In this document: positions 1 through 64,000 of the stretch, piece by piece
Numbering within the stretch: the stretch's first letter is position 1
Layout: each line of letters starts with the position of its first letter
From: Trichocoleus sp. FACHB-46
Lineage (GTDB): Bacteria; Cyanobacteriota; Cyanobacteriia; FACHB-46
Length of the DNA: 64,000 bases
NCBI RefSeq assembly: GCF_014695385.1
Contig: NZ_JACJOD010000006.1
Location: 248,001-312,000, forward strand
Direction: 5' to 3'
Made by a program: the position numbers and the translations under genes
Notes under the pieces: model-generated
What the model was told of the DNA's origin: nothing
The model's database searches: none
Seen by the model: only the letters and a program-made list of their open reading frames with translations

Positions 1-1408
1 CACAAATTTGCTGAAGAATGGCGCGATCGAGAGCAGCGTTGCTATAGCTATAGGGCGGAATGAGGCGATAGCGAATCCCAGGAACTCTCGGCGCAGAACC
101 ATTACGGTCTAACACTAAAAGATGATCAGCAAAATTGCTTCTAGACCATTCCGCTAACAAAGTTGACCAAACACGAGCAATACCAGTATTAGAAAACTGA
201 AAGAACATGCCATCAATGACAATCTTAGGCATTTTATTCAGGTAATACTTTTGAATAAAAATGCCGCGATTACGGACATGCAACTTCAATTGATTGAGTC
301 GCCCATCTCGACCTGTTGTATTTTGGTTATGGGTAAATAATTGATGCTTAATATCTTCAGGAATTGGAGTGAGTGAATACCCACTGGATTTAGCGCGATG
401 ACAGAAGTCAACATCATCCCAATATCCTGGCCCATAGTCTTCGCACCAACCACCAAAGCTTTCTAAAACCTGTTTTTTGACACACAAAGCCCAGCCTTCT
501 AAATAAACTTCCCCAGTTTCAGTTTGTTTAGGGCCTGGGCCTGCCAATCCTTCGCCAGCAAGCTGACATAGGTAGGGAACCGGAGTAGTCAACACCTCAA
601 TGTCGTTATTAAGAAATAAAATATACTCGTTGCTGGCAACTTGAATTCCTTGATTATTTGCTGCGGCAAAACCTCGGTTTTCAGAATTGCGAATTAACTT
701 AATATTATGAGTCTGACAAAATCTCTTTAGAGCATCTCTGGTAGGGGGTTGACTACCGTTGTCAATAAAAATAATTTCAATATCAGATAAATGCTTTAAG
801 TTGCGTCCCCAAATTTCTAATAACTCACCGTGATCCCACCAAGGCACAACGATACTCGTGGAATAAGCTACCTTATCTAAAGGATTTGTATTTTTATGCG
901 CTTTACTAGCTTCTACCCAAAAACAGCTCTGTCCGTGGGACCAACAATCTGCAATGCTAATGTCACGAAAGCCAGCTTTTGCGAGCAATTGACGTAATCG
1001 AGGAGCCGTAAAACCAGTTTTGTGAAACTCACCCGGATGACTTTGAAGACCAAAGATAGTATCAAGCTGCCAGCCCCAACGCTCTGATTCGGGTTTATCA
1101 AGCCATTGCCGCAAGCACCATTCTAGGTTGGGCAAATTCATGACGAGTTGGCCTTCCGGCTTTAGAACTCTAGCCCACTCTTTTAATACTTGAGGCACCT
1201 CATACTTACTCAGATGCTCTAGCATGTGCTCAGTAAAAATTTCATCCACACTACTTGGAGGAAATGGCAAATTAAAAATATCCATTTGGGTAATATTTGG
1301 ACCAGCTAAATATTGGTCTACATTGATATACCCTGGTTTGATTTTTCGGCCACAACCCAAATATAGTTTTAAAGGATTAGCTGTTTGCTGAATGGATTGA
1401 TTAATCAT
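1..1408 (-). CDS. SAM methyltransferase / GT2 / glycosyltransferase fusion, 3' part outside window
   Basis: One frame stays open from an ATG at 1408 to the window edge (469 residues seen). Residues 1-175 look like a class I SAM methyltransferase: LYLGCGRKIKPG is the SAM-binding loop and EHMLEHLSKYEVPQVL follows the usual pattern. Residues about 182-375 are a family 2 glycosyltransferase (SIVVPWWDHGELLEIW, NRGFAAANNQG, FLNNDIEVL with the metal-binding acidic residues, DVDFCHRA). From about residue 392 a further domain begins (KIVIDGMFFQFSNTGIARVW) that resembles the N-terminus of a GT4 glycosyltransferase. It lies 34 bases after the O-GlcNAc-transferase-like gene on the same strand, so co-transcription is likely. 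The stretch is AT-rich and lacks HIP1 octamers, which may point to transfer. The acceptor is unknown; surface glycan or glycoprotein assembly is an inference. Confidence 0.85.
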   Translation of the reverse strand, partial: MINQSIQQTANPLKLYLGCGRKIKPGYINVDQYLAGPNITQMDIFNLPFPPSSVDEIFTEHMLEHLSKYEVPQVLKEWARVLKPEGQLVMNLPNLEWCLRQWLDKPESERWGWQLDTIFGLQSHPGEFHKTGFTAPRLRQLLAKAGFRDISIADCWSHGQSCFWVEASKAHKNTNPLDKVAYSTSIVVPWWDHGELLEIWGRNLKHLSDIEIIFIDNGSQPPTRDALKRFCQTHNIKLIRNSENRGFAAANNQGIQVASNEYILFLNNDIEVLTTPVPYLCQLAGEGLAGPGPKQTETGEVYLEGWALCVKKQVLESFGGWCEDYGPGYWDDVDFCHRAKSSGYSLTPIPEDIKHQLFTHNQNTTGRDGRLNQLKLHVRNRGIFIQKYYLNKMPKIVIDGMFFQFSNTGIARVWSTLLAEWSRSNFADHLLVLDRNGSAPRVPGIRYRLIPPYSYSNAALDRAILQQIC

Positions 1409-1442
1409 TGGTTTTGAATTCAAAGTTATCTTGAATTGGAGG

Positions 1443-3674
1443 CTAAAAAAGCTTGTTGATGAACGACTTTTGATAGAAATTTTCTAATGCCTTGACACAG
1501 GTAATATCGTCATAAAGGCGGGAATGGGCAGCCTTGATTTTTTGGGAGATTTGATGACGCCACTTGGGATCTAGGCCTAAACGAGCTGCAATTTGAATGT
1601 ATTCTGCCTCGTTAGCAGCGATCGCCTCTGTCATTCCTAATTGTTTGAGCACGGCGTAGGAGTGGCGGCTACGCATCATTTTTCCAGGGCAAGTCACCAC
1701 AGGTAAGTGACAAGCGATCGCCTCTAGAGCAGTATTGCCTCCTGACCAACTAAATGTATCTAGAAACACGTCAGCAATGCCATTTAAGCTTAAGTAGCTA
1801 TTGTGCCCTTGGCGAGGCAAAATCGCGCAGTAGTCAGGGCTTTTGAGGCCATACTGAGCAAAAGCTCGCTCTAAACGCTGAGAGAACTTTTCAGTAATCG
1901 CAGCACTTTTGTGCGAAATAAAAACAAATTGTGCTTGCGGTACTTGTTGAGCGATCGCAGCAAAAATGTAATCATATTGAGGGAGATATTTAAATAGAGT
2001 TTGACAGGATAAATATAGAACTGCATCTTCTCGCAATCCAAAATCAGCGCGAGTTTTTGTGGCTTCACTTAGGTCAGGTGGACTGTAGGCAATACTAATA
2101 TTAGGTAAACGTACTAGTTCTTCTGAATAATGTTTGTCTCCATCTTCAGGTTCCATCAATTCACTCGATAAAAAATAGTCGATGGTGGGAGAGCCTGTAG
2201 TAACTGGATGCCCCCAAGTAACGCATTGAACTGGGGCCAGACGCAGACTAGAAAATAAGCTCATATAAGGATGCATTCCTACATCCAGAAACACTAAAAT
2301 ATCAAGCTCGTCTTTTCTAATTTGTTCACCGACCGCTTGGATGTAATCCAATTCGATCGCTTCTTTAACAGGCAGATGACGAAAAACATCACTAGAAGCT
2401 CGGAAATTTTCCGTATGCTCATCGGAATGGGGATGCAAGTGATAGGAGTAAATCTCAAAATTTTGGCGATCGCTATGCCGCAACCAGCCTAAAAACAGCA
2501 CTCCAACTGTTTGCTTCCACATACAAGCAGAGGCATAACCAACCCGAATTTTTTGCCTAACACTTGGTTTTTTAGTCGCTAAAGGCTGCATCAATTCAGG
2601 ATATTGCGCAGCCATTAGTTGATGAAGTAACTGAGCAAATTGAACTTGCTGCTCCAGATCATTTTGGCCTTGGTAATGCAAATAGAAATTGGTTTGAGAC
2701 CCTAAGCCCTTCAAAAAAACAGCGCGACTTTCTGCACTATTAACATCAGCTCTTGATTGCACATATTGAATCAGCTGAGCTAAACCTTGGTTAAACTGCT
2801 GTCGATAAGTTGAGATCTCTGTGCTTGACTCGTACAGAATTGGCAAAACTAGGTGGCGATCGCGCTCAAACAGCACCATATCTGGAAAGAGCTGAGCGGC
2901 TGTAGCGGCTGCGGCGATCGCGGTTCTCGTTTGGCCGCTGTTCCGTAAAGCTGCAATCAAATTAATGTGGAAATCAGGCTTTTGAGGATACTGCTTTACT
3001 GCGGCTTGGTAAATTTCGGCGGCTCTCTGGGATTGATTGAGATGTTGCAAGCAGTCGCCTAAATAACGATACACTCGCTCGATAGCCTCTGAGGCAATTG
3101 CTGGTGTTAGAGATGCGAGAAACTTCTCGTAAGGAGCGATCGCGGCTGCATAATTGCCTTGACGGTAATAGCTAAATCCTAGATAAAAATCAGACCTCAA
3201 CTCTGATTCATTAGCTTGCAATTCATAGGCTTGCCCTAAATCACTTAAAATTTTGACATCCCGAGGATTGCGATCGTGAGCGATTAAATAGTTGCTAATG
3301 GCAGCATCAAATTGTGATCGAGTAACGAAGATTCGTCCTAAAGCTAAGTAAGCCTCTACCAAGTTGGCATCTAGCTTGATCGTGTTTTCATAAGCTTGAA
3401 TCGCTGATTCGGTTTGCTGAAGTTGCTCAAATACCATACCTAAACGGTAATGATGCAGAGCCGTGAAGCGGCTGATTTCTAACGCTTGTGATAGCGTTGA
3501 AAAAGCCTCTTGATGACGACCCATTCGATAATAAAGATGTCCTAAGTCACTCCAGATTTCTGCTTGCTTAGGCTCTAATTGTAAAGCTTGCTGATATTTC
3601 TGTTCTGCTGCTGTTAAAGAATTTTGCTTTTCTAGAGCTGTTGCTTCTTGATATAAAGTTTGCCAATTTTCCAT
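1443..3674 (-). CDS. TPR protein with SPINDLY/GT41 O-GlcNAc-transferase-like domain (copy A)
   Basis: A 743-residue protein with about seven tetratricopeptide repeats in residues 1-250 (AEIWSDLGHLYYRMGRHQEA is typical), a helical linker, and a GT41-type catalytic region from about residue 375 to the end. Visible family motifs are RVGYASACMWKQTVGVLF, LVFLDVGMHPYMSLFSSLRL, CVTWGHPVTTGSPTIDYF, CQTLFKYLPQYDYIF and DTFSWSGGNTALEAIACHLP. The family moves GlcNAc or other sugars to Ser/Thr of proteins, or in some bacteria to other acceptors; the donor here cannot be read. ATG start at 3674. It lies 64 bases downstream of a close paralogue, giving a tandem duplication, and is followed by the methyltransferase-glycosyltransferase fusion. 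Cytoplasmic: no signal peptide. Confidence 0.88.
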   Translation of the reverse strand: MENWQTLYQEATALEKQNSLTAAEQKYQQALQLEPKQAEIWSDLGHLYYRMGRHQEAFSTLSQALEISRFTALHHYRLGMVFEQLQQTESAIQAYENTIKLDANLVEAYLALGRIFVTRSQFDAAISNYLIAHDRNPRDVKILSDLGQAYELQANESELRSDFYLGFSYYRQGNYAAAIAPYEKFLASLTPAIASEAIERVYRYLGDCLQHLNQSQRAAEIYQAAVKQYPQKPDFHINLIAALRNSGQTRTAIAAAATAAQLFPDMVLFERDRHLVLPILYESSTEISTYRQQFNQGLAQLIQYVQSRADVNSAESRAVFLKGLGSQTNFYLHYQGQNDLEQQVQFAQLLHQLMAAQYPELMQPLATKKPSVRQKIRVGYASACMWKQTVGVLFLGWLRHSDRQNFEIYSYHLHPHSDEHTENFRASSDVFRHLPVKEAIELDYIQAVGEQIRKDELDILVFLDVGMHPYMSLFSSLRLAPVQCVTWGHPVTTGSPTIDYFLSSELMEPEDGDKHYSEELVRLPNISIAYSPPDLSEATKTRADFGLREDAVLYLSCQTLFKYLPQYDYIFAAIAQQVPQAQFVFISHKSAAITEKFSQRLERAFAQYGLKSPDYCAILPRQGHNSYLSLNGIADVFLDTFSWSGGNTALEAIACHLPVVTCPGKMMRSRHSYAVLKQLGMTEAIAANEAEYIQIAARLGLDPKWRHQISQKIKAAHSRLYDDITCVKALENFYQKSFINKLF

Positions 3675-3738
3675 ACTATTCTCTTAACTCTAAGCAGCTC
3701 TAAATCAGAAGTCGTTACAACGACCAAAATTTATTGCT

Positions 3739-6066
3739 TTAGTGATTCCCAATGACGCGCTGGTAGAATTCCTCTAAAGCTGTGACACAAGTTAAATCAT
3801 CATAAAGAAATGACTGGCGATCGCTCATTTGCTGCACAACTTGACTTCGCCAATCACAATCCAAACCTAATTTAACGGCTATTTCAATGTATGCGGCTTC
3901 GTCTTTAGCAATTGTTGCAGTTACACCCAATCTCTGCAAAATCGCGTAAGAATGCCGTCCTCGCATAAACTCGCCGGGGCAAGTGACGATAGGTAAGTTA
4001 CAGGCGATCGCTTCTAGAGTGGTGTTGCCGCCAGACCAAGCAAAAGTATCTAAGAAAATATCTGATAGTAGATTAATTTGCCAATAATCAATCTGGCTTT
4101 GTTTCGGCAAAATAACACAGTGCGATCGGTAGCTGAGATGATATTGAGCAAAAGCAGCTTCTAAACGCTGTTCAAATTGCTGAGTTAATCCTGGATCAAA
4201 ACCAGAAATAAAAATGAATTGAGCTTGCAGCACTTGCTGAGCGATCGCCGGAAAAATGTAATCGTATTGAGGGAGATATTTGAATAAAGATTGGCAGCAC
4301 AAATAGGCGATTGCATCTTGCGGAATCTGAAAATTCGATCGTGATTTAGTGAGGGGTGGCAGTTGTGGTTTGGTGTAACTAATACCGATATTGGGCAGAC
4401 GCACTAACTTCTCTGAGTAGTGAGCTTCTGCGGTTTCTGGCTCCATCAAGTCACTAGAAAGGAAATAATCGATTGTAGGGGAACCAGATGTAATCGGATG
4501 TCCCCAAGTGACACATTGGATTGGGGCGAGGCGCAATCCCGCAAGCGAGGTCACAAAAGGATGCATGCCAATGTCTAGGAACACCAAAATATCGAGTTGA
4601 TCAGCCCGAATTTTGCTTCCAATATTTTGAAAATCTGCCTCTAGAACTTCTTGCAAAGGTAAATGATTGAACTCATGACTATGCTGACGAATTTGCTCTG
4701 TTATCTGGTCAACTGCTGGCCCCAGGTGATAGCAGTACAGCTCAAATTGGTCTGAATTATGATGACGAATCCAGCCAACAAAGAGTTTACCAACTGTATG
4801 CTGCCACAGAAAATTTGAAATATAACCGATTCGGATCTTTCGCTGCTGATTAGGCTGTAGAGAACGAGGTTTTACCTGCAGCGGCTTGACCCAATCAGGA
4901 TAGTTGGTGGCCATGATTTGATGCATTAGCTGCCCATACTGAACCTGTAGCGCTAAATCATCTCGACCTTGATATTGCAAATAGAAATTAGTTTGGTAGC
5001 CAATTCCCAATAGCGCTTTTTGGGCTACTTCAGGTGTTGTTAAATCAATAGTTTTTACTAAGTAATTTAACCCTGAAATAAAATGCTCTCTCCACTGTTC
5101 AATCTCAGCTGCATTCTGATACAGAATGGGGAGCATTAGGTGCTGTGCTCGCAGCAGATGTAGATCATTAGGAAGATGTTGTAAGCCTTGAGTAGAAGCG
5201 GCGATCGCCTTCTCAACCTGTCCAGAATTTTGCAGCAGTGCTATCAACTCGTAATAAAACTCATTAGCTTCTGGATAGCGTTGAATCCCTTGGTAATATA
5301 GGGCGATCGCCTCGGCAGACTGCTCTAGTTTTTGTAAGCATTCTCCCAAGTACTTATAAGCCCGCTGCATTGTTGGGGCGGCTGCTTCAAGGTTGGGAAT
5401 GTGGATGAATTCCTGATATTGCTCTGCTGCTGCTGCATACTTTTCTTGGCAGTAGAAACTTGACCCTCGGTAGAAAGCGGCTCTGGCTTGATAGCGACTA
5501 GCTTGTAGATCCAAAGCTTGACCCAATTCTTGCAAAGTCTGGGGGTCGCTAGGATTAAGTTGATGCGCTACTTCATAAGCTTTAATCGCTTCTGGAAATT
5601 GAGCTTTAGCCGCCAGCACTTGACCTAGCTGGAAATAGCTCTGAGCCTGCTGGGGATGAACGGCGATCGCCTGCTGATACACCCTTTCTGCTTCATCGAG
5701 CTTACTGGATGCCATTAACAATCGCCCTAGCTCGCTGTAGGCATCACTCAATTTTTCATTGAGTTGAATAGCGTTGCGGTGGGCTTGGACCGCCTGATCG
5801 CGATCGCCTAGTTTCTCCAGAACTAAGCCTAATTTGTAGTGATAGCTAGGTTGTTGGCGATTGAGTTCGAGGGCTTTCAGCAGCGCTTGAGCCGCTAATT
5901 GGTACTGCCCCATTTGGGAATAAAGCCAGCCCAAATCGTGCCAAACTGCGTCTGCTTGACTCTGGACTCGCAAAATGGCCTGATATTGCTGTTCTGCTGC
6001 TTGAAAGCGTCCCTGCGCTTGGAGGGAAACTGCTTCACGATGCCGCGCTGCCCAAGTTGACTCCAT
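3739..6066 (-). CDS. TPR protein with SPINDLY/GT41 O-GlcNAc-transferase-like domain (copy B)
   Basis: A 775-residue paralogue of the downstream gene with the same design: TPR units over residues 1-270 (AVWHDLGWLYSQMGQYQLAA, AYSELGRLLMASSKLDEAER) and a GT41-like domain from about residue 410. Motifs are RIGYISNFLWQHTVGKLF, LVFLDIGMHPFVTSLAGLRL, CVTWGHPITSGSPTIDYF, YLCCQSLFKYLPQYDYIF and DTFAWSGGNTTLEAIACNLP. The two copies diverge most in the TPR half and in the linker, which suggests different protein partners with a shared chemistry (inference). ATG start at 6066, 35 bases after the stop of the carotenoid desaturase gene on the same strand, so it may be read from the same message as crtD or from its own promoter. 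Confidence 0.88.
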   Translation of the reverse strand: MESTWAARHREAVSLQAQGRFQAAEQQYQAILRVQSQADAVWHDLGWLYSQMGQYQLAAQALLKALELNRQQPSYHYKLGLVLEKLGDRDQAVQAHRNAIQLNEKLSDAYSELGRLLMASSKLDEAERVYQQAIAVHPQQAQSYFQLGQVLAAKAQFPEAIKAYEVAHQLNPSDPQTLQELGQALDLQASRYQARAAFYRGSSFYCQEKYAAAAEQYQEFIHIPNLEAAAPTMQRAYKYLGECLQKLEQSAEAIALYYQGIQRYPEANEFYYELIALLQNSGQVEKAIAASTQGLQHLPNDLHLLRAQHLMLPILYQNAAEIEQWREHFISGLNYLVKTIDLTTPEVAQKALLGIGYQTNFYLQYQGRDDLALQVQYGQLMHQIMATNYPDWVKPLQVKPRSLQPNQQRKIRIGYISNFLWQHTVGKLFVGWIRHHNSDQFELYCYHLGPAVDQITEQIRQHSHEFNHLPLQEVLEADFQNIGSKIRADQLDILVFLDIGMHPFVTSLAGLRLAPIQCVTWGHPITSGSPTIDYFLSSDLMEPETAEAHYSEKLVRLPNIGISYTKPQLPPLTKSRSNFQIPQDAIAYLCCQSLFKYLPQYDYIFPAIAQQVLQAQFIFISGFDPGLTQQFEQRLEAAFAQYHLSYRSHCVILPKQSQIDYWQINLLSDIFLDTFAWSGGNTTLEAIACNLPIVTCPGEFMRGRHSYAILQRLGVTATIAKDEAAYIEIAVKLGLDCDWRSQVVQQMSDRQSFLYDDLTCVTALEEFYQRVIGNH

Positions 6067-6101
6067 AGGAATTCGCGATCGCCAGAGAAATCATGGCAAG
6101 C

Positions 6102-7616
6102 TTACGGCCTGCCCTTCTCTGAGTTTGCCTCAATTTGCCGAACAACTGTCAGGGCTGAGTAACTAACTCCTGCAGTGCCCTCGCCTGGATGAGTGGAGTC
6201 ACCTACCAACCAAAGCTTCTGAATCGGCGTGCGATTGGCAAACCCAAAAGGGCCGAAGGTGCTGACTCGCTGCCCAATGCCACCCACAATGCCCTGTTCG
6301 CGTCCGGTGTAGTGGGCAAAAGTTCGGGGCGTGGCCGATTCTTGGTGCAGGATGGTCTCTGGTGTGAGATGGAAGAATTGGCTGAGCCGCGCGATCGCTG
6401 TTTCGGTATATTGCTGCTTCAAGCTTTCATAGTTGGGGCACTGCCACCACAGCGTCGGATCGGTAAAAGAAGAAGCCACGATAGTAGCCTGGCCTTCTGG
6501 GGCACGGCCATCCCCAGGATGGCTTACCGAGACAAACAACGAGTTATTTTCCCCAATTGGCCCATCGTAATCGTAGAGAAACTGAAGATGAGGCGGGCAT
6601 CCGCCAGGAATGGCACTTTGGTCTACGCCGAGATAAATCACAAACGCTCCAGACGCTTGAGGTAATTTATCAACTCGTTGTTGGTAGCCAGAGGGAATGG
6701 CTTCGCCCAGCAGCGGCACTAAGTTTTGCACCGTGACATTTGCCACCACCTGATCAGCAGGTTCTGTCCAAACGTCATTGGTTTTCTGATTACGAATCGT
6801 GACCGCCTTCACGACCCCTGCTTCTACGTGAATCTGCTCGACGCTGTGGCGCATCAGTAAACGACCCCCATCTCGCTCTAGAGCTTGCACCAGGCGATCG
6901 CTGAGCACCTGCATACTGCCCTGTAAGTGAAACAACCCGTGGGGCGCTTGAGACACTCCTAAAGCTGTAGCTGCGTAAAGCAGAGCTGTGTTCTCCGCGT
7001 CTACTTGGGAGTAAAGCTTCAGTTGCAAATCTAAGAAAGTTCGCAGGCGCAAGTTATCAGCTAAGCGATAGCCACGCAGCGCATCCCCCACGGTCGAAAA
7101 AGTATGGGGCAAAGTTAGAAGCGTATCAGGCCGTACTGCTTTGGTGAGCTGCCAAAAATCCCAAATATTGCGGGGCGGCAAAATTGGGTCGCGCCCTTGG
7201 AAGGCCCAACTGTAGCGAAACAAATCAGCTAAAAGTTGCCAAAACGGTTCGCTGCCCGGAAATTGTCGCTGTCGCTCAGCTCGCCACTGGTCTGGATCGC
7301 GCCAAACATGAATCGGTTCAGTTTCACCCGGAAGCAAAACGGCACAGGCAGGGTCGCAGGGTGTTGCCTCCGGAGGCTCAATTTCTAGCTCACTAAAAAT
7401 TCGATGATGAATGCCGCCTGGTTCTAGCCCCGCAACTTGAGTTGCTCCCACATCAAAGGTAAAGCCGCGACGTTTAAAGGTAGAAGCACAGCCCCCCGGA
7501 ACTAACGCTTGGTCTAAAACAAGAACTTGATAACCACGATGAGCCAGTAATGCGGCTGTGGTCAGACCACCAATGCCTGCTCCTACCACAACCACGCGAT
7601 CGCCCTTGCTGCCCAT
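6102..7616 (-). CDS. crtD: C-3',4' carotenoid desaturase CrtD (myxoxanthophyll pathway)
   Basis: A 504-residue FAD-dependent amine-oxidase-fold protein. The N-terminus carries the dinucleotide-binding motif VVVVGAGIGGLTTAALLAHR followed by the phytoene-desaturase signature PGGCASTFKRRGFTFDVGAT. The C-terminus carries the FAD-binding LWLVGDSTHPGEGTAGVSYS. Length and the segment DVGATQVAGLEPGGIHHRIF match the cyanobacterial CrtD type rather than the carotene isomerase CrtH. CrtD introduces the 3',4' double bond in myxol glycosides, carotenoids of the outer and cytoplasmic membranes. ATG start at 7616. Downstream are sugar-transfer genes, but a link to the myxoxanthophyll sugar is only speculation. 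CrtH or another CrtI-like oxidoreductase is the main alternative. Confidence 0.8.
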   Translation of the reverse strand: MGSKGDRVVVVGAGIGGLTTAALLAHRGYQVLVLDQALVPGGCASTFKRRGFTFDVGATQVAGLEPGGIHHRIFSELEIEPPEATPCDPACAVLLPGETEPIHVWRDPDQWRAERQRQFPGSEPFWQLLADLFRYSWAFQGRDPILPPRNIWDFWQLTKAVRPDTLLTLPHTFSTVGDALRGYRLADNLRLRTFLDLQLKLYSQVDAENTALLYAATALGVSQAPHGLFHLQGSMQVLSDRLVQALERDGGRLLMRHSVEQIHVEAGVVKAVTIRNQKTNDVWTEPADQVVANVTVQNLVPLLGEAIPSGYQQRVDKLPQASGAFVIYLGVDQSAIPGGCPPHLQFLYDYDGPIGENNSLFVSVSHPGDGRAPEGQATIVASSFTDPTLWWQCPNYESLKQQYTETAIARLSQFFHLTPETILHQESATPRTFAHYTGREQGIVGGIGQRVSTFGPFGFANRTPIQKLWLVGDSTHPGEGTAGVSYSALTVVRQIEANSEKGRP

Positions 7617-8143
7617 AAACGCAAATTCTTAACTTCTTTATATTTCTTAATAAATTATAGGCAGGTGCTGTTTTTTCTGGGACGAAAGGGGGTCTTGAAT
7701 TGCCGTCTTGAACTTACATTAAAACCAGCGATCGCCCTGCTGATACCGCATTAGAGGCATTGGAACAAACCAACTTCAACAAATACAAATCGTTTCTACA
7801 TGGAATCTTGAAGAAACGGCTCAGTTCTCAGACAGTGCTCAGACTATAGTGGCGGTAGAAATGGTTGCCCAAATTGAACCCCAATTAAACTCAGGGTTTG
7901 TTAGACTCACACCGAATCGCTCAGACGGCCATTGCATCTTCTCACCGTCGTGGTTTTGGCTGCTGCTTGGCGGATGCCATGTCGAATTTCATGCAGTTTC
8001 TTTAGCGTTGGTTTTGTTCTGCTTAGCGATCGCTTCAGCTCCACTAGCAATTTCACGAATTGTTGTGGACTTGTAATCATTTAGCTAACAGCACTCCTGC
8101 GCTTACTAAGATAGATGAAGAACTCAGCTTGTTCGGAAGATTC
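7617..8143. other. Intergenic region between divergent crtD and M16 peptidase genes
   Basis: About 530 bases between two divergent genes, so it should hold both promoters. A 75-codon frame starting with GTG (7849-8076) is open but has a weak start, no clear ribosome site and no recognised family; its second half is hydrophobic. I do not call it a gene. No tRNA, repeat or hairpin with a U-tract stands out. Confidence 0.5.
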
Positions 8144-9451
8144 ATGACCCCAACCCTGATCAAATCGCCCCAGGCTCCTCGACTGAACGCACCCACGGTT
8201 CGTCGCTTAGCGAATGGCCTGACGATCGTTGCAGAGCAGCTACCGATTGAAGCGGTCAACCTCAACCTCTGGCTGAATGTAGGCTCAGCGATTGAGACTG
8301 ACGCCATTAATGGCATGGCCCATTTTCTAGAGCACATGGTGTTCAAGGGAACCGCGCAGCTAGCGAGTGGAGAATTTGAGCGCTTGATTGAGGAGCGGGG
8401 CGCAGTGACGAACGCTGCCACCAGTCAAGACTACACCCACTACTACATCACGACGGCTCCCAAAGACTTCGCCGAGTTAGCACCTTTACAAATGGATGTG
8501 GTGCTGAATGCCGAAATTGCAGATGAAGCCTTTGAGCGAGAGCGATCGGTGATTTTAGAGGAAATTCGTCGCTCGGATGATAATCCACGTCGCCGTACTT
8601 TTGCCAAAGCGATGGAAGTCGCATTTGAGAAGTTACCTTATCGCCGTCCCGTGCTTGGCCCTAGTTCTGTCATTGAGCAACTAACTCCCCAGCAAATGCG
8701 GGACTTCCACACCCAGCATTATCAGCCCCACTCGATGACTGCGGCAGTGGTAGGCAATTTGCCTGTAGAGGAGCTGATCCAGATTGTGGAAACATCCCTC
8801 GCCCAGGTACAAGCGCATCGGCCCGCGATCGCTGCTCAATCTTCTCTCCATGATTTGCCCAGCTACAGCCTAGAGCCTGCCTTTGACCGAGTTGTACGGC
8901 AAGAAGTCGTCGATGATAGCTTGCAGCAAGCTCGTTTGGTAATGGCCTGGCGCGCCCCTGGATTAGCAGACCTCCAAGAAACCTACGCGCTAGATATCTT
9001 GGCAACCATTTTGGGTCAAGGCCGCACGGCTCGCTTGATCCGCGACTTGCGAGAAGAGAAAGGGCTTGTCACCAGCATTGCTGCCAGCAACATCACTTTT
9101 GAGATGCAAGGAGCCTTCTACATCTCGGCCCAGCTGCCAGCAGAAAACATTCCAGTCGTAGAAGCCGCGATCGCCGATCATATCCGTCGAATTCAAACTG
9201 AACCTGTCACCGAAGCAGAAATTGCCCGCGTTCGGACTCAAGTGGCGAATCGGTTCATCTTTGGCAACGAAACCCCCAGCGATCGCGCCAGCTTGTATGG
9301 CTACTACCAAGCAATGGTGGGAGATTTGGCTCCAGCCCTCAACTACCCCGCGCACATTCAAGCGTTGGATGCGGTCAGTTTGCAAGCCTCGGCCCAGCGC
9401 TACCTATCCACCGAGGCCTATGGCGTAGTGGTACTGAAACCTGCTGCTTAA
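8144..9451 (+). CDS. M16 family zinc peptidase (processing-peptidase-like)
   Basis: A 435-residue single-unit M16 peptidase. The inverted zinc motif HFLEH is at residues 60-64 (His60, Glu63, His64) with MVFKGT following, and the third ligand is expected in the helix ILEEIRRSDDNPRR. Members cleave short or unfolded peptides in a clamshell made of two homologous halves; this one resembles mitochondrial processing peptidase beta and the bacterial PqqL/YmxG group. The frame extends further upstream, but the ATG at 8144 begins a normal family N-terminus (NAPTVRRLANGLTIVAEQLP). It is followed after 20 bases by the fructosamine-kinase-family gene and probably shares its message. Many cyanobacteria encode M16 proteins in tandem pairs; only one is seen here. 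Confidence 0.88.
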   Translation: MTPTLIKSPQAPRLNAPTVRRLANGLTIVAEQLPIEAVNLNLWLNVGSAIETDAINGMAHFLEHMVFKGTAQLASGEFERLIEERGAVTNAATSQDYTHYYITTAPKDFAELAPLQMDVVLNAEIADEAFERERSVILEEIRRSDDNPRRRTFAKAMEVAFEKLPYRRPVLGPSSVIEQLTPQQMRDFHTQHYQPHSMTAAVVGNLPVEELIQIVETSLAQVQAHRPAIAAQSSLHDLPSYSLEPAFDRVVRQEVVDDSLQQARLVMAWRAPGLADLQETYALDILATILGQGRTARLIRDLREEKGLVTSIAASNITFEMQGAFYISAQLPAENIPVVEAAIADHIRRIQTEPVTEAEIARVRTQVANRFIFGNETPSDRASLYGYYQAMVGDLAPALNYPAHIQALDAVSLQASAQRYLSTEAYGVVVLKPAA

Positions 9452-9471
9452 ATCAGACTCTAATCAGCGTT

Positions 9472-10377
9472 ATGTGGACGACCATCGCTGCCCAGATCAC
9501 TCAAGCCACAGGATACGAATTCCAAGTCAGCAATCAGCGCTCTGTAGGGGGCGGTTGTATTAACCAAGGCTACGCTCTACAGGGTTATCTGAAGGGCAAT
9601 CCTAGCTCTGACAAATCATCCGACCCAACTGCTTGTACTTACTTTGTCAAGTTAAATCAAGCGGCCCAGGTTACTATGTTCGAGGCCGAGGCTTTAGGGC
9701 TGCAACAAATGCGAATCCAGCCGACGGTCCGGGTTCCTGAACCGATTTGTTGGGGCGTGGCAGAAAACTCCGCTTATATAGTTTTGGAGTGGATTGAGTT
9801 GGGACGGGGCGATCGCCAGTCTTGGGAAGCAATGGGCCGCCAGTTAGCTGCCATGCACCAAGTAACCAGTCCAGTGGGTTTCGGTTGGGATCGCCCTAAC
9901 ACCATTGGTTCCACGTCCCAAATCAATCCTTGGACAAAAGATTGGGCAGAATTTTTTACTCAACACCGCATTGGTTATCAGTTAAAACTAGCTCAGCGAC
10001 GGGGAGGGCACTTTCCGAAGCAGGATCGGCTACTAGCTGCTATTCCTGAACTGCTAGCCAATCACCAGCCGCCACCTGCTCTCGTGCATGGAGACTTATG
10101 GTCGGGTAACGCTGCGGTGGCTGCAACTGGCGAACCTGTGATTTTTGATCCTGCTACCTATTTTGGCGATCGCGAGGTAGACATCGCCATGACCGAACTA
10201 TTTGGGGGCTTTCCACCGGAGTTCTACCAAGGCTACAACCAAGCTTGGCCTCTAGAGGCAGGCTACAAACAGCGAAAAACGCTCTATAACCTCTACCACG
10301 TCTTGAACCACTTCAATCTTTTTGGCGGCAGCTACGAATCACAAGCCAACCGCATGATTGAGCAAATCTTGGCCTAG
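9472..10377 (+). CDS. Fructosamine/ketosamine-3-kinase family protein
   Basis: A 301-residue protein of the fructosamine kinase family, a branch of the protein-kinase-like fold. Visible features are the nucleotide-binding N-terminus with SVGGGCINQGY, the invariant lysine in YFVKLNQA, the catalytic-loop motif LVHGDLWSGN and the metal-binding FDPATYFGDREVDIAMTELF. Family members phosphorylate ketosamines on glycated proteins so that they break down, a protein-repair role. The start at 9472 is an ATG 20 bases after the M16 peptidase stop, suggesting an operon. Cytoplasmic, with no odd features. Substrate in cyanobacteria is not established. Confidence 0.88.
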   Translation: MWTTIAAQITQATGYEFQVSNQRSVGGGCINQGYALQGYLKGNPSSDKSSDPTACTYFVKLNQAAQVTMFEAEALGLQQMRIQPTVRVPEPICWGVAENSAYIVLEWIELGRGDRQSWEAMGRQLAAMHQVTSPVGFGWDRPNTIGSTSQINPWTKDWAEFFTQHRIGYQLKLAQRRGGHFPKQDRLLAAIPELLANHQPPPALVHGDLWSGNAAVAATGEPVIFDPATYFGDREVDIAMTELFGGFPPEFYQGYNQAWPLEAGYKQRKTLYNLYHVLNHFNLFGGSYESQANRMIEQILA

Positions 10378-10405
10378 TCATTGCCATCTCTGACTCGGAG
10401 AATTT

Positions 10406-10990
10406 CTAGCGATTAACCCGATTTAGCAGCCAAAAAGAAGAAACCAGTCCCGCAAAGTGGCCCGCGATCGTATTCGTGTTAGCTTGCACTACAAAGAAGT
10501 CGAGGGGCTGAATAGTCGGAATATTATTTACACCATATAAAAGAGGAGAATTTTGAGGCTGGGCGATCGCTCGGGCAATCAAGCCACCGACGATGGCCTC
10601 CGCTCCTACAATGGTCAACAACATGCCGACCAGATTGAGCACAATGCCAAGTTGCAAAAGTTGAATCGTATCTGCCTTACTAGGGCGCAGGCTAGTATTA
10701 GGCGCTCGTAGTTGACGAGAGATCCGCACATATCGAAATGACCAGTAGATACTGATCCCTAAAGCCACCAATCCACAGACAGCAAAGAAAATGCCAAAGC
10801 CAGTACCCGCTCGCGTGGCATTGGAAGCCGCTCCAGCTCGACCGCTAAAGCTAGCCAGAATTAAAACCCCGGTAGAAACAACCCCTAAGACTGCTTGGAT
10901 ACTGAGGCTAATCCAGCCAGTCCAGCGGAAGTTAGTGGCAATTTGACGAATTGCAGGCGGAATTGCAGAAGAGTCTGGCTGATTCAACAT
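10406..10990 (-). CDS. DUF3611 family membrane protein
   Basis: A 194-residue integral membrane protein with four predicted membrane segments: near residues 25-47 (WISLSIQAVLGVVSTGVLIL), 63-84 (FGIFFAVCGLVALGISIYWS), 107-135 (LLQLGIVLNLVGMLLTIVGA) and 170-190. The opening RQIATNFRWTGWISLSIQAV matches the DUF3611 family of cyanobacteria and plastid-bearing plants. No function is established for the family. It is convergent with the fructosamine-kinase-family gene, 28 bases apart. ATG start at 10990. Confidence 0.8.
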   Translation of the reverse strand: MLNQPDSSAIPPAIRQIATNFRWTGWISLSIQAVLGVVSTGVLILASFSGRAGAASNATRAGTGFGIFFAVCGLVALGISIYWSFRYVRISRQLRAPNTSLRPSKADTIQLLQLGIVLNLVGMLLTIVGAEAIVGGLIARAIAQPQNSPLLYGVNNIPTIQPLDFFVVQANTNTIAGHFAGLVSSFWLLNRVNR

Positions 10991-11659
10991 GATGCTCTAA
11001 ACGGGCGTAATAACCTGGCTGTTCATCTATCCAAGGTAACTAAAGCATAACTTTATTTGTTATCAGGCTCAGCCATTTGTGGGGTAGGTTAAAAAAATTG
11101 TTTTAACGACCTTGGGTAAGAGTTGCAAAGTGATGAATTGCCTACAGAGCGATCGCTCTAATCCAGCCTATTTCTTTATTCTGCAACCCTAATTGCTATC
11201 CTTAACCTCGCCTATACCCTTAGTTGCTCCTCAGATTTTAATCCATGCAGATCATCCATTTGGATGAAAGGTGAAATCTGATGAAAATCTGGCAGACGAA
11301 CTCAGAATTAAATGTCTAGAATTAATATTACGCCCTCTAATTACTTGAGTAGAGGGGATGAAGGACGGGCACTCTAGTCTGTAATTACCAAGCTAAATTC
11401 AACATGACTCTCTGAATCTAGTGTGAGAGTTAACGGCACTATCTAGAGCTTTTCGAGAATATGCATCTACTCTCCTTTAAGTCATGCCAAGCTCACTGTT
11501 CTAGAAACTAGCCACGAGTTTAGGCACCACAGGCTTACATCAACTAAGGGCAAATAGATAGCAACAGAGGACTAATCAGATGGGTTGGCACTCTTGCGCT
11601 ATTGCTGTTGTCTAAGACTGTAACGTCAACACCCTAGCTTTAAAGTGGATTGATTAATT
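10991..11659. other. Gene-free intergenic region
   Basis: About 670 bases between the divergent DUF3611 and PadR genes. No open frame longer than about 60 codons looks coding. A weak inverted repeat (CCCTCT / AGAGGG, near 11332-11355) and one HIP1 site are visible. It presumably holds both promoters and perhaps a regulated leader for the PadR gene; nothing more specific can be supported. Confidence 0.45.
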
Positions 11660-12034
11660 ATGGGTTTAACCATGCGATTTGAAGATATCTACCAGTTTTT
11701 CCAAGATCCCCCACCGATCTATCTCAATAAAGAACTCGCCGTTTGTTACGTCCTGTCAGTATTGCAGCGAGGGGATTCTTACGGAACCGAGTTGATTCAA
11801 CTTTTAGAGAACGAGTATCGCACCTATCGTCTCTCAGATACAGTCCTTTATAGCGCTCTAAAATTTCTGGAGGATGAAGGAGCCATCCAGGGTTATTGGC
11901 GCAAGGTAGAAGGACGAGGACGGCCACGCCGGATGTATCAAATTCGTCCAGAGTGGTCTGAGCGGGCTCAAGAATTATCTCGTCTCTGGCAAGGATATGC
12001 AACTGGCAACTTGCCACCCGGTGACAACAACTAA
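11660..12034 (+). CDS. PadR family transcriptional regulator
   Basis: A 124-residue protein with a winged helix fold of the PadR type: AVCYVLSVLQRGDSYGTELI, then the recognition region RLSDTVLYSALKFLEDEGAI, then the wing GRGRPRRMYQIRPEW. It lacks the long C-terminal dimerisation domain of classical PadR, so it belongs to the short subfamily common in cyanobacteria. The start may be 11660 or the second ATG at 11672. It lies alone behind a long gene-free upstream region and about 170 bases ahead of the CCB1 gene. Its target cannot be inferred from position. Confidence 0.82.
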   Translation: MGLTMRFEDIYQFFQDPPPIYLNKELAVCYVLSVLQRGDSYGTELIQLLENEYRTYRLSDTVLYSALKFLEDEGAIQGYWRKVEGRGRPRRMYQIRPEWSERAQELSRLWQGYATGNLPPGDNN

Positions 12035-12202
12035 GCTTGGTGGGCCGTAGTTCCTAGAATCTGTCGTAAGGCTGCGATCGCGCTAGTCCCAAACAGAGCT
12101 AAGGTTGTGCGGTCTCACCTACTACCAACTAGAAGCAGATTAAAACCTTTCTATACTTATGTAAAGTATAGGGATATCGTTTGTTATTCCTACCCCATCT
12201 TT

Positions 12203-12736
12203 ATGAACGCTGCCATTCTGCCATCTATATTCGTGATGACCTTACTGATGGTGGTGGGTCTCATGTTTTTCATTCGAGCTTCCGTCAAAGACAGAACGCG
12301 AGCAGTACAACTGATTGCAGAACAGGCAGAGGAATCGTTACTCAACCGAGTGCAACAATACTTTGACCAACGCGCCTACAAAGTTGCAGCCCTCGATCCA
12401 GCCCAAAACCAAGTAACATTTCAAGGCGTGGTACGGCCTAGCTGGTTTTTGGCCGTCTTCTTAACGGTATTGGCTGCCGCAGGCATTTTGTGTTTGGCTC
12501 TAGTACTATCAATGCTTTTGCCTGGACTGACACAGATTTTGCTAGGGACCGTGCTTCTGGCACCTCTAGCAGGCTTCTTTTACTGGCAAAAAGCGAAGCG
12601 CCCAGAACAAGTTTCCCTCAAGATTGAACCCCTTGAGTCAGAAAAGTCTCAATCTTGGAGCCGCGTTACAGTCACAGCTCATCGAGATGAGTTGGCCGAA
12701 TTGCAGCGAGCCCTTAACTTAAGGGTTTGTGATTAA
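12203..12736 (+). CDS. Cofactor assembly of complex C, CCB1-like
   Basis: A 177-residue membrane protein. An N-terminal membrane segment runs into FFIRASVKDRT, a conserved element of the CCB1 family; two further hydrophobic segments span about residues 77-122 (WFLAVFLTVLAAAGILCLAL and LLGTVLLAPLAGFFYWQKAK), and a soluble tail follows. CCB1 takes part in attaching haem ci to cytochrome b6 on the stromal face of the b6f complex. The frame is open 32 codons further up, but the ATG at 12203 gives the family N-terminus. A terminator hairpin follows at 12790. Together with petC, petA and DUF3067 at the other end, the window carries several b6f-related genes. Confidence 0.7.
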   Translation: MNAAILPSIFVMTLLMVVGLMFFIRASVKDRTRAVQLIAEQAEESLLNRVQQYFDQRAYKVAALDPAQNQVTFQGVVRPSWFLAVFLTVLAAAGILCLALVLSMLLPGLTQILLGTVLLAPLAGFFYWQKAKRPEQVSLKIEPLESEKSQSWSRVTVTAHRDELAELQRALNLRVCD

Positions 12737-12789
12737 TTCGCTTCTCCTGCGCCCTACTATCTAGAGAAGGCTTGAGAGCTAAATCAAAT

Positions 12790-12823
12790 GACCCCATTCA
12801 AACGTTGTGGTTTGAGTGGGGTC
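12790..12823 (+). terminator. Rho-independent terminator after the CCB1 gene
   Basis: A 14-base stem GACCCCATTCAAAC / GTTTGAGTGGGGTC with one mismatch closes over a 6-base loop and is followed by CTTGTTT. It lies between convergent CCB1 and DUF3155 genes and could serve both strands. Confidence 0.75.
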
Positions 12824-12912
12824 CTTGTTTATATCAGTCCAACTGATTTCCCGTGTCAGCAAAGTATTAAATGTTCCCAACAGACTCATTTGCAAGCTCG
12901 ACCAATTGAGCT

Positions 12913-13230
12913 TTAGTGACTGGTGACAGCCACAGGTGCATCTTCTGTATCACCAATCAATACTCTCAAACTGGGAAACAAGAAATGGTTCTCTTCGACA
13001 TACTGTGCACTGAAGAGCCCTTTTTCAGCCCAGAAGTACCGGTCCGTGGTATGCTCGTTCCGCCTTACAAGTAGCAAAGCTGGGGGAAGAATAGCTTGTG
13101 CTTGAATGAATTTTCGAGCAGCTGTAACTGGTTTTTCTTCGCCACTTTCAATGCTAAACTGAGGCACTAACTCCAGAATCCTGCGCCCTTCTAGGCGACG
13201 ACGACTTTTGCGCTTGCGTCTCCTGGCCAA
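12913..13230 (-). CDS. DUF3155 family protein, TTG start
   Basis: A small cyanobacterial protein of 105 residues. The strongly basic N-terminus (ARRRKRKSRRRLEGRRILEL) and the conserved core KPVTAARKFIQ, ILPPALLLVRRNEHTTDRYF and FWAEKGLFSAQYVEENHFLF match DUF3155. The ORF reaches back to an ATG 19 codons earlier, but the near-perfect AGGAGGT at 13238-13244 stands 7 bases before a TTG codon at 13230, which gives the family N-terminus. TTG is therefore the likely start. The basic head suggests nucleic-acid contact, but no function is established. Confidence 0.8.
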   Translation of the reverse strand: MARRRKRKSRRRLEGRRILELVPQFSIESGEEKPVTAARKFIQAQAILPPALLLVRRNEHTTDRYFWAEKGLFSAQYVEENHFLFPSLRVLIGDTEDAPVAVTSH

Positions 13231-13237
13231 TCTCGAT

Positions 13238-13244
13238 ACCTCCT
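13238..13244 (-). promoter_or_regulatory. Strong ribosome binding site deciding the TTG start of DUF3155
   Basis: AGGAGGT on the minus strand, 7 bases upstream of TTG at 13230. It is the strongest Shine-Dalgarno sequence I noticed in this part of the window and excludes the upstream ATG at 13287. Confidence 0.75.
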
Positions 13245-13582
13245 CTTTCTGCCGACAGGTGTAGTGATAGTTACAAAACCGTCGCAAGTATATCGGCTTG
13301 AGTTCAAAATTTCAACTTCTTTTAAGTCGTTGATACAAAACTCTACAACTGGCTTCAACAAAGACTAGATAGACCTTTTGAAAGGTCCTATCAGTGGATG
13401 AACGCCTAATAATCTTAATAAGACTTTGAAAATCTTTATATTAAAAACACAAAACTAGGCTAGAAACTCATAAAGAGCCGATAGATAGATGTATATGGTG
13501 GCAAAACATGGCCAACAACGGAGTGTTAGTTCAGGGAATGTAGAAGGGTTTGTTTTGAGGTAAACCATCTGCGACTGTCTGC
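13245..13582. other. Intergenic region between divergent DUF3155 and histidine kinase genes
   Basis: About 340 AT-rich bases that should contain two divergent promoters. No gene, tRNA or clear hairpin is seen. Confidence 0.5.
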
Positions 13583-15085
13583 ATGCTGATACCTACTAGC
13601 TCAGAATTTGTGGCGCTTTGTCGCGCTCAGGTAGAGCTCTTGACCCAGGGGTTAGGAGCTTCTCTCAGCGTGGTTTACCTGACCGAAGAAATGGCGGATG
13701 GCACTGAGGCCAAGCTAATTCCAGTGGTGGCTTATCCTGAGAGCGCTGCTGCTTGGGATGATGAGCACTTTTTATTACCTGCCGCAGAAGCAACACTGCC
13801 GCGCTTGCTAGCGGCAGATGCTAACCCTGCTACGTCTACTCAGTCTGCTTTGAGCCCACCGTTCTTGGCAGAGGATGAAGTTGGCCCCAATCCAGAGCAG
13901 TTCCATAACGAGGCTTTACAGCACCAACGCCAAGTTGTATTGCCTTTGATGCATGAGGGTATGGTGATGGGACTGCTCGTGACCGAGCGAGACGATCGCG
14001 CTTGGAGTGAACAGGAGCGATCGCAAATTGAACAAGTAGCTCATACCTTAGCGTTGGGCTGTGTCTTAGACCAACGCAGTCAATGGCTAGAACGGGAACA
14101 GCATCAACAGCGGCGGCTCCAGGCTCAACAATCTAATCTGTTCGACACATTGTTACATCAGTTTCGCAATCCCTTAACGGCGATGCGAACCTTTGGCAAG
14201 CTCTTGCTGCGACGCCTTGGCACCGGAGACCCAAACCGGGATGTGGCTAGCAGCATTGTGCGAGAGAGCGATCGCTTACAGGAGTTGTTACAACAGTTTG
14301 ACCAAGCTATTGATTTGGGTAGAGCTGATTCAACGCCTTTAACACTCGCTCCTGCTCAGACAGACAGCTCTACACCGCCCAATACCGCTGTGCCTGCCAG
14401 TTCGCAGTTTGAGTCGTCGGTTGACTTTGCCATTGACCGCTCTGAGTCAAGTGTCAATCGGGCGAGTAGTATTCGATCTGGGCCTTCTGTGCCTTTACTG
14501 CCCGCGGCTGGATTTCTGACAGGTGTCAATCTCAAGCTAGAGCCTTGCGCGCTCGCTAGTATCCTAGAGCCTCTGATTGCTTCGGCGAGCGCGATCGCGC
14601 AAGAACGAGAGCTAGCGCTATATACCCATATGCCATCTGACTTGCCTTGGGTGAAAGCTAATGCCAAGGCGCTCCGAGAAGTATTAAGCAACCTGTTGGA
14701 CAATGCCCTGAAATATACACCCGCGCAAGGGCAAGTCTATGTGGAAGTCAGTACAGGCTGGTCTGTGCCCCTACCCCGCAGCCATGCTGACTGGTTAGGC
14801 ATTGCTATCTGGGATACAGGACCAGGGATTCCTCCTCAAGATCTGGCGCATTTGTTTGAGCGGCACTACCGGGGGGTACAAGCCCAGACTGGGATTCCGG
14901 GGACTGGGTTGGGCTTAGCGATCGCCCATGATTTGGTGCAGCAAATGCAAGGCGAGATTCAAGTGTTTAGCCCCGCGCAGCAAAGCAGCATTGTGCATTT
15001 TGTGCGGTCTCTTCCCCTGACGGTGGGACCAGGAACCGCTTTTGTCGTTTGGTTACCGCTCGCTTCAACGGCCAAAGCCACCTAA
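13583..15085 (+). CDS. GAF-domain sensor histidine kinase, Hik2/CSK-like
   Basis: A 500-residue soluble histidine kinase with no membrane segment. Residues about 1-165 form a GAF-like sensor domain starting SSEFVALCRAQVELLTQGLG. The dimerisation helix holds HQFRNPLTAMRTFGKLLLRR with the phospho-accepting His192. A Ser/Thr-rich linker of about 80 residues follows, then the ATPase domain with EVLSNLLDNALKYT (N box), WDTGPGIPP (G1) and GTGLGLAIAHDLV (G2). Domain order, start sequence and His position resemble cyanobacterial Hik2, the relative of the chloroplast sensor kinase CSK, which senses redox or salt state. No response regulator lies beside it, as usual for cyanobacterial orphan kinases. 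The Hik2 assignment rests on recognition, not alignment. Confidence 0.75.
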   Translation: MLIPTSSEFVALCRAQVELLTQGLGASLSVVYLTEEMADGTEAKLIPVVAYPESAAAWDDEHFLLPAAEATLPRLLAADANPATSTQSALSPPFLAEDEVGPNPEQFHNEALQHQRQVVLPLMHEGMVMGLLVTERDDRAWSEQERSQIEQVAHTLALGCVLDQRSQWLEREQHQQRRLQAQQSNLFDTLLHQFRNPLTAMRTFGKLLLRRLGTGDPNRDVASSIVRESDRLQELLQQFDQAIDLGRADSTPLTLAPAQTDSSTPPNTAVPASSQFESSVDFAIDRSESSVNRASSIRSGPSVPLLPAAGFLTGVNLKLEPCALASILEPLIASASAIAQERELALYTHMPSDLPWVKANAKALREVLSNLLDNALKYTPAQGQVYVEVSTGWSVPLPRSHADWLGIAIWDTGPGIPPQDLAHLFERHYRGVQAQTGIPGTGLGLAIAHDLVQQMQGEIQVFSPAQQSSIVHFVRSLPLTVGPGTAFVVWLPLASTAKAT

Positions 15086-15245
15086 AAAAGCCCTCAAACA
15101 AAAAGCTGCTAAACAAAAACGATCGCAACTACGAAGGTCACGATCGCTGTTTGGTTGAGTGGGAAGTTGCGTATCTAAATTGGAGTGCTTAAGTCAAACT
15201 GAAATGTTTGCAGTTTAACTATGGCGCTTATGACGCTAATTGAGC

Positions 15246-16505
15246 TTACTGATTGGTAGAACCTGTGGGGAGAACCAAATCAGAGTTCAGCGTTAGATTC
15301 AGGTCTTGGTTGGGATCAACTCGAATCAAGGTAACGCGATCGCGGCCTAGGAAGAGCCCGATTAGACCACCGATGCCAGCACCACCCAGTACTTCTTCAG
15401 TGGCGATCGCTCGGTCTCCAGTCACAGCAGCCACCGCTGCGGCAGCAGCAGCACCCAAAGCGGCATCCTTGACGATGGTGCCCGCGCTAGCGCCCTTACG
15501 CACCTCTTCGGTCGTGGTGATTACTTCAGAGCTAGCATTCAGTTGAATTCGCTGACCACTAGCCAAGACGAGTTCTCGGGCAACGAACTGAGAACCACCT
15601 TCAGCAGGGCGCAACTCACCAACTACCCGGCTTCCCGATGGAATGAGTACAGTCCCTTGAGAAGTGGTGATGTTTTGAGCGACTGTGAGGGTCAAAGGTG
15701 CGGTTTCATCGGGCGTGACCAAAATTCTCTCAGCTTCGCCATATTTCACCGGAATGGTGGTGCCAGAAGGAATTCTGACTTGAGTTGGCGTTTGGACAGG
15801 GGGACGCTGGCCTACGACATAGGGAGAGGTAATGGCCGTTGCTTGTCCAGAGCTAACCAAAGCTTGGTAGATAAAAGCTGCAACTTCAGCTCTAGTCGCG
15901 ACTTCGTTAGGATTCAGCAGTCTGATGTTGGGGTAGTTGACCACAATCTGCTTGTCTGTGGCCGCCGCGACGCTGCTCCGAGCGTAGCTGGGAACTTCAG
16001 CTGCATCAGTGTAGTACTGTTGCAAGACGGTTTCTACTTCAGTGCTAACGGAGTAGTCTAAGCCGTTTGCCAAGGAAACCAGAACTTGAACACGAGGAAT
16101 ATTTTGGTTGGGTCGGAAGACGTTACCAGGGTAGCCAGCTAAGAAGCCAGTTGTGTAGGCTTCCTGAATCGCGCTATATGCCCAATAGCTCTGAGACACG
16201 TCCACAAAGTTTACAGCAGACCGCTCTTGAGACCGACTAAAGGCTTTGCGGATCATGGCCGCGAACTGAGCGCGAGTTACAGGCTCGTCGGGACGGAATG
16301 TGCCATCAGGGAATCCAGCGATGACATCTCGCTCAGAGAGTTCACGAATAAAACTAGCGGCCCAATAACTAGAAGAAACGTCAGAAAAGCTAGTGGTTTG
16401 TGCTTGAGCAGGCATCATCATAACCATTGGGGCAGATGCGCCGGCAATGGTGCTCAGGGCTAAAAATGCAGCGGTTCCAGACTGCCAACGGTTGAAGCTA
16501 GACAT
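15246..16505 (-). CDS. Secreted SLH-domain protein
   Basis: A 419-residue protein with a signal peptide (AAFLALSTIAGASAP ... AQA), followed by three S-layer homology units: FSDVSSSYWAASFIRELSER, then FVDVSQSYWAYSAIQEAYTT, then a weaker YTDAAEVPSYARSSVAAATD. The C-terminal half is a beta-rich segment like the VirB10/TrbI fold (VLIPSGSRVVGELRPAEGGS) with an Ala/Gly-rich glycine-zipper-like stretch (DAALGAAAAAAVAAVTGD). SLH domains bind cell-wall-linked polymers, so it should sit in the periplasm or at the cell surface. The frame is open to a TTG at 16523, but that TTG overlaps the GGAG ribosome site that serves the ATG at 16505. Confidence 0.82.
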   Translation of the reverse strand: MSSFNRWQSGTAAFLALSTIAGASAPMVMMMPAQAQTTSFSDVSSSYWAASFIRELSERDVIAGFPDGTFRPDEPVTRAQFAAMIRKAFSRSQERSAVNFVDVSQSYWAYSAIQEAYTTGFLAGYPGNVFRPNQNIPRVQVLVSLANGLDYSVSTEVETVLQQYYTDAAEVPSYARSSVAAATDKQIVVNYPNIRLLNPNEVATRAEVAAFIYQALVSSGQATAITSPYVVGQRPPVQTPTQVRIPSGTTIPVKYGEAERILVTPDETAPLTLTVAQNITTSQGTVLIPSGSRVVGELRPAEGGSQFVARELVLASGQRIQLNASSEVITTTEEVRKGASAGTIVKDAALGAAAAAAVAAVTGDRAIATEEVLGGAGIGGLIGLFLGRDRVTLIRVDPNQDLNLTLNSDLVLPTGSTNQ

Positions 16506-16883
16506 ATTGAGGGCGTTCTCCAAAAAACAAGAAGCAAATCCGTTATCTTAATCAACTAGACCTTATTAGAGGTAATTTGTTCCTAAAACTATCTAGGGTT
16601 AGAAATTCAGTGATTTCAATGACAAATTACCTAAAATTCCGCAATTTCTGGCCTAAGTTGACATTTGACATTCTTAGCTTATGGACGTATGGGGAACTCA
16701 ATTAGTTTCTCCAATCCGGAGAATTTAAGCGGCCAATTTTAGGGTTGTTAGTAAAAGGGATACAAGTGCCCTGACCCAAATTCGGGCACCAAAGCAAAAA
16801 TGGGAGCTGAAGCAAGTTCAACCCCCATTGATTAGGACCCATTGATAGGACAGCGATCGCCATCCGTCTATAAAATCTTGTGC
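16506..16883. other. Intergenic region with a small hairpin
   Basis: About 380 bases between two minus-strand genes. A stem GTGCCC / GGGCAC (16766-16789) with a 12-base loop could end the adhesin-like transcript. A 69-codon frame at 16702-16911 is rejected: it overlaps the 3' end of the upstream gene and has no convincing start. Confidence 0.4.
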
Positions 16884-17315
16884 TTACCCCGCTTGGGGAG
16901 CGTTGGCGCAAACGTAATTAATAACGGCTTTGGCACTACTGCCTGTGGCAGGGTTAGCGAGTCTACCGCGATCGCTATAGTCAAACTTCTGGAGCACTTT
17001 GCGGCTCTTATCATATGCGGTGAGCCGTCGTAGCCGAGTAGTGCCTGCCTTGCAGTCTACAGAGCGGTAAATTACAGCGCCGTAAACAGGCTGGTTGACT
17101 GGGGAATCTAGAAACACGTTGTTAGGCTGCTTGAAGTCGCGGTACTCCCAATACCACACGCTACCGCTACGATTCTCAATGGAACTGGCATCGACTAGAA
17201 AGCGATCGCCCACTGAGTTGACGGTGACTTGGACCCATTTTTCGGCTAAGGCTGTGGGAGCGTGAGCCAGTAGAGCGGCAGTCACAGCTAATTTGAGCAA
17301 ATGTCGCATAAGCAT
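16884..17315 (-). CDS. Secreted surface-adhesin-E-like protein
   Basis: A 143-residue protein with a signal peptide (LLKLAVTAALLAHAPTALA) ahead of a small beta domain. The pattern KWVQVTVNSVGDRFLVDASS ... SVWYWEYRDF ... VDCKAGTTRLRRLTAYD ... INYVC resembles the surface-adhesin protein E fold: a Trp near the start, a vW.r motif, and two cysteines that could bond (in VDCK and NYVC). Cyanobacteria carry many such short exported proteins of unknown role. Start is ATG at 17315 or at 17309 two codons later. The next gene upstream on the same strand ends 24 bases away, so the two may be co-transcribed. Confidence 0.65.
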   Translation of the reverse strand: MLMRHLLKLAVTAALLAHAPTALAEKWVQVTVNSVGDRFLVDASSIENRSGSVWYWEYRDFKQPNNVFLDSPVNQPVYGAVIYRSVDCKAGTTRLRRLTAYDKSRKVLQKFDYSDRGRLANPATGSSAKAVINYVCANAPQAG

Positions 17316-17339
17316 TGAGTCTTTCAGGAACGGCTATGT

Positions 17340-18623
17340 TTAATTGTCCTGGGCGTTGGTGCCAACCGCACGTTCTAAAACTGAACCATCTACGGTTTTA
17401 TAATCGGCAATTTTCCAGGCTCCATCGATTGATTCCAAGCTATAGCGAACCAATCTGGTTTGAAAATCGGTTTGGCTCGGATCAACTTTGCCGTCACGGT
17501 ATAGGGTGCGGTCTTCAGTGATTTTTAGCTCTACCGTGGCTTTGTTTTGATCAGCCACAAATCGCTCGACCGACTCTACTTTTTGCACGCCAAAGCGGTA
17601 GTAAGCTTGGTTGTCTTTGAGCCAGGCGATCGCGCCATCGTCCCTAACCAAGGAACCATACAGTTCTCCCGTGGTGAACTGCTGTACAGGTTGCCGATCG
17701 AAAGGGGGAGCGAAAATGCGTGACTTGGCTGTTAGCCATTCTGTAATCAGCCCCACCGCTTGATTCTGTGAGAGAGCCGCATTATTGGCTGCGCCTGTCT
17801 GAGTGGGCACTACCACTCCCGATGTTTTCGGGGAGGAGCTATTTTGGTTCCTCGCAGGTTGGGTAGCTGGTGGCTGAGCAGAGTTTTGGTTGGTAGGGGC
17901 TGAGCCAGAACGGCTCCGGGTTAGATATCCCTCTACATTCTGAACTGCCTTTTGAGCATAAGTATCATTCGGGCGCTCATCCACGGCTCGCTTAAAGTTC
18001 AACAGCGCTGAAGGGTAGTCTCCCTTCTTGGTTGCGGCATAGCCAGCTTGCATGTAGCGCTCATATTCGTTTTGAGAAGTAGGGGAAGCGGCATTAGCAG
18101 GCGTAGAGGAGGTAGAAGCAGAAGTAGAGGAGGTAGAAGCCGCGTTTCTAGAAGCAGCCGCCGGTCTAGAAGCGGCGTTGGGTGACTTCAGTTTCTGATA
18201 AAGACTAAGAACTTTGTTGGTATAAGGACTGGTGGCGGCGTTGGTGTAGCGGGTTGAGTCGCCCGTCATCCACCAAGCGGCAACTCGTTGCACTGCGATC
18301 GCTTCACTATTGCCACTCGCAGGATACTCATCTTGTAAGGCATCTTTGATAATGCAGGTGATGATAGTCCGCGCCGTATTAGCGTTAGCGCCAAATTGTT
18401 CTGGAGTCACTTCTCGACCCGTACAAAATTTTGCCCAACGAGGGATATTCCCCGGCTGCACTTGCCAATCGCTGTACAAACCATCCTGAGAGGTTCCGGT
18501 TTGCGGAGCGGCTTGTCGAATTGCTTCTACGAGTGCGTTTACCTGAGCGCTCGAGACTTGCGCTTGCGCTGGCAAAGTCCACAGTCCCAAACTGACAATC
18601 AGTCCACCCAGAAATAACTTCAT
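17340..18623 (-). CDS. Exported TPR protein with ARC6-type IMS domain
   Basis: A 427-residue protein with a signal peptide (LFLGGLIVSLGLWTLPAQAQ). A mixed helical domain follows with three cysteines, then a low-complexity Ser/Ala/Thr linker, a TPR pair (YMQAGYAATKKGDYPSALLN), another Pro/Gln/Ser-rich linker, and a C-terminal domain from about residue 280 (AVGLITEWLTAKSRIFAPPF ... LVRYSLESIDGAWKIADY) that matches the IMS-type domain shared with the division protein ARC6/Ftn2 and other exported cyanobacterial proteins. ATG start at 18623; the longer frame to 18806 would hide the signal peptide. Function is unknown. The IMS domain here would lie in the periplasm or lumen, so a direct role in division should not be assumed. 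Confidence 0.75.
   Translation of the reverse strand: MKLFLGGLIVSLGLWTLPAQAQVSSAQVNALVEAIRQAAPQTGTSQDGLYSDWQVQPGNIPRWAKFCTGREVTPEQFGANANTARTIITCIIKDALQDEYPASGNSEAIAVQRVAAWWMTGDSTRYTNAATSPYTNKVLSLYQKLKSPNAASRPAAASRNAASTSSTSASTSSTPANAASPTSQNEYERYMQAGYAATKKGDYPSALLNFKRAVDERPNDTYAQKAVQNVEGYLTRSRSGSAPTNQNSAQPPATQPARNQNSSSPKTSGVVVPTQTGAANNAALSQNQAVGLITEWLTAKSRIFAPPFDRQPVQQFTTGELYGSLVRDDGAIAWLKDNQAYYRFGVQKVESVERFVADQNKATVELKITEDRTLYRDGKVDPSQTDFQTRLVRYSLESIDGAWKIADYKTVDGSVLERAVGTNAQDN
18103..18140 (-). repeat. Short tandem repeat inside a coding linker
   Basis: A 17-base unit GTAGAGGAGGTAGAAGC occurs twice (18103-18119 and 18124-18140) and encodes part of the Ser/Thr/Ala linker of the TPR-IMS protein. 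Slippage here would change linker length without breaking frame only in steps of three. Confidence 0.7.
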
Positions 18624-18855
18624 AGCTTGCCTCGTACCAACTCTAAGCAACTCGCAATAGTAGAAGTTAAAGCAATTATACAAATTTGTCTTTCCCTCAT
18701 CAGACAGACCCTGAGGGAGATTAGTAAGTTCCAGGTGAGTATCACCCCAAAAAAAGGGTGGATTTGATGCACAGATCTCCTGGAACTCTGGAGGTCTATG
18801 GCTCAATCCACCCCTATAGAATAGATAAATCCATTCGGGCCATTACACGAGTTGA

Positions 18856-20445
18856 TTAAAGCGGTCGATAGGCGCGGTAGTTGATGCTGGGGAAGATGTT
18901 GTCAATCTCCTCAACTTTTTCTAGCCAGCCTGAATCAACTTTGCCTTGGTTTAGGTCATCGTAGAGTTTGTTAAAGCGCATCAGGTGCGATCGCGTCCGG
19001 CGGATCGCATAGGGCACCATTGTCCCAGTCCGCATAATGAAGGCCCAGTCAGAAGATTGCGCCAGCAGCAGTTCGCGAGCGGCTTGGTTGAGGGCGCGCC
19101 ACTCCAGTTCATCCGCAGGCTCTCGTTTGCCCAATTCAATCATCCGCTCCGCCGCTTTGTGCAAGTGCGGGTAGATCCAAGCATTGGTTTCATTGAGCCA
19201 GTATTCGTGGAAACCTTTGTAGCCCCAGCTTGACTGCGAGGGCTTACAAACCTGCTGGGTTGGGTTGAGGCGCAGGTAGTCGGCTAAGTGGGTCATCTGG
19301 TAGGTTTGCTGGTCGTACCAAGATTTGCGGAACAGGTAGTCAATAAACCAAGGACCTTCGTACCACCAGTGACCAAAGAGTTCAGCATCATAGGGTGACA
19401 CAATGATCGGCGGTCGCTGCATAATGCCATGCAAGTGCTCCACCTGACGCTGACGGTTGAACATAAAGTTGCTGGCGTGGTCTGCCGCTTTTTCCTTCGC
19501 CCAATAGGGGTCGTACAAAGCTTTGTCCCCTAAACCCAGACCGCGTCCCGTAATCTTGTGGTACTTAATGCCTACGTTCTTGCGCTGGCCGTTGGGCATG
19601 ATGTAGGGCTTGATGTAGTCGTAATCGGCTTCCCAACCCAAATCTTTGTAGAACTCGCGGTATTCGGGTGCACCAGGATAGCCCACTTCTGAGGACCAGA
19701 CTTGTTGAGAAGACTCATGATCCCGTCCAAAAGCAGCGACCCCAGTTTCAGTAAAGATGGGGGCATAAGTACCAAACCGGGGTCGAGGGCGAGCGTAGAG
19801 AATACCGTGGCCATCGGTGAGGAAGTAGCGCAGCCCTGCGTCGGCCAGCATCCGCTCTACTCCTTCGTAGTAGGCGCATTCTGGGAGCCAAATGCCTTTG
19901 GGCGGTTGACCGAAGTTTTCTTCGTAATGCTCGCAAGCGACTTTAATTTGGGCCCACACGGCTTGCGGATACATCTTCATGAGCGGGAAGTAGCCGTGAG
20001 TTGCCCCGCAGGTAATAATTTCTAAGTTATTGCTATCTAGAAACTGTTTAAATCCTTTAACTAAATCGCGATCGTAGTGCTCCCAGGTTTGCCGAACTTC
20101 CTTAAATTCTTTGGCGTAGTATTCGGCGAGGTAGCGAATATGCCCGTTGTGCTCGTTGTGATCAATTTCCTTCTCTAACAACTCTTCTAGTTGGGCGAGA
20201 TGGTGATCAAAGCGTTCCTGTAATAGTGGGTCACGCAGCATAGACACCAGGGGCGGCGTCATACTCATCGTGATTTTGAAGTCAACCCCATCCCGTTTTA
20301 AGCCTTCGAATACCCGCAACAAGGGCACGTAAGTTTCAATAATTGCTTCATACAACCACTCTTCTTCCAGAACGTAGTCACTTTCGGGGTGTCTGACAAA
20401 AGGTAGGTGCGCGTGCAGGACGAGGGCAAGATATCCGATGCTCAT
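18856..20445 (-). CDS. GH57 1,4-alpha-glucan branching enzyme
   Basis: A 529-residue glycoside hydrolase family 57 protein. The family opening GYLALVLHAHLPFVRHPE is present. The nucleophile Glu189 lies in WLPECAYYEG and the acid/base Asp353 in SPYDAELFGHWWYEGP, nearly the positions known for archaeal GH57 branching enzymes. The C-terminal helical part carries WAFIMRTGTM. GH57 branching enzymes add alpha-1,6 branches to glycogen in the cytoplasm, and many cyanobacteria hold one besides GlgB. An amylopullulanase-like role is less likely because the residues fit the branching subgroup. ATG start at 20445. No other glycogen genes are adjacent. Confidence 0.85.
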   Translation of the reverse strand: MSIGYLALVLHAHLPFVRHPESDYVLEEEWLYEAIIETYVPLLRVFEGLKRDGVDFKITMSMTPPLVSMLRDPLLQERFDHHLAQLEELLEKEIDHNEHNGHIRYLAEYYAKEFKEVRQTWEHYDRDLVKGFKQFLDSNNLEIITCGATHGYFPLMKMYPQAVWAQIKVACEHYEENFGQPPKGIWLPECAYYEGVERMLADAGLRYFLTDGHGILYARPRPRFGTYAPIFTETGVAAFGRDHESSQQVWSSEVGYPGAPEYREFYKDLGWEADYDYIKPYIMPNGQRKNVGIKYHKITGRGLGLGDKALYDPYWAKEKAADHASNFMFNRQRQVEHLHGIMQRPPIIVSPYDAELFGHWWYEGPWFIDYLFRKSWYDQQTYQMTHLADYLRLNPTQQVCKPSQSSWGYKGFHEYWLNETNAWIYPHLHKAAERMIELGKREPADELEWRALNQAARELLLAQSSDWAFIMRTGTMVPYAIRRTRSHLMRFNKLYDDLNQGKVDSGWLEKVEEIDNIFPSINYRAYRPL

Positions 20446-20682
20446 AGAAATTCTAGGATAGACCGTTGTTTGATTCGGAATTCGGACTTACAGGATGCAA
20501 AGATTGTAAAGCGAAATTACGACAACAAGTAACTTACCGGGGAAGGCTGTGCTGTCTACACCTAGAAAAGTATCTTGAGAAGCAACTTAGCAGTTGATAG
20601 CAGTGGCTCAGTCTAGCAACTCAGCGCGATCGCTGTTTTTATTGTTCACCCACCTGTTGTAATGCCGGGAAGTTTCTCTGAT

Positions 20683-21414
20683 ATGCAAAAATCTGTTCTC
20701 TTTGTTGTTTGGGTGGTCACGAGCAGTCTGTGGGCAGGTCAAACAGCTCAAGCTGAAAGTTCTAAAGCTTTTCCAGCTCCAGTTCAGACGCCACTGCCAG
20801 CCCAAACTCAGCCGCGATCGCTCTTAGTTGCTGATGGTGCTGTGAGCGATCAAGCTCAAAACAGCAAACCAACTAAACCAACTCTAATGTTGCAAGATTT
20901 GCCACCTGGGTTTCAGCCGCTCTCAGGACCAGAGCTGACAGAACTGAGCCAAAGCTTGTCGGCAGGCGGGTATGAAACTGAAAGCTTGTTTGCGTTCCAA
21001 GAAGCCGAACATTTCGAATACATCATCGGCTTCACCACCCCCCTATCGACACCAGAAGCACAAGCTGCTTTTGACTCAGAACTACGCCAGGCTGGTTTTC
21101 TAGAGCAATTTGCCCAAGGATTTCAACAGGGTGCATCTGGCATTAAAATTTCCAACAAAGGCGCTTTGAAGAACTTAGATGGCATTGGTAATGCGATCGC
21201 AGGCTTTGGCTTTACGAGTAACATTCAAACTATTCCAATGCGAATCGAGTTAGTCGTCTTCCGGCGAAACCAAATCGGCGCGTTTCTCTGGATTATGTAT
21301 CTTGACGGCGACAAACCCGTGATTTCAGTAGATCAAGTTGCTCAAAAACTAGACAGTCGTGTATTAGATGCTGCTAAAGCTACCCAGGTACCGCAAGTAG
21401 TATTGGACCAGTAA
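20683..21414 (+). CDS. Exported protein of unknown function
   Basis: A 243-residue protein with a signal peptide (KSVLFVVWVVTSSLWAGQTA / QAE), a Pro/Gln-rich stretch and a globular domain from about residue 70 (MLQDLPPGFQPLSGPELTEL). It has no family motif that I recognise. The frame opens at 20662, but GGAAG lies about 10 bases ahead of the second ATG at 20683, which also starts a clean signal peptide. It is divergent from the GH57 gene. Periplasmic or surface location is inferred from the signal. Confidence 0.7.
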   Translation: MQKSVLFVVWVVTSSLWAGQTAQAESSKAFPAPVQTPLPAQTQPRSLLVADGAVSDQAQNSKPTKPTLMLQDLPPGFQPLSGPELTELSQSLSAGGYETESLFAFQEAEHFEYIIGFTTPLSTPEAQAAFDSELRQAGFLEQFAQGFQQGASGIKISNKGALKNLDGIGNAIAGFGFTSNIQTIPMRIELVVFRRNQIGAFLWIMYLDGDKPVISVDQVAQKLDSRVLDAAKATQVPQVVLDQ

Positions 21415-21644
21415 ACCAATAGATTCTGAATAGAGCGGATATGGATCTGTCTAAATTAATAGATTTGACTGCAAAAGTTAGAGTATCAAAAGTGATAGGA
21501 AAGCCGTACTTTTTCTGACTCAGAGGAGATGAAGAAGTAGTCTGGGTCAGCCTTTAATAGATCTGTGAGAGTCGCCGATATAGCTAGCAGTCGTGAGAGC
21601 GATGCTCAGTTTTGCCTACTTAGTCGTCTGGAGCACCCTTGATC

Positions 21645-23024
21645 ATGACTGATCATGCCGCCAATTCTTCCACTCCTCCCGTCAATACGCCTCCCACAAA
21701 TGTGACTGGTCAGAGTGCAGCTGCTGCTCCGGAGGTTGTATCTACCCTAGATACTCCAGAAGCGATCGCAGAGGCACAGCTACCGATAGATGGACCGATG
21801 GATGCACCGATAGATGCAGAAGATGGAATCGCAGAGCTGCCTGCCAAGCAACACGCCTCGCTGTGGTCAGCCGTAACTCACAATCTGCACAATCTGAGTG
21901 ATACGGTCAGTAATCGGGCCAATCAAGTTGGGAAGGCAGCTCGAAGCACAGCTACGGGGGTGGGAGGTGCGATCGCCCATACGACTTTAAAAGCTGGCCT
22001 TCAAGCGGGTAAAGCTGCCGTCGGACTGGGAGAAATCACAGCTAAGCAAACCCAGCAACTCTTGACTCAGGCAACTCAAGGGGCAGGAGAAGCCGCAGCC
22101 TTCGTCGGCAATAACCCAGTTTTACGCAAAGTTGGCACTCGCCTTAACTGGGGTTGGTTGCTAGATGCCACCAATCAAGTCGACTTAGTGAAAGCTGAGG
22201 CTGCTGTTCAGGACTTGCGACGCCAGCACCCCGACCATAGCCCTAGCCAAATTGCCCATACGCTCATGATGCAGAAAGCGGTGTATGCAGGGGGTGTGGG
22301 TCTAGCAACTAGCATGATTCCGGGCGTTGCTACAGCGCTCCTGACAGTAGACTTAGCAGCCAACATGGCTTTGCAGGCCGAAATGGTCTACCAAATTGCC
22401 GCAGCTTATGGCTTAGACCTACGTGACCCAGCTCGTAAAGGCGAGATTCTAGCTATTTTCGGGGTGGCTTTGGGTGGGGGCCGTGCGCTCAAGCTGGGAC
22501 TAGGATTACTGCGAAATACGCCGATCGCCGGAGCCTTGGTAGGTGCGAGTGCGAATGCCGCCATGCTGTACTCGCTAGGTTACGCAGCTTGCCGCTTTTA
22601 CGAAGCCCAACTCAACGAAGATGTCTCAGACGCCAAACTCTCTGAAGTGCAGCAAGCAAGCCAAGAGTATTTGCAAGTGGCGATCGCTCAGCAAGCGATT
22701 ATGGATCAAGTTTTGGTGCATATGATTTTAGCTGGGACCGACAAACGCTCTTGGGACGAAATTCTACCGACCCTGAAAACGCTCAATTTACATCCTTCAT
22801 CTCTAAAGACCATCGCCGAAAATTTGCAAAATCCCCAACCTCTATATCTTCTGCTGAATCAACTCAATCCCGATTTTGCCGTACCTTTATTAACTCAGAG
22901 CCGAAAAATCGCCTGTCAGAATGGCAAGGTCACACCCCAAGAAGCTAAGATTTTGGAAAGTATTGCCGAAAAATTTGAGATTGAATCCTCGGATTATGGA
23001 GCCTGTCAAGACGACGCTCGTTAG
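21645..23024 (+). CDS. EcsC-like protein with TerB-like tail
   Basis: A 459-residue protein. Residues 1-75 are low-complexity and Pro/Ala/Asp-rich. A helical stretch with glycine-rich pairs follows (GVGGAIAHTTLKAGLQAGKA), then a domain with AGGVGLATSMIPGVATALLT and EMVYQIAAAYGLDLRDPARK, which resembles EcsC and related membrane-associated helical proteins. The tail (KIACQNGKVTPQEAKILESI) looks like a small TerB-type helical module. Neither function nor location is established. A TTG two codons earlier (21639) is not needed; ATG at 21645 is used. The gene is tail to tail with the VOC pseudogene, only 5 bases away. Confidence 0.7.
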   Translation: MTDHAANSSTPPVNTPPTNVTGQSAAAAPEVVSTLDTPEAIAEAQLPIDGPMDAPIDAEDGIAELPAKQHASLWSAVTHNLHNLSDTVSNRANQVGKAARSTATGVGGAIAHTTLKAGLQAGKAAVGLGEITAKQTQQLLTQATQGAGEAAAFVGNNPVLRKVGTRLNWGWLLDATNQVDLVKAEAAVQDLRRQHPDHSPSQIAHTLMMQKAVYAGGVGLATSMIPGVATALLTVDLAANMALQAEMVYQIAAAYGLDLRDPARKGEILAIFGVALGGGRALKLGLGLLRNTPIAGALVGASANAAMLYSLGYAACRFYEAQLNEDVSDAKLSEVQQASQEYLQVAIAQQAIMDQVLVHMILAGTDKRSWDEILPTLKTLNLHPSSLKTIAENLQNPQPLYLLLNQLNPDFAVPLLTQSRKIACQNGKVTPQEAKILESIAEKFEIESSDYGACQDDAR

Positions 23025-23029
23025 TGCTC

Positions 23030-23276
23030 CTATAGTTCAAGCGGCAAGCCATCCGGGTCTTGAAAAAAGGTAAACCGTTTCCCGGTCAGCGGTTCAGGAA
23101 ACGAAAATAGCTCGATTTGGTCGCGATCGCCGACCCCAAATCCAACTTATAAGAATCACGCTCCGCCCGAAATGTTTCTTGATAATTGGCAACCCTAAAA
23201 TCTCTACATAAAAATGTTTGGACTGCTCGTAGTCCGAGCAAATAATTGCCACATGATGAAATTTGTCTATTTTCAT
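23030..23276 (-). pseudogene. Decayed VOC/glyoxalase-family gene
   Basis: The 5' end from ATG at 23276 encodes KIDKFHHVAIICSDYEQSKH and FYVEILGLPII, the classic start of a small VOC (glyoxalase I fold) protein. After about 31 codons the frame is lost: FRAERDSYKLDLG is read in a second frame and GDRDQIELFSFPEP in a third, consistent with two single-base losses (one near AAGAAACA, one in the G run before the HIP1 site). FPEP then joins directly to LTGKRFTFFQDPDGLPLEL and a stop at 23030-23032, so about 45 residues of the middle, including most of the second beta-alpha-beta unit, are deleted. Two frameshifts plus an internal deletion make recovery impossible, so this is a true pseudogene. Confidence 0.85.
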
Positions 23277-23426
23277 TTCAAGCTCCAATTTGTTGAATAT
23301 TAGAGGAACTCTCGCTAGAGCTTTATACCTCTTTTATCAAAAGTTTATTATTTATTCTTGTTGAGCAAAAATTTGTGTTGTTATTTCGGGAAGCTTAGCT
23401 CATTAGCTAATTTCTGGAATACCAAC

Positions 23427-23819
23427 ATGAGATTTTTGAGTGCTTTAATTGGATTCACAGGTGGTTTAGTTGTAGCGATCGCCCCATCAACGCTGACTCA
23501 AGCCACAGACAACTCCTTAAGCTACTCAGCATCCCTGGGTTTACCAGGTAACTATAATGGTCCTGCTTGTATTCAATTAGGCCACTGGGATGGTAGTGCA
23601 GCGATCAATTTAGAAGCCAACAAATTTTATACTGGCATCCAAGTTTCTAACTCCAACATTAGAGTTACGAAAGCGTTAAATATCAACATCAATCAAAACT
23701 TAGGACAAGTAATCAAGCTGTCTAGCGATCGCGCCCTTTACCCAACCTTAAATCAAGGACAGTGCAAAATCAAAAGTGGAGCTTTGCAAGTTCACTCCTT
23801 AAACTGGTTCCGACGATGA
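23427..23819 (+). CDS. Small exported protein of unknown function
   Basis: A 130-residue protein with a signal peptide (FLSALIGFTGGLVVAIAPST / LTQA) and a mature domain of about 100 residues with two cysteines (PACIQLGHWD and QGQCKIKSG) placed to bond. I do not recognise a family. The frame is open 23 codons further up, but the ATG at 23427 begins the signal peptide. It lies between the VOC remnant and the slipin gene. Confidence 0.6.
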   Translation: MRFLSALIGFTGGLVVAIAPSTLTQATDNSLSYSASLGLPGNYNGPACIQLGHWDGSAAINLEANKFYTGIQVSNSNIRVTKALNININQNLGQVIKLSSDRALYPTLNQGQCKIKSGALQVHSLNWFRR

Positions 23820-23913
23820 AAACCTCGCTCAATCATCCCTTAAGCAATTTCTCGGAATTTTCTCTCAATAGCCCAGATTAGAATACAGGTATCCAAGTTT
23901 GGATTAGTCCATC

Positions 23914-24771
23914 ATGGGACAAACCTTATTAGTTTTAGGTATTCTTTTCTTCTTAACCACTTCGGGCCTGAAAATGGACCGGGAATACCAGCGCGGGGTA
24001 ATTTTCCGCCTAGGTCGAATCAGGGGAGTTAAAGGCCCAGGAATGTATTGGATTATTCCTTGGGTTGACCAAAAATCTCAGTTAGATATCCGTACCAAAA
24101 CCGTTAATATTGAACCCCAAGAAACTGTAACTGCCGATAGTGTCACTATTAAAGTAAATGCAGTTTTGTATTATCGAATTATCGACCCTGCCAAAGCCAT
24201 CAATAAAGTTGAAAACTATGAGATGGCAGTTTATCAAATTGCTCTCACTACTTTACGGAATGTTGTAGGACAAAACATTTTGGATGATGTGCTACAAAAC
24301 CGCGACAAAATCAACTTCAAAGTTCAAGAAATCGTGGATGAAATCACTGAACCTTGGGGCGTGGTAATCGAGCGGGTAGAAATGAAAGACGTAGAAATTC
24401 CGCCCAATATGCAACGAGCAATGGCCAAAGAAGCCGAAGCCATTCGAGAAAAACGGGCGCGAATCATCAAAGCAGCCGCAGAACAAGAAGCTTCCGTTAA
24501 ATTAGCCGAAGCCTCCAAAAACATTACCGAAAATCCATCTGCCCTAGAACTGCGACGTTTGCAAATGCTGACAGAAATCGGGGCCGAGAATAACACCACC
24601 ACCATCATCATGATGCCGTCAGATTTTGTAGCAGTTGCTAAGCGCTGGGCCGAAGGTGGCGCAAACGGATCTACTCCCGAACCAACCCCCTACCAAGGCA
24701 CCGCTATCCCCTTCGTCGCTCCTATAGAACGTCCCTTAGAGGATGCTTCAGAAAGCGATCGCCCTACATGA
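23914..24771 (+). CDS. Slipin / stomatin-like SPFH protein
   Basis: A 285-residue band-7 (SPFH) protein. One hydrophobic N-terminal segment (LLVLGILFFLTTSGL) anchors it. EYQRGVIFRLGRIRGVKGPG opens the SPFH domain, and a long helical stretch with Ala/Glu/Lys bias (EAEAIREKRARIIKAAAEQE) forms the coiled coil. The end (NTTTIIMMPSDFVAVAKRW) is typical of slipins. Slipins build membrane scaffolds and are often paired with an NfeD membrane protease; no NfeD gene is adjacent. ATG start at 23914. A double-hairpin repeat starts 33 bases after the stop. Confidence 0.88.
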   Translation: MGQTLLVLGILFFLTTSGLKMDREYQRGVIFRLGRIRGVKGPGMYWIIPWVDQKSQLDIRTKTVNIEPQETVTADSVTIKVNAVLYYRIIDPAKAINKVENYEMAVYQIALTTLRNVVGQNILDDVLQNRDKINFKVQEIVDEITEPWGVVIERVEMKDVEIPPNMQRAMAKEAEAIREKRARIIKAAAEQEASVKLAEASKNITENPSALELRRLQMLTEIGAENNTTTIIMMPSDFVAVAKRWAEGGANGSTPEPTPYQGTAIPFVAPIERPLEDASESDRPT

Positions 24772-24804
24772 AAACTTACTTCTACTCCCCCTATCGTCAA
24801 AACC

Positions 24805-24871
24805 CTTTTGGAGGGAGACTGAGGGACGCAACCGTCCCTCAGCGGGGGTTTGGGGGCAAGCGCCCCCAAGG
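24805..24871 (+). repeat. Dispersed double-hairpin repeat, copy 1
   Basis: Two stems in tandem: TGAGGGACG / CGTCCCTCA around the loop CAAC (9 base pairs), then TTGGGGGC / GCCCCCAA around AAGC (8 base pairs), joined by GCGGGGG. Near-identical copies occur at 53973-54038 and 56104-56170. It lies after the plus-strand slipin gene and before the minus-strand end of yajQ. Confidence 0.9.
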
Positions 24872-24901
24872 CATTTGATTCTAAGAATCTAAAATAAGTT
24901 G

Positions 24902-25393
24902 CTAGCGATAATTGTTAAACTGCAAAGCCACAGGCAAATCTTCCTGCTTTAGCCGTTGAATCACCGCCTGCAAATCATCCTTATCCTTGGCAGACACCCG
25001 CACCGCATCCCCTTGGATCGATGCCTGCACCTTCTTAAACTCATCACGAATCAGCAAAGAAATTTGTTTTGCAATCTCTTTGCTGATTCCTTTCTTTAAC
25101 TTAATTTCCTGCCTAACTCGGCTGCCACTCGCCGACTCCACGGTGCCATAGTCAAAGATTTTGAGCGACAGATTACGCTTTGCAGATTTTGTTTGCAGCA
25201 ACGTATGAACGGCATCCAGCGTAAACTCGCTATCTGTATTAATTGTAATGACATCTTCACCAAGCTCGACCGTCGTCTTGGTGTCTTTTAGGTCAAAGCG
25301 GCTTTTGATCTCACGAATTGTTTGATCGATCGCATTCACCAACTCTTGACGATCGAAATCACTCACAACATCAAATGAAGAAGTAGCAGCCAT
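24902..25393 (-). CDS. yajQ: YajQ family nucleotide-binding protein
   Basis: A 163-residue YajQ protein with two ferredoxin-like domains. Family signatures are [34 protein letters not shown], and the end FNNYR. YajQ proteins bind cyclic di-GMP in some bacteria and act as effectors; other reports show RNA or GTP binding. Length is normal. ATG start at 25393, 35 bases after the MAPEG gene on the same strand. The run PadR, DprA-like, MAPEG, YajQ has short gaps and may be one operon. Confidence 0.93.
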
Positions 25394-25428
25394 ATAACCA
25401 CAAAGAATATTAAACGTTCAAATTTAGA

Positions 25429-25842
25429 TTAATGCAGGGAAGTCAAGCTCGTACCCATCAATGTGGCAATACACAGAGTACCAAGGCCAAACATTAGCGA
25501 TCGCCCTAGCGGAATATCCAGAATGTAAAATAGCGAAAACAGCAACCGTGCCACCAAATACGCGATCGCCGCTCCCGCCACCCAAATAGAATCTTGCTGC
25601 GTCACATAAGCCATCAAAGCTGCTGCCGCAAACAACATAAACGATTCAAATGAGTTCTGGTGCGCCCAAGTTGCTCTCTGAGCGTAAGGCGGTAACTTCT
25701 CAAAAACTGCTCGTGGCGCTCTGGAGTCATACCCAACCTGTAGCCGACCATAGGCGACAACGAGAAAGGGAATATAGACAAGCAATGCAGCCCCAGCAAT
25801 GCTGTAGAGCAAAACTGCTGCAACTGGCAATGACAGAGACAT
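25429..25842 (-). CDS. MAPEG family membrane protein
   Basis: A 137-residue protein with four membrane helices. The MAPEG signature ATWAHQNSFESFMLFAAAAL (helix 2) is clear, along with RLLFSLFYILDIPLGRSLMF. The family includes glutathione-dependent membrane enzymes such as microsomal glutathione S-transferase, but bacterial members of this short type have no proven substrate. Start ATG at 25842, 19 bases after the DprA-like gene and 35 bases before yajQ, so an operon is probable. Confidence 0.85.
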   Translation of the reverse strand: MSLSLPVAAVLLYSIAGAALLVYIPFLVVAYGRLQVGYDSRAPRAVFEKLPPYAQRATWAHQNSFESFMLFAAAALMAYVTQQDSIWVAGAAIAYLVARLLFSLFYILDIPLGRSLMFGLGTLCIATLMGTSLTSLH

Positions 25843-25861
25843 TGTTTACCTCAACAAAGAG

Positions 25862-26386
25862 TTAGTCAAAGTAAAACAGGGTAATAATTCGGCGCTGCTC
25901 TTCAGCGTCTTGACAGGTTTTGAGCAACGTCTGACTGTCATGGAAGGCAAAGCAAATTAGCTGCTGGCAGCGAGAAACAATCTCTAGGTTGCACAGCGCA
26001 CTTGCTTCAGCCAAAGTTAAACTGTCATTCTCTGGGTTCTCTACCAGGTGCATCACCTGGGCCAATTGTTCGCGAGATTCGCGGGGTTGGCGCTCCAAAC
26101 TTTGAGGCAGAATTACCGTCAGCAAGTTTGGGTCAGCCCGCATGGCACCCCGAATGGCTGCGGAATTGGTTCCTGTTGCCCCGGAGGTAATGAGACGATT
26201 ACCGGATAGCACCAAGGCATAACTCATCATTTCAATTAAGTGTTGATGAGTAATTGGAACGTGACGTGACCCCAGCAAGGCGATGCGTTTAGACCCTGTT
26301 TGCTGAATGGTCGCCAGCTCTTGTAAGAAATCGTCTACTTTAGGCAGATCTATCGATTGACTCAAAGCCAGTCTCAGGCTGAACAA
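25862..26386 (-). CDS. DprA-like Rossmann-fold protein
   Basis: A 174-residue protein with a DprA/LOG-like Rossmann core: KRIALLGSRHVPITHQHLIE, then LITSGATGTNSAAIRGAMRA, a nucleotide-loop-like motif. It ends FYFD. DprA proper is longer and carries extra domains; this stand-alone form is widespread in cyanobacteria, where it is annotated as a DNA recombination-mediator-like protein without proof. The start read here is a TTG at 26386 with only a weak GCGAGG before it; the conserved part begins about residue 14 (DLPKVDDFLQELATI). It heads the MAPEG-YajQ run. Confidence 0.72.
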   Translation of the reverse strand: MFSLRLALSQSIDLPKVDDFLQELATIQQTGSKRIALLGSRHVPITHQHLIEMMSYALVLSGNRLITSGATGTNSAAIRGAMRADPNLLTVILPQSLERQPRESREQLAQVMHLVENPENDSLTLAEASALCNLEIVSRCQQLICFAFHDSQTLLKTCQDAEEQRRIITLFYFD

Positions 26387-26448
26387 CCTCGCTATTTTAC
26401 CAGACAGAACCTTGATTTAACTGCCTGTATGCTCAAGTCGAACATAAC

Positions 26449-26979
26449 TCAACTGAGTAGCTGCATGGCTTCCTCACACCAAGCTAGCCAATCTGCCTCA
26501 TAGCCGATGCCTTTGCGGAGAGTCAAGTAGCGAAACTGAGCTTCTATTGGTAACGCTTGAGGGTTAGCAAAATGCTGCTCCTCAATGCTGCGATAGAAGG
26601 CTAACTGTTTGGCATGTAAGTCACGACGTCGCTCTAGTTCTTGCAAGATCACGTCACGGGGCACTAAGTTGCCTGAAAACATTTTGACTAACAAGGCTTC
26701 TCTAGTTGGGCTGGGGTCACTAGCTTGCCCCAGCCAATTAATCAATTGCTGCTTACCCAGTTCGGTGACGTGATACAGCTTTTTATCTGGTCGGCCAGCC
26801 TGAGCGATCGCTTCTACCTCAACCCATTGCTGTGCCTCTAGCTTGCCTAACTCCCGATAAATCTGCTGATGACTAGCTTGCCAGAAAAAGCCTACGGAGC
26901 CGTCAAATTGTTTTGCCAGGTCATAGCCACTCTGAGCAGAGTCGGTTAAAAGCACCAAGATTGCATGAGCCAAAGACAT
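26449..26979 (-). CDS. PadR family regulator with C-terminal effector domain
   Basis: A 176-residue classical PadR protein. The winged helix is at residues 1-80 (HAILVLLTDSAQSGYDLAKQ, ASHQQIYRELGKLEAQQWV, GRPDKKLYHVTELGKQQLIN). The helical C-terminal domain (EALLVKMFSGNLVPRDVILQ, then a long coiled coil) mediates dimers and may bind a small molecule. The frame opens four codons earlier with a TTG, but ATG at 26979 begins SLAHAILV, the family start. It is divergent from the carotenoid oxygenase gene, with a perfect palindrome 17 bases upstream of this ATG, so self-repression and control of the neighbour are likely. Confidence 0.87.
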   Translation of the reverse strand: MSLAHAILVLLTDSAQSGYDLAKQFDGSVGFFWQASHQQIYRELGKLEAQQWVEVEAIAQAGRPDKKLYHVTELGKQQLINWLGQASDPSPTREALLVKMFSGNLVPRDVILQELERRRDLHAKQLAFYRSIEEQHFANPQALPIEAQFRYLTLRKGIGYEADWLAWCEEAMQLLS

Positions 26980-26996
26980 AGTTCTTAACAATTGGC

Positions 26997-27016
26997 ATAT
27001 GCAATTTTTTGCATAT
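26997..27016. promoter_or_regulatory. Candidate PadR operator
   Basis: A perfect 8-base inverted repeat ATATGCAA / TTGCATAT around TTTT. A further exact half site TTGCATAT lies at 27041-27048, inside an outer TACAT / ATGTA pair. It sits between padR-like (start 26979) and the carotenoid oxygenase (start 27112), the expected place for a shared operator. Confidence 0.65.
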
Positions 27017-27111
27017 AAACTGGTTTACATATTCAACTTATTGCATATCAATGTATCTCGAATAGCTTAAATCTCAAATTTCAGCCATTTCAACCCTGGA
27101 GTAACTGTCTT

Positions 27112-28572
27112 ATGGTTAGTACGGCCCAACCGACGCAAACTCAAACAGCATGGTCTAAGGCGATTCCCCCCACCAGCACCAATGCGATCGCTCAACCTAT
27201 AAAAGAATTTGGCCTCACGCCCTTATCGGTGATTTCGGGGGCAATTCCTCCCGGATTAAGGGGTTCACTCTATCGCAATGGTCCCGCTCGCCTAGAACGA
27301 GGCGGCTACGATGCTCAGCATTGGTTTGATGGCGATGGTGCAATTCTCGGCGTGCATTTTAGCGATGGGGGTGCCACTGGAGCCTACCGCTTTGTTCAAA
27401 CAGCAGACTACCAAGCAGAAGCCCAAGCAGGTCGCTTACTCTATGGCGGCTATGGCACCATGCCCTCAGGCTCCCTATGGGATCGGCTGACAAAAGGGAC
27501 AAAAAATGCCGCGAACACCTCGGTGCTAGCTCTGTCGGACAAACTTCTAGCGCTGTGGGAAGGCGGACAGCCTCACGCCCTAGACCTCCAGACCCTAGAA
27601 ACATCAGGTATAGAAAGTCTGGGCCAACTGGGTGGAGAAAAGCGCTATTCGGCTCACCCCAAACGTGACCCGCAAACTGGCGAGATTTTTAACTTTGGCG
27701 TGGGTTATGGCAAAACAGGCATACTCCACGTTTATCGCAGCGACAAAACAGGCCAAATTCGCCAGCACAACGCGATCGCCCTAGATGGTTTCCCCTTAAT
27801 TCATGACTTTGTCCTAGCAGGGCCGTATCTGATCTTTTTCATCCCCCCTGTGCGGCTCAATCCTTTCCCTGTCCTGCTAAAACTGCAAAGCTACAGCGAT
27901 GCCCTGACCTGGAAGCCCGAACTCGGCACTCAAATTTTAGTTCTGGATCGGGACACTCTCGCTGTAGTGAGCCGTGGCGAAGCAGATCCTTGGTATCAGT
28001 GGCACTTTGGCAATGGCTATGTAGACCCCAATGGCGTAGTTGTTGTAGATATAGTTCGCTATCCAGACTTCCAAACGAATCAGTATCTGCAAGAAGTCGC
28101 AACTGGAAAGACCCACACGATCGCTCAGGGCACTTTATGGCAACTCCGACTCCAGCCTGAGTCAGGTAAGGTTCTAGCCATGACAGAACTGCTCGATCGC
28201 GGCTGCGAATTTCCCGCAGTGAATCCCCAAGAAGTCGGGCAAGCCTCTCGCTTTACCTATCTCTCCGCTCATCGTCCTGGGATAGATATTAGCCAAGAAA
28301 TGTTTGGGGCGATCGCTCGTTTTGATCACCAAACTGGGCAAAGCATGACCGCTGATTTAGGCGATCGCTGCTACCCCACAGAACCCATCTACGCGCCGGA
28401 TTGCGAGAATTCTGACCAAGGTTGGATTCTGACTGTGGTGTTTGATGGCAAAACGGATCGCAGTGAAGTGCAAATTTTCGCTAGCGATCGCCTGAATGAT
28501 GCTCCGGTTTGCCGGTTAGCGTTGCCTAGTATCATTCCCTTGGGCTTTCATGGCACCTGGAAACCAAACTAG
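27112..28572 (+). CDS. Apocarotenoid-15,15'-oxygenase-like carotenoid cleavage dioxygenase
   Basis: A 486-residue carotenoid oxygenase (RPE65/CCD family). The four iron-binding histidines can be placed: His182 (YSAHPKRDP), His231 (LIHDFVLAG), His298 (YQWHFGNGY) and His480 (GFHGTWKPN). These positions and the length are almost those of the Synechocystis apocarotenoid oxygenase (His183, 238, 304, 484; 490 residues). That enzyme cleaves apo-carotenals to retinal. Product here could be retinal or a related apocarotenoid. ATG start at 27112, with a PadR operator-like site upstream. It is convergent with the BioD/DRTGG gene, 11 bases apart. Confidence 0.87.
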   Translation: MVSTAQPTQTQTAWSKAIPPTSTNAIAQPIKEFGLTPLSVISGAIPPGLRGSLYRNGPARLERGGYDAQHWFDGDGAILGVHFSDGGATGAYRFVQTADYQAEAQAGRLLYGGYGTMPSGSLWDRLTKGTKNAANTSVLALSDKLLALWEGGQPHALDLQTLETSGIESLGQLGGEKRYSAHPKRDPQTGEIFNFGVGYGKTGILHVYRSDKTGQIRQHNAIALDGFPLIHDFVLAGPYLIFFIPPVRLNPFPVLLKLQSYSDALTWKPELGTQILVLDRDTLAVVSRGEADPWYQWHFGNGYVDPNGVVVVDIVRYPDFQTNQYLQEVATGKTHTIAQGTLWQLRLQPESGKVLAMTELLDRGCEFPAVNPQEVGQASRFTYLSAHRPGIDISQEMFGAIARFDHQTGQSMTADLGDRCYPTEPIYAPDCENSDQGWILTVVFDGKTDRSEVQIFASDRLNDAPVCRLALPSIIPLGFHGTWKPN

Positions 28573-28583
28573 GCCTAAAAAAC

Positions 28584-29675
28584 CTACTGGAGGGTTACAG
28601 CGGGTTCTAGATTCAGTTTTGCCATGAGCTGATTAATGTCAAAATGCTCCGCTACCATTTGCTGGACATACTGCATCTTGATTGGCTCATGCAGACGCAC
28701 CTGACCAAAAGCACGGTCAATGATTTCTACCGTGGTCAGTGTATCGAGGTCTACGGAGAGAATAGGAATTTCTAGATCGTCCGCGCGACTAATAATGGTG
28801 CGCGAAGGTGGCAAATGCCCAGTCAGAATCAGGCACTGCGTCGAGGTTTCCAGGGCAGCGAGCTGAATATCTGTGCGATCGCCTCCCGTGACCACCGCCA
28901 TATTGCGTGCTTTTTGGAAGTACTTCAAAGCGGAGCTAACATTCATCGCCCCGATCGTCAGGCTTTCCACCATCAGATCTAAGCGATCGCCTCGGCAGAG
29001 TACTTCGGCATTGAGCTGATTGACCAGTTCGCGCACACTGACACTCCGCAGCAAATCACTGCGGGGAAATAGCCCTAGCACAGGAATTTCATGTTGCGCT
29101 AAAAAGGGCCGCACCACCTTGTCCACCGTTTCTAGCTGCTCTTTGGGAATATCGTTAATTAACACGCCAATCAAGCGATCGCCCAATTGCTGCTTGGCAG
29201 CCAGCAACCCATCCACCAGCAATAACGAGTGACAACGCGCCACCAACAACACAGACGCATCCACCGTTTCTGCTACCTGGAGGAGCGAGAGATCAAACAA
29301 ACTCCCCTCTTGCAGCGTTCCTGGTCCTTCTAAAAGCACCAAGTCTCCTCCCTGCATCTGCAAGTATTGCGTCAGGATTTGGCGATAATTGGTGTGGTCC
29401 AAGCCTTGAATCCGACTTTGCACCGTCTGCTCATCCAAAGAGAGCAACGTTGGCTGCAAGCGATTTTCAGATAAATTTAGAACCTGAGAGAAAAACCGCA
29501 CATCTTCATCCAGCGCATCCGTTCCAGATTCGCTTAAGCAGGTGCCCAAAGGCTTACCATAGGCAATGTCTAGGCCTCGCTCTTTCAACTGGTAAGCCAC
29601 ACCCAGGATCATGGCTGACTTACCACTGTAAGCTTCCGTTGATCCTACTAACAAATACTTCGGGGACTTTGGCAC
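28584..29675 (-). CDS. BioD-like P-loop / DRTGG protein (phosphotransacetylase-family type)
   Basis: A 363-residue protein with an N-terminal BioD-like P-loop domain ([20 protein letters not shown]; Walker A is STEAYSGKS) over residues 1-220 and a DRTGG domain from about 230 ([20 protein letters not shown]). This pairing is found at the N-terminus of long phosphate acetyltransferases, but the catalytic PTA domain is absent here, so an enzyme name would mislead. A sensing or regulatory role is inferred. Start is GTG at 29675, with AGGAG 7 bases before it and in good position. It is convergent with the carotenoid oxygenase. Confidence 0.82.
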
Positions 29676-29761
29676 GTCCTCACTCCTGAATTAACCGCTT
29701 TGAACTTCGCTTGCTATCCCCTTTATTGTACGGTGATAGAATGCTCGACTCGGAATTTGAC

Positions 29762-30136
29762 TTAGTCCTCTAAGCGCAAGAGCTTGCGGTAGAAGGCTTG
29801 CGAGAAATCAGCATTGCGACTGCGCTTGAAGGTCATCAACAAGTCAATCAAGCAATCGACAAACTCAAAGTTAGCCATCATTAATTCGTAGCTCAGCTCC
29901 GCATTGCCTTCAAACTGCATTCGGCAACGAGTTAAGTCTGCGGGCAACATGGATACGTTCCAAGTAGCAATAAATGGAATCCCATCCCCGCCCTCAATTT
30001 TGCGCTGTCCTTCTAAAGCTCCCTTCTGATAAAGGCTGATGGCAAGGGGCAGCACATTTCGCTTGTTGCCCTGATAGTAGGGCATATAGACGTTGACATC
30101 CCGGCTAGCAGCTGGCTGGAGTTGTTCGATGGACAT
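29762..30136 (-). CDS. EbsA-like protein (type IV pilus / biofilm self-suppression)
   Basis: A 124-residue soluble cyanobacterial protein. The N-terminus (SIEQLQPAASRDVNVYMPYY, YYQGNKRNVLPLAISLYQKG) and the part ATWNVSMLPADLTRCRMQFE fit my memory of EbsA, which in Synechococcus elongatus joins Hfq and PilB in a complex needed for pilus assembly and biofilm suppression. The frame extends 11 codons up, but AAGGA before ATG at 30136 fits better. No pilus genes are adjacent. The name is tentative; DUF-type hypothetical is the safe alternative. Confidence 0.55.
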   Translation of the reverse strand: MSIEQLQPAASRDVNVYMPYYQGNKRNVLPLAISLYQKGALEGQRKIEGGDGIPFIATWNVSMLPADLTRCRMQFEGNAELSYELMMANFEFVDCLIDLLMTFKRSRNADFSQAFYRKLLRLED

Positions 30137-30503
30137 GCTCGAATTTTCCTTAATTTCGGCTTTATTCAAACCCCGTGACAGGCAGGATACCTAGAAACTT
30201 TCTTGGTAAGTTGATGACTGCCAGTAGATAGTATTCCCGATTCCTCTCAGTATTTAAACACCTGAGCGACTTGGTCTTGGGTGAGCTTGCCTGCAACTCG
30301 ACTAAGACGCTCCTTAATTACGGCAGAGCTGGCAGTCGATTATGGCTTTGCTGTAGTATTCTGAGTTGACCTAATGCACTTCGATCCAGACGTTTCGAGT
30401 TAGGCAAACGACCCGGATTCCAGATGCCTCTGCTGAATTTTTTTCTGCATCTGGAGCTAGATTGCCTATTCTGATATTTAACACCTGCTTCAGAATTAAA
30501 GTT
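30137..30503. other. Intergenic region with nested inverted repeat
   Basis: About 370 bases between two divergent genes. A 92-codon frame on the minus strand at 30318-30593 overlaps the radical SAM gene and is rejected. A nested inverted repeat at 30402-30467 is the one notable feature. Confidence 0.5.
30402..30467 (+). promoter_or_regulatory. Nested inverted repeat before the radical SAM gene
   Basis: The inner stem is CCAGATGC (30420-30427) / GCATCTGG (30447-30454), a perfect 8 base pairs around a 19-base loop with seven Ts. The outer arms AGGCAA (30402-30407) / TTGCCT (30462-30467) are also complementary and nearly co-centred. It ends 36 bases before the ATG at 30504, so it could be a leader hairpin or an operator. 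Confidence 0.5.
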
Positions 30504-31478
30504 ATGGCACCTCTGGTTGCAAATTACTACTTGACATATCGCTGCAACGCCCGCTGCCACTTCTGTGACATCTGGGCATTGGAGCCGCCACATGAAGCGA
30601 GCTTTGAGACTATCAAGCAGAATCTACAAGATCTACGACGGCTGGGAGTTAAATATGTAGACTTTACAGGTGGTGAACCACTGCTGCGAGCCGATGTAGC
30701 GCAGATCTATACGGAAGCAAAGCAGCAGGGCTTCCAGACCAGCATGACGACGAACACGATTCTCTATCCCAAGAAGGCGAAAGAGATTCAAGGTCTGGTT
30801 GATTTTCTTAATTTCTCGCTGGATGGCGGTGACGCTGAGACTCATGATCAGTCGCGGGGCGTGAGAATTTTTGACACCCTAGTTGAATCGGTTAAACTCG
30901 CTCATTCCTTGGGAGAGCACCCGGTTCTTAACCATACAGTGACAGCTCAAAATTATGAGCGGATTGGCGAAGTGGGTGAGCTGGGTCTTCAGCTAGGGGC
31001 GCGCGTTTGGCTCAACCCTGCTTTCACCGCTCACAGCAACTACAACGATAAGAAAAACCCAACGCCTGATATGGTGGCCGCGATCGAAGCAGCTGCTAAG
31101 AAATTTAACAATGTTGGTTACAATAAGGCTGCCCTGGCTTTTATTGAGGCTGGTGGTAATGACACCAAAAATCCACGCTGCAAAGCGGTGGATGCTGTGA
31201 TCGCTATTTCACCCGACGACAAATTGCTCCTACCCTGCTATCACTTTGCTCAAACGGGTGTCCCGATTGAAGGACGGCTGTATGAACTTTATCGCCAAAA
31301 TGAGGTGGTAGAGGAATATCGTCAGTCGCAGGGCAAACTATCTGTCTGTGAAGGCTGTACGGTTTGGTGCTATCTCATTCCCAGCTTCTTCAAGGGTGTA
31401 GATAAATATTGGTGGTTGAATCAAATAACCTATGCGGGAGAATTCCTGGCCCGGAAACGATTCCTTCAGCGAGTTTGA
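30504..31478 (+). CDS. Radical SAM/SPASM-like protein
   Basis: A 324-residue radical SAM enzyme. The 4Fe-4S/SAM motif CNARCHFC has Cys14, Cys18 and Cys21, followed by the DFTGGEPLLRADV motif that holds SAM. Cysteines near the C-terminus (NPRCKAV, LLPCYHFAQ, CEGCTVWC) could bind an auxiliary cluster as in SPASM proteins. The substrate is unknown. The ATG at 30504 gives a good N-terminus (APLVANYYLTYRCNARC); the longer frame is not needed. The next gene, a membrane glycosyltransferase, starts 47 bases before this stop in another frame, so the two are almost surely co-expressed and may act on one glycan or lipid. Confidence 0.85.
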   Translation: MAPLVANYYLTYRCNARCHFCDIWALEPPHEASFETIKQNLQDLRRLGVKYVDFTGGEPLLRADVAQIYTEAKQQGFQTSMTTNTILYPKKAKEIQGLVDFLNFSLDGGDAETHDQSRGVRIFDTLVESVKLAHSLGEHPVLNHTVTAQNYERIGEVGELGLQLGARVWLNPAFTAHSNYNDKKNPTPDMVAAIEAAAKKFNNVGYNKAALAFIEAGGNDTKNPRCKAVDAVIAISPDDKLLLPCYHFAQTGVPIEGRLYELYRQNEVVEEYRQSQGKLSVCEGCTVWCYLIPSFFKGVDKYWWLNQITYAGEFLARKRFLQRV

Positions 31479-32898
31479 GTCCCTTGGCTCTCTTTTGACT
31501 GACTTATCGGAGGTAGAAGAGGATTTAGAAACTCCCTCTTATAAGGGTTTTAGAGGTCGGCGACGCAAAGCTGCTTTTACACTCACAATGATTTGGAGTG
31601 GCACGATCGCCCTCCATTTATTTTCTTGGGGCATTTGGGTTGTGCTTGGCTTAACCACGGTTGTGGGAATCCACGCCCTGCGCATCATGCTGGCTCGACC
31701 TTTACCAACTCCAGAACCTTTGGCAGAAGCGAATCAAGCAGATTGGCCTTATGTCTCTCTGCTGGTTGCGGCCAAAAATGAAGAGGCAGTGGTTGGCAAG
31801 CTGGTCAAGACGCTGTGTAATCTGGATTATCCTGTCGATCGCTACGAGCTTTGGGTGATTGATGACAGCAGCACCGATCGCACCCCAATTTTGCTTGATC
31901 AGTTGGCCAGAGAGTACCCGCAACTTAAGGTTCTGCATCGAGCCGCAGGCGCGGGCGGTGGCAAGTCGGGAGCTTTAAATCAAGTTTTACCCTTAACTCA
32001 AGGGGAAATTCTGGCGGTCTTTGATGCAGATGCTCAGGTGTCTCAGGACTTGCTGAAGCGTGTATTACCCATGTTTCAACGGCCTCAAGTGGGTGCGGTG
32101 CAGGTGCGAAAGGCGATCGCGAATGCTGGCACTAACTTCTTGACCCAAGGGCAATCGATCGAAATGGCGCTGGATGCTTTTTTCCAAGAGCAACGTATTG
32201 CCCTTGGCGGAATTGGTGAGCTGCGCGGTAATGGTCAGTTTGTTCGGCGCTTAGCTCTAGAGCGCTGTGGCGGCTGGAATGAGGAAACTATTACGGATGA
32301 TTTAGACTTGACTTTCCGCTTACACCTCGATCAGTGGGACATCGATTTTCTAGCGGTGCCTGCGGTTGAAGAAGAAGGGGTGACTCGCTCAGTAGCCCTT
32401 TGGCATCAACGCAATCGTTGGGCAGAGGGAGGTTATCAACGGTATTTGGATTACTGGCGTTTTCTGGCTCGCAATCGTCGGCTTAGCCCTCGAAAGACGT
32501 TTGATTTATTCGTTTTTTGGCTGATCCAGTACATTTTGCCGACCGCTTCCGTACCCGACTTGTTGATGGCGATCGCTCGTAATAGCTCACCTCTCCTCAG
32601 CCCGCTGGCTAGCTTAACGCTGATGCTCTCGTTTATGGGCATGTTTGTCGGTTTACGACGTTACCAGCAACCTAAACTAGCGGCAACTCCAGGCGAGGCT
32701 CAGGCAGATTTAGACACTTCTTTCTGGACGAGGCTGTCGCAATCTTTGCAAGGAACTGTCTATATGTTCCATTGGTTGGTGGTTGTAGCCAGCACAACGG
32801 CGCGTATTTCAGTGCGACCGAAGCGCTTGAAGTGGATCAAGACCATCCATCAGGGCGCTGAAGATGAAGTTTGGTTGGATCTGCCAAAGCAAACCTAA
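31432..32898 (+). CDS. Membrane processive-type family 2 glycosyltransferase
   Basis: A 488-residue GT2 of the BcsA/IcaA/NodC type. Two membrane helices lie at residues 50-90. The catalytic domain has LWVIDDSSTDRT, the DxD motif VFDADAQVS, GNGQFVRR, the acidic TDDLDLTFRL and the QRNRW motif (QxxRW) of processive or lipid-linked transferases. C-terminal membrane segments follow (LFVFWLIQYILPTASVPDLL, SPLASLTLMLSFMGMFVGL). ATG at 31432 overlaps the radical SAM gene by 47 bases; later starts would leave a poor N-terminus. The product could be a polysaccharide or a glycolipid; which one cannot be read. A terminator follows at 32948. Confidence 0.87.
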   Translation: MRENSWPGNDSFSEFESLGSLLTDLSEVEEDLETPSYKGFRGRRRKAAFTLTMIWSGTIALHLFSWGIWVVLGLTTVVGIHALRIMLARPLPTPEPLAEANQADWPYVSLLVAAKNEEAVVGKLVKTLCNLDYPVDRYELWVIDDSSTDRTPILLDQLAREYPQLKVLHRAAGAGGGKSGALNQVLPLTQGEILAVFDADAQVSQDLLKRVLPMFQRPQVGAVQVRKAIANAGTNFLTQGQSIEMALDAFFQEQRIALGGIGELRGNGQFVRRLALERCGGWNEETITDDLDLTFRLHLDQWDIDFLAVPAVEEEGVTRSVALWHQRNRWAEGGYQRYLDYWRFLARNRRLSPRKTFDLFVFWLIQYILPTASVPDLLMAIARNSSPLLSPLASLTLMLSFMGMFVGLRRYQQPKLAATPGEAQADLDTSFWTRLSQSLQGTVYMFHWLVVVASTTARISVRPKRLKWIKTIHQGAEDEVWLDLPKQT

Positions 32899-32947
32899 GC
32901 GGACGAAAGGGCGATCGCGATAAGACCGCTGTAAATAGAATTTCTGG

Positions 32948-32978
32948 AAACGGTTGGTGTTGAGCTAGCCGTTTTTTA
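32948..32978 (+). terminator. Terminator between the glycosyltransferase and dnaX
   Basis: A stem AAACGGTTGG / CTAGCCGTTT (ten pairs, two of them G-U) around TGTTGAG, then a run of Ts. It lies at the convergent 3' ends of the two genes. Confidence 0.7.
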
Positions 32979-32979
32979 T

Positions 32980-35376
32980 TTAGAACGGCACTTCATCTGC
33001 TTCCGCGCCTGGATCGGTTTCATCCCACTCGCTAATCGGGGGCGCGACCACTAACTCATTTCCGTCAGAAGTCCAACCGCTCTCCAAATCAACTACCTTG
33101 CCTCCGAAAAACTCTGCTAGCCGCTTGGCTGCGCGCGTGACTTCGTCTTCTTCTTGCCAAGGAATGTTTTGCAGTGATGGCGGCTCGACCGCGGCACTCG
33201 CATCTGCTGTAGCAACGGGTTCTGATGGATCAGCGGTGGTAGATGTAGTTTGGGTCGGCTGGGAATAGCTCGACTCAGGAGCAACAACAGGACGACTAGC
33301 GTTTTGTGGCCCTGGGGTTGGAGGTTGGAAACTACTTTGTGGTGGTCTTTCGGTCAATCGAGGGGGCTGAGGTGCGATCGCTCCAGAAGATTGAGCATTG
33401 TTCTCAGGAGGTGTTTGGATGGCAGGCGCGGGTTCAGCGGCAGTGGCTACGACTAGAGCTACTTTGACGGGATATCCCACGGCTTTCTGAAACGCTTCCT
33501 CGACTATTGGCAAACTGCGCTGAGCAATCTTGACCAAAGGTTGCGATCGCACTCCCACTTTGGCTTGTTGTTTGTCCAGCCCTAGCAGGTAGCACTGTTG
33601 GCCCAATAATGCTTGTGTACCCCGTAACTCAATACAACCTAGAACTTTTTGCCATAACTGCTCTAAGTTCAGCGATGGGGTAGCTTCGGTTGCTGGCGTC
33701 CCTCTGTCTATCGGATCAACGAATGGTGGCTCTTGTGCAGCCGCTTCTTGCCAATTATCGGGTTCGCTAATCGAGGTAATCAGAGGTTCAGGCTCTGTCA
33801 ATTCGATTGCTATGGTTTCTACAGCGGCGATCGCTTCATCAACTTCTACATAAGTGGTTTCAACCACATGAGCTGCGCCATTCTGAGCGGTTTCATGGAC
33901 TACAGTTTCAGTTACAACTGCCGCTTGAATATGACTGCTGGTTTCTACCGTTTCTGAAATCGATGCAATAGTGGGCTGAGGGGCAGAAATTAACGCACTT
34001 AATGCACTGCGAAATTCCTGGTCGTGCAAGAGAGCTTGGGCGATCGCACCTGCCAAAACTTCCAAATCTGCCGCTGGAGTAGAGAGCTGATATTTGCTGG
34101 CAACCTGAGTCAACAATTGCTGCAACTGACCAGCCACATTAGGTGTTTTGCCATTAGACGAGCTGATCGCTGTTGGTTTAACAGCTAAGGAAGTTGAAGA
34201 TGTTGTGACAGGTTGAATTGTCGGTGGAGCTGGAATCCATTGGGGTGCAACAGGAGCAGCACTCACGACAGACGTTTCTACCCCTAACTCAGAAGGCAAC
34301 AAACCTAGCAGCGTGACTTCCAGCCATAGACGCGGCTGGGTGGTGTTTTTAATTTGCACCTCGGCAGCTCGGAGATACTTTTGCCCCTCTAAAATTAGGG
34401 CGATCGGGAGTTGCTGAGCAAACTGACACAATTGCGCCCAAGTCGGCGGCGTGATGGCAACTAAATCTCCTCGACTCGGCGCAGTTTTGGCAATGAGTAG
34501 ATCGCGGTAGAAACTGGCTAGATTTTGCAGGACGATCAGGGGTTCACGACCCCGATTCATCAAGTGACGTGCCCCATCGAGAACTTGAGCAGGGTCGTTG
34601 GTGGCGATCGCTTGCAACAAAGCCAACAAGTCTCGCTCTGGCACCGCTCCAACCAAATCCCAAACTCGCTCCACCGTCACTTGCCCTTCTAGCAAGCTCA
34701 GTTGATCTAATAAGCTCTCGGCATCCCGCAGTCCACCCTGGGCAATCTGACCTACCAGTTGTACTGCATCGGGAGCAATGTTGATCGATTCGTTGTGGGC
34801 GATCGCGCTTAAGTGGTGCACCATCGCCTCTAGGGGAATGCGCCGGAAGTCGAACCGCTGGCACCGCGAAATAATCGTAGGCAGTACCCGCTGCGGATCA
34901 GTTGTCGCCAACACAAATACCACGCGATCGGGCGGTTCCTCCAACGTCTTCAGCAGCGCGTTGAATGCGGCGGTACTAAGCATATGACATTCATCGACCA
35001 CATAAACCTTGTGGCGACACTGAACCGGGGCGAATTGCGATCGCTCGATCAATTCCCGAATGTTGTCTACGCCCGTGTTGCTGGCTGCGTCGATTTCAAT
35101 TACGTCTAGCGCAGAACCATTGGCGATCGCTCGGCACACTTCACATTTGCCGCAAGGGGTTTCTGTAGGAGCGTCACTTTGCAGGCAATTGAGTGATTTA
35201 GCCAAGATTCGAGCACTGGAGGTTTTTCCTGTTCCTCTGGCCCCTGTGAATAGATAGGCGGGTGCAATCCGCCGTTGCCGTAGTGCATTCGTCAGCGTGG
35301 TCGCGATCGCTTCTTGCCCCACAAGTTCTGCAAAAGTTTGGGGCCGATATTTGTGGTGTAGCGGTTCGTAGGGCAT
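32980..35376 (-). CDS. dnaX: DNA polymerase III subunit gamma/tau
   Basis: A 798-residue clamp-loader ATPase. Walker A GARGTGKTS (residues 45-53), the zinc module (Cys64, Cys75, Cys78, Cys81) and DECH (128-131) are clear, and the opening YEPLHHKYRPQTFAELVGQE is universal. The ATPase and collar domains end near residue 370; a long Ala/Pro/Thr-rich tail of about 400 residues follows, ending in a short acidic motif typical of cyanobacterial DnaX. No intein interrupts the ATPase domain, unlike the dnaX of some cyanobacteria. ATG start at 35376. Whether a frameshift makes gamma is not evident from the sequence. Confidence 0.96.
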   Translation of the reverse strand: MPYEPLHHKYRPQTFAELVGQEAIATTLTNALRQRRIAPAYLFTGARGTGKTSSARILAKSLNCLQSDAPTETPCGKCEVCRAIANGSALDVIEIDAASNTGVDNIRELIERSQFAPVQCRHKVYVVDECHMLSTAAFNALLKTLEEPPDRVVFVLATTDPQRVLPTIISRCQRFDFRRIPLEAMVHHLSAIAHNESINIAPDAVQLVGQIAQGGLRDAESLLDQLSLLEGQVTVERVWDLVGAVPERDLLALLQAIATNDPAQVLDGARHLMNRGREPLIVLQNLASFYRDLLIAKTAPSRGDLVAITPPTWAQLCQFAQQLPIALILEGQKYLRAAEVQIKNTTQPRLWLEVTLLGLLPSELGVETSVVSAAPVAPQWIPAPPTIQPVTTSSTSLAVKPTAISSSNGKTPNVAGQLQQLLTQVASKYQLSTPAADLEVLAGAIAQALLHDQEFRSALSALISAPQPTIASISETVETSSHIQAAVVTETVVHETAQNGAAHVVETTYVEVDEAIAAVETIAIELTEPEPLITSISEPDNWQEAAAQEPPFVDPIDRGTPATEATPSLNLEQLWQKVLGCIELRGTQALLGQQCYLLGLDKQQAKVGVRSQPLVKIAQRSLPIVEEAFQKAVGYPVKVALVVATAAEPAPAIQTPPENNAQSSGAIAPQPPRLTERPPQSSFQPPTPGPQNASRPVVAPESSYSQPTQTTSTTADPSEPVATADASAAVEPPSLQNIPWQEEDEVTRAAKRLAEFFGGKVVDLESGWTSDGNELVVAPPISEWDETDPGAEADEVPF

Positions 35377-35611
35377 TGATTTAAGGGCAGTCCCAAAGCT
35401 CGGGAGTCAAAAAAATCTGCGGCAATGGCAGAGCAGATATCAGTATAGAGTTCTATACTCTAACCACTGCAATCCTACAGTTTGAAAGCAAGTTTCCTGC
35501 GTAGCCAAACGCTAGGTCAGATAAGATTTCTTAAAAGGCTTAATAGTACAAACGTTTTAGTCTATTTTATCGTAGTGATTTCGAGATTGTGTGAGGAATG
35601 CGATCGCCCTT

Positions 35612-35836
35612 TCAACTCGCTTGTTGCAGTTCGGCGTAGTGCCAGCGGGTAAGATTCGCTTCGGTGTGGCTGACTAAGATACCAAGAGATTCTAGGCTTT
35701 CGAGATAGTCGGCGATCGCTTGTTTTTTCCGGGCGGCTCCTTTGAACTGCGCTACGACTTGCTCTACTGTCCACTCACCACCATTAGTTCTGAGTAGATC
35801 ACGAATGGCGGCGAGTTGATCTTTGGGTTTCTTGGG
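35612..35836 (-). pseudogene. Gene remnant (C-terminal fragment)
   Basis: A 74-residue open frame runs from a TGA at 35837-35839 to a stop at 35612-35614 with no start codon near its beginning. It reads like a protein tail: DQLAAIRDLLRTNGGEWTVE, then QFKGAARKKQAIADYLESLE and TRWHYAELQQAS. The pattern, a helix, winged-helix-like turn and basic patch, resembles the C-terminal part of restriction-associated DNA methyltransferases of cyanobacteria. Everything upstream is gone. Not a functional gene as it stands; the methylase origin is a guess. Confidence 0.55.
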
Positions 35837-35948
35837 TCACGCGATCGTAAATTTTTTGGACCTACGTTTACTTTAAACAGCCTCTCAAAACCCATCGGAA
35901 ACACAACCTGCTAGAGTGATGCAGCGTCTCTCTTTGCACCAATGACTC

Positions 35949-36881
35949 ATGCCTGATTCTGCCAAAATTCAAAGCATTTACACCGATGGAGCCTGCTCTG
36001 GCAATCCTGGCCCTGGTGGGTGGGGAGTCGTCGTTTACTTCACCGATGGTTCCAGGCAGGAATTAGGCGGTGGCGCAGCGGCAACTACCAACAACCGCAT
36101 GGAAATGCAAGCCGCGATCGCTGCGTTAGAGTTTCTTGCCACTGCTAAACAAAGCGAACCGATTAGCCTTTACACCGACAGCGAGTATGTCAAAAATGGC
36201 GTGACCAAATGGGTCGCGGGTTGGAAGAAGAAAGGGTGGAAAACCGCGCAGGGCAAAGCCGTTTTGAACCAAGATTTGTGGCAAACCCTAGATGAACTGA
36301 ACTCGAAACAGGTAGAGTGGCGATATGTTCGCGGCCATGCGGGAGATGTGGGGAACGAACGCTGCGATGCGATCGCTCGTAGCTTTTCCCTGAGCAGACC
36401 TATAGCCTTGAAGCAACGCTCGCCCCAAACAGCAAACTCTAAGAATTCCATAGAGCCAGAGTTAGCCTTAGTCGCGAATACACCCTCAGGGTTGCCCACA
36501 ACTGCCACATCTGAATCAGACACAACTGACATTGCTAGCACCAACGCCGTACAACAATCCAGTGTCAATCTTGCTGAGCTTTCCACGATGGATGTGACTA
36601 TGACAGATTCCATTGCCCCCGCCCCTTTAGAAAACCTCGATAATTTGCCCCGCGAGGTTCGTGTTGCCCAACTCCGCAACTTAATTGAAACGCTCCGCAT
36701 CTCGGATGAGATTGCCAAGCAGGGATATTTAATTAGTAGTTCCGAATTAGCTGATTTGATGGATGTCAATGCCAGCGCCGTGACCAGCCGAGGTGACAAT
36801 TGGGTTTGGCGCAACTGGGTCGTCTCGCGAGTGCGCCGTGAAGGCAACCAGATCCTCTGGCAGCTAGAACGGGTAGACTAG
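35949..36881 (+). CDS. rnhA: Ribonuclease HI with a cyanobacterial C-terminal extension
   Basis: A 310-residue protein. Residues 1-147 are RNase [18 protein letters not shown] with Asp13, Glu52 (NRMEMQAAI), Asp77 (YTDSEYV), His130 ([14 protein letters not shown]) and Asp140. It removes RNA from RNA-DNA hybrids. After a Ser/Thr-rich linker of about 90 residues, a second small domain ([60 protein letters not shown]) ends the protein; it has a winged-helix look and may bind nucleic acid or a partner. ATG start at 35949. Bacterial RNase HI usually ends near residue 155. Confidence 0.92.
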
Positions 36882-36911
36882 CTGCAAGTAACGTTCAAAT
36901 ATTCAAGCTGC

Positions 36912-37847
36912 ATGGTAATGGAAAAACGACGTTGGCTACAAATGGCTTTGCAGCTAAAAGGCTCAGTCATTCCGTCTGTATTTCCTCGAACCCTATTATG
37001 TGGTTTTTTTGGCGTTTTTATTTCCATTCTGTTCCACTTCGGCTTACCAGTCGCGCAGCCGATTTTCGCAAATGTGATTCCTAGCATCGTCCTAGGTTTG
37101 CTGCTCGTTTTTCGGACCAACACCGCTTACGAGCGTTTTTGGGAAGGTCGTAAGTGCTGGGGACACTTAGTCAACACGGTACGGAACCTCGCCCGCCAGA
37201 TTTGGATTGGGGTCGTAGAGCAAAGTCCCCAAGACCGCACCAATAAAATTGCTGCCCTACGCTTACTCGTTGCCTTTGCGGTTGCTACCAAGCTGCATCT
37301 GCGCCAAGAACCCGTTAATAGTGAGCTCGAACCCTTAGTGCAGCGATCGCAATATTTCAAGCTTCAGGAAATGAACCACCCACCGTTAGAAATCGCCTTC
37401 TGGATTGGGGATTATCTTCAGGAGCAATATAGTCGCGATCGTCTCAACCCCTACCAACTCTCAGGCATGCTCCACCTCCTTGATGAAATGGTCAACGCTT
37501 TGGGTGGGTGCGAGCGGATTCTCAAAACTCCGATGCCGATGGCTTACGCTATTCACCTTAAACAGTTGCTCTTGATTTATTGCCTCCTATTGCCTTTTCC
37601 CCTGGTAGCTGAAATCGCTTGGTTTACGGGACCAGTGGTAGCGCTGGTTAGCTTTACCTTGTTTGGTATCGAAGAAATTGGAATTGAAATTGAAAATCCC
37701 TTTGGTCGCGATCCCAACGATTTACCGCTGGATGCCATTTGCAGCACTATGCTCCGCAACATCGAAGATCTAATCACGTTGGCTCCTTGCACTCGTTCTT
37801 ACTCAGATAGCTCTGCGATCGCACCTCTAGAATCACCGACCTCTTGA
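36912..37847 (+). CDS. Bestrophin-like (UPF0187) channel protein
   Basis: A 311-residue membrane protein of the bestrophin-like family. VFPRTLLCGFFGVFISILFH and VIPSIVLGLLLVFRTNTAYE are the first two membrane helices; the family signature RTNTAYERFWEGRK is intact. Later segments are LLLIYCLLLPFPLVAEIAWF and VVALVSFTLFGIEEIGIEIE, and the conserved ENPFGRDPNDLPLD follows. Bacterial relatives form ion channels, and cyanobacterial or plastid members may balance ions across the thylakoid. ATG start at 36912, 30 bases after rnhA, so co-transcription is possible. Confidence 0.9.
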   Translation: MVMEKRRWLQMALQLKGSVIPSVFPRTLLCGFFGVFISILFHFGLPVAQPIFANVIPSIVLGLLLVFRTNTAYERFWEGRKCWGHLVNTVRNLARQIWIGVVEQSPQDRTNKIAALRLLVAFAVATKLHLRQEPVNSELEPLVQRSQYFKLQEMNHPPLEIAFWIGDYLQEQYSRDRLNPYQLSGMLHLLDEMVNALGGCERILKTPMPMAYAIHLKQLLLIYCLLLPFPLVAEIAWFTGPVVALVSFTLFGIEEIGIEIENPFGRDPNDLPLDAICSTMLRNIEDLITLAPCTRSYSDSSAIAPLESPTS

Positions 37848-37934
37848 AATGTTGCTCAAACTCAGAAATTTTTGTTGGGGACTGGCGCTTTCAAATACTT
37901 GTGCTATATTAAGAAGTTGGAACAAGATTTCCCG

Positions 37935-37964
37935 TCAGCACAGAGATCTACGCGTAGGTGCTGA
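37935..37964 (+). promoter_or_regulatory. Inverted repeat upstream of DUF4327
   Basis: TCAGCAC / GTGCTGA (7 base pairs) enclose AGAGAT and a perfect 10-base palindrome CTACGCGTAG. It lies 61 bases ahead of the likely start at 38026, between the bestrophin-like and DUF4327 genes, and could be a leader hairpin or an operator. Confidence 0.4.
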
Positions 37965-38025
37965 ATCTACCTGGGAAGTTGGTCAGTAGAAGTATTTGCA
38001 AAATTTATCGATGACGAAAGTTGTT

Positions 38026-38247
38026 ATGAACCAACAGGTTATTCACCCAATGGTGAAGCTGCAGCGTCAGGTGCGATCGCTGGTTGACTCAAATTTGATC
38101 AAGCCAACCGACAGCATCTGGAAAATTGCCTTTCTATATGGCGATGAGTGGCCCCATTGGAAGCAAGAACTGCAAGCTTACGATTTCACAATGCAAGATC
38201 CAGTTATTGACCTCTTAGAAGTTGAGGCTTGGGAAGACGAAGAGTAA
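38026..38247 (+). CDS. DUF4327 family small protein
   Basis: A 73-residue soluble protein. VIHPMVKLQRQVRSLVDSNL, then PTDSIWKIAFLYGDEWPHWK and DPVIDLLEVEAWEDEE are hallmarks of the cyanobacteria-specific DUF4327 family. The sequence is acidic at the end and has no catalytic motif; function is unknown. ATG at 38026 has GAAAG 5 bases ahead and fits best; ATGs at 38011 and 37996 are alternatives. A hairpin upstream and a terminator downstream make it look like a single-gene transcript. Confidence 0.78.
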   Translation: MNQQVIHPMVKLQRQVRSLVDSNLIKPTDSIWKIAFLYGDEWPHWKQELQAYDFTMQDPVIDLLEVEAWEDEE

Positions 38248-38270
38248 TTCACGAAAACAGCTATAGCTTG

Positions 38271-38294
38271 AGGGCAATCCTGGGCGATTGCCCT
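38271..38294 (+). terminator. Hairpin terminator after DUF4327
   Basis: AGGGCAATC / GATTGCCCT, a perfect 9-base-pair stem around CTGGGC, followed by a short T-rich stretch (TATAGTT). The U-tract is weak. Confidence 0.6.
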
Positions 38295-38334
38295 TATAGT
38301 TCTCGTTCACCAACGTGTAAGCTCAGACTTTGAA

Positions 38335-39567
38335 TTAAAGACAACTAGCCAACGCTTGGGCTAATTCTTGGGCTGTTCGGTAGCGATCGCCCACTTGCGG
38401 ATGGGTAACTCGCTCTAGCACCGCTTGTAACCTTGGTGTAATGGTGGGAATTCCTTCTGGGCGAAAGCGATACTCAGCCCCCCGCTTTCGATAGAACTTA
38501 TAAGGAGTTTCCCCAGTCACGAGAAATACTAAAGTAGGGGCGATCGCATATAAATCAGACTGCGTCACAGGTTGACCTTGCTCTTGCTCAGGAGCGCTGT
38601 ATCCTTCTGCCCCAATGCGGGTGCCCAAGGGAGTACCAAATTCCTTGACTGCTCCAAAGTCCAATACCACAATTTGCTGATTGCGGTGGCGCACCATCAA
38701 GTTTGCAGGTTTAATGTCTCGGTGAATCACCGGAGGGTGTTGTCTGTGCATGTAATCTAGCACCTGACAAGCTTGAACCATCCATTCCAGAGCTAGTTTA
38801 AGTTTCACAGGGCCTTGCTGGTAAATCCGCTTTTCCAAGTCCTGACCCTGGATCATTTCCATCACCAGGTACTTCTTGCCGTCCTCAACGAAATAGTCAA
38901 AGAACTGAGGAATGCCAGGGTGCTGCAAAGTCTGTAAAATTCGAGCTTCCCGCTCAAATAATTCTTGCGCCTTTGCCACTGTAGCCATATCAGCATTCAT
39001 TTCTTTCAACACCCGGAGTGGCGACCTTCCTAGCTGCTGCGGAGCGGTTTGTGCTGTTGAGGCGTTGGCCGCATCCCAAGCCAAATAAGTTGTGCCCATG
39101 CCACCTTGCCCCAAAGCCCGGAGAATTTGGTACTGACGGATCTGCCGCTCCACTCTTAAGGGTTGACCACAATGAAGGCAAAAGAGATTGTCTGGTGGAT
39201 TGCCCAGATGTGGGCATCCCGCCACCGGAAGTTGATAACTCTGAACTATGGTGGTTTGAACTTGGAACTTGAGCGTAGGACCACCTTGAGCTAACTGCAA
39301 CAAGGCTCCGTCCAACAGCAACCCTTGGGTAACCAAGATCCCATTGAGAAACGTACCGTTTCTACCTTGGTTCACCATCTCCCAAGGACTTTCGAGATCG
39401 GTCGCATCGGTCTGTCGCAGTTCTACATGGTAGCGAGAGACGAGGGTGCTATTAAGCACTATGTGGTTGTCAGGAGAGCGACCAATGCGAATAATTGGCT
39501 CGTTCTCAAAACACCAACGCTGAGGGGGAATCAGGGCTTGAGGGTCTAATAAGGTCAAGGTAACCAC
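38335..39567 (-). CDS. FHA-domain Ser/Thr protein kinase
   Basis: A 410-residue protein. An N-terminal FHA domain (IIRIGRSPDNHIVLNSTLVS, RYHVELR, NGTFLNG) is followed by a zinc ribbon (CPHLGNPPDNLFCLHC) and a Hanks-type kinase: the Gly loop LGQGGMGTTY, the Lys in LKEMN, the catalytic HRDIKPANL, DFGAVKE, and APEQEQGQP. The kinase tail is short and no membrane segment is seen. Start is GTG at 39567. It shares its strand with a PP2C phosphatase and a zinc-ribbon FHA protein, which suggests one phospho-signalling set, with FHA reading phosphothreonine written by the kinase. Confidence 0.9.
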   Translation of the reverse strand: MVTLTLLDPQALIPPQRWCFENEPIIRIGRSPDNHIVLNSTLVSRYHVELRQTDATDLESPWEMVNQGRNGTFLNGILVTQGLLLDGALLQLAQGGPTLKFQVQTTIVQSYQLPVAGCPHLGNPPDNLFCLHCGQPLRVERQIRQYQILRALGQGGMGTTYLAWDAANASTAQTAPQQLGRSPLRVLKEMNADMATVAKAQELFEREARILQTLQHPGIPQFFDYFVEDGKKYLVMEMIQGQDLEKRIYQQGPVKLKLALEWMVQACQVLDYMHRQHPPVIHRDIKPANLMVRHRNQQIVVLDFGAVKEFGTPLGTRIGAEGYSAPEQEQGQPVTQSDLYAIAPTLVFLVTGETPYKFYRKRGAEYRFRPEGIPTITPRLQAVLERVTHPQVGDRYRTAQELAQALASCL

Positions 39568-39644
39568 ATCGGGAAATCCTTGCCACGATAGGTATCAATC
39601 TAGCCTCTTATTGTAAGGGAGTGACTGGGCTTTCGGCTTGCCAC

Positions 39645-41753
39645 TTAAGCAGCAGATTGGCGTAGTTGGGCTAAATTGGGCCGTACTCTGACTCGAATTG
39701 CGATCGCCGTAATGTTGTCATGCCCGTTGTATTGGTTTGCCAAATCAATCAGTTGATTAACGCCCCGCTCTAAGTTGGATTGAGAACTCAGTAAGGGTTC
39801 TAAGTGAGTACGCCAATGGGTTTCTAGCAAGTCATGATCTGATAGGCCATCGGAGCAAAGTAGCAGCAGCGTATCCTCAGTCAAATCGATAAATTGCACG
39901 TCGGGATTAATAAAGTTTTCGTCCCGTGGCCCTAGCGCTTGGGTGAGTTGATAAGCATCTGGGCGAGCATAAGCAATTTCGGGTTCAACGCCTCGTTGAA
40001 TTTCTCGTTGGCCGACTTCATGATCAACCGTCACTTGCTCTAAACCTTGACGACGGCTGAGACGATACAGGCGGCTGTCACCCACATGGGCCACGACAGC
40101 AGTGGTGCCTTGAATTAAGACCAAGACTAAGGTGGTTCCCATTCGTCCACTACCAGAACGAGCATCTTCTTGATTGATGTCGTAAATGGCTAGATTGGCT
40201 AGACGGACGGCCTCCCGAATCTCTGCTTCTGAAGGGAGAGGCGGTTCGCGCCGCTCTGAGTTGTCTGAGTTCTGCGGTTCTAGCCAACGAGTTTGAAAAT
40301 AATGCCGTAGCGTATCTACAGCCATCGCACTAGCCACTTCACCGCCTGCATGACCCCCCATGCCATCGCAGAGAATATATAGACCTTTCCCCTGCATCGT
40401 TCGTCCCTGAGGGCTTTCAATCTTCTTGAGTTCGGTGTGAATGCCAAAATAGTCTTCGTTGTGCTCGCGTTGTCGTCCAATGTCGGTGCGGCCCGCATCT
40501 TCAAGATTGACTAACTGCATTGGTAGGACAACCGTAGGTGCATCGTCGGCACTACTGTCATCTGTATCTGACAGAGTGGATAGCTGGATAAGAGGATTGT
40601 TAGAACTCTCTGACGAGCTATTGGTGGCTACAGTTGTAGTCTCGGCTGGGGCGTGACTCACTGGACCCACTTTGCCAGCGTCCATGAAGTTAGGGTCAGA
40701 GAATTCAGGATTCATCATAGGGGCTGTGAAAGTGCTTTGAAGTTCCTGGGCGATCGCTTGCAGACGAGAACGGAGCTGATCCGTCGTCTGAATACTACCT
40801 TCCTGTAAGTCGCGAATTAGCAGGGCCAGTGCAGCGATCTGGGTCCGTTGTGACTGCTCGAATAACCCTTGCCAGAGTTTGCCTAAATCCTGCAAGGTAG
40901 GCAATGAGCCTTCAATGTCTCCATACAAGCGTTGCAAACAAAAGACTTGGTCTTCATCGACCCGTAAGTTGCTTATCTCTAACAAGCTTTGACAGCAGTT
41001 CCAAGCAGCTAAGACATCCCAAATCTCGGAGATTTCTCGGAGCCAATACAAAATCTGCAATGGCGAAATTGCACTATCCCGCCATAAATCAGCCAGCAGT
41101 GGCAAGTGAGAGCGGTCCTCTAGTAGTAAGACTGATTGGTGGTCTTGTTGCCAAGCATCATGAACTCCTGGCAGCGTATGGTAAAACTCTGCTTGCAAAG
41201 CTAAATAAGGCTCCGCGATCGCTGGAATGGCTAGTGCCGTTGTGTCCTCTGAGGGCATCGCATTGCTTGCCGTGCTAGTTGCGATCGCCTCTGGATCTAC
41301 CATTTCCTCAGGAGTGGTCTCAGAAGTTGCTTCAGAAGTGATTGGAGACGAGGCTGTCGTCTCTGAAGGAGGCTGGGCATCACTGCCGCTATAGACTTGA
41401 TAGAAGAGAGTCTCCAAAAGCGACATCTGAAACGGCTGGCAATCTAACACTTTAATCGCTACGCCCTGCTGAGCACCGTTTTGGGTTGGCCAAGGCTCTA
41501 GCAATTGGTAACGCTGGTTGGAGTCTAAGTAGCCCCAAGTCGAAACGCTATCTACTTTAATCGCTGTTTGCCCACAAACAATCGCTTGCCACACGGTTGC
41601 CGTCGTCGCGCCGCAGGTTTGGCATTGCTTAAGCTCAAATGGCACCGAACTACCACAGTCTGGACAAGTTTTCTGGGTCAGAGAAGTGCCACACTTCTGA
41701 CAAAAATTATTGGTATCTGAATTTTCGAATTGACATTGGGGACAAACAAGCAT
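39645..41753 (-). CDS. Zinc-ribbon PP2C-type protein phosphatase
   Basis: A 702-residue protein. It begins with a zinc ribbon of CxxC pairs (CPQCQFENSDTNNFCQKC; CPDCGSSVPFELKQCQTC). A long middle part has no clear family. The last 270 residues are a PPM phosphatase: GRTDIGRQREHNEDYFGIH, LYILCDGMGGHAGGEVASAM, VAHVGDSRLYRLS, LLLLCSDGLSDHD and NGHDNITAIAIRV carry the metal-binding aspartates. ATG at 41753 is used; the TTG two codons earlier is not needed. It lies 77 bases upstream of the kinase gene and should reverse its phosphorylation. Confidence 0.9.
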   Translation of the reverse strand: MLVCPQCQFENSDTNNFCQKCGTSLTQKTCPDCGSSVPFELKQCQTCGATTATVWQAIVCGQTAIKVDSVSTWGYLDSNQRYQLLEPWPTQNGAQQGVAIKVLDCQPFQMSLLETLFYQVYSGSDAQPPSETTASSPITSEATSETTPEEMVDPEAIATSTASNAMPSEDTTALAIPAIAEPYLALQAEFYHTLPGVHDAWQQDHQSVLLLEDRSHLPLLADLWRDSAISPLQILYWLREISEIWDVLAAWNCCQSLLEISNLRVDEDQVFCLQRLYGDIEGSLPTLQDLGKLWQGLFEQSQRTQIAALALLIRDLQEGSIQTTDQLRSRLQAIAQELQSTFTAPMMNPEFSDPNFMDAGKVGPVSHAPAETTTVATNSSSESSNNPLIQLSTLSDTDDSSADDAPTVVLPMQLVNLEDAGRTDIGRQREHNEDYFGIHTELKKIESPQGRTMQGKGLYILCDGMGGHAGGEVASAMAVDTLRHYFQTRWLEPQNSDNSERREPPLPSEAEIREAVRLANLAIYDINQEDARSGSGRMGTTLVLVLIQGTTAVVAHVGDSRLYRLSRRQGLEQVTVDHEVGQREIQRGVEPEIAYARPDAYQLTQALGPRDENFINPDVQFIDLTEDTLLLLCSDGLSDHDLLETHWRTHLEPLLSSQSNLERGVNQLIDLANQYNGHDNITAIAIRVRVRPNLAQLRQSAA

Positions 41754-42037
41754 GATCAAACTGCCTCAAATTCCCGTCATTGCTGCCAAGCCCTAGGATG
41801 GCGTGATTGTAATTGCGAACTCAGTGGTCTAAGTCAAGTTTCCGTTGGCTCTATCAATATTCCTATCAATATCCAGACCTGCTATCAGTGATCCTCAAAG
41901 GTTGAAGGAAAAAGTTGTTCAGGAACCAAACTTGGAGCTAAGGCGGGTGACGAATTCTTAGCAAGTTGACTTGTGTATAGGGTACCTAAAATTTCTAACC
42001 CTTCCTACCTGGGTTACAACCCCTATGGTTAGAAATA

Positions 42038-42724
42038 TTACGCTTGAAAGTGGAAAGTAACTTTATCTCCTTTACCTAGTGAGATGCGATCGCCGGGACG
42101 TAACCGATGGCGATCGCCGGGACGCAAGGGCAGATTGTTAACATAAGTACCGTTGGAACTGCCTACATCTTCTATATAGTAGGCACCCGCTTCAGCTCGG
42201 ATATCCGCATGAATACGGGACACAATATCAGAATCTGCAAAACCTGACACATCCAGATCCGGAGGCACGCGATCATTGGGTTTACCGATATGAATCACAT
42301 CCAAATGCGGGGGTAGTTCCAGAACCGTATTGCTTTGCACATGCAGTAGGCGAGCCGTAAATTGCTGTAACTGCGTTTTAGCTGCGGTTGGCGATGATGG
42401 TAGCGGGGCGGGTGCTACGGTTGCATCAGGCATGACGGCGATCGGTGGCGGTGGCGTTATGGCAGGCCCAATAGGGCTGGACTGCACTTCGGCTTGGAGG
42501 TTGGAGGCTGGGGTAGGAGGATTCACGATGGTTTGGGGTACAGGGCTATGGACAGGCTTAACACTTTGCATGGCATAGCCACACTGGCCACAATATTCAG
42601 CTCCAGCCGAAACAGCAGCATTACAGTTGGGACAGGCTACGATTTCAGGTAAGGGTGTGTAGCAAGCCTCGCACTGGGTGGCTCCCTCTGGATTAGGATG
42701 AGCACAATTTGGACAAGTAAGCAT
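42038..42724 (-). CDS. Zinc-ribbon FHA-domain protein
   Basis: A 228-residue protein. Two zinc ribbons (CPNCAHPNPEGATQCEAC and CPNCNAAVSAGAEYCGQC) start it, a Pro/Ala/Val-rich linker follows, and an FHA domain ends it (VIHIGKPNDRVPPDLDVSGF, SRIHADIR, SSNGTYVNNLPL, GDRISLG). FHA domains bind phosphothreonine. The frame opens at 42739 with a TTG; ATG at 42724 begins LTCPNC. It is the third member of the kinase/phosphatase set, 284 bases upstream of the phosphatase. Confidence 0.88.
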   Translation of the reverse strand: MLTCPNCAHPNPEGATQCEACYTPLPEIVACPNCNAAVSAGAEYCGQCGYAMQSVKPVHSPVPQTIVNPPTPASNLQAEVQSSPIGPAITPPPPIAVMPDATVAPAPLPSSPTAAKTQLQQFTARLLHVQSNTVLELPPHLDVIHIGKPNDRVPPDLDVSGFADSDIVSRIHADIRAEAGAYYIEDVGSSNGTYVNNLPLRPGDRHRLRPGDRISLGKGDKVTFHFQA

Positions 42725-43168
42725 AAGTTGCAGGAGCAAATTAAAAGTAATGATTAATAGGATTTACAGAAAGGTTCGTGGAGGAGCCTGAAATTGAGAG
42801 AAGTTACAGCTGGGCTGATCTGTAATTTTGCCAGATTTAGAATGCCTTAGGATACTTTACGAAGACACCTACACGCAGAGAGATTCGATTCCTAAAGTGC
42901 CATCGGCATGCTTGTAGTTCCTTGTCTCTAGTGTTTAGCAGTCTTAAGGGGACTCAGCTAAACAGATTTGGTCCCAACTGAATTTCGGTTCCAGCCTAGT
43001 TATAGATACACACTTTTAGGGAGTGACTTCCGGAGAGAGCTAACTCGAAACTGTACGCGAAAATACGGAATTAGTTGTACTAAACGACTCTTAGATAACT
43101 TAATTGCACGGTTGTTGACACCACCAAAAGGTAGAGTTTGCTGAAAACTTATGAAGTCATTCGTTAAG
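42725..43168. other. Gene-free intergenic region
   Basis: About 440 bases between two minus-strand genes. A 75-codon frame at 43000-43227 overlaps the end of the amidohydrolase and is rejected. No tRNA, strong hairpin or repeat is seen. Confidence 0.5.
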
Positions 43169-44590
43169 TTATGAGTAGCCTGAAGACGATTCTGGTAATC
43201 CCATGACAGAGCGATAACGAGCTTCAACCTGCCGCAATTCCTGCGATCGCCGTTGAGTAACCCATTCGCTATGCTGGAACAACTGCTGCCGTAGATTGTT
43301 CACATCAATGGTGTTGACTTGGCCGGCTGCCACAATGCGATCGCCTCTCACCCAAACGCTATCCACTGCATTGGTGGGTCGTCCCAAAATCAATAAACCG
43401 ATGGGATCAGTGCGGGGTAGTAAAGACAAACTGGTGAGGTCATACATCACTAAGTCTGCTTGTTTGCCAACAGTCAGAGAACCCAGTTCCTCGCTGACAT
43501 TCAAGCCTTTGGCACCTCCCAGGGAAGCCATTTCCACTGCTTGACGAGGGGTAGTCCAGTGTTGGTAGTCCAGATCGGTGACGTTGTGTAGAAGTGAACC
43601 AATTTTGATTGCTTCTAACAAATCTTGCGAGTCGTTGCTGGCTGCACCGTCGCAACCAAACGTGACGTTGACCCCAGCCTGACGGTATTTCAGCAGGGGC
43701 GCAATGCCGCTACCTAAACGTAAGTTGCTCAAAGGGTTGTGCACCACAGTCGATCGCGTCTCAGCCAGAATTTCAATATCGGCATCGTCTAGCCAGACAC
43801 AGTGGGCCAGAGAAGTGCGATCGCTGAGATAACCAATCTGCTGCAAATGTTCGACCGCACTACAGCCGTATTTTTCTTGGGCTAATAGCTTTTGGGCTTT
43901 GGTTTCGAGTAGGTGAGCATGGCGGCAGAGGTTATAGCGATCGCTCAGGTCAATACAGCCCTTAAACAAGGCATCCGAACAAAGCTGGATTCCGGTTGGT
44001 GCCACCAAAATATTGATCCCTTCAGCAGGACGGTGAAATTGCTGCACCATCTCCTCAACTAGGTTCAGAGTAGCTGTGGTTGAGCGCAGGTAAGGGTCAT
44101 GGTCGATGGCTGCACCACCAGAAGGCACCCCAGCGCTGAGAGCTTCATCTTGAATCAGAGGCGCGACAAAGGCGCGAATGCCAATCTCTTGATAGGCTCG
44201 CACCGCCGCAGCTACGGTTTCTAGTTCTTGGCCCGGAATTAAAACTAGGTGGTCAACCACACTAGTACCGCCAGAAAGTAGGGTTTCTACCGCAGTGCCC
44301 AACGCACTGAGATAAATTTGCTCCGGGTTGAGCGGCGAAAACTCGTACAGTTCAGCAATCCACAGCTCTAAGGGAACGGGCGGAATGATGCCGCGCTGCC
44401 ACATTTCCGAGGAGTGGGTATGAGCATTGAAAAAACCTGGTAACAGCAGCTTATTCTGACCGTCTACTGCTGTCCCAACCACTTCTAGCTGAGAACCGAC
44501 CGCTGCAATTTGTCCTGCGTTAATTTGGACATCAACCGTCTCGTAAGCTTGGTCAACTGGGATTAAAACATTCTGAATTGTAAAGCTCAC
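43169..44590 (-). CDS. TRZ/ATZ-type amidohydrolase
   Basis: A 473-residue metal-dependent amidohydrolase. The metal motif is FNAHTHSSEMW with His57 and His59; HAHLLETKAQKL and LAHCVWLDD give further ligands, and FGCDGAASND holds the catalytic Asp. This pattern matches the TRZ/ATZ subfamily, which includes S-adenosylhomocysteine deaminase, guanine or 8-oxoguanine deaminase and triazine hydrolases. It may deaminate a purine or a similar heterocycle. Start is GTG at 44590. It is divergent from a set of three other genes (isochorismatase, cupin, CocE), which makes a shared pathway plausible. Confidence 0.83.
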   Translation of the reverse strand: MSFTIQNVLIPVDQAYETVDVQINAGQIAAVGSQLEVVGTAVDGQNKLLLPGFFNAHTHSSEMWQRGIIPPVPLELWIAELYEFSPLNPEQIYLSALGTAVETLLSGGTSVVDHLVLIPGQELETVAAAVRAYQEIGIRAFVAPLIQDEALSAGVPSGGAAIDHDPYLRSTTATLNLVEEMVQQFHRPAEGINILVAPTGIQLCSDALFKGCIDLSDRYNLCRHAHLLETKAQKLLAQEKYGCSAVEHLQQIGYLSDRTSLAHCVWLDDADIEILAETRSTVVHNPLSNLRLGSGIAPLLKYRQAGVNVTFGCDGAASNDSQDLLEAIKIGSLLHNVTDLDYQHWTTPRQAVEMASLGGAKGLNVSEELGSLTVGKQADLVMYDLTSLSLLPRTDPIGLLILGRPTNAVDSVWVRGDRIVAAGQVNTIDVNNLRQQLFQHSEWVTQRRSQELRQVEARYRSVMGLPESSSGYS

Positions 44591-44804
44591 AAACCTGACC
44601 CAAGTGATGTTTTGAGGGGGCTCGACTCTGCCTTGATCTTAGGGAATGAGGGGTGGGAATGTATCGTTCTCACTGCTGATTGAGGCTTTGAAGCTGTATT
44701 AAAAAGTGCTGTCTCAACTGCAAAAGCCGTTTAAGGTGAAGCTGTAAACACTTGGTTCATCCTAGGTTGCTTAGACTGTTGGCAAACTATTTTGATAGCT
44801 TTTT

Positions 44805-45593
44805 ATGAATCATCCCTCGTTGCGATCGCTCGGAGTCCCACCCAATGCTTGGTACGTAGACGCTGCGATCGCCGATCTCACCCGTCCACCCCTTGATCCC
44901 CAACTCATTACACTAGCCACCGAAACCAAAACTTTACGGCTAGACCTGGCTAAAGCGGCGATCTTGGTGATCGACATGCAAAATGACTTTTGTCATCCAG
45001 ACGGTTGGCTGGCCTCCATTGGGGTAGACGTTAGCCCAGCCCGTCAGCCGATCGCACCTTTGCAAGGGTTGTTGCCTGTGCTCCGCAATGCTCAGGTTCC
45101 AGTCATTTGGCTCAACTGGGGCAATCGACCTGACTTGATGAACATCAGTCCTGCGACTCGACACGTCTATAACCCTACGGGTGACGGGGTGGGATTGGGC
45201 GATCGCCTGCCAAATGGTGCCCCAGTGCTGAGAAAAGATAGTTGGGCGGCAGCAGTCGTTGATGAACTAGAACTCAAGCCAGAAGATATTGCCGTTGATA
45301 AGTACCGCATGAGTGGCTTTTGGGATACCCCGCTCGATAGTATCTTGCGAAACTTGAGTCGAACTACTCTATTTTTTACTGGCGTCAATGCTGACCAATG
45401 TGTCATGGCAACGCTGCAAGATGCCAACTTCCTCGGCTACGATTGCATCTTGCTGCAAGACTGTACCGCGACTACCTCTCCAGAATTTTGCTGGCAAGCC
45501 ACACTCTATAACGTCAAGCAGTGCTTTGGTTTTGTCAGTAATTCCCATGCCCTGATTGATGGCATTAAAACCATTAGCCCTACCAGCAACTAG
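44805..45593 (+). CDS. Isochorismatase-like cysteine hydrolase
   Basis: A 262-residue member of the isochorismatase-like fold. The catalytic triad is complete: Asp57 in VIDMQNDFCHPDGWL, Lys166 in VDKYRMSGFWDT and Cys199 in TGVNADQCVMATLQDA. With this cysteine it is a hydrolase of the nicotinamidase/ureidoacrylate/biuret amidohydrolase type, not an isochorismatase (which lacks it). An N-terminal extension of about 50 residues is longer than in nicotinamidase and fits the ureidoacrylate/biuret group. ATG start at 44805. The cupin gene follows after 40 bases. Confidence 0.87.
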   Translation: MNHPSLRSLGVPPNAWYVDAAIADLTRPPLDPQLITLATETKTLRLDLAKAAILVIDMQNDFCHPDGWLASIGVDVSPARQPIAPLQGLLPVLRNAQVPVIWLNWGNRPDLMNISPATRHVYNPTGDGVGLGDRLPNGAPVLRKDSWAAAVVDELELKPEDIAVDKYRMSGFWDTPLDSILRNLSRTTLFFTGVNADQCVMATLQDANFLGYDCILLQDCTATTSPEFCWQATLYNVKQCFGFVSNSHALIDGIKTISPTSN

Positions 45594-45633
45594 TCAATAG
45601 CTACCTTCCCCCTCAACCTTGGAGTCTAATGTC

Positions 45634-46083
45634 ATGAATGCTTGTGTGATTCCGGTTGCTAAAACTCCCAACGATTATCAAGCTTTTCGCATCAGCCCTC
45701 AAGATACCAATCGTTTGGCGATCGTATTTGATCCCAATATTGCCAACGCATCGGTCACTATGTGTGTCGAGATTTTTGATATTGGTGGCAAAACCCCACC
45801 TAACCGACATCAATTTGCCGTGGAAATGTTTTTTATCTTAAAAGGGGAAGGGCTGGCCCATTGTGATGGCAAAGTTGTAGCGATTCGGACGGGTGATAGT
45901 ATTTTAGTCCCACCGACAGGCACCCACGCCATTGAAAATATAGGCATGGGTCGTCTGTACGCCCTCTGTGTCATGGTGCCCAACGAAGACTTTGCCGAAC
46001 TGATCCGTAGCGGTACCTCGGTTGAATTGGACGAGGAGGATTTAGCCGTTTTGCAGCGATCGGATGGGTGGGGGGCACGTTAG
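45634..46083 (+). CDS. Single-domain cupin protein
   Basis: A 149-residue cupin. The two motifs are visible: GKTPPNRHQFAVEMFFILKG (motif 1, though only one His is clear) and DSILVPPTGTHAIENIG (motif 2, with a His). The Glu and one His of motif 1 are present, so metal binding is likely but not certain. The frame opens earlier with TTG at 45619, but that TTG overlaps the GGAG ribosome site; ATG at 45634 is the start. It lies between the cysteine hydrolase and CocE genes, with a 7-base gap to the latter. Confidence 0.8.
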   Translation: MNACVIPVAKTPNDYQAFRISPQDTNRLAIVFDPNIANASVTMCVEIFDIGGKTPPNRHQFAVEMFFILKGEGLAHCDGKVVAIRTGDSILVPPTGTHAIENIGMGRLYALCVMVPNEDFAELIRSGTSVELDEEDLAVLQRSDGWGAR

Positions 46084-46090
46084 GCTTTCT

Positions 46091-47719
46091 ATGTTTTCTG
46101 TGCGTCCTAAAGAAACCGTTTCAATGCTGACTCGCGATCGCGTCCGTTTAGATGCGGATGTGTATCGACCCGATGCGGTGGGTGAGTTTCCGGTTTTATT
46201 GATGCGGCAACCGTATGGGCGGGCGATCGCTTCGACGGTGGTGTATGCCCATCCCACTTGGTATGCGGCCCACGGGTACATCGTGGTGATTCAGGATGTG
46301 CGGGGACGTGGCACTTCTGAAGGCGAGTTTGATTTATTTGCCCACGAAATCGAGGATGGCTTTGACGCCGTCAATTGGGCGGCGGAATTGCCTGCCAGCA
46401 ACGGCCAAGTCGGGATGTATGGCTTTTCCTATCAAGGGATGACCCAGCTGTATGCCGCGATCGCTCGTCCCCCTGCCCTGAAAGCGTTGTGCCCCAGCAT
46501 GGTTGGCTACGACCTCTACAGCGATTGGGCCTATGAAAATGGGGCGTTTTGCTTGCAGGCCAATTTGGGCTGGGCAATTCAACTTGCTGCCGAAACTGCC
46601 CGATTGCGAGGAGATGAAGTAGCGTTCCAAAAGCTTTATGCGGCGGCTCGCAACTTGCCTTTGCATGATCCCATCCCTGCTCGCCCCCATATTCTGAAAG
46701 ACTTAGCGCCCGATTCTTTCTACCACGATTGGTTAGAGCACCCCACACCAGACGATTATTGGGCCAAGGTGTCGCCGAAAAACTATATGCAAAATCAGAA
46801 TATTGATTTGCCGATGTTGCATATCGGTGGCTGGTTTGACCCCTATCTGCGCGGAACCCTCCACCTCTATCAAGATTTAGCGGCTCGCAGTCAATATCCT
46901 CAGTATTTGGTCGTGGGGCCGTGGGCACATTTGCCTTGGGGCCGCAAGTTGGGCGCGATCGATTATGGCCTAGAAGCCAATAGCCCGATTGACACACTAC
47001 AAATTCGCTGGTTCGACCAATTCCTCAAAGGCATCGATACAGGATTACAGGACGAACTACCCGTCCGCCTCTTTGAGATGGGCAGCAACGAATGGAGCTT
47101 TTTTGAGCAATGGCCTGAAGGCAAACCCAAAGCCTATTTTCTCGCTAGCAATGGTCTTGCCAGCCTAGATGACCAAACAGGAACTCTGGTAGAAACTTCT
47201 CCAGAAGCGATCGCCCCCGATGTCTTTGTGCATGATCCTTGGCGACCTGTCCCAGCATTAGGGGGTCATGCCTCGTTGCCTGCGGGTTCGTGCGATCGCT
47301 CTGCTCTTGATTGCCGTACCGATATCGTCACCTACACCTCTGCCCTTCTAACCGAAGATTTGCAGATTGTGGGTGAGGCGATCGCAGAAATCCATTGCAC
47401 CGCTGACCAACCTAGTTTTGATCTGTGTGTCGTGCTCTCGGAAATCAAACCGAATGGCCGTATCTACAACCTGACTCAAGGCTACATCCGGGTAAATCAG
47501 GGCCAAACGACTTCCCCCCTCACAATTCCGCTGCAAGCGACTTGTGTGCAAATCGCTCAAGGCAATGCTCTCCGCCTCAGCATTAGTGCAGCTTGCTTCC
47601 CCGCCTATCCGGTCAATCCTGGTACAGGTGCCTTTCCTGCCAAAACCCGTTTGATTGATTCGCAAATTATTACAGTGGCGATCGCATCAGGCAAACTCAT
47701 CCTCCCTACCACTGAATAA
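46091..47719 (+). CDS. CocE/NonD family hydrolase
   Basis: A 542-residue serine hydrolase of the CocE/X-Pro dipeptidyl-peptidase group. The nucleophile elbow GFSYQG gives Ser113. The lid helices follow, then the Asp in IGGWFDPYLRGTL and the His in VGPWAHLPWG. The jelly-roll C-terminal domain starts near residue 340 (PKAYFLASNGLASLDDQTGT). No signal peptide, so cytoplasmic. The family cleaves amides and esters with bulky groups (cocaine, acyl-amino acids, antibiotics). The start at 46091 avoids a 20-base overlap with the cupin gene; the alternative GTG/ATG at 46064 is less likely. It ends the three-gene set. Confidence 0.85.
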   Translation: MFSVRPKETVSMLTRDRVRLDADVYRPDAVGEFPVLLMRQPYGRAIASTVVYAHPTWYAAHGYIVVIQDVRGRGTSEGEFDLFAHEIEDGFDAVNWAAELPASNGQVGMYGFSYQGMTQLYAAIARPPALKALCPSMVGYDLYSDWAYENGAFCLQANLGWAIQLAAETARLRGDEVAFQKLYAAARNLPLHDPIPARPHILKDLAPDSFYHDWLEHPTPDDYWAKVSPKNYMQNQNIDLPMLHIGGWFDPYLRGTLHLYQDLAARSQYPQYLVVGPWAHLPWGRKLGAIDYGLEANSPIDTLQIRWFDQFLKGIDTGLQDELPVRLFEMGSNEWSFFEQWPEGKPKAYFLASNGLASLDDQTGTLVETSPEAIAPDVFVHDPWRPVPALGGHASLPAGSCDRSALDCRTDIVTYTSALLTEDLQIVGEAIAEIHCTADQPSFDLCVVLSEIKPNGRIYNLTQGYIRVNQGQTTSPLTIPLQATCVQIAQGNALRLSISAACFPAYPVNPGTGAFPAKTRLIDSQIITVAIASGKLILPTTE

Positions 47720-47729
47720 AATCCTGCGC

Positions 47730-48308
47730 TTAATCGCTATTGCCCATCAACGCCACGTCCTCATAGAGAGTTGCGATCGCACTTTGGAAAGCAACGCTAG
47801 CCATTTGAATTTCGGCGCTATTAGTATAAGGAGTTAGCACCCACTGATCGGCTTGGTTGCGACGAAACACATCCACACTCATCCGTTTTTGGCTCACCAA
47901 AACATATTCCTGAAGGCTCTCAAGCTGGCGGTAATCGGCAAATTTATCACCTCGATCAAAAGCTTCAGTCGTATCTGATAAAACTTCCACAATCAAGCAA
48001 GGGTAGCGGACAAAGTTGCTGAAGCTGCGATCGCGCTCATCGCAAGTAACGATTACATCTGGGTAATGGTACGTGTTGATTGCCTAGATATGCACTTTGG
48101 TATCCGAAGCAAAGGTGAGGCAGCCTTTGCCACGCAAATGCGTTCTTAAAGCTGTGGCGAGGTTAATAGCAATCAGGACATGAGCATTACTCGCTCCTGC
48201 CATTCTGTAGATTTGACCATCCCTGTACTCGTGTTTCACAGGGCTATTGTCTTCCCCTACCAAATAGGCTTCTGGGGAAACATAGCTACCCCTAGAATTT
48301 GTAACCAC
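47730..48308 (-). pseudogene. Uma2 family endonuclease-like gene with in-frame stop
   Basis: The first 74 codons from GTG at 48308 read as the start of a Uma2 protein (SYVSPEAYLVGEDNSPVKHE, YRDGQIYRMAGASNAHVLI). A TAG at 48084-48086 interrupts between VHI and AINTYHYPDV. The same frame then stays open to 47730 (YPDVIVTCDERDRSFSNFVR, YPCLIVEVLSDTTEAFDRGD) with no frameshift. The whole length of a normal Uma2 protein, about 190 residues, is kept, and all residues of the PD-(D/E)xK-type core seem present. One base change (probably GAG to TAG) explains the break. Read error or read-through are alternatives. Confidence 0.85.
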
Positions 48309-48596
48309 TTCTCATATTCCATTTCAGTACTTTCAGTTTAAGCAGGTTCACTTTTGAAAGCTGGAGGGCTGACTTTATTCTGCCTTGAGGGGAAGGAAAT
48401 CAAGCTCTGCCAACGGATTTGCGCAATCGCCGCAGCCTACCGATCTGGTGCAGAAGGCGATCGCTATACTCTGTTTTCGAGCCTGCCTACTCCCTTCTGA
48501 TAGGGCTAATTTCGTGCGTGCGGTTTGGCTAATTGTTCGCAGAAGAGATAGAACAGAACTAACCAACCTATCGACCTACGAGTGTGGGCCAAAACT

Positions 48597-49097
48597 ATGG
48601 TGCAGGAACCACAGCCGATCCCAACTTCTGAGTTTGCTGATGTTGAGTCCGTGGACAGCATCATTAGCGCACTTTACAATTCGATTTCTTTTGGTGCTGG
48701 AGAGCAGCCTGACTCGAATCGGCTACGCTCTCTGTTTATGCCTGGAGCCCACCTGATTCACGTCAAAACGGATGCTGCGGACACGATGGATGTGGAAACC
48801 TTTATCGATCGCTTGGTTCAGCAGATTCAAGCTGGCATCTTAACTGAGTTTATCGAAGCAGAGCTAGCTCGTCACACTAAAAGCTTTGGCAATATTGCTC
48901 AAGTATTCAGTACGTTTGAAACCCGCTTGGTCACCGATTACCGCTCGTCCTCGGCTCGTGGCATCCATAGCATTCAACTAATGCGCTATGGCGATCGCTG
49001 GTGGATTACGAACCTGCTTTGGGACGATGAGCAGAGCGACAAACCCATTCCAGCCAAGTATCTACCAGAGCAGCAATTTCCAGAATCATCTGAGTGA
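48597..49097 (+). CDS. SnoaL/NTF2-like protein
   Basis: A 166-residue protein with the pattern of an NTF2-like (SnoaL/DUF4440-type) cone fold: VDSIISALYNSISFGAGEQP at the start, LRSLFMPGAHLIHVKTDAAD, FSTFETRL, and a final strand pair HSIQLMRYGDRWWITNLLWD. Such proteins may be enzymes or binding modules; the fold alone does not tell. The frame opens five codons earlier; ATG at 48597 begins VQEPQPIP. It stands alone between the Uma2 pseudogene and a small membrane protein. Confidence 0.72.
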   Translation: MVQEPQPIPTSEFADVESVDSIISALYNSISFGAGEQPDSNRLRSLFMPGAHLIHVKTDAADTMDVETFIDRLVQQIQAGILTEFIEAELARHTKSFGNIAQVFSTFETRLVTDYRSSSARGIHSIQLMRYGDRWWITNLLWDDEQSDKPIPAKYLPEQQFPESSE

Positions 49098-49192
49098 TTC
49101 CCCCATTCAGATGAAGGCGTTAGCACTTACGAATTTCTAGGATCAGAGATAGTTCTCTCTCCAGCATTGTTCGCTGGTATGGAATTCGAGTC

Positions 49193-49366
49193 ATGGTGTA
49201 TTTCACATTTCTCATGGAACTGGTGGTCCTGTTCGTGCTGACTTGCTTGCTATGTTGGCTGGTGAATGCCTTGTGGATCTTTAATCCCTTGTTCACCCTG
49301 GTGTTGTTGCTGGTGGGAGTTTTGGGTTTGGGTTACGGCGCTTTAGTTGTGGTGGATAATATTTAG
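49193..49366 (+). CDS. Small membrane protein, 57 residues
   Basis: ATG at 49193 opens a 57-codon frame, too short for most automatic tracks. It encodes two hydrophobic helices (LVVLFVLTCLLCWLVNALWI and TLVLLLVGVLGLGYGALVVV) joined by FNP, with D55 near the end. It lies between two plus-strand genes, 36 bases before the DUF952 gene. Homology is unknown. Hydrophobic codon bias and lack of stops fit a real small protein, but chance remains possible. Confidence 0.5.
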   Translation: MVYFTFLMELVVLFVLTCLLCWLVNALWIFNPLFTLVLLLVGVLGLGYGALVVVDNI

Positions 49367-49402
49367 GCCAATTGTTTAGGAAAGCGTTTAACCGCGATCG
49401 CA

Positions 49403-49750
49403 ATGCCATTCATTTTCCACATCACCTCAGCGCCCCAGTGGGAGCAAGACCAACTGGCGGGAATTTACCAAGGCGACACCTTAGCATCAGAAGGATTTAT
49501 CCACTGCTCTACACTTCAGCAGGTTGAGGGAGTGGCGAATCGTTACTTTACAGGACAAACTGATTTACTACTGCTCTGCATTAATTCTGATCAAGTTCAA
49601 GCCGAAATTAAATACAAAGCGCTGGTCGGCGATGAAGAATACCCTCACATTTACGGCCCTCTCAATTTAGATGCCGTCACTGAAGTTGCTCCCTGGGCAC
49701 CTCAACCAGATGGCACCTTTGCGCTACCCGCCGCGATCGCCAACTCATAG
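49403..49750 (+). CDS. DUF952 family protein
   Basis: A 115-residue protein. PFIFHITSAPQWEQDQLAGI, then EGFIHCSTLQQVEGVANRYF and EEYPHIYGPLNLDAV match DUF952 (a small fold close to RNA-2'-phosphotransferase / ADP-ribose-binding types). Conserved His in IHCST and PHIYG are visible. Function is not established. ATG start at 49403. A pair of hairpins follows its stop at 49765. Confidence 0.85.
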   Translation: MPFIFHITSAPQWEQDQLAGIYQGDTLASEGFIHCSTLQQVEGVANRYFTGQTDLLLLCINSDQVQAEIKYKALVGDEEYPHIYGPLNLDAVTEVAPWAPQPDGTFALPAAIANS

Positions 49751-49764
49751 AACCACATTTACTG

Positions 49765-49815
49765 AGGCTGCCTACGCAGCCTTTGTTGCAATAGCCGCAC
49801 CCTTGAGGGTGTCGG
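49765..49815 (+). repeat. Double-hairpin element between DUF952 and sbcC
   Basis: AGGCTGC / GCAGCCT (7 base pairs) around CTAC, then CCGCACCC / GGGTGTCGG around TTGA, where ACCC / GGGT is exact. It lies between two convergent 3' ends. Only one copy is seen here; its layout is like that of the three-copy repeat but the sequence is different. It may act as a two-way terminator. Confidence 0.6.
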
Positions 49816-49819
49816 TTCC

Positions 49820-52800
49820 TTAGAGCGACAAGTGGAGTTGGGAGCCTGACTCGGTTTTGTGGACTTCAATTCGAGCTTGGAAGGCTTCCTTAAAGTGGGG
49901 CATGTGGGTAACGGTCAAGATGCAAGAAAAGTCAGAGGCGATCGCATTAATCGCGGCAATTAAGCGATCGCAACCTTCACTGTCCTGAGTACCAAAGCCT
50001 TCATCCACAATCAACATCTGCAAAGCCGTGCCAGAGCGTTGCGCCAGCAGTTTTGCGAGGGCGAGGCGAATCGCAAAGTTAACCCGGAAGGCTTCGCCCC
50101 CCGAATAAGTTTCGTAGGGACGCGTACCTCGAATATCAGCAATCAAAATATCCAGGGTATCGATCAGCCTAGAGCTAGCCTTCGTGCCTTTACCGCGTCC
50201 TGCCCGCTGGGTGACAAACTGCACGTGTAACTGATTGGCGCTGAGGCGAGCCAGAATTTGGTTGGTTTCTGCTTCCAACTGGGGCAAAACATTCTCAATC
50301 ATCAACGCCTGAATGCCGTTCTTGCCAAAAGCTTGGGATAGCTCGTGATAGACCCGATATTGCCGTCGCGCGGTTTGAAGCTGCTGCTGTTGCGCTTCTG
50401 CCTGAACTTGCAGCGTTTCTAAGTGCTGCTGTTGTTGTTGCAAGCGGCCCAAACGAGCTAATTGACCGTTGAGTTGGGCTTGCTGCTGTTGAATCTGTTG
50501 CTCCAAACTACGAATTTGCTCTGCTGGATCAGCCATTTGCTCTAGCTGCTGGATCAGTTGCTCCAGTTGAGTAGTGGCTTGCTGGAGATGTTGCGATCGC
50601 ACTTCTAGCAATTCGCTCAATTCAGCAATGCGTTGTTGCACTTGGGGATACTGCTGCTGCGCTTGGCACAGAGATTGATAGCGAAACTGCCACGCTTGAG
50701 CTTGGCGCACCTGAGTCCGCAAAGCGTTGTGATGATCCAAGTTGTAATCGATTTCCGCGATCGCTTGATCCAGCGCGTTAATTGACTGTTGCAGTGGTGA
50801 GTCGGTTTGCTGTTGCTCTAGTTGCTGTTGTATGGCCGCAATTTGGGCTTCTAGCTCTGGTTGGCGAGCCGCTAAGTTAGCCTGTCGTCGTTGGGCTTGT
50901 TTAATCTCGGCTTGTTTGATTTCCGCCCAACGCCAGCGTTCTGCCTCTCCCTTGGCTAAAGCATGGTTGCGATCGTCATAGTTAAGCTGCTGTAAGCTCT
51001 GCTCCAATGCCGTTAATTCTTCCTGAAGTTCCGTGGCGTAGTAGCCTGTGCTGAGGGCTTGTTGCAGCTTTTCCTGCTCCGCGAGCACCTGTTGCAGCTT
51101 TTCCTGCATCTCTAAGCTGACCTGCAATTGCTCTTGCAATTGGCCCCGCCGCTCTAGCAAACCCTTGTGCCCCGCTAATTCTCGGTCTAAGTCGCGATAT
51201 TCTTGCCGTAGCACGTGAATTTCACGGTCTGAGACGGCGAGCTGCTCCCGCACCACCCAAAGCTGATCAATAATTTCCTGGTGCTCTGCTTCGTTTTTCT
51301 GTTGCACCAACTGCCAGTGATGCTTATCCAAAGGGCGATCGCAGAGAGGGCAAGCCGCATTAGGTTGCTGCAACAATTGAACTTTGTTTTCGAGTTCTGC
51401 CAGTTGCGCTTCGTAGTCGCGCTGATGCACCTGTAACCGCTCCAAAAAACTGCGCCGTTCCAGTCCCTTTTCCCGCACCCGTTGCTGGTAAACTTGCCGT
51501 TTCTCCAGATGCTCAATCTGCTCTGCTACTTCCAGCGCTGCCTGTTGTAACTTGGGTTGACGAGCTTGCTGCGCTTGCAATTGTCGCACTGTGGTTCGCA
51601 ACTCTTCCAAGCGAGCGGTGAGGCGATCTTGGGCCCGCTCAATTTGGCTTTGTAGCTGGTGTTGGCGCTGAAGTAGCGGTGCCACTTGAGTTTGCAGCTG
51701 ATCCAGTTCTGTCAACCGAGCACGAGCTTGCTGTAAGCGCTCCATCGCAGTTTCCACCTCAGCCGCCTTATTCAAGGTATGCTGCACATCTTGCTCTTGT
51801 TGCCGCAACGCCTCTAGCTGAGCTTCCAGGTGGCGCAATTGGTCTTTAATTTCACCAATCTGCTGCGCTTGCTGTTGCTGCAACCGTTGCCGTTGAGTCT
51901 GAGCCGACTGGTGCGCTTGGAACTTAGCCGATTGCTCCTCCTCTTGCACCTGCAAACTTTGGAATTGGGCGTAACCTGCTGCGATCGCCTCTTCTTGCCC
52001 TAGAAGCGCCGCCAACTCCTGCTCCTGATGCTGAGCACTGGCGAGGTCTTGTTGGAGCCGCCGATAATCCTGGTTGAGGCTGCGCTGTTGCTGCTGCTGC
52101 CAAGTCAGTTGTTGCTCCCACGTGCGACGCTGGTGTTGCATCGCCTGCAATTGCTGCAACTGCTCCTGGTTCGCCGTTTGTGTCGCTTGCATCGCCACTA
52201 AATCTGTTTCCAGAACCGCTTGTTCCTGAGCGATCGCCTCTCGTTGCTGCAACTGCTCCTGAATGGACTCCAAACTGCGCTCTAGCAGGTCAATTTGCCC
52301 TTTCGCCTGCCGCGATAAATCCTTTGATTGCTCCGCTAACTCATCATACTGATCCAGCTTCAGCAAGTCCGCCAAAATCTGCTTGCGTTCACTGGGCCGT
52401 TTCAGCATAAATTCATCAGCTCGACCCTGACGTAAATAAGCCGAATTCACAAACGTCTCATAGTCCAGCTTCAGATGATCCAAAATCAACTGTTGCGTCG
52501 CCCGCATCCCCCGCTCCGTCAGAGGCCGAAACGTCGGTGTGACACTGCCAGCATTCAACCCCGCGATCGCCACCTGAAACTCCAGAGAACTCGCCTGTCC
52601 CCGCGATCGCGTCCGAATCACCCGATAGATCTGCTGATGACTCTGAAACGTAAAGTCCACCTGAGCTTCCTTCGCGCCCAAGTGAATAATGTCATCCTCC
52701 GAGCTAGCACGACTCTGCCCCCACAGCGACCAAGCGATTGCCTCCAATAGCGACGATTTCCCCGACCCATTCGGGCCGCAGACACAAGCCGTATGCAGAC

Positions 52801-52867
52801 CCCGAAAATCCAGAGTCGCTTCGCGGTAACTGAGAAAGTTTTTGAGGCTAAGTTGTAGCGGAATCAT
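49820..52867 (-). CDS. sbcC: SbcC-like SMC nuclease subunit
   Basis: A 1015-residue SMC-type ATPase. Walker A GPNGSGKSSLLEAI is near residue 35; a long Gln-rich coiled coil follows, with the zinc hook CPLCDRPL near residue 503, and the second arm leads to the ABC signature YSGGEAFRVNFA and Walker B LQMLIVDEGFGTQDSEG. This is the SbcC/Rad50 layout. SbcCD cuts DNA hairpins and ends. No SbcD lies next to it; the MBL gene nearby is not a nuclease of that type. ATG start at 52867. Confidence 0.9.
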   Translation of the reverse strand: MIPLQLSLKNFLSYREATLDFRGLHTACVCGPNGSGKSSLLEAIAWSLWGQSRASSEDDIIHLGAKEAQVDFTFQSHQQIYRVIRTRSRGQASSLEFQVAIAGLNAGSVTPTFRPLTERGMRATQQLILDHLKLDYETFVNSAYLRQGRADEFMLKRPSERKQILADLLKLDQYDELAEQSKDLSRQAKGQIDLLERSLESIQEQLQQREAIAQEQAVLETDLVAMQATQTANQEQLQQLQAMQHQRRTWEQQLTWQQQQQRSLNQDYRRLQQDLASAQHQEQELAALLGQEEAIAAGYAQFQSLQVQEEEQSAKFQAHQSAQTQRQRLQQQQAQQIGEIKDQLRHLEAQLEALRQQEQDVQHTLNKAAEVETAMERLQQARARLTELDQLQTQVAPLLQRQHQLQSQIERAQDRLTARLEELRTTVRQLQAQQARQPKLQQAALEVAEQIEHLEKRQVYQQRVREKGLERRSFLERLQVHQRDYEAQLAELENKVQLLQQPNAACPLCDRPLDKHHWQLVQQKNEAEHQEIIDQLWVVREQLAVSDREIHVLRQEYRDLDRELAGHKGLLERRGQLQEQLQVSLEMQEKLQQVLAEQEKLQQALSTGYYATELQEELTALEQSLQQLNYDDRNHALAKGEAERWRWAEIKQAEIKQAQRRQANLAARQPELEAQIAAIQQQLEQQQTDSPLQQSINALDQAIAEIDYNLDHHNALRTQVRQAQAWQFRYQSLCQAQQQYPQVQQRIAELSELLEVRSQHLQQATTQLEQLIQQLEQMADPAEQIRSLEQQIQQQQAQLNGQLARLGRLQQQQQHLETLQVQAEAQQQQLQTARRQYRVYHELSQAFGKNGIQALMIENVLPQLEAETNQILARLSANQLHVQFVTQRAGRGKGTKASSRLIDTLDILIADIRGTRPYETYSGGEAFRVNFAIRLALAKLLAQRSGTALQMLIVDEGFGTQDSEGCDRLIAAINAIASDFSCILTVTHMPHFKEAFQARIEVHKTESGSQLHLSL

Positions 52868-53034
52868 TCAAACGGCAGTGCAACACTCATTTACTGGAGA
52901 GTCAGAGTACATTTGCACTGTCTCATAGTCTAGCGGTTGCCCAAGCCATTCTGTCTACTCAACACCAGAATCGTGACTACCCGCCATCCTTATAAACCTG
53001 AACCGACCTATCAACAAAACGCTAGGTTAAAAGT

Positions 53035-53868
53035 ATGAAAATCCATCACCTCAACTGTGCCACGCAGTGCATCCTAGGTGGAAGATTAGTCGGTGGCAAA
53101 GGCGGTTTATTCCACCGAGTTCCTATTGTGAGCCACTGCCTCTTGATTGAAACCGAAGCTGGCTTAGTTTTAGTCGATACTGGCTTGGGCTTACAAGACA
53201 TTGCCCAACCTCAACAGCGACTGAGCAGTGGTTTCCTTTTTCTAGCGTGCCCACAGCTCATCCCAGAAGAAACAGCAGTCCATCAAGTAGAGCAACTAGG
53301 TTTCTCCCGCCATGACGTGCGGCATATTATCCTCACCCATTTAGACCTCGACCATGCAGGTGGCATCGCAGACTTTCCTCAAGCCAAAGTGCATTTATTG
53401 GATGCCGAATATTGCGCCGCCACCCAACCCAAAACCAGACGCGATCGCTATCGTTACCGCCCCTTGCAATGGCAACATGAGCCAGACTGGGTGCGTTATC
53501 AAATCCAAGGCGATCGCTGGTTCGGCTTCGAGTGCATCCAACAACTCACCGGATTACCCCCAGAAATTCTCCTTGTGCCTCTCCTCGGCCACACCCACGG
53601 CCATACAGGAGTAGCCATCCAAACCCCCACAGGTTGGCTATTACATGCAGGCGACGCTTACTACTTCCACCAAGAAATGCACCCCACCCATCCTCATTGC
53701 CCATTCGGCCTAGCCGTAGTGCAGCGAGTCGGTGCAGTCGATAACCCAACCCGCCTCCACAACCAAGAGCGCCTACGACAACTGAAACAGCAACAAGCAG
53801 GAACAGTAGAAATTATTTGTGCTCACGATCCAATGGAGTTGAGGGGAAGGAGGAAAGATGAGCGATGA
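53035..53868 (+). CDS. MBL-fold metallo-hydrolase
   Basis: A 277-residue metallo-beta-lactamase-fold protein. The motif HLDLDHAGG gives His102, Asp104, Asp106 and His107; later metal ligands are in LLGHTHGHTGVAI and LLHAGDAYYF, and a final His lies in ICAHDPMEL. The layout is that of AHL-lactonase-like enzymes, but many unrelated hydrolases share it. ATG start at 53035, divergent from sbcC. A copy of the three-copy repeat follows about 105 bases after its stop. Confidence 0.88.
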   Translation: MKIHHLNCATQCILGGRLVGGKGGLFHRVPIVSHCLLIETEAGLVLVDTGLGLQDIAQPQQRLSSGFLFLACPQLIPEETAVHQVEQLGFSRHDVRHIILTHLDLDHAGGIADFPQAKVHLLDAEYCAATQPKTRRDRYRYRPLQWQHEPDWVRYQIQGDRWFGFECIQQLTGLPPEILLVPLLGHTHGHTGVAIQTPTGWLLHAGDAYYFHQEMHPTHPHCPFGLAVVQRVGAVDNPTRLHNQERLRQLKQQQAGTVEIICAHDPMELRGRRKDER

Positions 53869-53972
53869 AAAGGGAGGAATCAGAGAGTGAGGGGAGAGGA
53901 GTGAAGAGTGAGAAGCCAAAAGCTAATAGCCAACTACCCACCCCAAAACTTGAAACACCCACACTTAAACTC

Positions 53973-54038
53973 GTTTGGAGGGGGTCTGGGGGACGCAACC
54001 GTCCCTCAGCGGGGGTTTGGGGGCGAGTGCCCCCAAGG
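53973..54038 (+). repeat. Dispersed double-hairpin repeat, copy 2
   Basis: The first stem has a G for A (GGGGGACG / CGTCCCTC) which still pairs with U as G-U; the second has loop GAGT in place of AAGC, with the stem exact. It lies between the MBL gene and tatC, both on the plus strand. Confidence 0.9.
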
Positions 54039-54134
54039 CTCGGATTTCAGCAAATTCAACACCTAGCACGCCAAAGTTCCACCCTGCAAATCCCCAGATA
54101 CAATAGTCAACAAACCCTGAACTGACGCAAACCC

Positions 54135-54974
54135 ATGACGGCTCCCTCAGAACTAGAGACTGCATCCGAGCAGCGTTTGGACCTTAATTCAGACCCCGCA
54201 GCCTCACAGGATCTGAGCGTTGCACCCAAAACTCCTATTAGTGAAGACGAAACCGAATATTTCGACGAGTTACCCGATGAAGTCGAAATGTCCTTGTTCG
54301 ATCATTTAGAAGAGTTGCGGCAACGGATCTTTTACTCCTTAATTGCAGCAGTTATCGGGATTATTGGTTGCTTCGTCTTCGTTAAACCCATCGTCCAGCT
54401 ACTAGAAGTCCCCGCCCAAGGCGTTAAATTTTTGCAACTGGCCCCAGGTGAATACTTTTTTGTCTCCATCAAAGTCGCGGGTTATAGCGGGCTACTGGTT
54501 GCGAGTCCCTTCATCCTCTACCAAATCATCCAGTTTGTTCTGCCCGGTCTAACGCGGCGTGAACGACGGTTCATTGGGCCAATCGTCTTGGGTTCCAGTG
54601 TCCTATTTGCTGCGGGTTTGGCTTTTGCGTATGTTGCTCTCATCCCTGCTGCTCTCAACTTCTTCATTACCTACGGCGAAGATGTAGTCGAGCAGCTTTG
54701 GTCCATCGATCGCTACTTCGAGTTTGTCCTGCTGCTTCTGTTTAGCACTGGCCTAGCCTTTCAGATTCCCGTAATTCAATTGCTGCTGGGTCTAATCGGC
54801 ATCGTCTCCTCAGCTCAAATGCTCTCCGGTTGGCGATATGTCATTCTAGGCGCTGCCATTCTAGGTGCAGTGCTGACCCCCTCCACCGATCCTTTGACTC
54901 AAAGCCTCTTAGGAGGAGCAGTTGTGGGGCTTTACTTTGGTGGCATCGGTTGCGTAAAACTGCTTGGTCGTTAG
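54135..54974 (+). CDS. tatC: Sec-independent protein translocase TatC
   Basis: A 279-residue protein with an acidic N-terminal arm of about 60 residues and the six TatC membrane helices. Signatures are [20 protein letters not shown], the acidic-loop region [20 protein letters not shown], and [20 protein letters not shown]. The end [20 protein letters not shown] is standard. TatC binds twin-arginine signals. A Tat substrate, the Rieske protein PetC, is encoded 6 kb away (GRRQFM signal). ATG start at 54135. No tatA/tatB is next to it. Confidence 0.95.
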
Positions 54975-55091
54975 GGATGGATTTGTGAAGCTTGAGTAAG
55001 TGCGATCGCCCCTAAAGCAGCGGCATTACCCTTGACTAACCTGGAATTGATGAGTTAGCACTGTGCCGTCGATTCTATTGGTGCGATCGTT

Positions 55092-56048
55092 TTGAATTCA
55101 AAATTATCTCAGCTTCATAAATTAGAGCAGCTAGCTCAGCGACTACACCGACAATTGACATTTCTGTGCCTTTCCCAACGACCCATTACCCTCGGTACAG
55201 TCTTAGCCATTTCCGTACTGAGCGGTTGTGCCATCCTCGACCCCATCCAAGTAGACTCCTCACCCGTACCAACCGATATTGCTCAAACCAGACCAGAGCA
55301 GGTTGCCACAAACTCTAGCAATCTTCTTTGGTCTAGTAGCTTTGACGAAGCTGACTGGCAGCAGCATTGGGGCACCAGCAAGCGCAAAGATTGGGGACTT
55401 GAAAACGTCGAAATTATTCCAGACCCAACCGGAAAGTTTAGCAAAGTGCTGCGCGTGAACTATCCTGCTCGTTCTGCCAGCCCCACCGTCGCCCGCAAAT
55501 ACAAAGCTCCGTTGGGTGGTTGCCAGTTTCTCGCCGACCTCAACTTGCAACCTAGAGACACCTTGCGGCTCAGCTACTACGTCCGCTTCTCAGAAAATTT
55601 CGATTACATTCGGGGAGGCAAACTTCCCGGCTTATTTGGGGGTGACAGCAACAGCGGTGGCGATACTCCCAATGGTACTGATGGCTTTTCCACCCGCTTC
55701 ATGTGGCGCAAAAACGGAGCGGGAGAACTGTACGCCTACCTCCCAACCAGCGACGAATATGGCACCTCCATCGGGCGCGGCCAATGGCGCTTTAAGCCAG
55801 GAGTTTGGTATCGCCTAGAGCAAGAAGTGGTGCTCAATCAACCTGGTCAACAAGATGGGCGAGTCCGGGTGTGGCTCGATGGTCAACAAGTGCTTGACCA
55901 GGAAGGGCTTACCTTCCGCTCCACCGACAAACTCAAAATTGACGGCATCTTCTTCTCCACCTTCTTCGGCGGCAACGATCCCTCCTGGGCTACCCGCAAA
56001 GACGTATACGTAGACTTCGCCGACTTTGCAGTCGCAGCCGTCAACTAA
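55092..56048 (+). CDS. Polysaccharide-lyase-14-like lipoprotein
   Basis: A 318-residue protein. A signal with lipobox (LAISVLSGC) marks a lipoprotein with lipid-linked Cys around residue 47. The rest is a jelly-roll: WSSSFDEADWQQHWGTSKRK, then VLRVNYPARSASPTVARKYK, YVRFSENFDYIRGGKLPGLF and DGIFFSTFFGGNDPSWATRK. This is the pattern of PL14-type lyases, many of which act on alginate or glucuronan. Start as TTG at 55092 is doubtful; other codons are possible. It is convergent with the Alg8-like gene, 145 bases apart, with a repeat between. Confidence 0.7.
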   Translation: MNSKLSQLHKLEQLAQRLHRQLTFLCLSQRPITLGTVLAISVLSGCAILDPIQVDSSPVPTDIAQTRPEQVATNSSNLLWSSSFDEADWQQHWGTSKRKDWGLENVEIIPDPTGKFSKVLRVNYPARSASPTVARKYKAPLGGCQFLADLNLQPRDTLRLSYYVRFSENFDYIRGGKLPGLFGGDSNSGGDTPNGTDGFSTRFMWRKNGAGELYAYLPTSDEYGTSIGRGQWRFKPGVWYRLEQEVVLNQPGQQDGRVRVWLDGQQVLDQEGLTFRSTDKLKIDGIFFSTFFGGNDPSWATRKDVYVDFADFAVAAVN

Positions 56049-56103
56049 CCTTCGCTCTTGAAGCAGTGGGCGAAGCGATCGCTAACCTACTGGACTAAAC
56101 CTA

Positions 56104-56170
56104 CTTTTGGAGGAAGTCTGAGGGACGCAACCGTCCCTCAGCGGGGGTTTGGGGGCAAGCGCCCTCAAGG
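56104..56170 (+). repeat. Dispersed double-hairpin repeat, copy 3
   Basis: The first stem is exact. In the second stem GCCCTCAA replaces GCCCCCAA, so one G-C is now G-U. It lies 55 bases after the stop of the PL14-like gene and just before the 3' end of the Alg8-like gene. Confidence 0.9.
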
Positions 56171-56192
56171 ACTTGGTTTTAGCAAATGAAAT

Positions 56193-58403
56193 CTAAGCCC
56201 CCTGAGATAACGAAGTCGGCAAAGTCACCCCTTTCGTTTGGGTATTGACCGCATCCTCCATCACAATCTCACCCCGATTCAAACTGCCATCTACCGCCAC
56301 ATATTCCACCGTTACATCTTGCGTTGAGTTCAGCACTAGGGGATTGCGACCACTCCGCTCCAGATGCAGATTCTTCACAGTGGCTTGCTCAACTTGGCGT
56401 AAGTAAATACTATCGATCGCATATTCGGCAACAACCGCAGACTTGGGCAAAATCTGCCGCATCGTAAAGCCACTTAACTCCACATTTCTTAGCTTGTCTA
56501 CAACGGCCTTAGCGGTGTGAGAGACGGGCTGAGCTGTAGATTTCGTGACGCGATCGCCCTCTCCCTTAGGTTGAATAGAAAGCACCGCTTCTCCAGCTTC
56601 GCGAGCGAAATGAGCCTGCAAAATCGTCCGTGACATGCCTTGTCCCTTGAGCTTGATGTCGCTGCGATTAATTTCTACAGGTTGAAATAAATCAATTTCA
56701 CCAATGGGCAAATTAATCTGTACCTGACTGGATTGCGGCAAGCGAGCAATTAATGCCTGTAAAGCAGCAGAATCATCTCGATTATCGTTAGGAATCACCC
56801 CGCGATCGATCGCCTCGACAATTTCCAACGGCATTTGCTGCGCTACCACTTGGCGGTTGAGCCACCAGCCCTCCAAATCCCAAATGGGGCTAAGGGAGCC
56901 AGATAGCCATAAGAGGAAAATCACGAAACTAAAGGCTTGAGCCCCCAACAAAAATCGAGAAGTGCCCAGCTTGGCGGCTCTTTCCAAACCAGAGCCTTCT
57001 GCCGAAATGCTCTGATTGCCCCGGTTAGACCAATTCTGCTTGGCCAAATTCATCAGTGTCCACACCTTGACTAAAGCCGATGCCCACTGCGACAGCAGCA
57101 AAATGGGGAAGTGAATTGGGCGCAGCTCAGAACTCCGACCCCAGAAAATCAGCAGCAACATCAGTGGACGGCTAAAGCAAATCCAGGACGAAATGATCCC
57201 AACCGCAACCCAATTGCCTTGCAGAAACGAAATGACTAGTAGACCAGGCGTAATCAGAGAAGTCCAAATACTAATGCGTTGGTCGAGCAAGCTGTACCAA
57301 GCAGTCCAACCGATGCGATGAGGGCCAAGCGCGATCGCGCGGTTGTTGTTCCGCAGCATGTTGCCGTACCAGCGCCGCATGTTCTGGTAAGCGCGATCGA
57401 CAAAGGAACCCGAAATTGTCTCAATCGAGTAGACAACTACATCGGGGATGTAGAGCATTTCATAGCCACGTTGCAGCAGCCAAAACCAAGTACTCTTATC
57501 ATCTCCAGACAGAAACTTGAATTGTCCCCAGAGCCAATCATCCAGTGTGTCGTTTTCCAGCTGCATGGCAAAGGTAGGATGTAACGCTGCCTCTGCCCGA
57601 AACAGAGAGAAGCGGCCTGTCAAGCACATCACCTTGCGCGAGAGCGAGTCCGAGCACATTTGGCTGTGGCGTTGGGCAAACCGCAGGTGAAACCATTCAG
57701 AAAACAGATAAGAACCTTGAACCACTGGTAACTCGTCAGTGGTTAAAGCTCCCATTTTGGGGAACATGAGGAAAAAGGGTAGACACTGGCGCAGCGTGCC
57801 GGGAGCTAGTTCTGAGTCACCATCCATCAACGCCACAATCGTATCCGCAGGCAAATTCAGTTGTGCGAGTTCTCTCAGACCATCGGCCATCGCTTTGCGC
57901 TTACCGTCTTTCTGCGTCATTAAAACCAGACGAACGGTTTTGAGTTCTGGATCTTCGGCTTTGAGGATCTCTACAATCGAGGCATTTTCTTCGTCACTGC
58001 TGCTACTGACTAGAACAGTAATCGGGTGCACTAAATCTCTAGCTTCTCGCGCGATCGCCCGAAAGACTCGCTCGGTAATCCAGGGTTTCTCTTTATAAGT
58101 TGGGACGAGCAAACAAACGTGAGGCAGATGCTCAACCGGAACTTTATTGGCCCAGCGCCGCCACTTAGGAAAGACCCAGTGCAGGTAAATCCGCGATCGC
58201 AACAGGCGTAAGAGAAACCAAGCCCAGCGCCATACACCCACTACGCCCAAGCTAATCAGGCCAAACACATCCCAAATGGCTAGGTTGCCAGGGTTTTGTA
58301 AGACGTAGAGACCTGTCAAGCCCAAGACTGGAAAAAACAGGAATGCCAACAAGTTAAGTTGGGCGCTCAGGGGTTTAGAAGAGGCTGATGCAGTAGATTT
58401 CAT
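56193..58403 (-). CDS. Alg8-like family 2 synthase with C-terminal beta-helix domain
   Basis: A 736-residue membrane synthase. Two membrane helices (18-70) precede the GT2 domain: LLVPTYKEKPWITERVF, the DxD in MDGDSEL (Asp194, Asp196), GDDKSTWFWLL (301-), and the RWYGNMLRNNNRAIALG region (Arg344, Trp345) with LLDQRISIWTSL. These segments strongly resemble Alg8, the mannuronan synthase of alginate makers. More membrane helices follow to about residue 525. Residues 540-736 form a non-membrane domain with GVIPNDNRDDSAALQALIAR and short parallel repeats, the look of a pectate-lyase-type beta-helix; Alg8 ends without it. ATG start at 58403. The HlyD-type gene lies 135 bases upstream on the same strand. 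Confidence 0.78.
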   Translation of the reverse strand: MKSTASASSKPLSAQLNLLAFLFFPVLGLTGLYVLQNPGNLAIWDVFGLISLGVVGVWRWAWFLLRLLRSRIYLHWVFPKWRRWANKVPVEHLPHVCLLVPTYKEKPWITERVFRAIAREARDLVHPITVLVSSSSDEENASIVEILKAEDPELKTVRLVLMTQKDGKRKAMADGLRELAQLNLPADTIVALMDGDSELAPGTLRQCLPFFLMFPKMGALTTDELPVVQGSYLFSEWFHLRFAQRHSQMCSDSLSRKVMCLTGRFSLFRAEAALHPTFAMQLENDTLDDWLWGQFKFLSGDDKSTWFWLLQRGYEMLYIPDVVVYSIETISGSFVDRAYQNMRRWYGNMLRNNNRAIALGPHRIGWTAWYSLLDQRISIWTSLITPGLLVISFLQGNWVAVGIISSWICFSRPLMLLLIFWGRSSELRPIHFPILLLSQWASALVKVWTLMNLAKQNWSNRGNQSISAEGSGLERAAKLGTSRFLLGAQAFSFVIFLLWLSGSLSPIWDLEGWWLNRQVVAQQMPLEIVEAIDRGVIPNDNRDDSAALQALIARLPQSSQVQINLPIGEIDLFQPVEINRSDIKLKGQGMSRTILQAHFAREAGEAVLSIQPKGEGDRVTKSTAQPVSHTAKAVVDKLRNVELSGFTMRQILPKSAVVAEYAIDSIYLRQVEQATVKNLHLERSGRNPLVLNSTQDVTVEYVAVDGSLNRGEIVMEDAVNTQTKGVTLPTSLSQGA

Positions 58404-58538
58404 AATGACTCAAATAATTCCTGAGTAAGCAGCACAAAGCATGAGAGAGACTGGCTCGTTGCACCCTGATGCCTGGACGGAAGGAATTGAAAGTTGCGAC
58501 AGCAGGCGATCGCCATTGCAACCCGAAGCAACCCAAAA

Positions 58539-59843
58539 CTATTTACCTGCCAACAGTTTGGTGCCAAAGGTCATGCGAGCTGATTGGCCGACGCCACAAA
58601 ACTGGTTGGTCTGAGACTGCTGAGGCGCAGGAGGAATGCGTACAGTCACCTTGGCTAAGGGTTGGCCAACTAAATTAGAGGCGACCGCAGGCACTAAAGC
58701 CTGGGCCTGGTCTTTTGCCAATTCAGCGCGGTTCACTGCCTCAATCAGCTCCACTTCGCCGACGAAGGTGTCTTCAGCTCCAGCAAGTTGCACTCGCACT
58801 GGCTTAGTACTATCAATTTGGTTTGCTTGTTGGGTAGAGACCAAAGTTTCTACCCAGAGGTCATTACAGTCCAACAAGGTAATCAGGGTGTCGGGGCGGT
58901 TCACTTGCTCGCCTTGGTCGTGCTCGGTACTGTAGACCACGCCTGTAAAGGGAGCTGAAATTTCAATGTCTTGGCGATCGCTAAACTCTGCCTGGGCTTT
59001 TTTCAATTGTTTTTGGCTGCTGTCTAGCTCAGCTTCGAGGGTCTCAATTTGAGCCGCTTGGCCTTGAACGCTCCGCATCAAGTTCATGCGTTGGTCGGCC
59101 AAGGTTGCACCAGGAGTCAGCGCCACACCGTCTTGTAAAGCACCTAAGGAAGCTTGAGCTGAAGACAACTCGGCTTGGGCTTGCTTGACTTCTGCTTCAG
59201 CTGATTTCCAGATGAACTCTAGTTGGTCCACCTTCTGACGAGAAATCGCACCTTCCTGCAATAACTGCTGGTAGCGCTGGTAATCCAGTCGAGCCGCTTT
59301 TTCCTTAGCCATTGCTGCCTCAACGGCTGCTTGCTGGTGCGTAACCTCCTTCGCAGAGAGACCTGTATTGACTCTTTGTAAGGTCTTATCTTGAATTTCT
59401 AAGCTGCTTAGCTGTTGCTGCAGAAAGACTAGGGATTGTTTGGCTGCGACCAACTGTGCCGTCTTGGTTTGCACTTCACCCTGCAACTGCAACAAGTTTT
59501 GCTCTACCTGGGCTGTGCTTTCCAGCCGAGCCAGAATCTGGCCTGATTTAACTGGGGCACCGGGACGGGCGTAAAAAGCTTTCAGTTTGCCATCAATGGG
59601 AGCGCGTAACCGCACAGTTCGACCACTGATTAGCCCACCATCTACAGTGGCATGGGTCAGTCGATAGGTAACGGAGGACAGGCCAAAGGCGATCGCCGCC
59701 CCTCCTAACCCCAGACAAGTCATCCCGACAAGTAATCTTTGCCAAATCTGCTTTTTCTTAAAATCGGGCAACCGATAGTCAGCTTCAGGGGGAACTGCAA
59801 CAAACTCTTGGAAGCCGAGGGGCTTAGTTGGGGTCTTTACCAT
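58539..59843 (-). CDS. HlyD-family periplasmic adaptor (Alg44-like place)
   Basis: A 434-residue protein with one membrane helix near residue 35-58 (LLVGMTCLGLGGAAIAFGLS), a biotinyl-lipoyl-like strand unit (RLRAPIDGKLKAFYARPGAP), a long alpha-helical hairpin, a second lipoyl half (IEISAPFTGVVYSTEHDQGE) and a beta-barrel end. This is the membrane-fusion layout of HlyD/EmrA, also used by Alg44 in alginate export. The PilZ domain of Alg44 is missing. ATG at 59843; the frame extends further to 59885. It is upstream of the Alg8-like gene, so the two likely form an operon for export of a polymer. Confidence 0.83.
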   Translation of the reverse strand: MVKTPTKPLGFQEFVAVPPEADYRLPDFKKKQIWQRLLVGMTCLGLGGAAIAFGLSSVTYRLTHATVDGGLISGRTVRLRAPIDGKLKAFYARPGAPVKSGQILARLESTAQVEQNLLQLQGEVQTKTAQLVAAKQSLVFLQQQLSSLEIQDKTLQRVNTGLSAKEVTHQQAAVEAAMAKEKAARLDYQRYQQLLQEGAISRQKVDQLEFIWKSAEAEVKQAQAELSSAQASLGALQDGVALTPGATLADQRMNLMRSVQGQAAQIETLEAELDSSQKQLKKAQAEFSDRQDIEISAPFTGVVYSTEHDQGEQVNRPDTLITLLDCNDLWVETLVSTQQANQIDSTKPVRVQLAGAEDTFVGEVELIEAVNRAELAKDQAQALVPAVASNLVGQPLAKVTVRIPPAPQQSQTNQFCGVGQSARMTFGTKLLAGK

Positions 59844-60694
59844 GGAGGCTATTTGAGTGACGAAAGGGCAGGACTGGGTGAGCAAACGGCTACCAAGGGG
59901 TCCTGAGTGTAAGGATTCAGGTTGTCCATAAGTAGCTCGAAATACAAATCAACAGGAGCTTTTGTTGGTTCTGAAGTGAGCTAGATAGCACCATTGGGCA
60001 GCAGAAACAGGCAGCTAAACCTGAAGAGGTTTGCTGAAATTGGGTCAAGTTTTGATCTCAGAAAGATGGTGGCTGATTAGCCTGGATTGCTTAGTTTTGA
60101 AAATCTAGACTTTAGGGTTATTTGCTGAAGAGAAGATTTACTATTTACAAACTCTAATGGCAATGCCTGTAAATTTTCGTATAGAGCCGATAAAGTGTAG
60201 AGCCTAATCTTTAAAGGAAGTGTGAATTTACGAATATGAAATCGAGCCTGAAGTGATTGTGATGCAAATAGAACCATTCCCTGAAATGACTGCTGACAAG
60301 CAGTTTCAGAGTGCCTCCAAGTCTTTTACGCGAATTAAAATAATACAGCTATGTAAGAATTGGTACTCTACTAATACCGAGGTTCTTATTAGCACTAGTT
60401 GTAATTTAAATAACTATAAGAACGGCTAAAAAGAAGTTGTGTTTTACTGAAACCAACTGAAATGTTTGGCAGCCTAAAGCTTTAAGTTCCAAGCCCAGAA
60501 CCTGCCTCGATACCTAGAATGTTGGTTTTAGAAAAACTCTAGAAACTTCCAACACTTAGCCCTTAGTAATTGAGAATACAAACCAATATTCATCAACTAC
60601 TATTTGCTTATAGTGTTTCGCGATCGCCTAAATCAGCCATCTGTCCAGAGAGCGATCGAATATCACCCAAAAGAGGGAGATTAAACCAGTAACC
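59844..60694. other. Long AT-rich gene-free region
   Basis: About 850 bases upstream of the HlyD-type gene. AT-rich with only one HIP1 site, near its end (60619). A 66-codon frame on the minus strand at 60077-60277 has no good start or family. It may hold the regulated promoter of the polysaccharide operon, but I see no clear operator, hairpin or RNA gene. Confidence 0.5.
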
Positions 60695-61012
60695 TTAAAA
60701 CTCTTCTAGCAACCACTCGGAAGCGCGATCGCCCAGATCCAGCGGGATGCTCACAGCCTTACCCAAGCGAGGCCGTTCCTTAGTCTGCTCAACAAACTGC
60801 TGCACTTGGCTGAAGCCACCCCAAGCCTCTAAGTAGCTGCTGATGGTTTCTAGATGGGCGAAATATTCGGCTTCCGTGAGGGGAAAAGAAGCCTGCTCCA
60901 AATACTTCCACATGACCTGAACAAAGATTTTGCCCTGGGTCCGTCGCACTTGAACATCGTAGGAACGGCCCCATTTGCGGAGAATGAGTTGATGTAAGTC
61001 TCGTCCTGTCAT
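60695..61012 (-). CDS. DUF3067 family protein
   Basis: A 105-residue soluble protein. TGRDLHQLILRKWGRSYDVQ, VQVMWKYLEQASFPLTEAEY, and the tail SIPLDLGDRASEWLLEEF match DUF3067, a family of cyanobacteria and plastids. Function is not established. It is divergent from petC, a gene order I recall from other cyanobacteria. ATG start at 61012. Confidence 0.85.
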   Translation of the reverse strand: MTGRDLHQLILRKWGRSYDVQVRRTQGKIFVQVMWKYLEQASFPLTEAEYFAHLETISSYLEAWGGFSQVQQFVEQTKERPRLGKAVSIPLDLGDRASEWLLEEF

Positions 61013-61306
61013 GACTCACTCTGGATCAACCGATTTAGAATCAAGCATTTTGTTTACATTTCGTATAGCTATCAGGCTCCCCGACTCAGATATGATGCTA
61101 GCGTCAAGAAATGTAATAATACCCATGAGGCGCTAAAAACCGCTTCTTTCAAGGGACTGTAACGCCCTGCCTGTTGCATTAGACTCACTTTAGCTATGGT
61201 TGCTGTCTAGGCGTACAGACTTAAATATGCGGGGTTAACAGGGTTCTAAGATTAGCCCAAACTGTTGGCTAAGACACATAACTTAACACATACGTAAGCA
61301 TAGGTC

Positions 61307-61846
61307 ATGGCTCAAGTCTCTGGATCTGCAGACGTACCTAGCATGGGTCGTCGCCAATTTATGAATTTCCTCACGTTTGGTGCGGTCACAGGCACAGCCT
61401 TGGGCGCACTATATCCTGTGGTCAAATACTTTATCCCGCCGTCTAGTGGAAGCGGTAGCGGTGGGGTTACTGCGAAGGATGCGCTCGGTAATGACATCCT
61501 CGTGAGTGACTTCCTTGCCAGTCACAAAACTGGCGAGCGCTCTTTGGCTCAGGGGCTCAAAGGCGACCCCACCTACATCGTGGTAGAAGGCGAGCAAGCC
61601 CTTGCCAGCTACGGCATTAATGCGGTCTGCACCCACTTGGGCTGTGTCGTGCCCTGGAATAGTGGCGAGAATAAGTTCATCTGTCCCTGTCATGGTTCGC
61701 AGTATGACAACACTGGCAAGGTAGTCCGGGGTCCAGCACCGCTGTCCCTCGCCCTAGTTCACGCAACTGTCCAAGAGGACAAAGTCTCCTTTACACCTTG
61801 GACTGAAACTGACTTCCGCACAGGTGATGACCCTTGGTGGTCCTAG
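61307..61846 (+). CDS. petC: Cytochrome b6f Rieske iron-sulfur protein
   Basis: A 179-residue Rieske protein. [20 protein letters not shown] is the Tat-type signal-anchor (residues 14-33), which stays uncut. The 2Fe-2S ligands are Cys108, His110, Cys126 and His129 in CTHLGC and CPCHGS; Cys113 and Cys128 make the disulfide. The soluble head faces the thylakoid lumen and passes electrons from plastoquinol to cytochrome f. ATG start at 61307. petA follows after 88 bases with one terminator behind both, so petC-petA is one operon. Confidence 0.97.
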
Positions 61847-61934
61847 GAATTGATCATTTTTACCAATCGTGAGACGTTGCATCCTGTCTTGTGTATTGAC
61901 TGCCTGATCCTTTGCTATTGAAGACTCATTACAG

Positions 61935-62915
61935 ATGAAGAAAACTTTTTTGTCAGCGATATTCGCTCCGCGATACCTCTGGCGCGTTACGCTTGCCGCT
62001 ATCAGCGCGATCGCCATTTTGCTCGGTAGCGATCTAATGCTGCCTCACTCTGCTGCTGCTTATCCGGTCTATGCTCAGCAAGCTTACGAGAATCCTCGTG
62101 AGGCCACAGGTCGGATTGTTTGCGCCAACTGTCACTTAGGCGCTAAGCGGACTGAAGTAGAAGTACCTCAAGCCGTTCTTCCAGATACGGTGTTTGAAGC
62201 AGTCGTCAAGATTCCTTACGACACCAACGTACAGCAGGTGTTGGGCAATGGTGAAAAAGGTCCTCTGAACGTTGGTGCGGTCCTGATCCTGCCTAAGGGC
62301 TTTAAGATCGCTCCTGAGGACAGAATTCCTGAAGAAATGAAGGAAAAAATTGGCGGTCTGTATTTCCAACCCTACAGTGCCGACAAGGACAATATCGTGG
62401 TAGTGGGTCCGTTACCTGGAGAGCAGTATCAAGAGCTGACCTTCCCAGTCCTCTCCCCCGACCCTAACGCCGATAAGTCTGTGAAATTTGGTAAATACCC
62501 AATCAACGTGGGTGGTAATCGTGGTCGTGGCCAGGTTTATCCTACTGGTGACAAGAGCAACAACACGATTTACAACGCTTCTGCTGCTGGGAAAATTACC
62601 CAAATTACTAAAGCCGAAAGTGGTGGTTATGCTGTCACCATTCAATCTGCTGACGGTGGCACCGCTGTAGACAACATTCCAGCGGGTCCTGAGCTAGTAG
62701 TCGCGGAAGGCCAAGAAGTGAAAGCGGGTGAAGCGCTCACGACTGATCCTAACGTGGGTGGCTTCGGTCAGGTTGATACAGAAATCGTGCTGCAAAGCCC
62801 TGCTCGCATCCAAGGCTTGGTTGCCTTCTTCGCTGCAATCACTCTCTCTCAAATTATGCTTGTCCTGAAGAAGAAGCAGGTTGAGAAAGTGCAAGCTGCT
62901 GAAATGAACTTCTAA
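61935..62915 (+). CDS. petA: Apocytochrome f
   Basis: A 326-residue precursor. The signal peptide ends SAAA before Tyr43, the new N-terminus [20 protein letters not shown] that supplies the axial haem ligand. The c-type haem motif CANCH is at residues 63-67. The two-domain lumenal part follows, with a C-terminal membrane anchor ([20 protein letters not shown]). Length and order are normal. It is the second gene of petC-petA, ended by a strong terminator at 62941. Confidence 0.98.
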
Positions 62916-62940
62916 AACAGCCCTCGTCCATCATGGCTGT

Positions 62941-62981
62941 AAGACACCTTTGTTGAGTATTTCAACAGAGGTGTCTTTTTT
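62941..62981 (+). terminator. Strong rho-independent terminator of petC-petA
   Basis: A stem of about 16 base pairs: AAGACACCTTTGTTGA pairs with TCAACAGAGGTGTCTT around GTATT, with one G-U pair, followed by a T run. It lies 26 bases after the petA stop. Confidence 0.88.
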
Positions 62982-63008
62982 ATGTTAGGTATCCCAATTA
63001 GAACTTAA

Positions 63009-64000
63009 TTAAAACTTGAAGGCGGATTGGTAACTGTCGGAAGCTTGGGCGACCTGTTCGACCTGTTGGGAAACTTCTGGATTGTAGAGGCGTAGATAGT
63101 TCCAGTAGTTTTCAAACACCGACTTCACGTAGCCTTTGGTTTCGCCGTAGGGGATTGCTTCCACAAATTGATCAAGATCGCTGAAAGTGTTTTTATCTAC
63201 CCAACCCGCTACAGCCCCGGGACCCGCATTGTAACTGGCAACCGCGAAGAGAGAGTTATTGTCGTACTCGCGGTGGGTGTAGGCTAAATACCAGGTACCT
63301 AGTTTGATGTTGTCTTCCGGTTTGTCCAGTTTGTACTGCTTCAGCTTAATTTGCGAGGCGATCCAAGAAGCTGTCTCGGGCATGACTTGCATCAGTCCAG
63401 TTGCTCCCACAACAGAGCGAATTTGCGGCTGAAACCGGGATTCCTGGCGGATTAAGGCTGTGACAAGCAGGGGATTGAGTTGCCGTTCTTGCGACCAAGC
63501 CTCGATGGGTTGCAGAAAGGGAAAAGGATACAGTGCTTGCCAGAAAGCAGGCTGTTGCTTAAGGGTTTGGTATTGCGATCGCTCCTCAGTTTTTTCGCGC
63601 CAAGCCAAGCTCGACAACATAAAAATGCCATCGAGATGATCGCCCACTCCTACTCGCAACACCCCATCGGTAAACTGCTCCGCTACCGTTGGCTTAGTGG
63701 GATTTTTGAATTCTACTTGCCAGAGCGCCCAAGCATCTTGGCTTTGCCCCAACTGATACAGCTCTTGCAAGGTGGCAGAACCCGTGGGTAATGGGCTGGA
63801 GTGACCAGAGCGCACAACTTGAGGCTGGAGTTGACGGACGCTATCAAAATCGCCTACGTTCCAGCCTAGCTGTACAGCCGATCGCCAAGCATAATAAGAC
63901 TCTGGATATTTCGCCAAGACATACTCAAAGGCACTTGTGGCATCTTGCTCACGCCCAATTTGGTTCGCCCACTTACCCACCCAATAAGCGGCTTCTGGGG
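63009..64000 (-). CDS. Lytic murein transglycosylase (Slt type), 5' part outside window
   Basis: The stop is at 63009 and the frame stays open to the right edge (about 330 residues seen). A GTG inside (63980) is not the true start because the frame continues (PEAAYWVGKW). Helical, TPR-like repeats come first (EYVLAKYPESYYAWRSAVQL). The SLT domain has the catalytic Glu in LIRQESRFQPQI, then GATGLMQVMPETA, NIKLGTWYLAY and AVASYNAGPGAV. It cuts murein glycan and leaves 1,6-anhydro-muramic ends, in the periplasm. Convergent with petA. Confidence 0.9.
   Translation of the reverse strand, partial: PEAAYWVGKWANQIGREQDATSAFEYVLAKYPESYYAWRSAVQLGWNVGDFDSVRQLQPQVVRSGHSSPLPTGSATLQELYQLGQSQDAWALWQVEFKNPTKPTVAEQFTDGVLRVGVGDHLDGIFMLSSLAWREKTEERSQYQTLKQQPAFWQALYPFPFLQPIEAWSQERQLNPLLVTALIRQESRFQPQIRSVVGATGLMQVMPETASWIASQIKLKQYKLDKPEDNIKLGTWYLAYTHREYDNNSLFAVASYNAGPGAVAGWVDKNTFSDLDQFVEAIPYGETKGYVKSVFENYWNYLRLYNPEVSQQVEQVAQASDSYQSAFKF

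Follow-up and report, generated by a model that had tools for sequence, protein, structure and literature searches.

Extracellular polymers of cyanobacteria are abundant and often acidic, and the genes for their synthesis and export are mostly unknown. The best described system of a related kind is the alginate system of Pseudomonas and Azotobacter (AlgD-Alg8-Alg44-K-E-G-X-L-I-J-F-A). A phylum-wide survey of cyanobacteria by Pereira et al. 2015 recorded GT2 synthases, placed Alg8 and BcsA in a single group, and listed PilZ-HlyD Alg44, AlgK and AlgE as absent (PMC4594306). The consulted part of that survey describes no separate Alg8 clade, no HlyD or EAL-HlyD partner, no PL14 enzyme, and no dehydrogenase/epimerase clusters. 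An alginate-like polymer from Synechocystis was reported chemically, and the consulted part of that paper gives no biosynthesis genes (PMC10629183). The beta-1,4-glucuronan of Sinorhizobium and Peteryoungia is a further bacterial uronan, whose biosynthetic genes are stated to be unknown (PMC10180729). The open-access literature, with subscription papers outside the scope of the search, contained no paper on cyanobacterial Alg8 loci with PL14 or EAL-HlyD.

The window analysed here is a 64,000-nucleotide stretch of the genome of Trichocoleus sp. FACHB-46. A PL14 lipoprotein gene, an Alg8-type GT2 synthase gene and an HlyD adaptor gene are clustered in it, and all three reading frames are open (Table 1). 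The Pseudomonas/Azotobacter system likewise combines an Alg8-clade synthase with an adjoining HlyD-fold adaptor and a uronate lyase in the cluster. However, the window adaptor lacks PilZ, the synthase bears a beta-helix tail, and no AlgE porin was found; the lyase belongs to PL14, whereas the AlgL known from Pseudomonas is a PL5 enzyme, and the genome lacks the GDP-mannose dehydrogenase and the epimerase. Another similar system is found in an alphaproteobacterial Methyloligella MAG, which carries an Alg8-clade synthase (41% identical) and PL14 on one contig. Unlike the window locus, it has a PilZ-HlyD adaptor and a synthase without the beta-helix tail, together with an adjacent GDP-mannose-type dehydrogenase, an RTX protein and type I secretion genes. 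Together with the PL14 gene, they make up one cluster in this MAG (L003, 2716-13162).

Table 1. Features of the window locus and of related cyanobacterial loci (L numbers denote loci in other genomes).
Feature	Position	Strand	Evidence
PL14 polysaccharide lyase, putative lipoprotein (lipobox LSGC)	55092..56048	+	PF21294 E 2.8e-64; 5gmt E 2.3e-32
Processive GT2 synthase of the Alg8 clade (736 aa, membrane helices)	56193..58403	-	PF13641 E 3.6e-34
C-terminal right-handed beta-helix domain of the synthase, presumably periplasmic	56196..56840	-	PF12708 E 0.0014 (under curated cut-off)
HlyD-type periplasmic adaptor in place of Alg44	58539..59843 (ORF to 59885)	-	HlyD_3 E 1.9e-14; HlyD_D23 E 2.5e-14
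Block absent from same-genus genome G612 (L176), with ~18 bp there instead	55176..59747	.	blastn of L176 against the window; stub translation
EAL-HlyD fusion adaptors	L001 4363-6501; L002 5669-7690; L017 7280-9400; L165 13230-15503		EAL domain match
Near-complete alginate gene cluster	L018 3816-14830 (also L158, L164, L165, L171)		dehydrogenase + AlgE-type C5-epimerase

Gene identities at the window locus

The PL14 gene is convergent with the synthase gene, and the HlyD gene lies upstream of the synthase on the same strand. The locus is flanked by tatC (54135-54974, +) on one side; on the other, a small ORF (60695-61012, -) separates it from petC and petA (61307 onward). A first-pass annotation of the window had placed these three genes here, and Pfam matches for PL14, GT2 and HlyD in open frames bear this out. 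It had also noted that the PilZ domain, acetylation genes and an AlgE-type porin are absent, in agreement with the lack of any PilZ, AlgE or AlgF homologue beside the locus. An Rfam search over the region gave no match, and promoter and terminator scans of the region gave no matches above chance.

A phylogenetic tree of the synthase was reconstructed from 26 rows, including seven cyanobacterial proteins and ten proteobacterial Alg8. The Alg8 references were synthases from operons that are identifiable as alginate operons through their other genes. Those on roseobacter plasmids have an annotated nucleotide sugar dehydrogenase, a nucleotidyltransferase and a beta-helix protein; two of them also carry MBOAT, and one carries AlgF. 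The Pseudomonas-type operons were located via AlgF. The cyanobacterial synthases and the proteobacterial Alg8 formed one clade (support 100/100), with NodC, PgaC, BcsA and other cyanobacterial GT2s outside. The window synthase shares 36% identity over 452 residues with Alg8 of a Pseudomonas-type operon (E 2e-93). The motifs GKR, DGD, TGR, GDDK and RWxGN...R are common to cyanobacterial and proteobacterial members, and the two motifs named in the first-pass annotation are both present (MDGDSEL at residue 193, RWYGNMLRNN at residue 344). By this phylogeny, which had been proposed as the refuting test, the window synthase is a member of the Alg8 family. A BcsA, PgaC/IcaA or NodC identity was rejected, as these matches were weak or under cut-off. 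The AF2 model of the whole synthase is poor (pLDDT 53.6), so its best Foldseek matches, hyaluronan and cellulose synthases, indicate the GT2 superfamily only.

Residues ~525-728 of the synthase are modelled as a small right-handed beta-helix (AF2 pLDDT 79), a domain absent from the first-pass description. Foldseek matched it to the A-module of the AlgE4 epimerase (2pyg, E 1.9e-5) and to an alginate epimerase/lyase (8jaz, TMq 0.68). Proteobacterial Alg8 stop short of this tail, with 490-550 residues compared with 640-750 in cyanobacteria. A working epimerase was ruled out by the length of only ~200 residues and by the missing DPH catalytic motif of epimerases; since this motif is missing, the modelled tail is more likely chain-binding than enzymatic.

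The adaptor stands where Alg44 would be, adjoining the synthase. HlyD_3 and HlyD_D23 both exceed their cut-offs, which places it among HlyD/EmrA membrane fusion proteins, a family marked by biotinyl-lipoyl-like halves and a barrel-sandwich domain, and Pfam detected neither a PilZ nor an EAL domain. The ATG at 59843 is the likely start because the stub left in a congener retains MVKTPTKPLGFQEF; the end coordinate given in the first-pass annotation fits this start. Adaptors at four other loci have an EAL domain at their N-terminus (E 1e-34 to 2e-48), at the position that PilZ occupies in Alg44 and in the Methyloligella adaptor. The glutamate of the EGVET motif binds metal in active EAL enzymes. 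Compared with E. coli PdeH and PdeK, it is replaced by lysine in all four fusion adaptors. It is therefore plausible that EAL-HlyD is a c-di-GMP receptor without phosphodiesterase activity, analogous to the PilZ-HlyD Alg44. Next to one EAL-HlyD operon (L001) lie genes for UGD and UXS; limited to a single MAG contig, this arrangement was not counted as proof. The UDP-xylose synthase ORF there (1611-3611) has 666 aa, about twice the 331 aa of the window genome's enzyme, with a large intein-like internal insert.

The closest solved structure to the PL14 protein is 5gmt, an alginate lyase, and the protein is closer to this mannuronate-type lyase than to the viral vAL-1. The comparison covered 25 cyanobacterial PL14 rows, in which one locus occurs twice, and the row of the Methyloligella MAG. 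The positions matching Lys, Ser, Arg, Tyr and Tyr of AkAly30 (GGK / FSxR / ELYAY motifs), which we take to be its catalytic residues, are invariant in all rows, and correspond to residues 177, 200, 202, 214 and 216 of the window protein. Together with the lipobox, these matches uphold the earlier description of a PL14-like lipoprotein with a jelly-roll. Translation may begin at the TTG at 55092, or further downstream at another in-frame TTG near 55155. Cyanobacterial PL14 genes without an Alg8-type synthase were also seen (L057 9208-10104; L058 6431-9448), the latter as part of a 1005 aa protein.

Conservation as a three-gene unit

Among 292 genomes of the phylum, the synthase was present in five and PL14 in seven, and both lay in one cluster in all five synthase genomes (Fisher p 1.2e-9, kinship of the genomes ignored). 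In a second draw, from the class, the synthase was found in about 30 of 388 sampled Cyanobacteriia. HlyD is within the synthase cluster at every one of the 31 cyanobacterial loci where the contig allows. PL14 is present in 24 of the 27 loci with enough flank, on either strand, and the other genes flanking the set vary between genomes. The three genes thus lie side by side in other cyanobacteria; a lack of co-occurrence in related genomes, the other refuting outcome named in the first-pass annotation, was not seen.

In the congener G612 the site is empty. A scar between tatC and petC/petA (L176 3108-3480) keeps an HlyD stub with the first codons (MVKTPTKPLGFQEFVAVPPDADYRLPDF) and the 5' end of PL14. 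As ~18 bases replace the block and the first HlyD codons remain, the scar points to a deletion of exactly the three-gene set. Judged by this conservation, HlyD, the synthase and PL14 are a functional unit. A chance neighbourhood of the three genes, with HlyD belonging to an efflux system, is highly improbable. The adaptor does score against efflux adaptors in NCBIfam, all under cut-off; however, the neighbourhood is kept across ~30 genomes despite the varied flanks, HlyD is fused to EAL in four genomes and lies next to the dehydrogenase in the class A loci described below, and the joint loss in G612 contradicts chance.

The same evidence bears on a further alternative, in which the product of the synthase is neutral or mixed (built, for example, from GDP-mannose or UDP-glucose) and PL14 is directed at foreign uronates in defence or feeding. 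The donor is not set by the GT2 fold alone, and two of the sampled genomes (G011 and G070) have PL14 but not this synthase. However, PL14 adjoins the synthase at nearly every locus irrespective of strand, the two were lost together, and the clade is that of Alg8, not of BcsA or PgaC. We consider this alternative improbable, and a uronic acid polymer is the reading followed below.

Two classes of cyanobacterial loci

Two classes can be told apart among the cyanobacterial loci. Five genomes (L018, L158, L164, L165 and L171) make up class A, each with a GDP-mannose 6-dehydrogenase and an AlgE-type C5-epimerase. Class B comprises the window and about 25 others, whose loci have HlyD, the synthase and PL14 only. 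PL14 is present in four of the five class A loci, an MPI cupin in three, and PL7 in L018 only. In L018, which has the MPI-type cupin and the PL7 alginate lyase, the dehydrogenase matched the P. aeruginosa GDP-mannose 6-dehydrogenase 1mfz (E 9e-118) ahead of a UDP-glucose enzyme (2e-68), and the beta-helix neighbour matched AlgE4 2pyg (E 2.7e-32) with the motif YGFDPHE. This motif is also found in the epimerases of the remaining class A loci, and the epimerase-like proteins of L164 and L165 bear RTX repeats, like Azotobacter AlgE. The L171 contig is short, and its dehydrogenase lies at the end of a different contig. Class A thus adds a GDP-mannose dehydrogenase, MPI and an AlgE-type epimerase to the likeness with Pseudomonas and Azotobacter, and by gene content these loci are near-complete alginate gene sets in cyanobacteria. 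No prior report of such clusters was found in the open-access literature searched. They are arguably more striking than the window locus.

The genome contents follow this division. In the dehydrogenase tree, the GDP-mannose clade contains 1mfz, proteobacterial AlgD, the five class A enzymes, that of the Methyloligella MAG, and one distant enzyme from the L001 MAG. The only enzyme of the window genome is in the UDP-glucose clade, paired with a UDP-xylose synthase (UXS). By homology search and tree, no GDP-mannose 6-dehydrogenase (AlgD) was found in the window genome, the assembly of which is 99.98% complete. Homology searches of the class B assemblies gave none either, with the distant enzyme of the L001 MAG (9.5 Mb) as the sole exception, and the reasonably complete class B genomes carry a UDP-glucose dehydrogenase. 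The association of GDP-mannose dehydrogenase with class A has a Fisher p of 4e-5, kinship ignored. Candidate GDP-mannose enzymes in G293 and G815 were rejected, as the tree groups the match with UDP-glucose dehydrogenases. A divergent GDP-mannose-type dehydrogenase was observed in the large Coleofasciculus MAG (L059 291-1598); its contig is short and carries no Alg8 locus.

No C5-epimerase was seen in the class B loci. In the window genome, a search for mannuronan C5-epimerase matched only the PPC region (query 37-152), and not the epimerase domain. The AlgE porin (PF13372) was absent from the window genome and from the class A genomes tested, while the positive control G352 matched. AlgF and PL7 gave no match in the window genome, in searches where no control genome matched either. 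The first-pass annotation had left two options, a system with its genes dispersed over the genome or a simpler one. The evidence leans towards the simpler system, as the window locus belongs to one of two classes and only the other class carries alginate-specific genes.

Donor, product and significance

The genetic contrast between the classes bears on the donor. In the synthase tree, class A groups with proteobacterial Alg8 and class B falls across the split, an arrangement that requires the minimum of changes; support for this split is no more than 84% SH-aLRT, and the position of the root is uncertain. As the GDP-mannose dehydrogenase and the epimerase track class A and the synthase tree splits likewise, UDP-glucuronic acid is the likelier donor in class B. 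The balance tips modestly towards the set being a compact synthase-dependent secretion cassette for a uronic acid polysaccharide, which in class B would use UDP-glucuronic acid and yield a glucuronan-like product; the beta-1,4-glucuronan is a candidate product type. The conserved catalytic positions of PL14 also count towards a uronate. Because GDP-mannose 6-dehydrogenase is missing from its genome, the window organism probably makes an acidic polymer related to alginate, such as glucuronan. The earlier proposal that the set makes and trims a uronic-acid-type polymer is thus supported in its general form by the Alg8 clade, PL14 and the conserved set; alginate proper is not, as no GDP-mannose 6-dehydrogenase, C5-epimerase or AlgE porin was found.

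GDP-mannuronic acid as the class B donor is nevertheless a serious rival. The cassette might make true alginate (poly-mannuronate) here too, with an unrecognised dehydrogenase supplying GDP-mannuronate and the missing epimerase meaning no guluronate. In class A operons, closely related synthases (53-63% identical) lie beside GDP-mannose dehydrogenase, MPI and mannuronan epimerase. The active-site motifs of the two classes differ little, so that one shared donor would fit; no residue separates the classes cleanly, and a comparison for donor-specific residues gave no clean set. The resemblance of PL14 to 5gmt and the modest support for the split also weigh against UDP-glucuronic acid; for the secretion cassette as such, the lack of a recognised outer-membrane exporter is a point against. 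Conversely, a GDP-mannose-clade dehydrogenase is lacking in the nearly complete window genome, as in almost every class B genome; an epimerase is likewise missing from the window genome, and PL7 was without a match there in its uncontrolled search. True alginate in class B therefore appears unlikely, and the glucuronan-like product is preferred.

For the membrane topology, the route and direction of export, and the function of the lyase, we propose the following picture. At the inner membrane, the GT2 domain would link uronic acid units from a nucleotide-sugar donor, which in class B is more likely UDP-glucuronic acid than GDP-mannuronic acid, so that a glucuronan-like polymer would result. 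The growing chain may pass through the membrane channel of the synthase itself. In the periplasm, the beta-helix tail and the HlyD adaptor might take up the chain and guide it toward the outer membrane, as is thought for the periplasmic part of Alg44. The PL14 lipoprotein would cleave mislocalised or over-long chains by beta-elimination, as AlgL does in Pseudomonas.

These loci give concrete candidates for the genes of cyanobacterial polymers: class A for alginate with guluronate, and class B for a related uronan. If the proposed receptor role is true, the EAL-HlyD fusion would represent a second way of placing an Alg8-type synthase under c-di-GMP control. We suggest tentatively, as a bolder possibility short of an even chance, that class B is the first genetic locus of synthase-dependent glucuronan production in bacteria, with an Alg8-clade synthase using UDP-glucuronic acid and c-di-GMP sensed in some members by a degenerate EAL domain on HlyD instead of PilZ. 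As bacterial glucuronan is described as lacking known biosynthesis genes (PMC10180729), class B makes the question of its biosynthesis directly testable.
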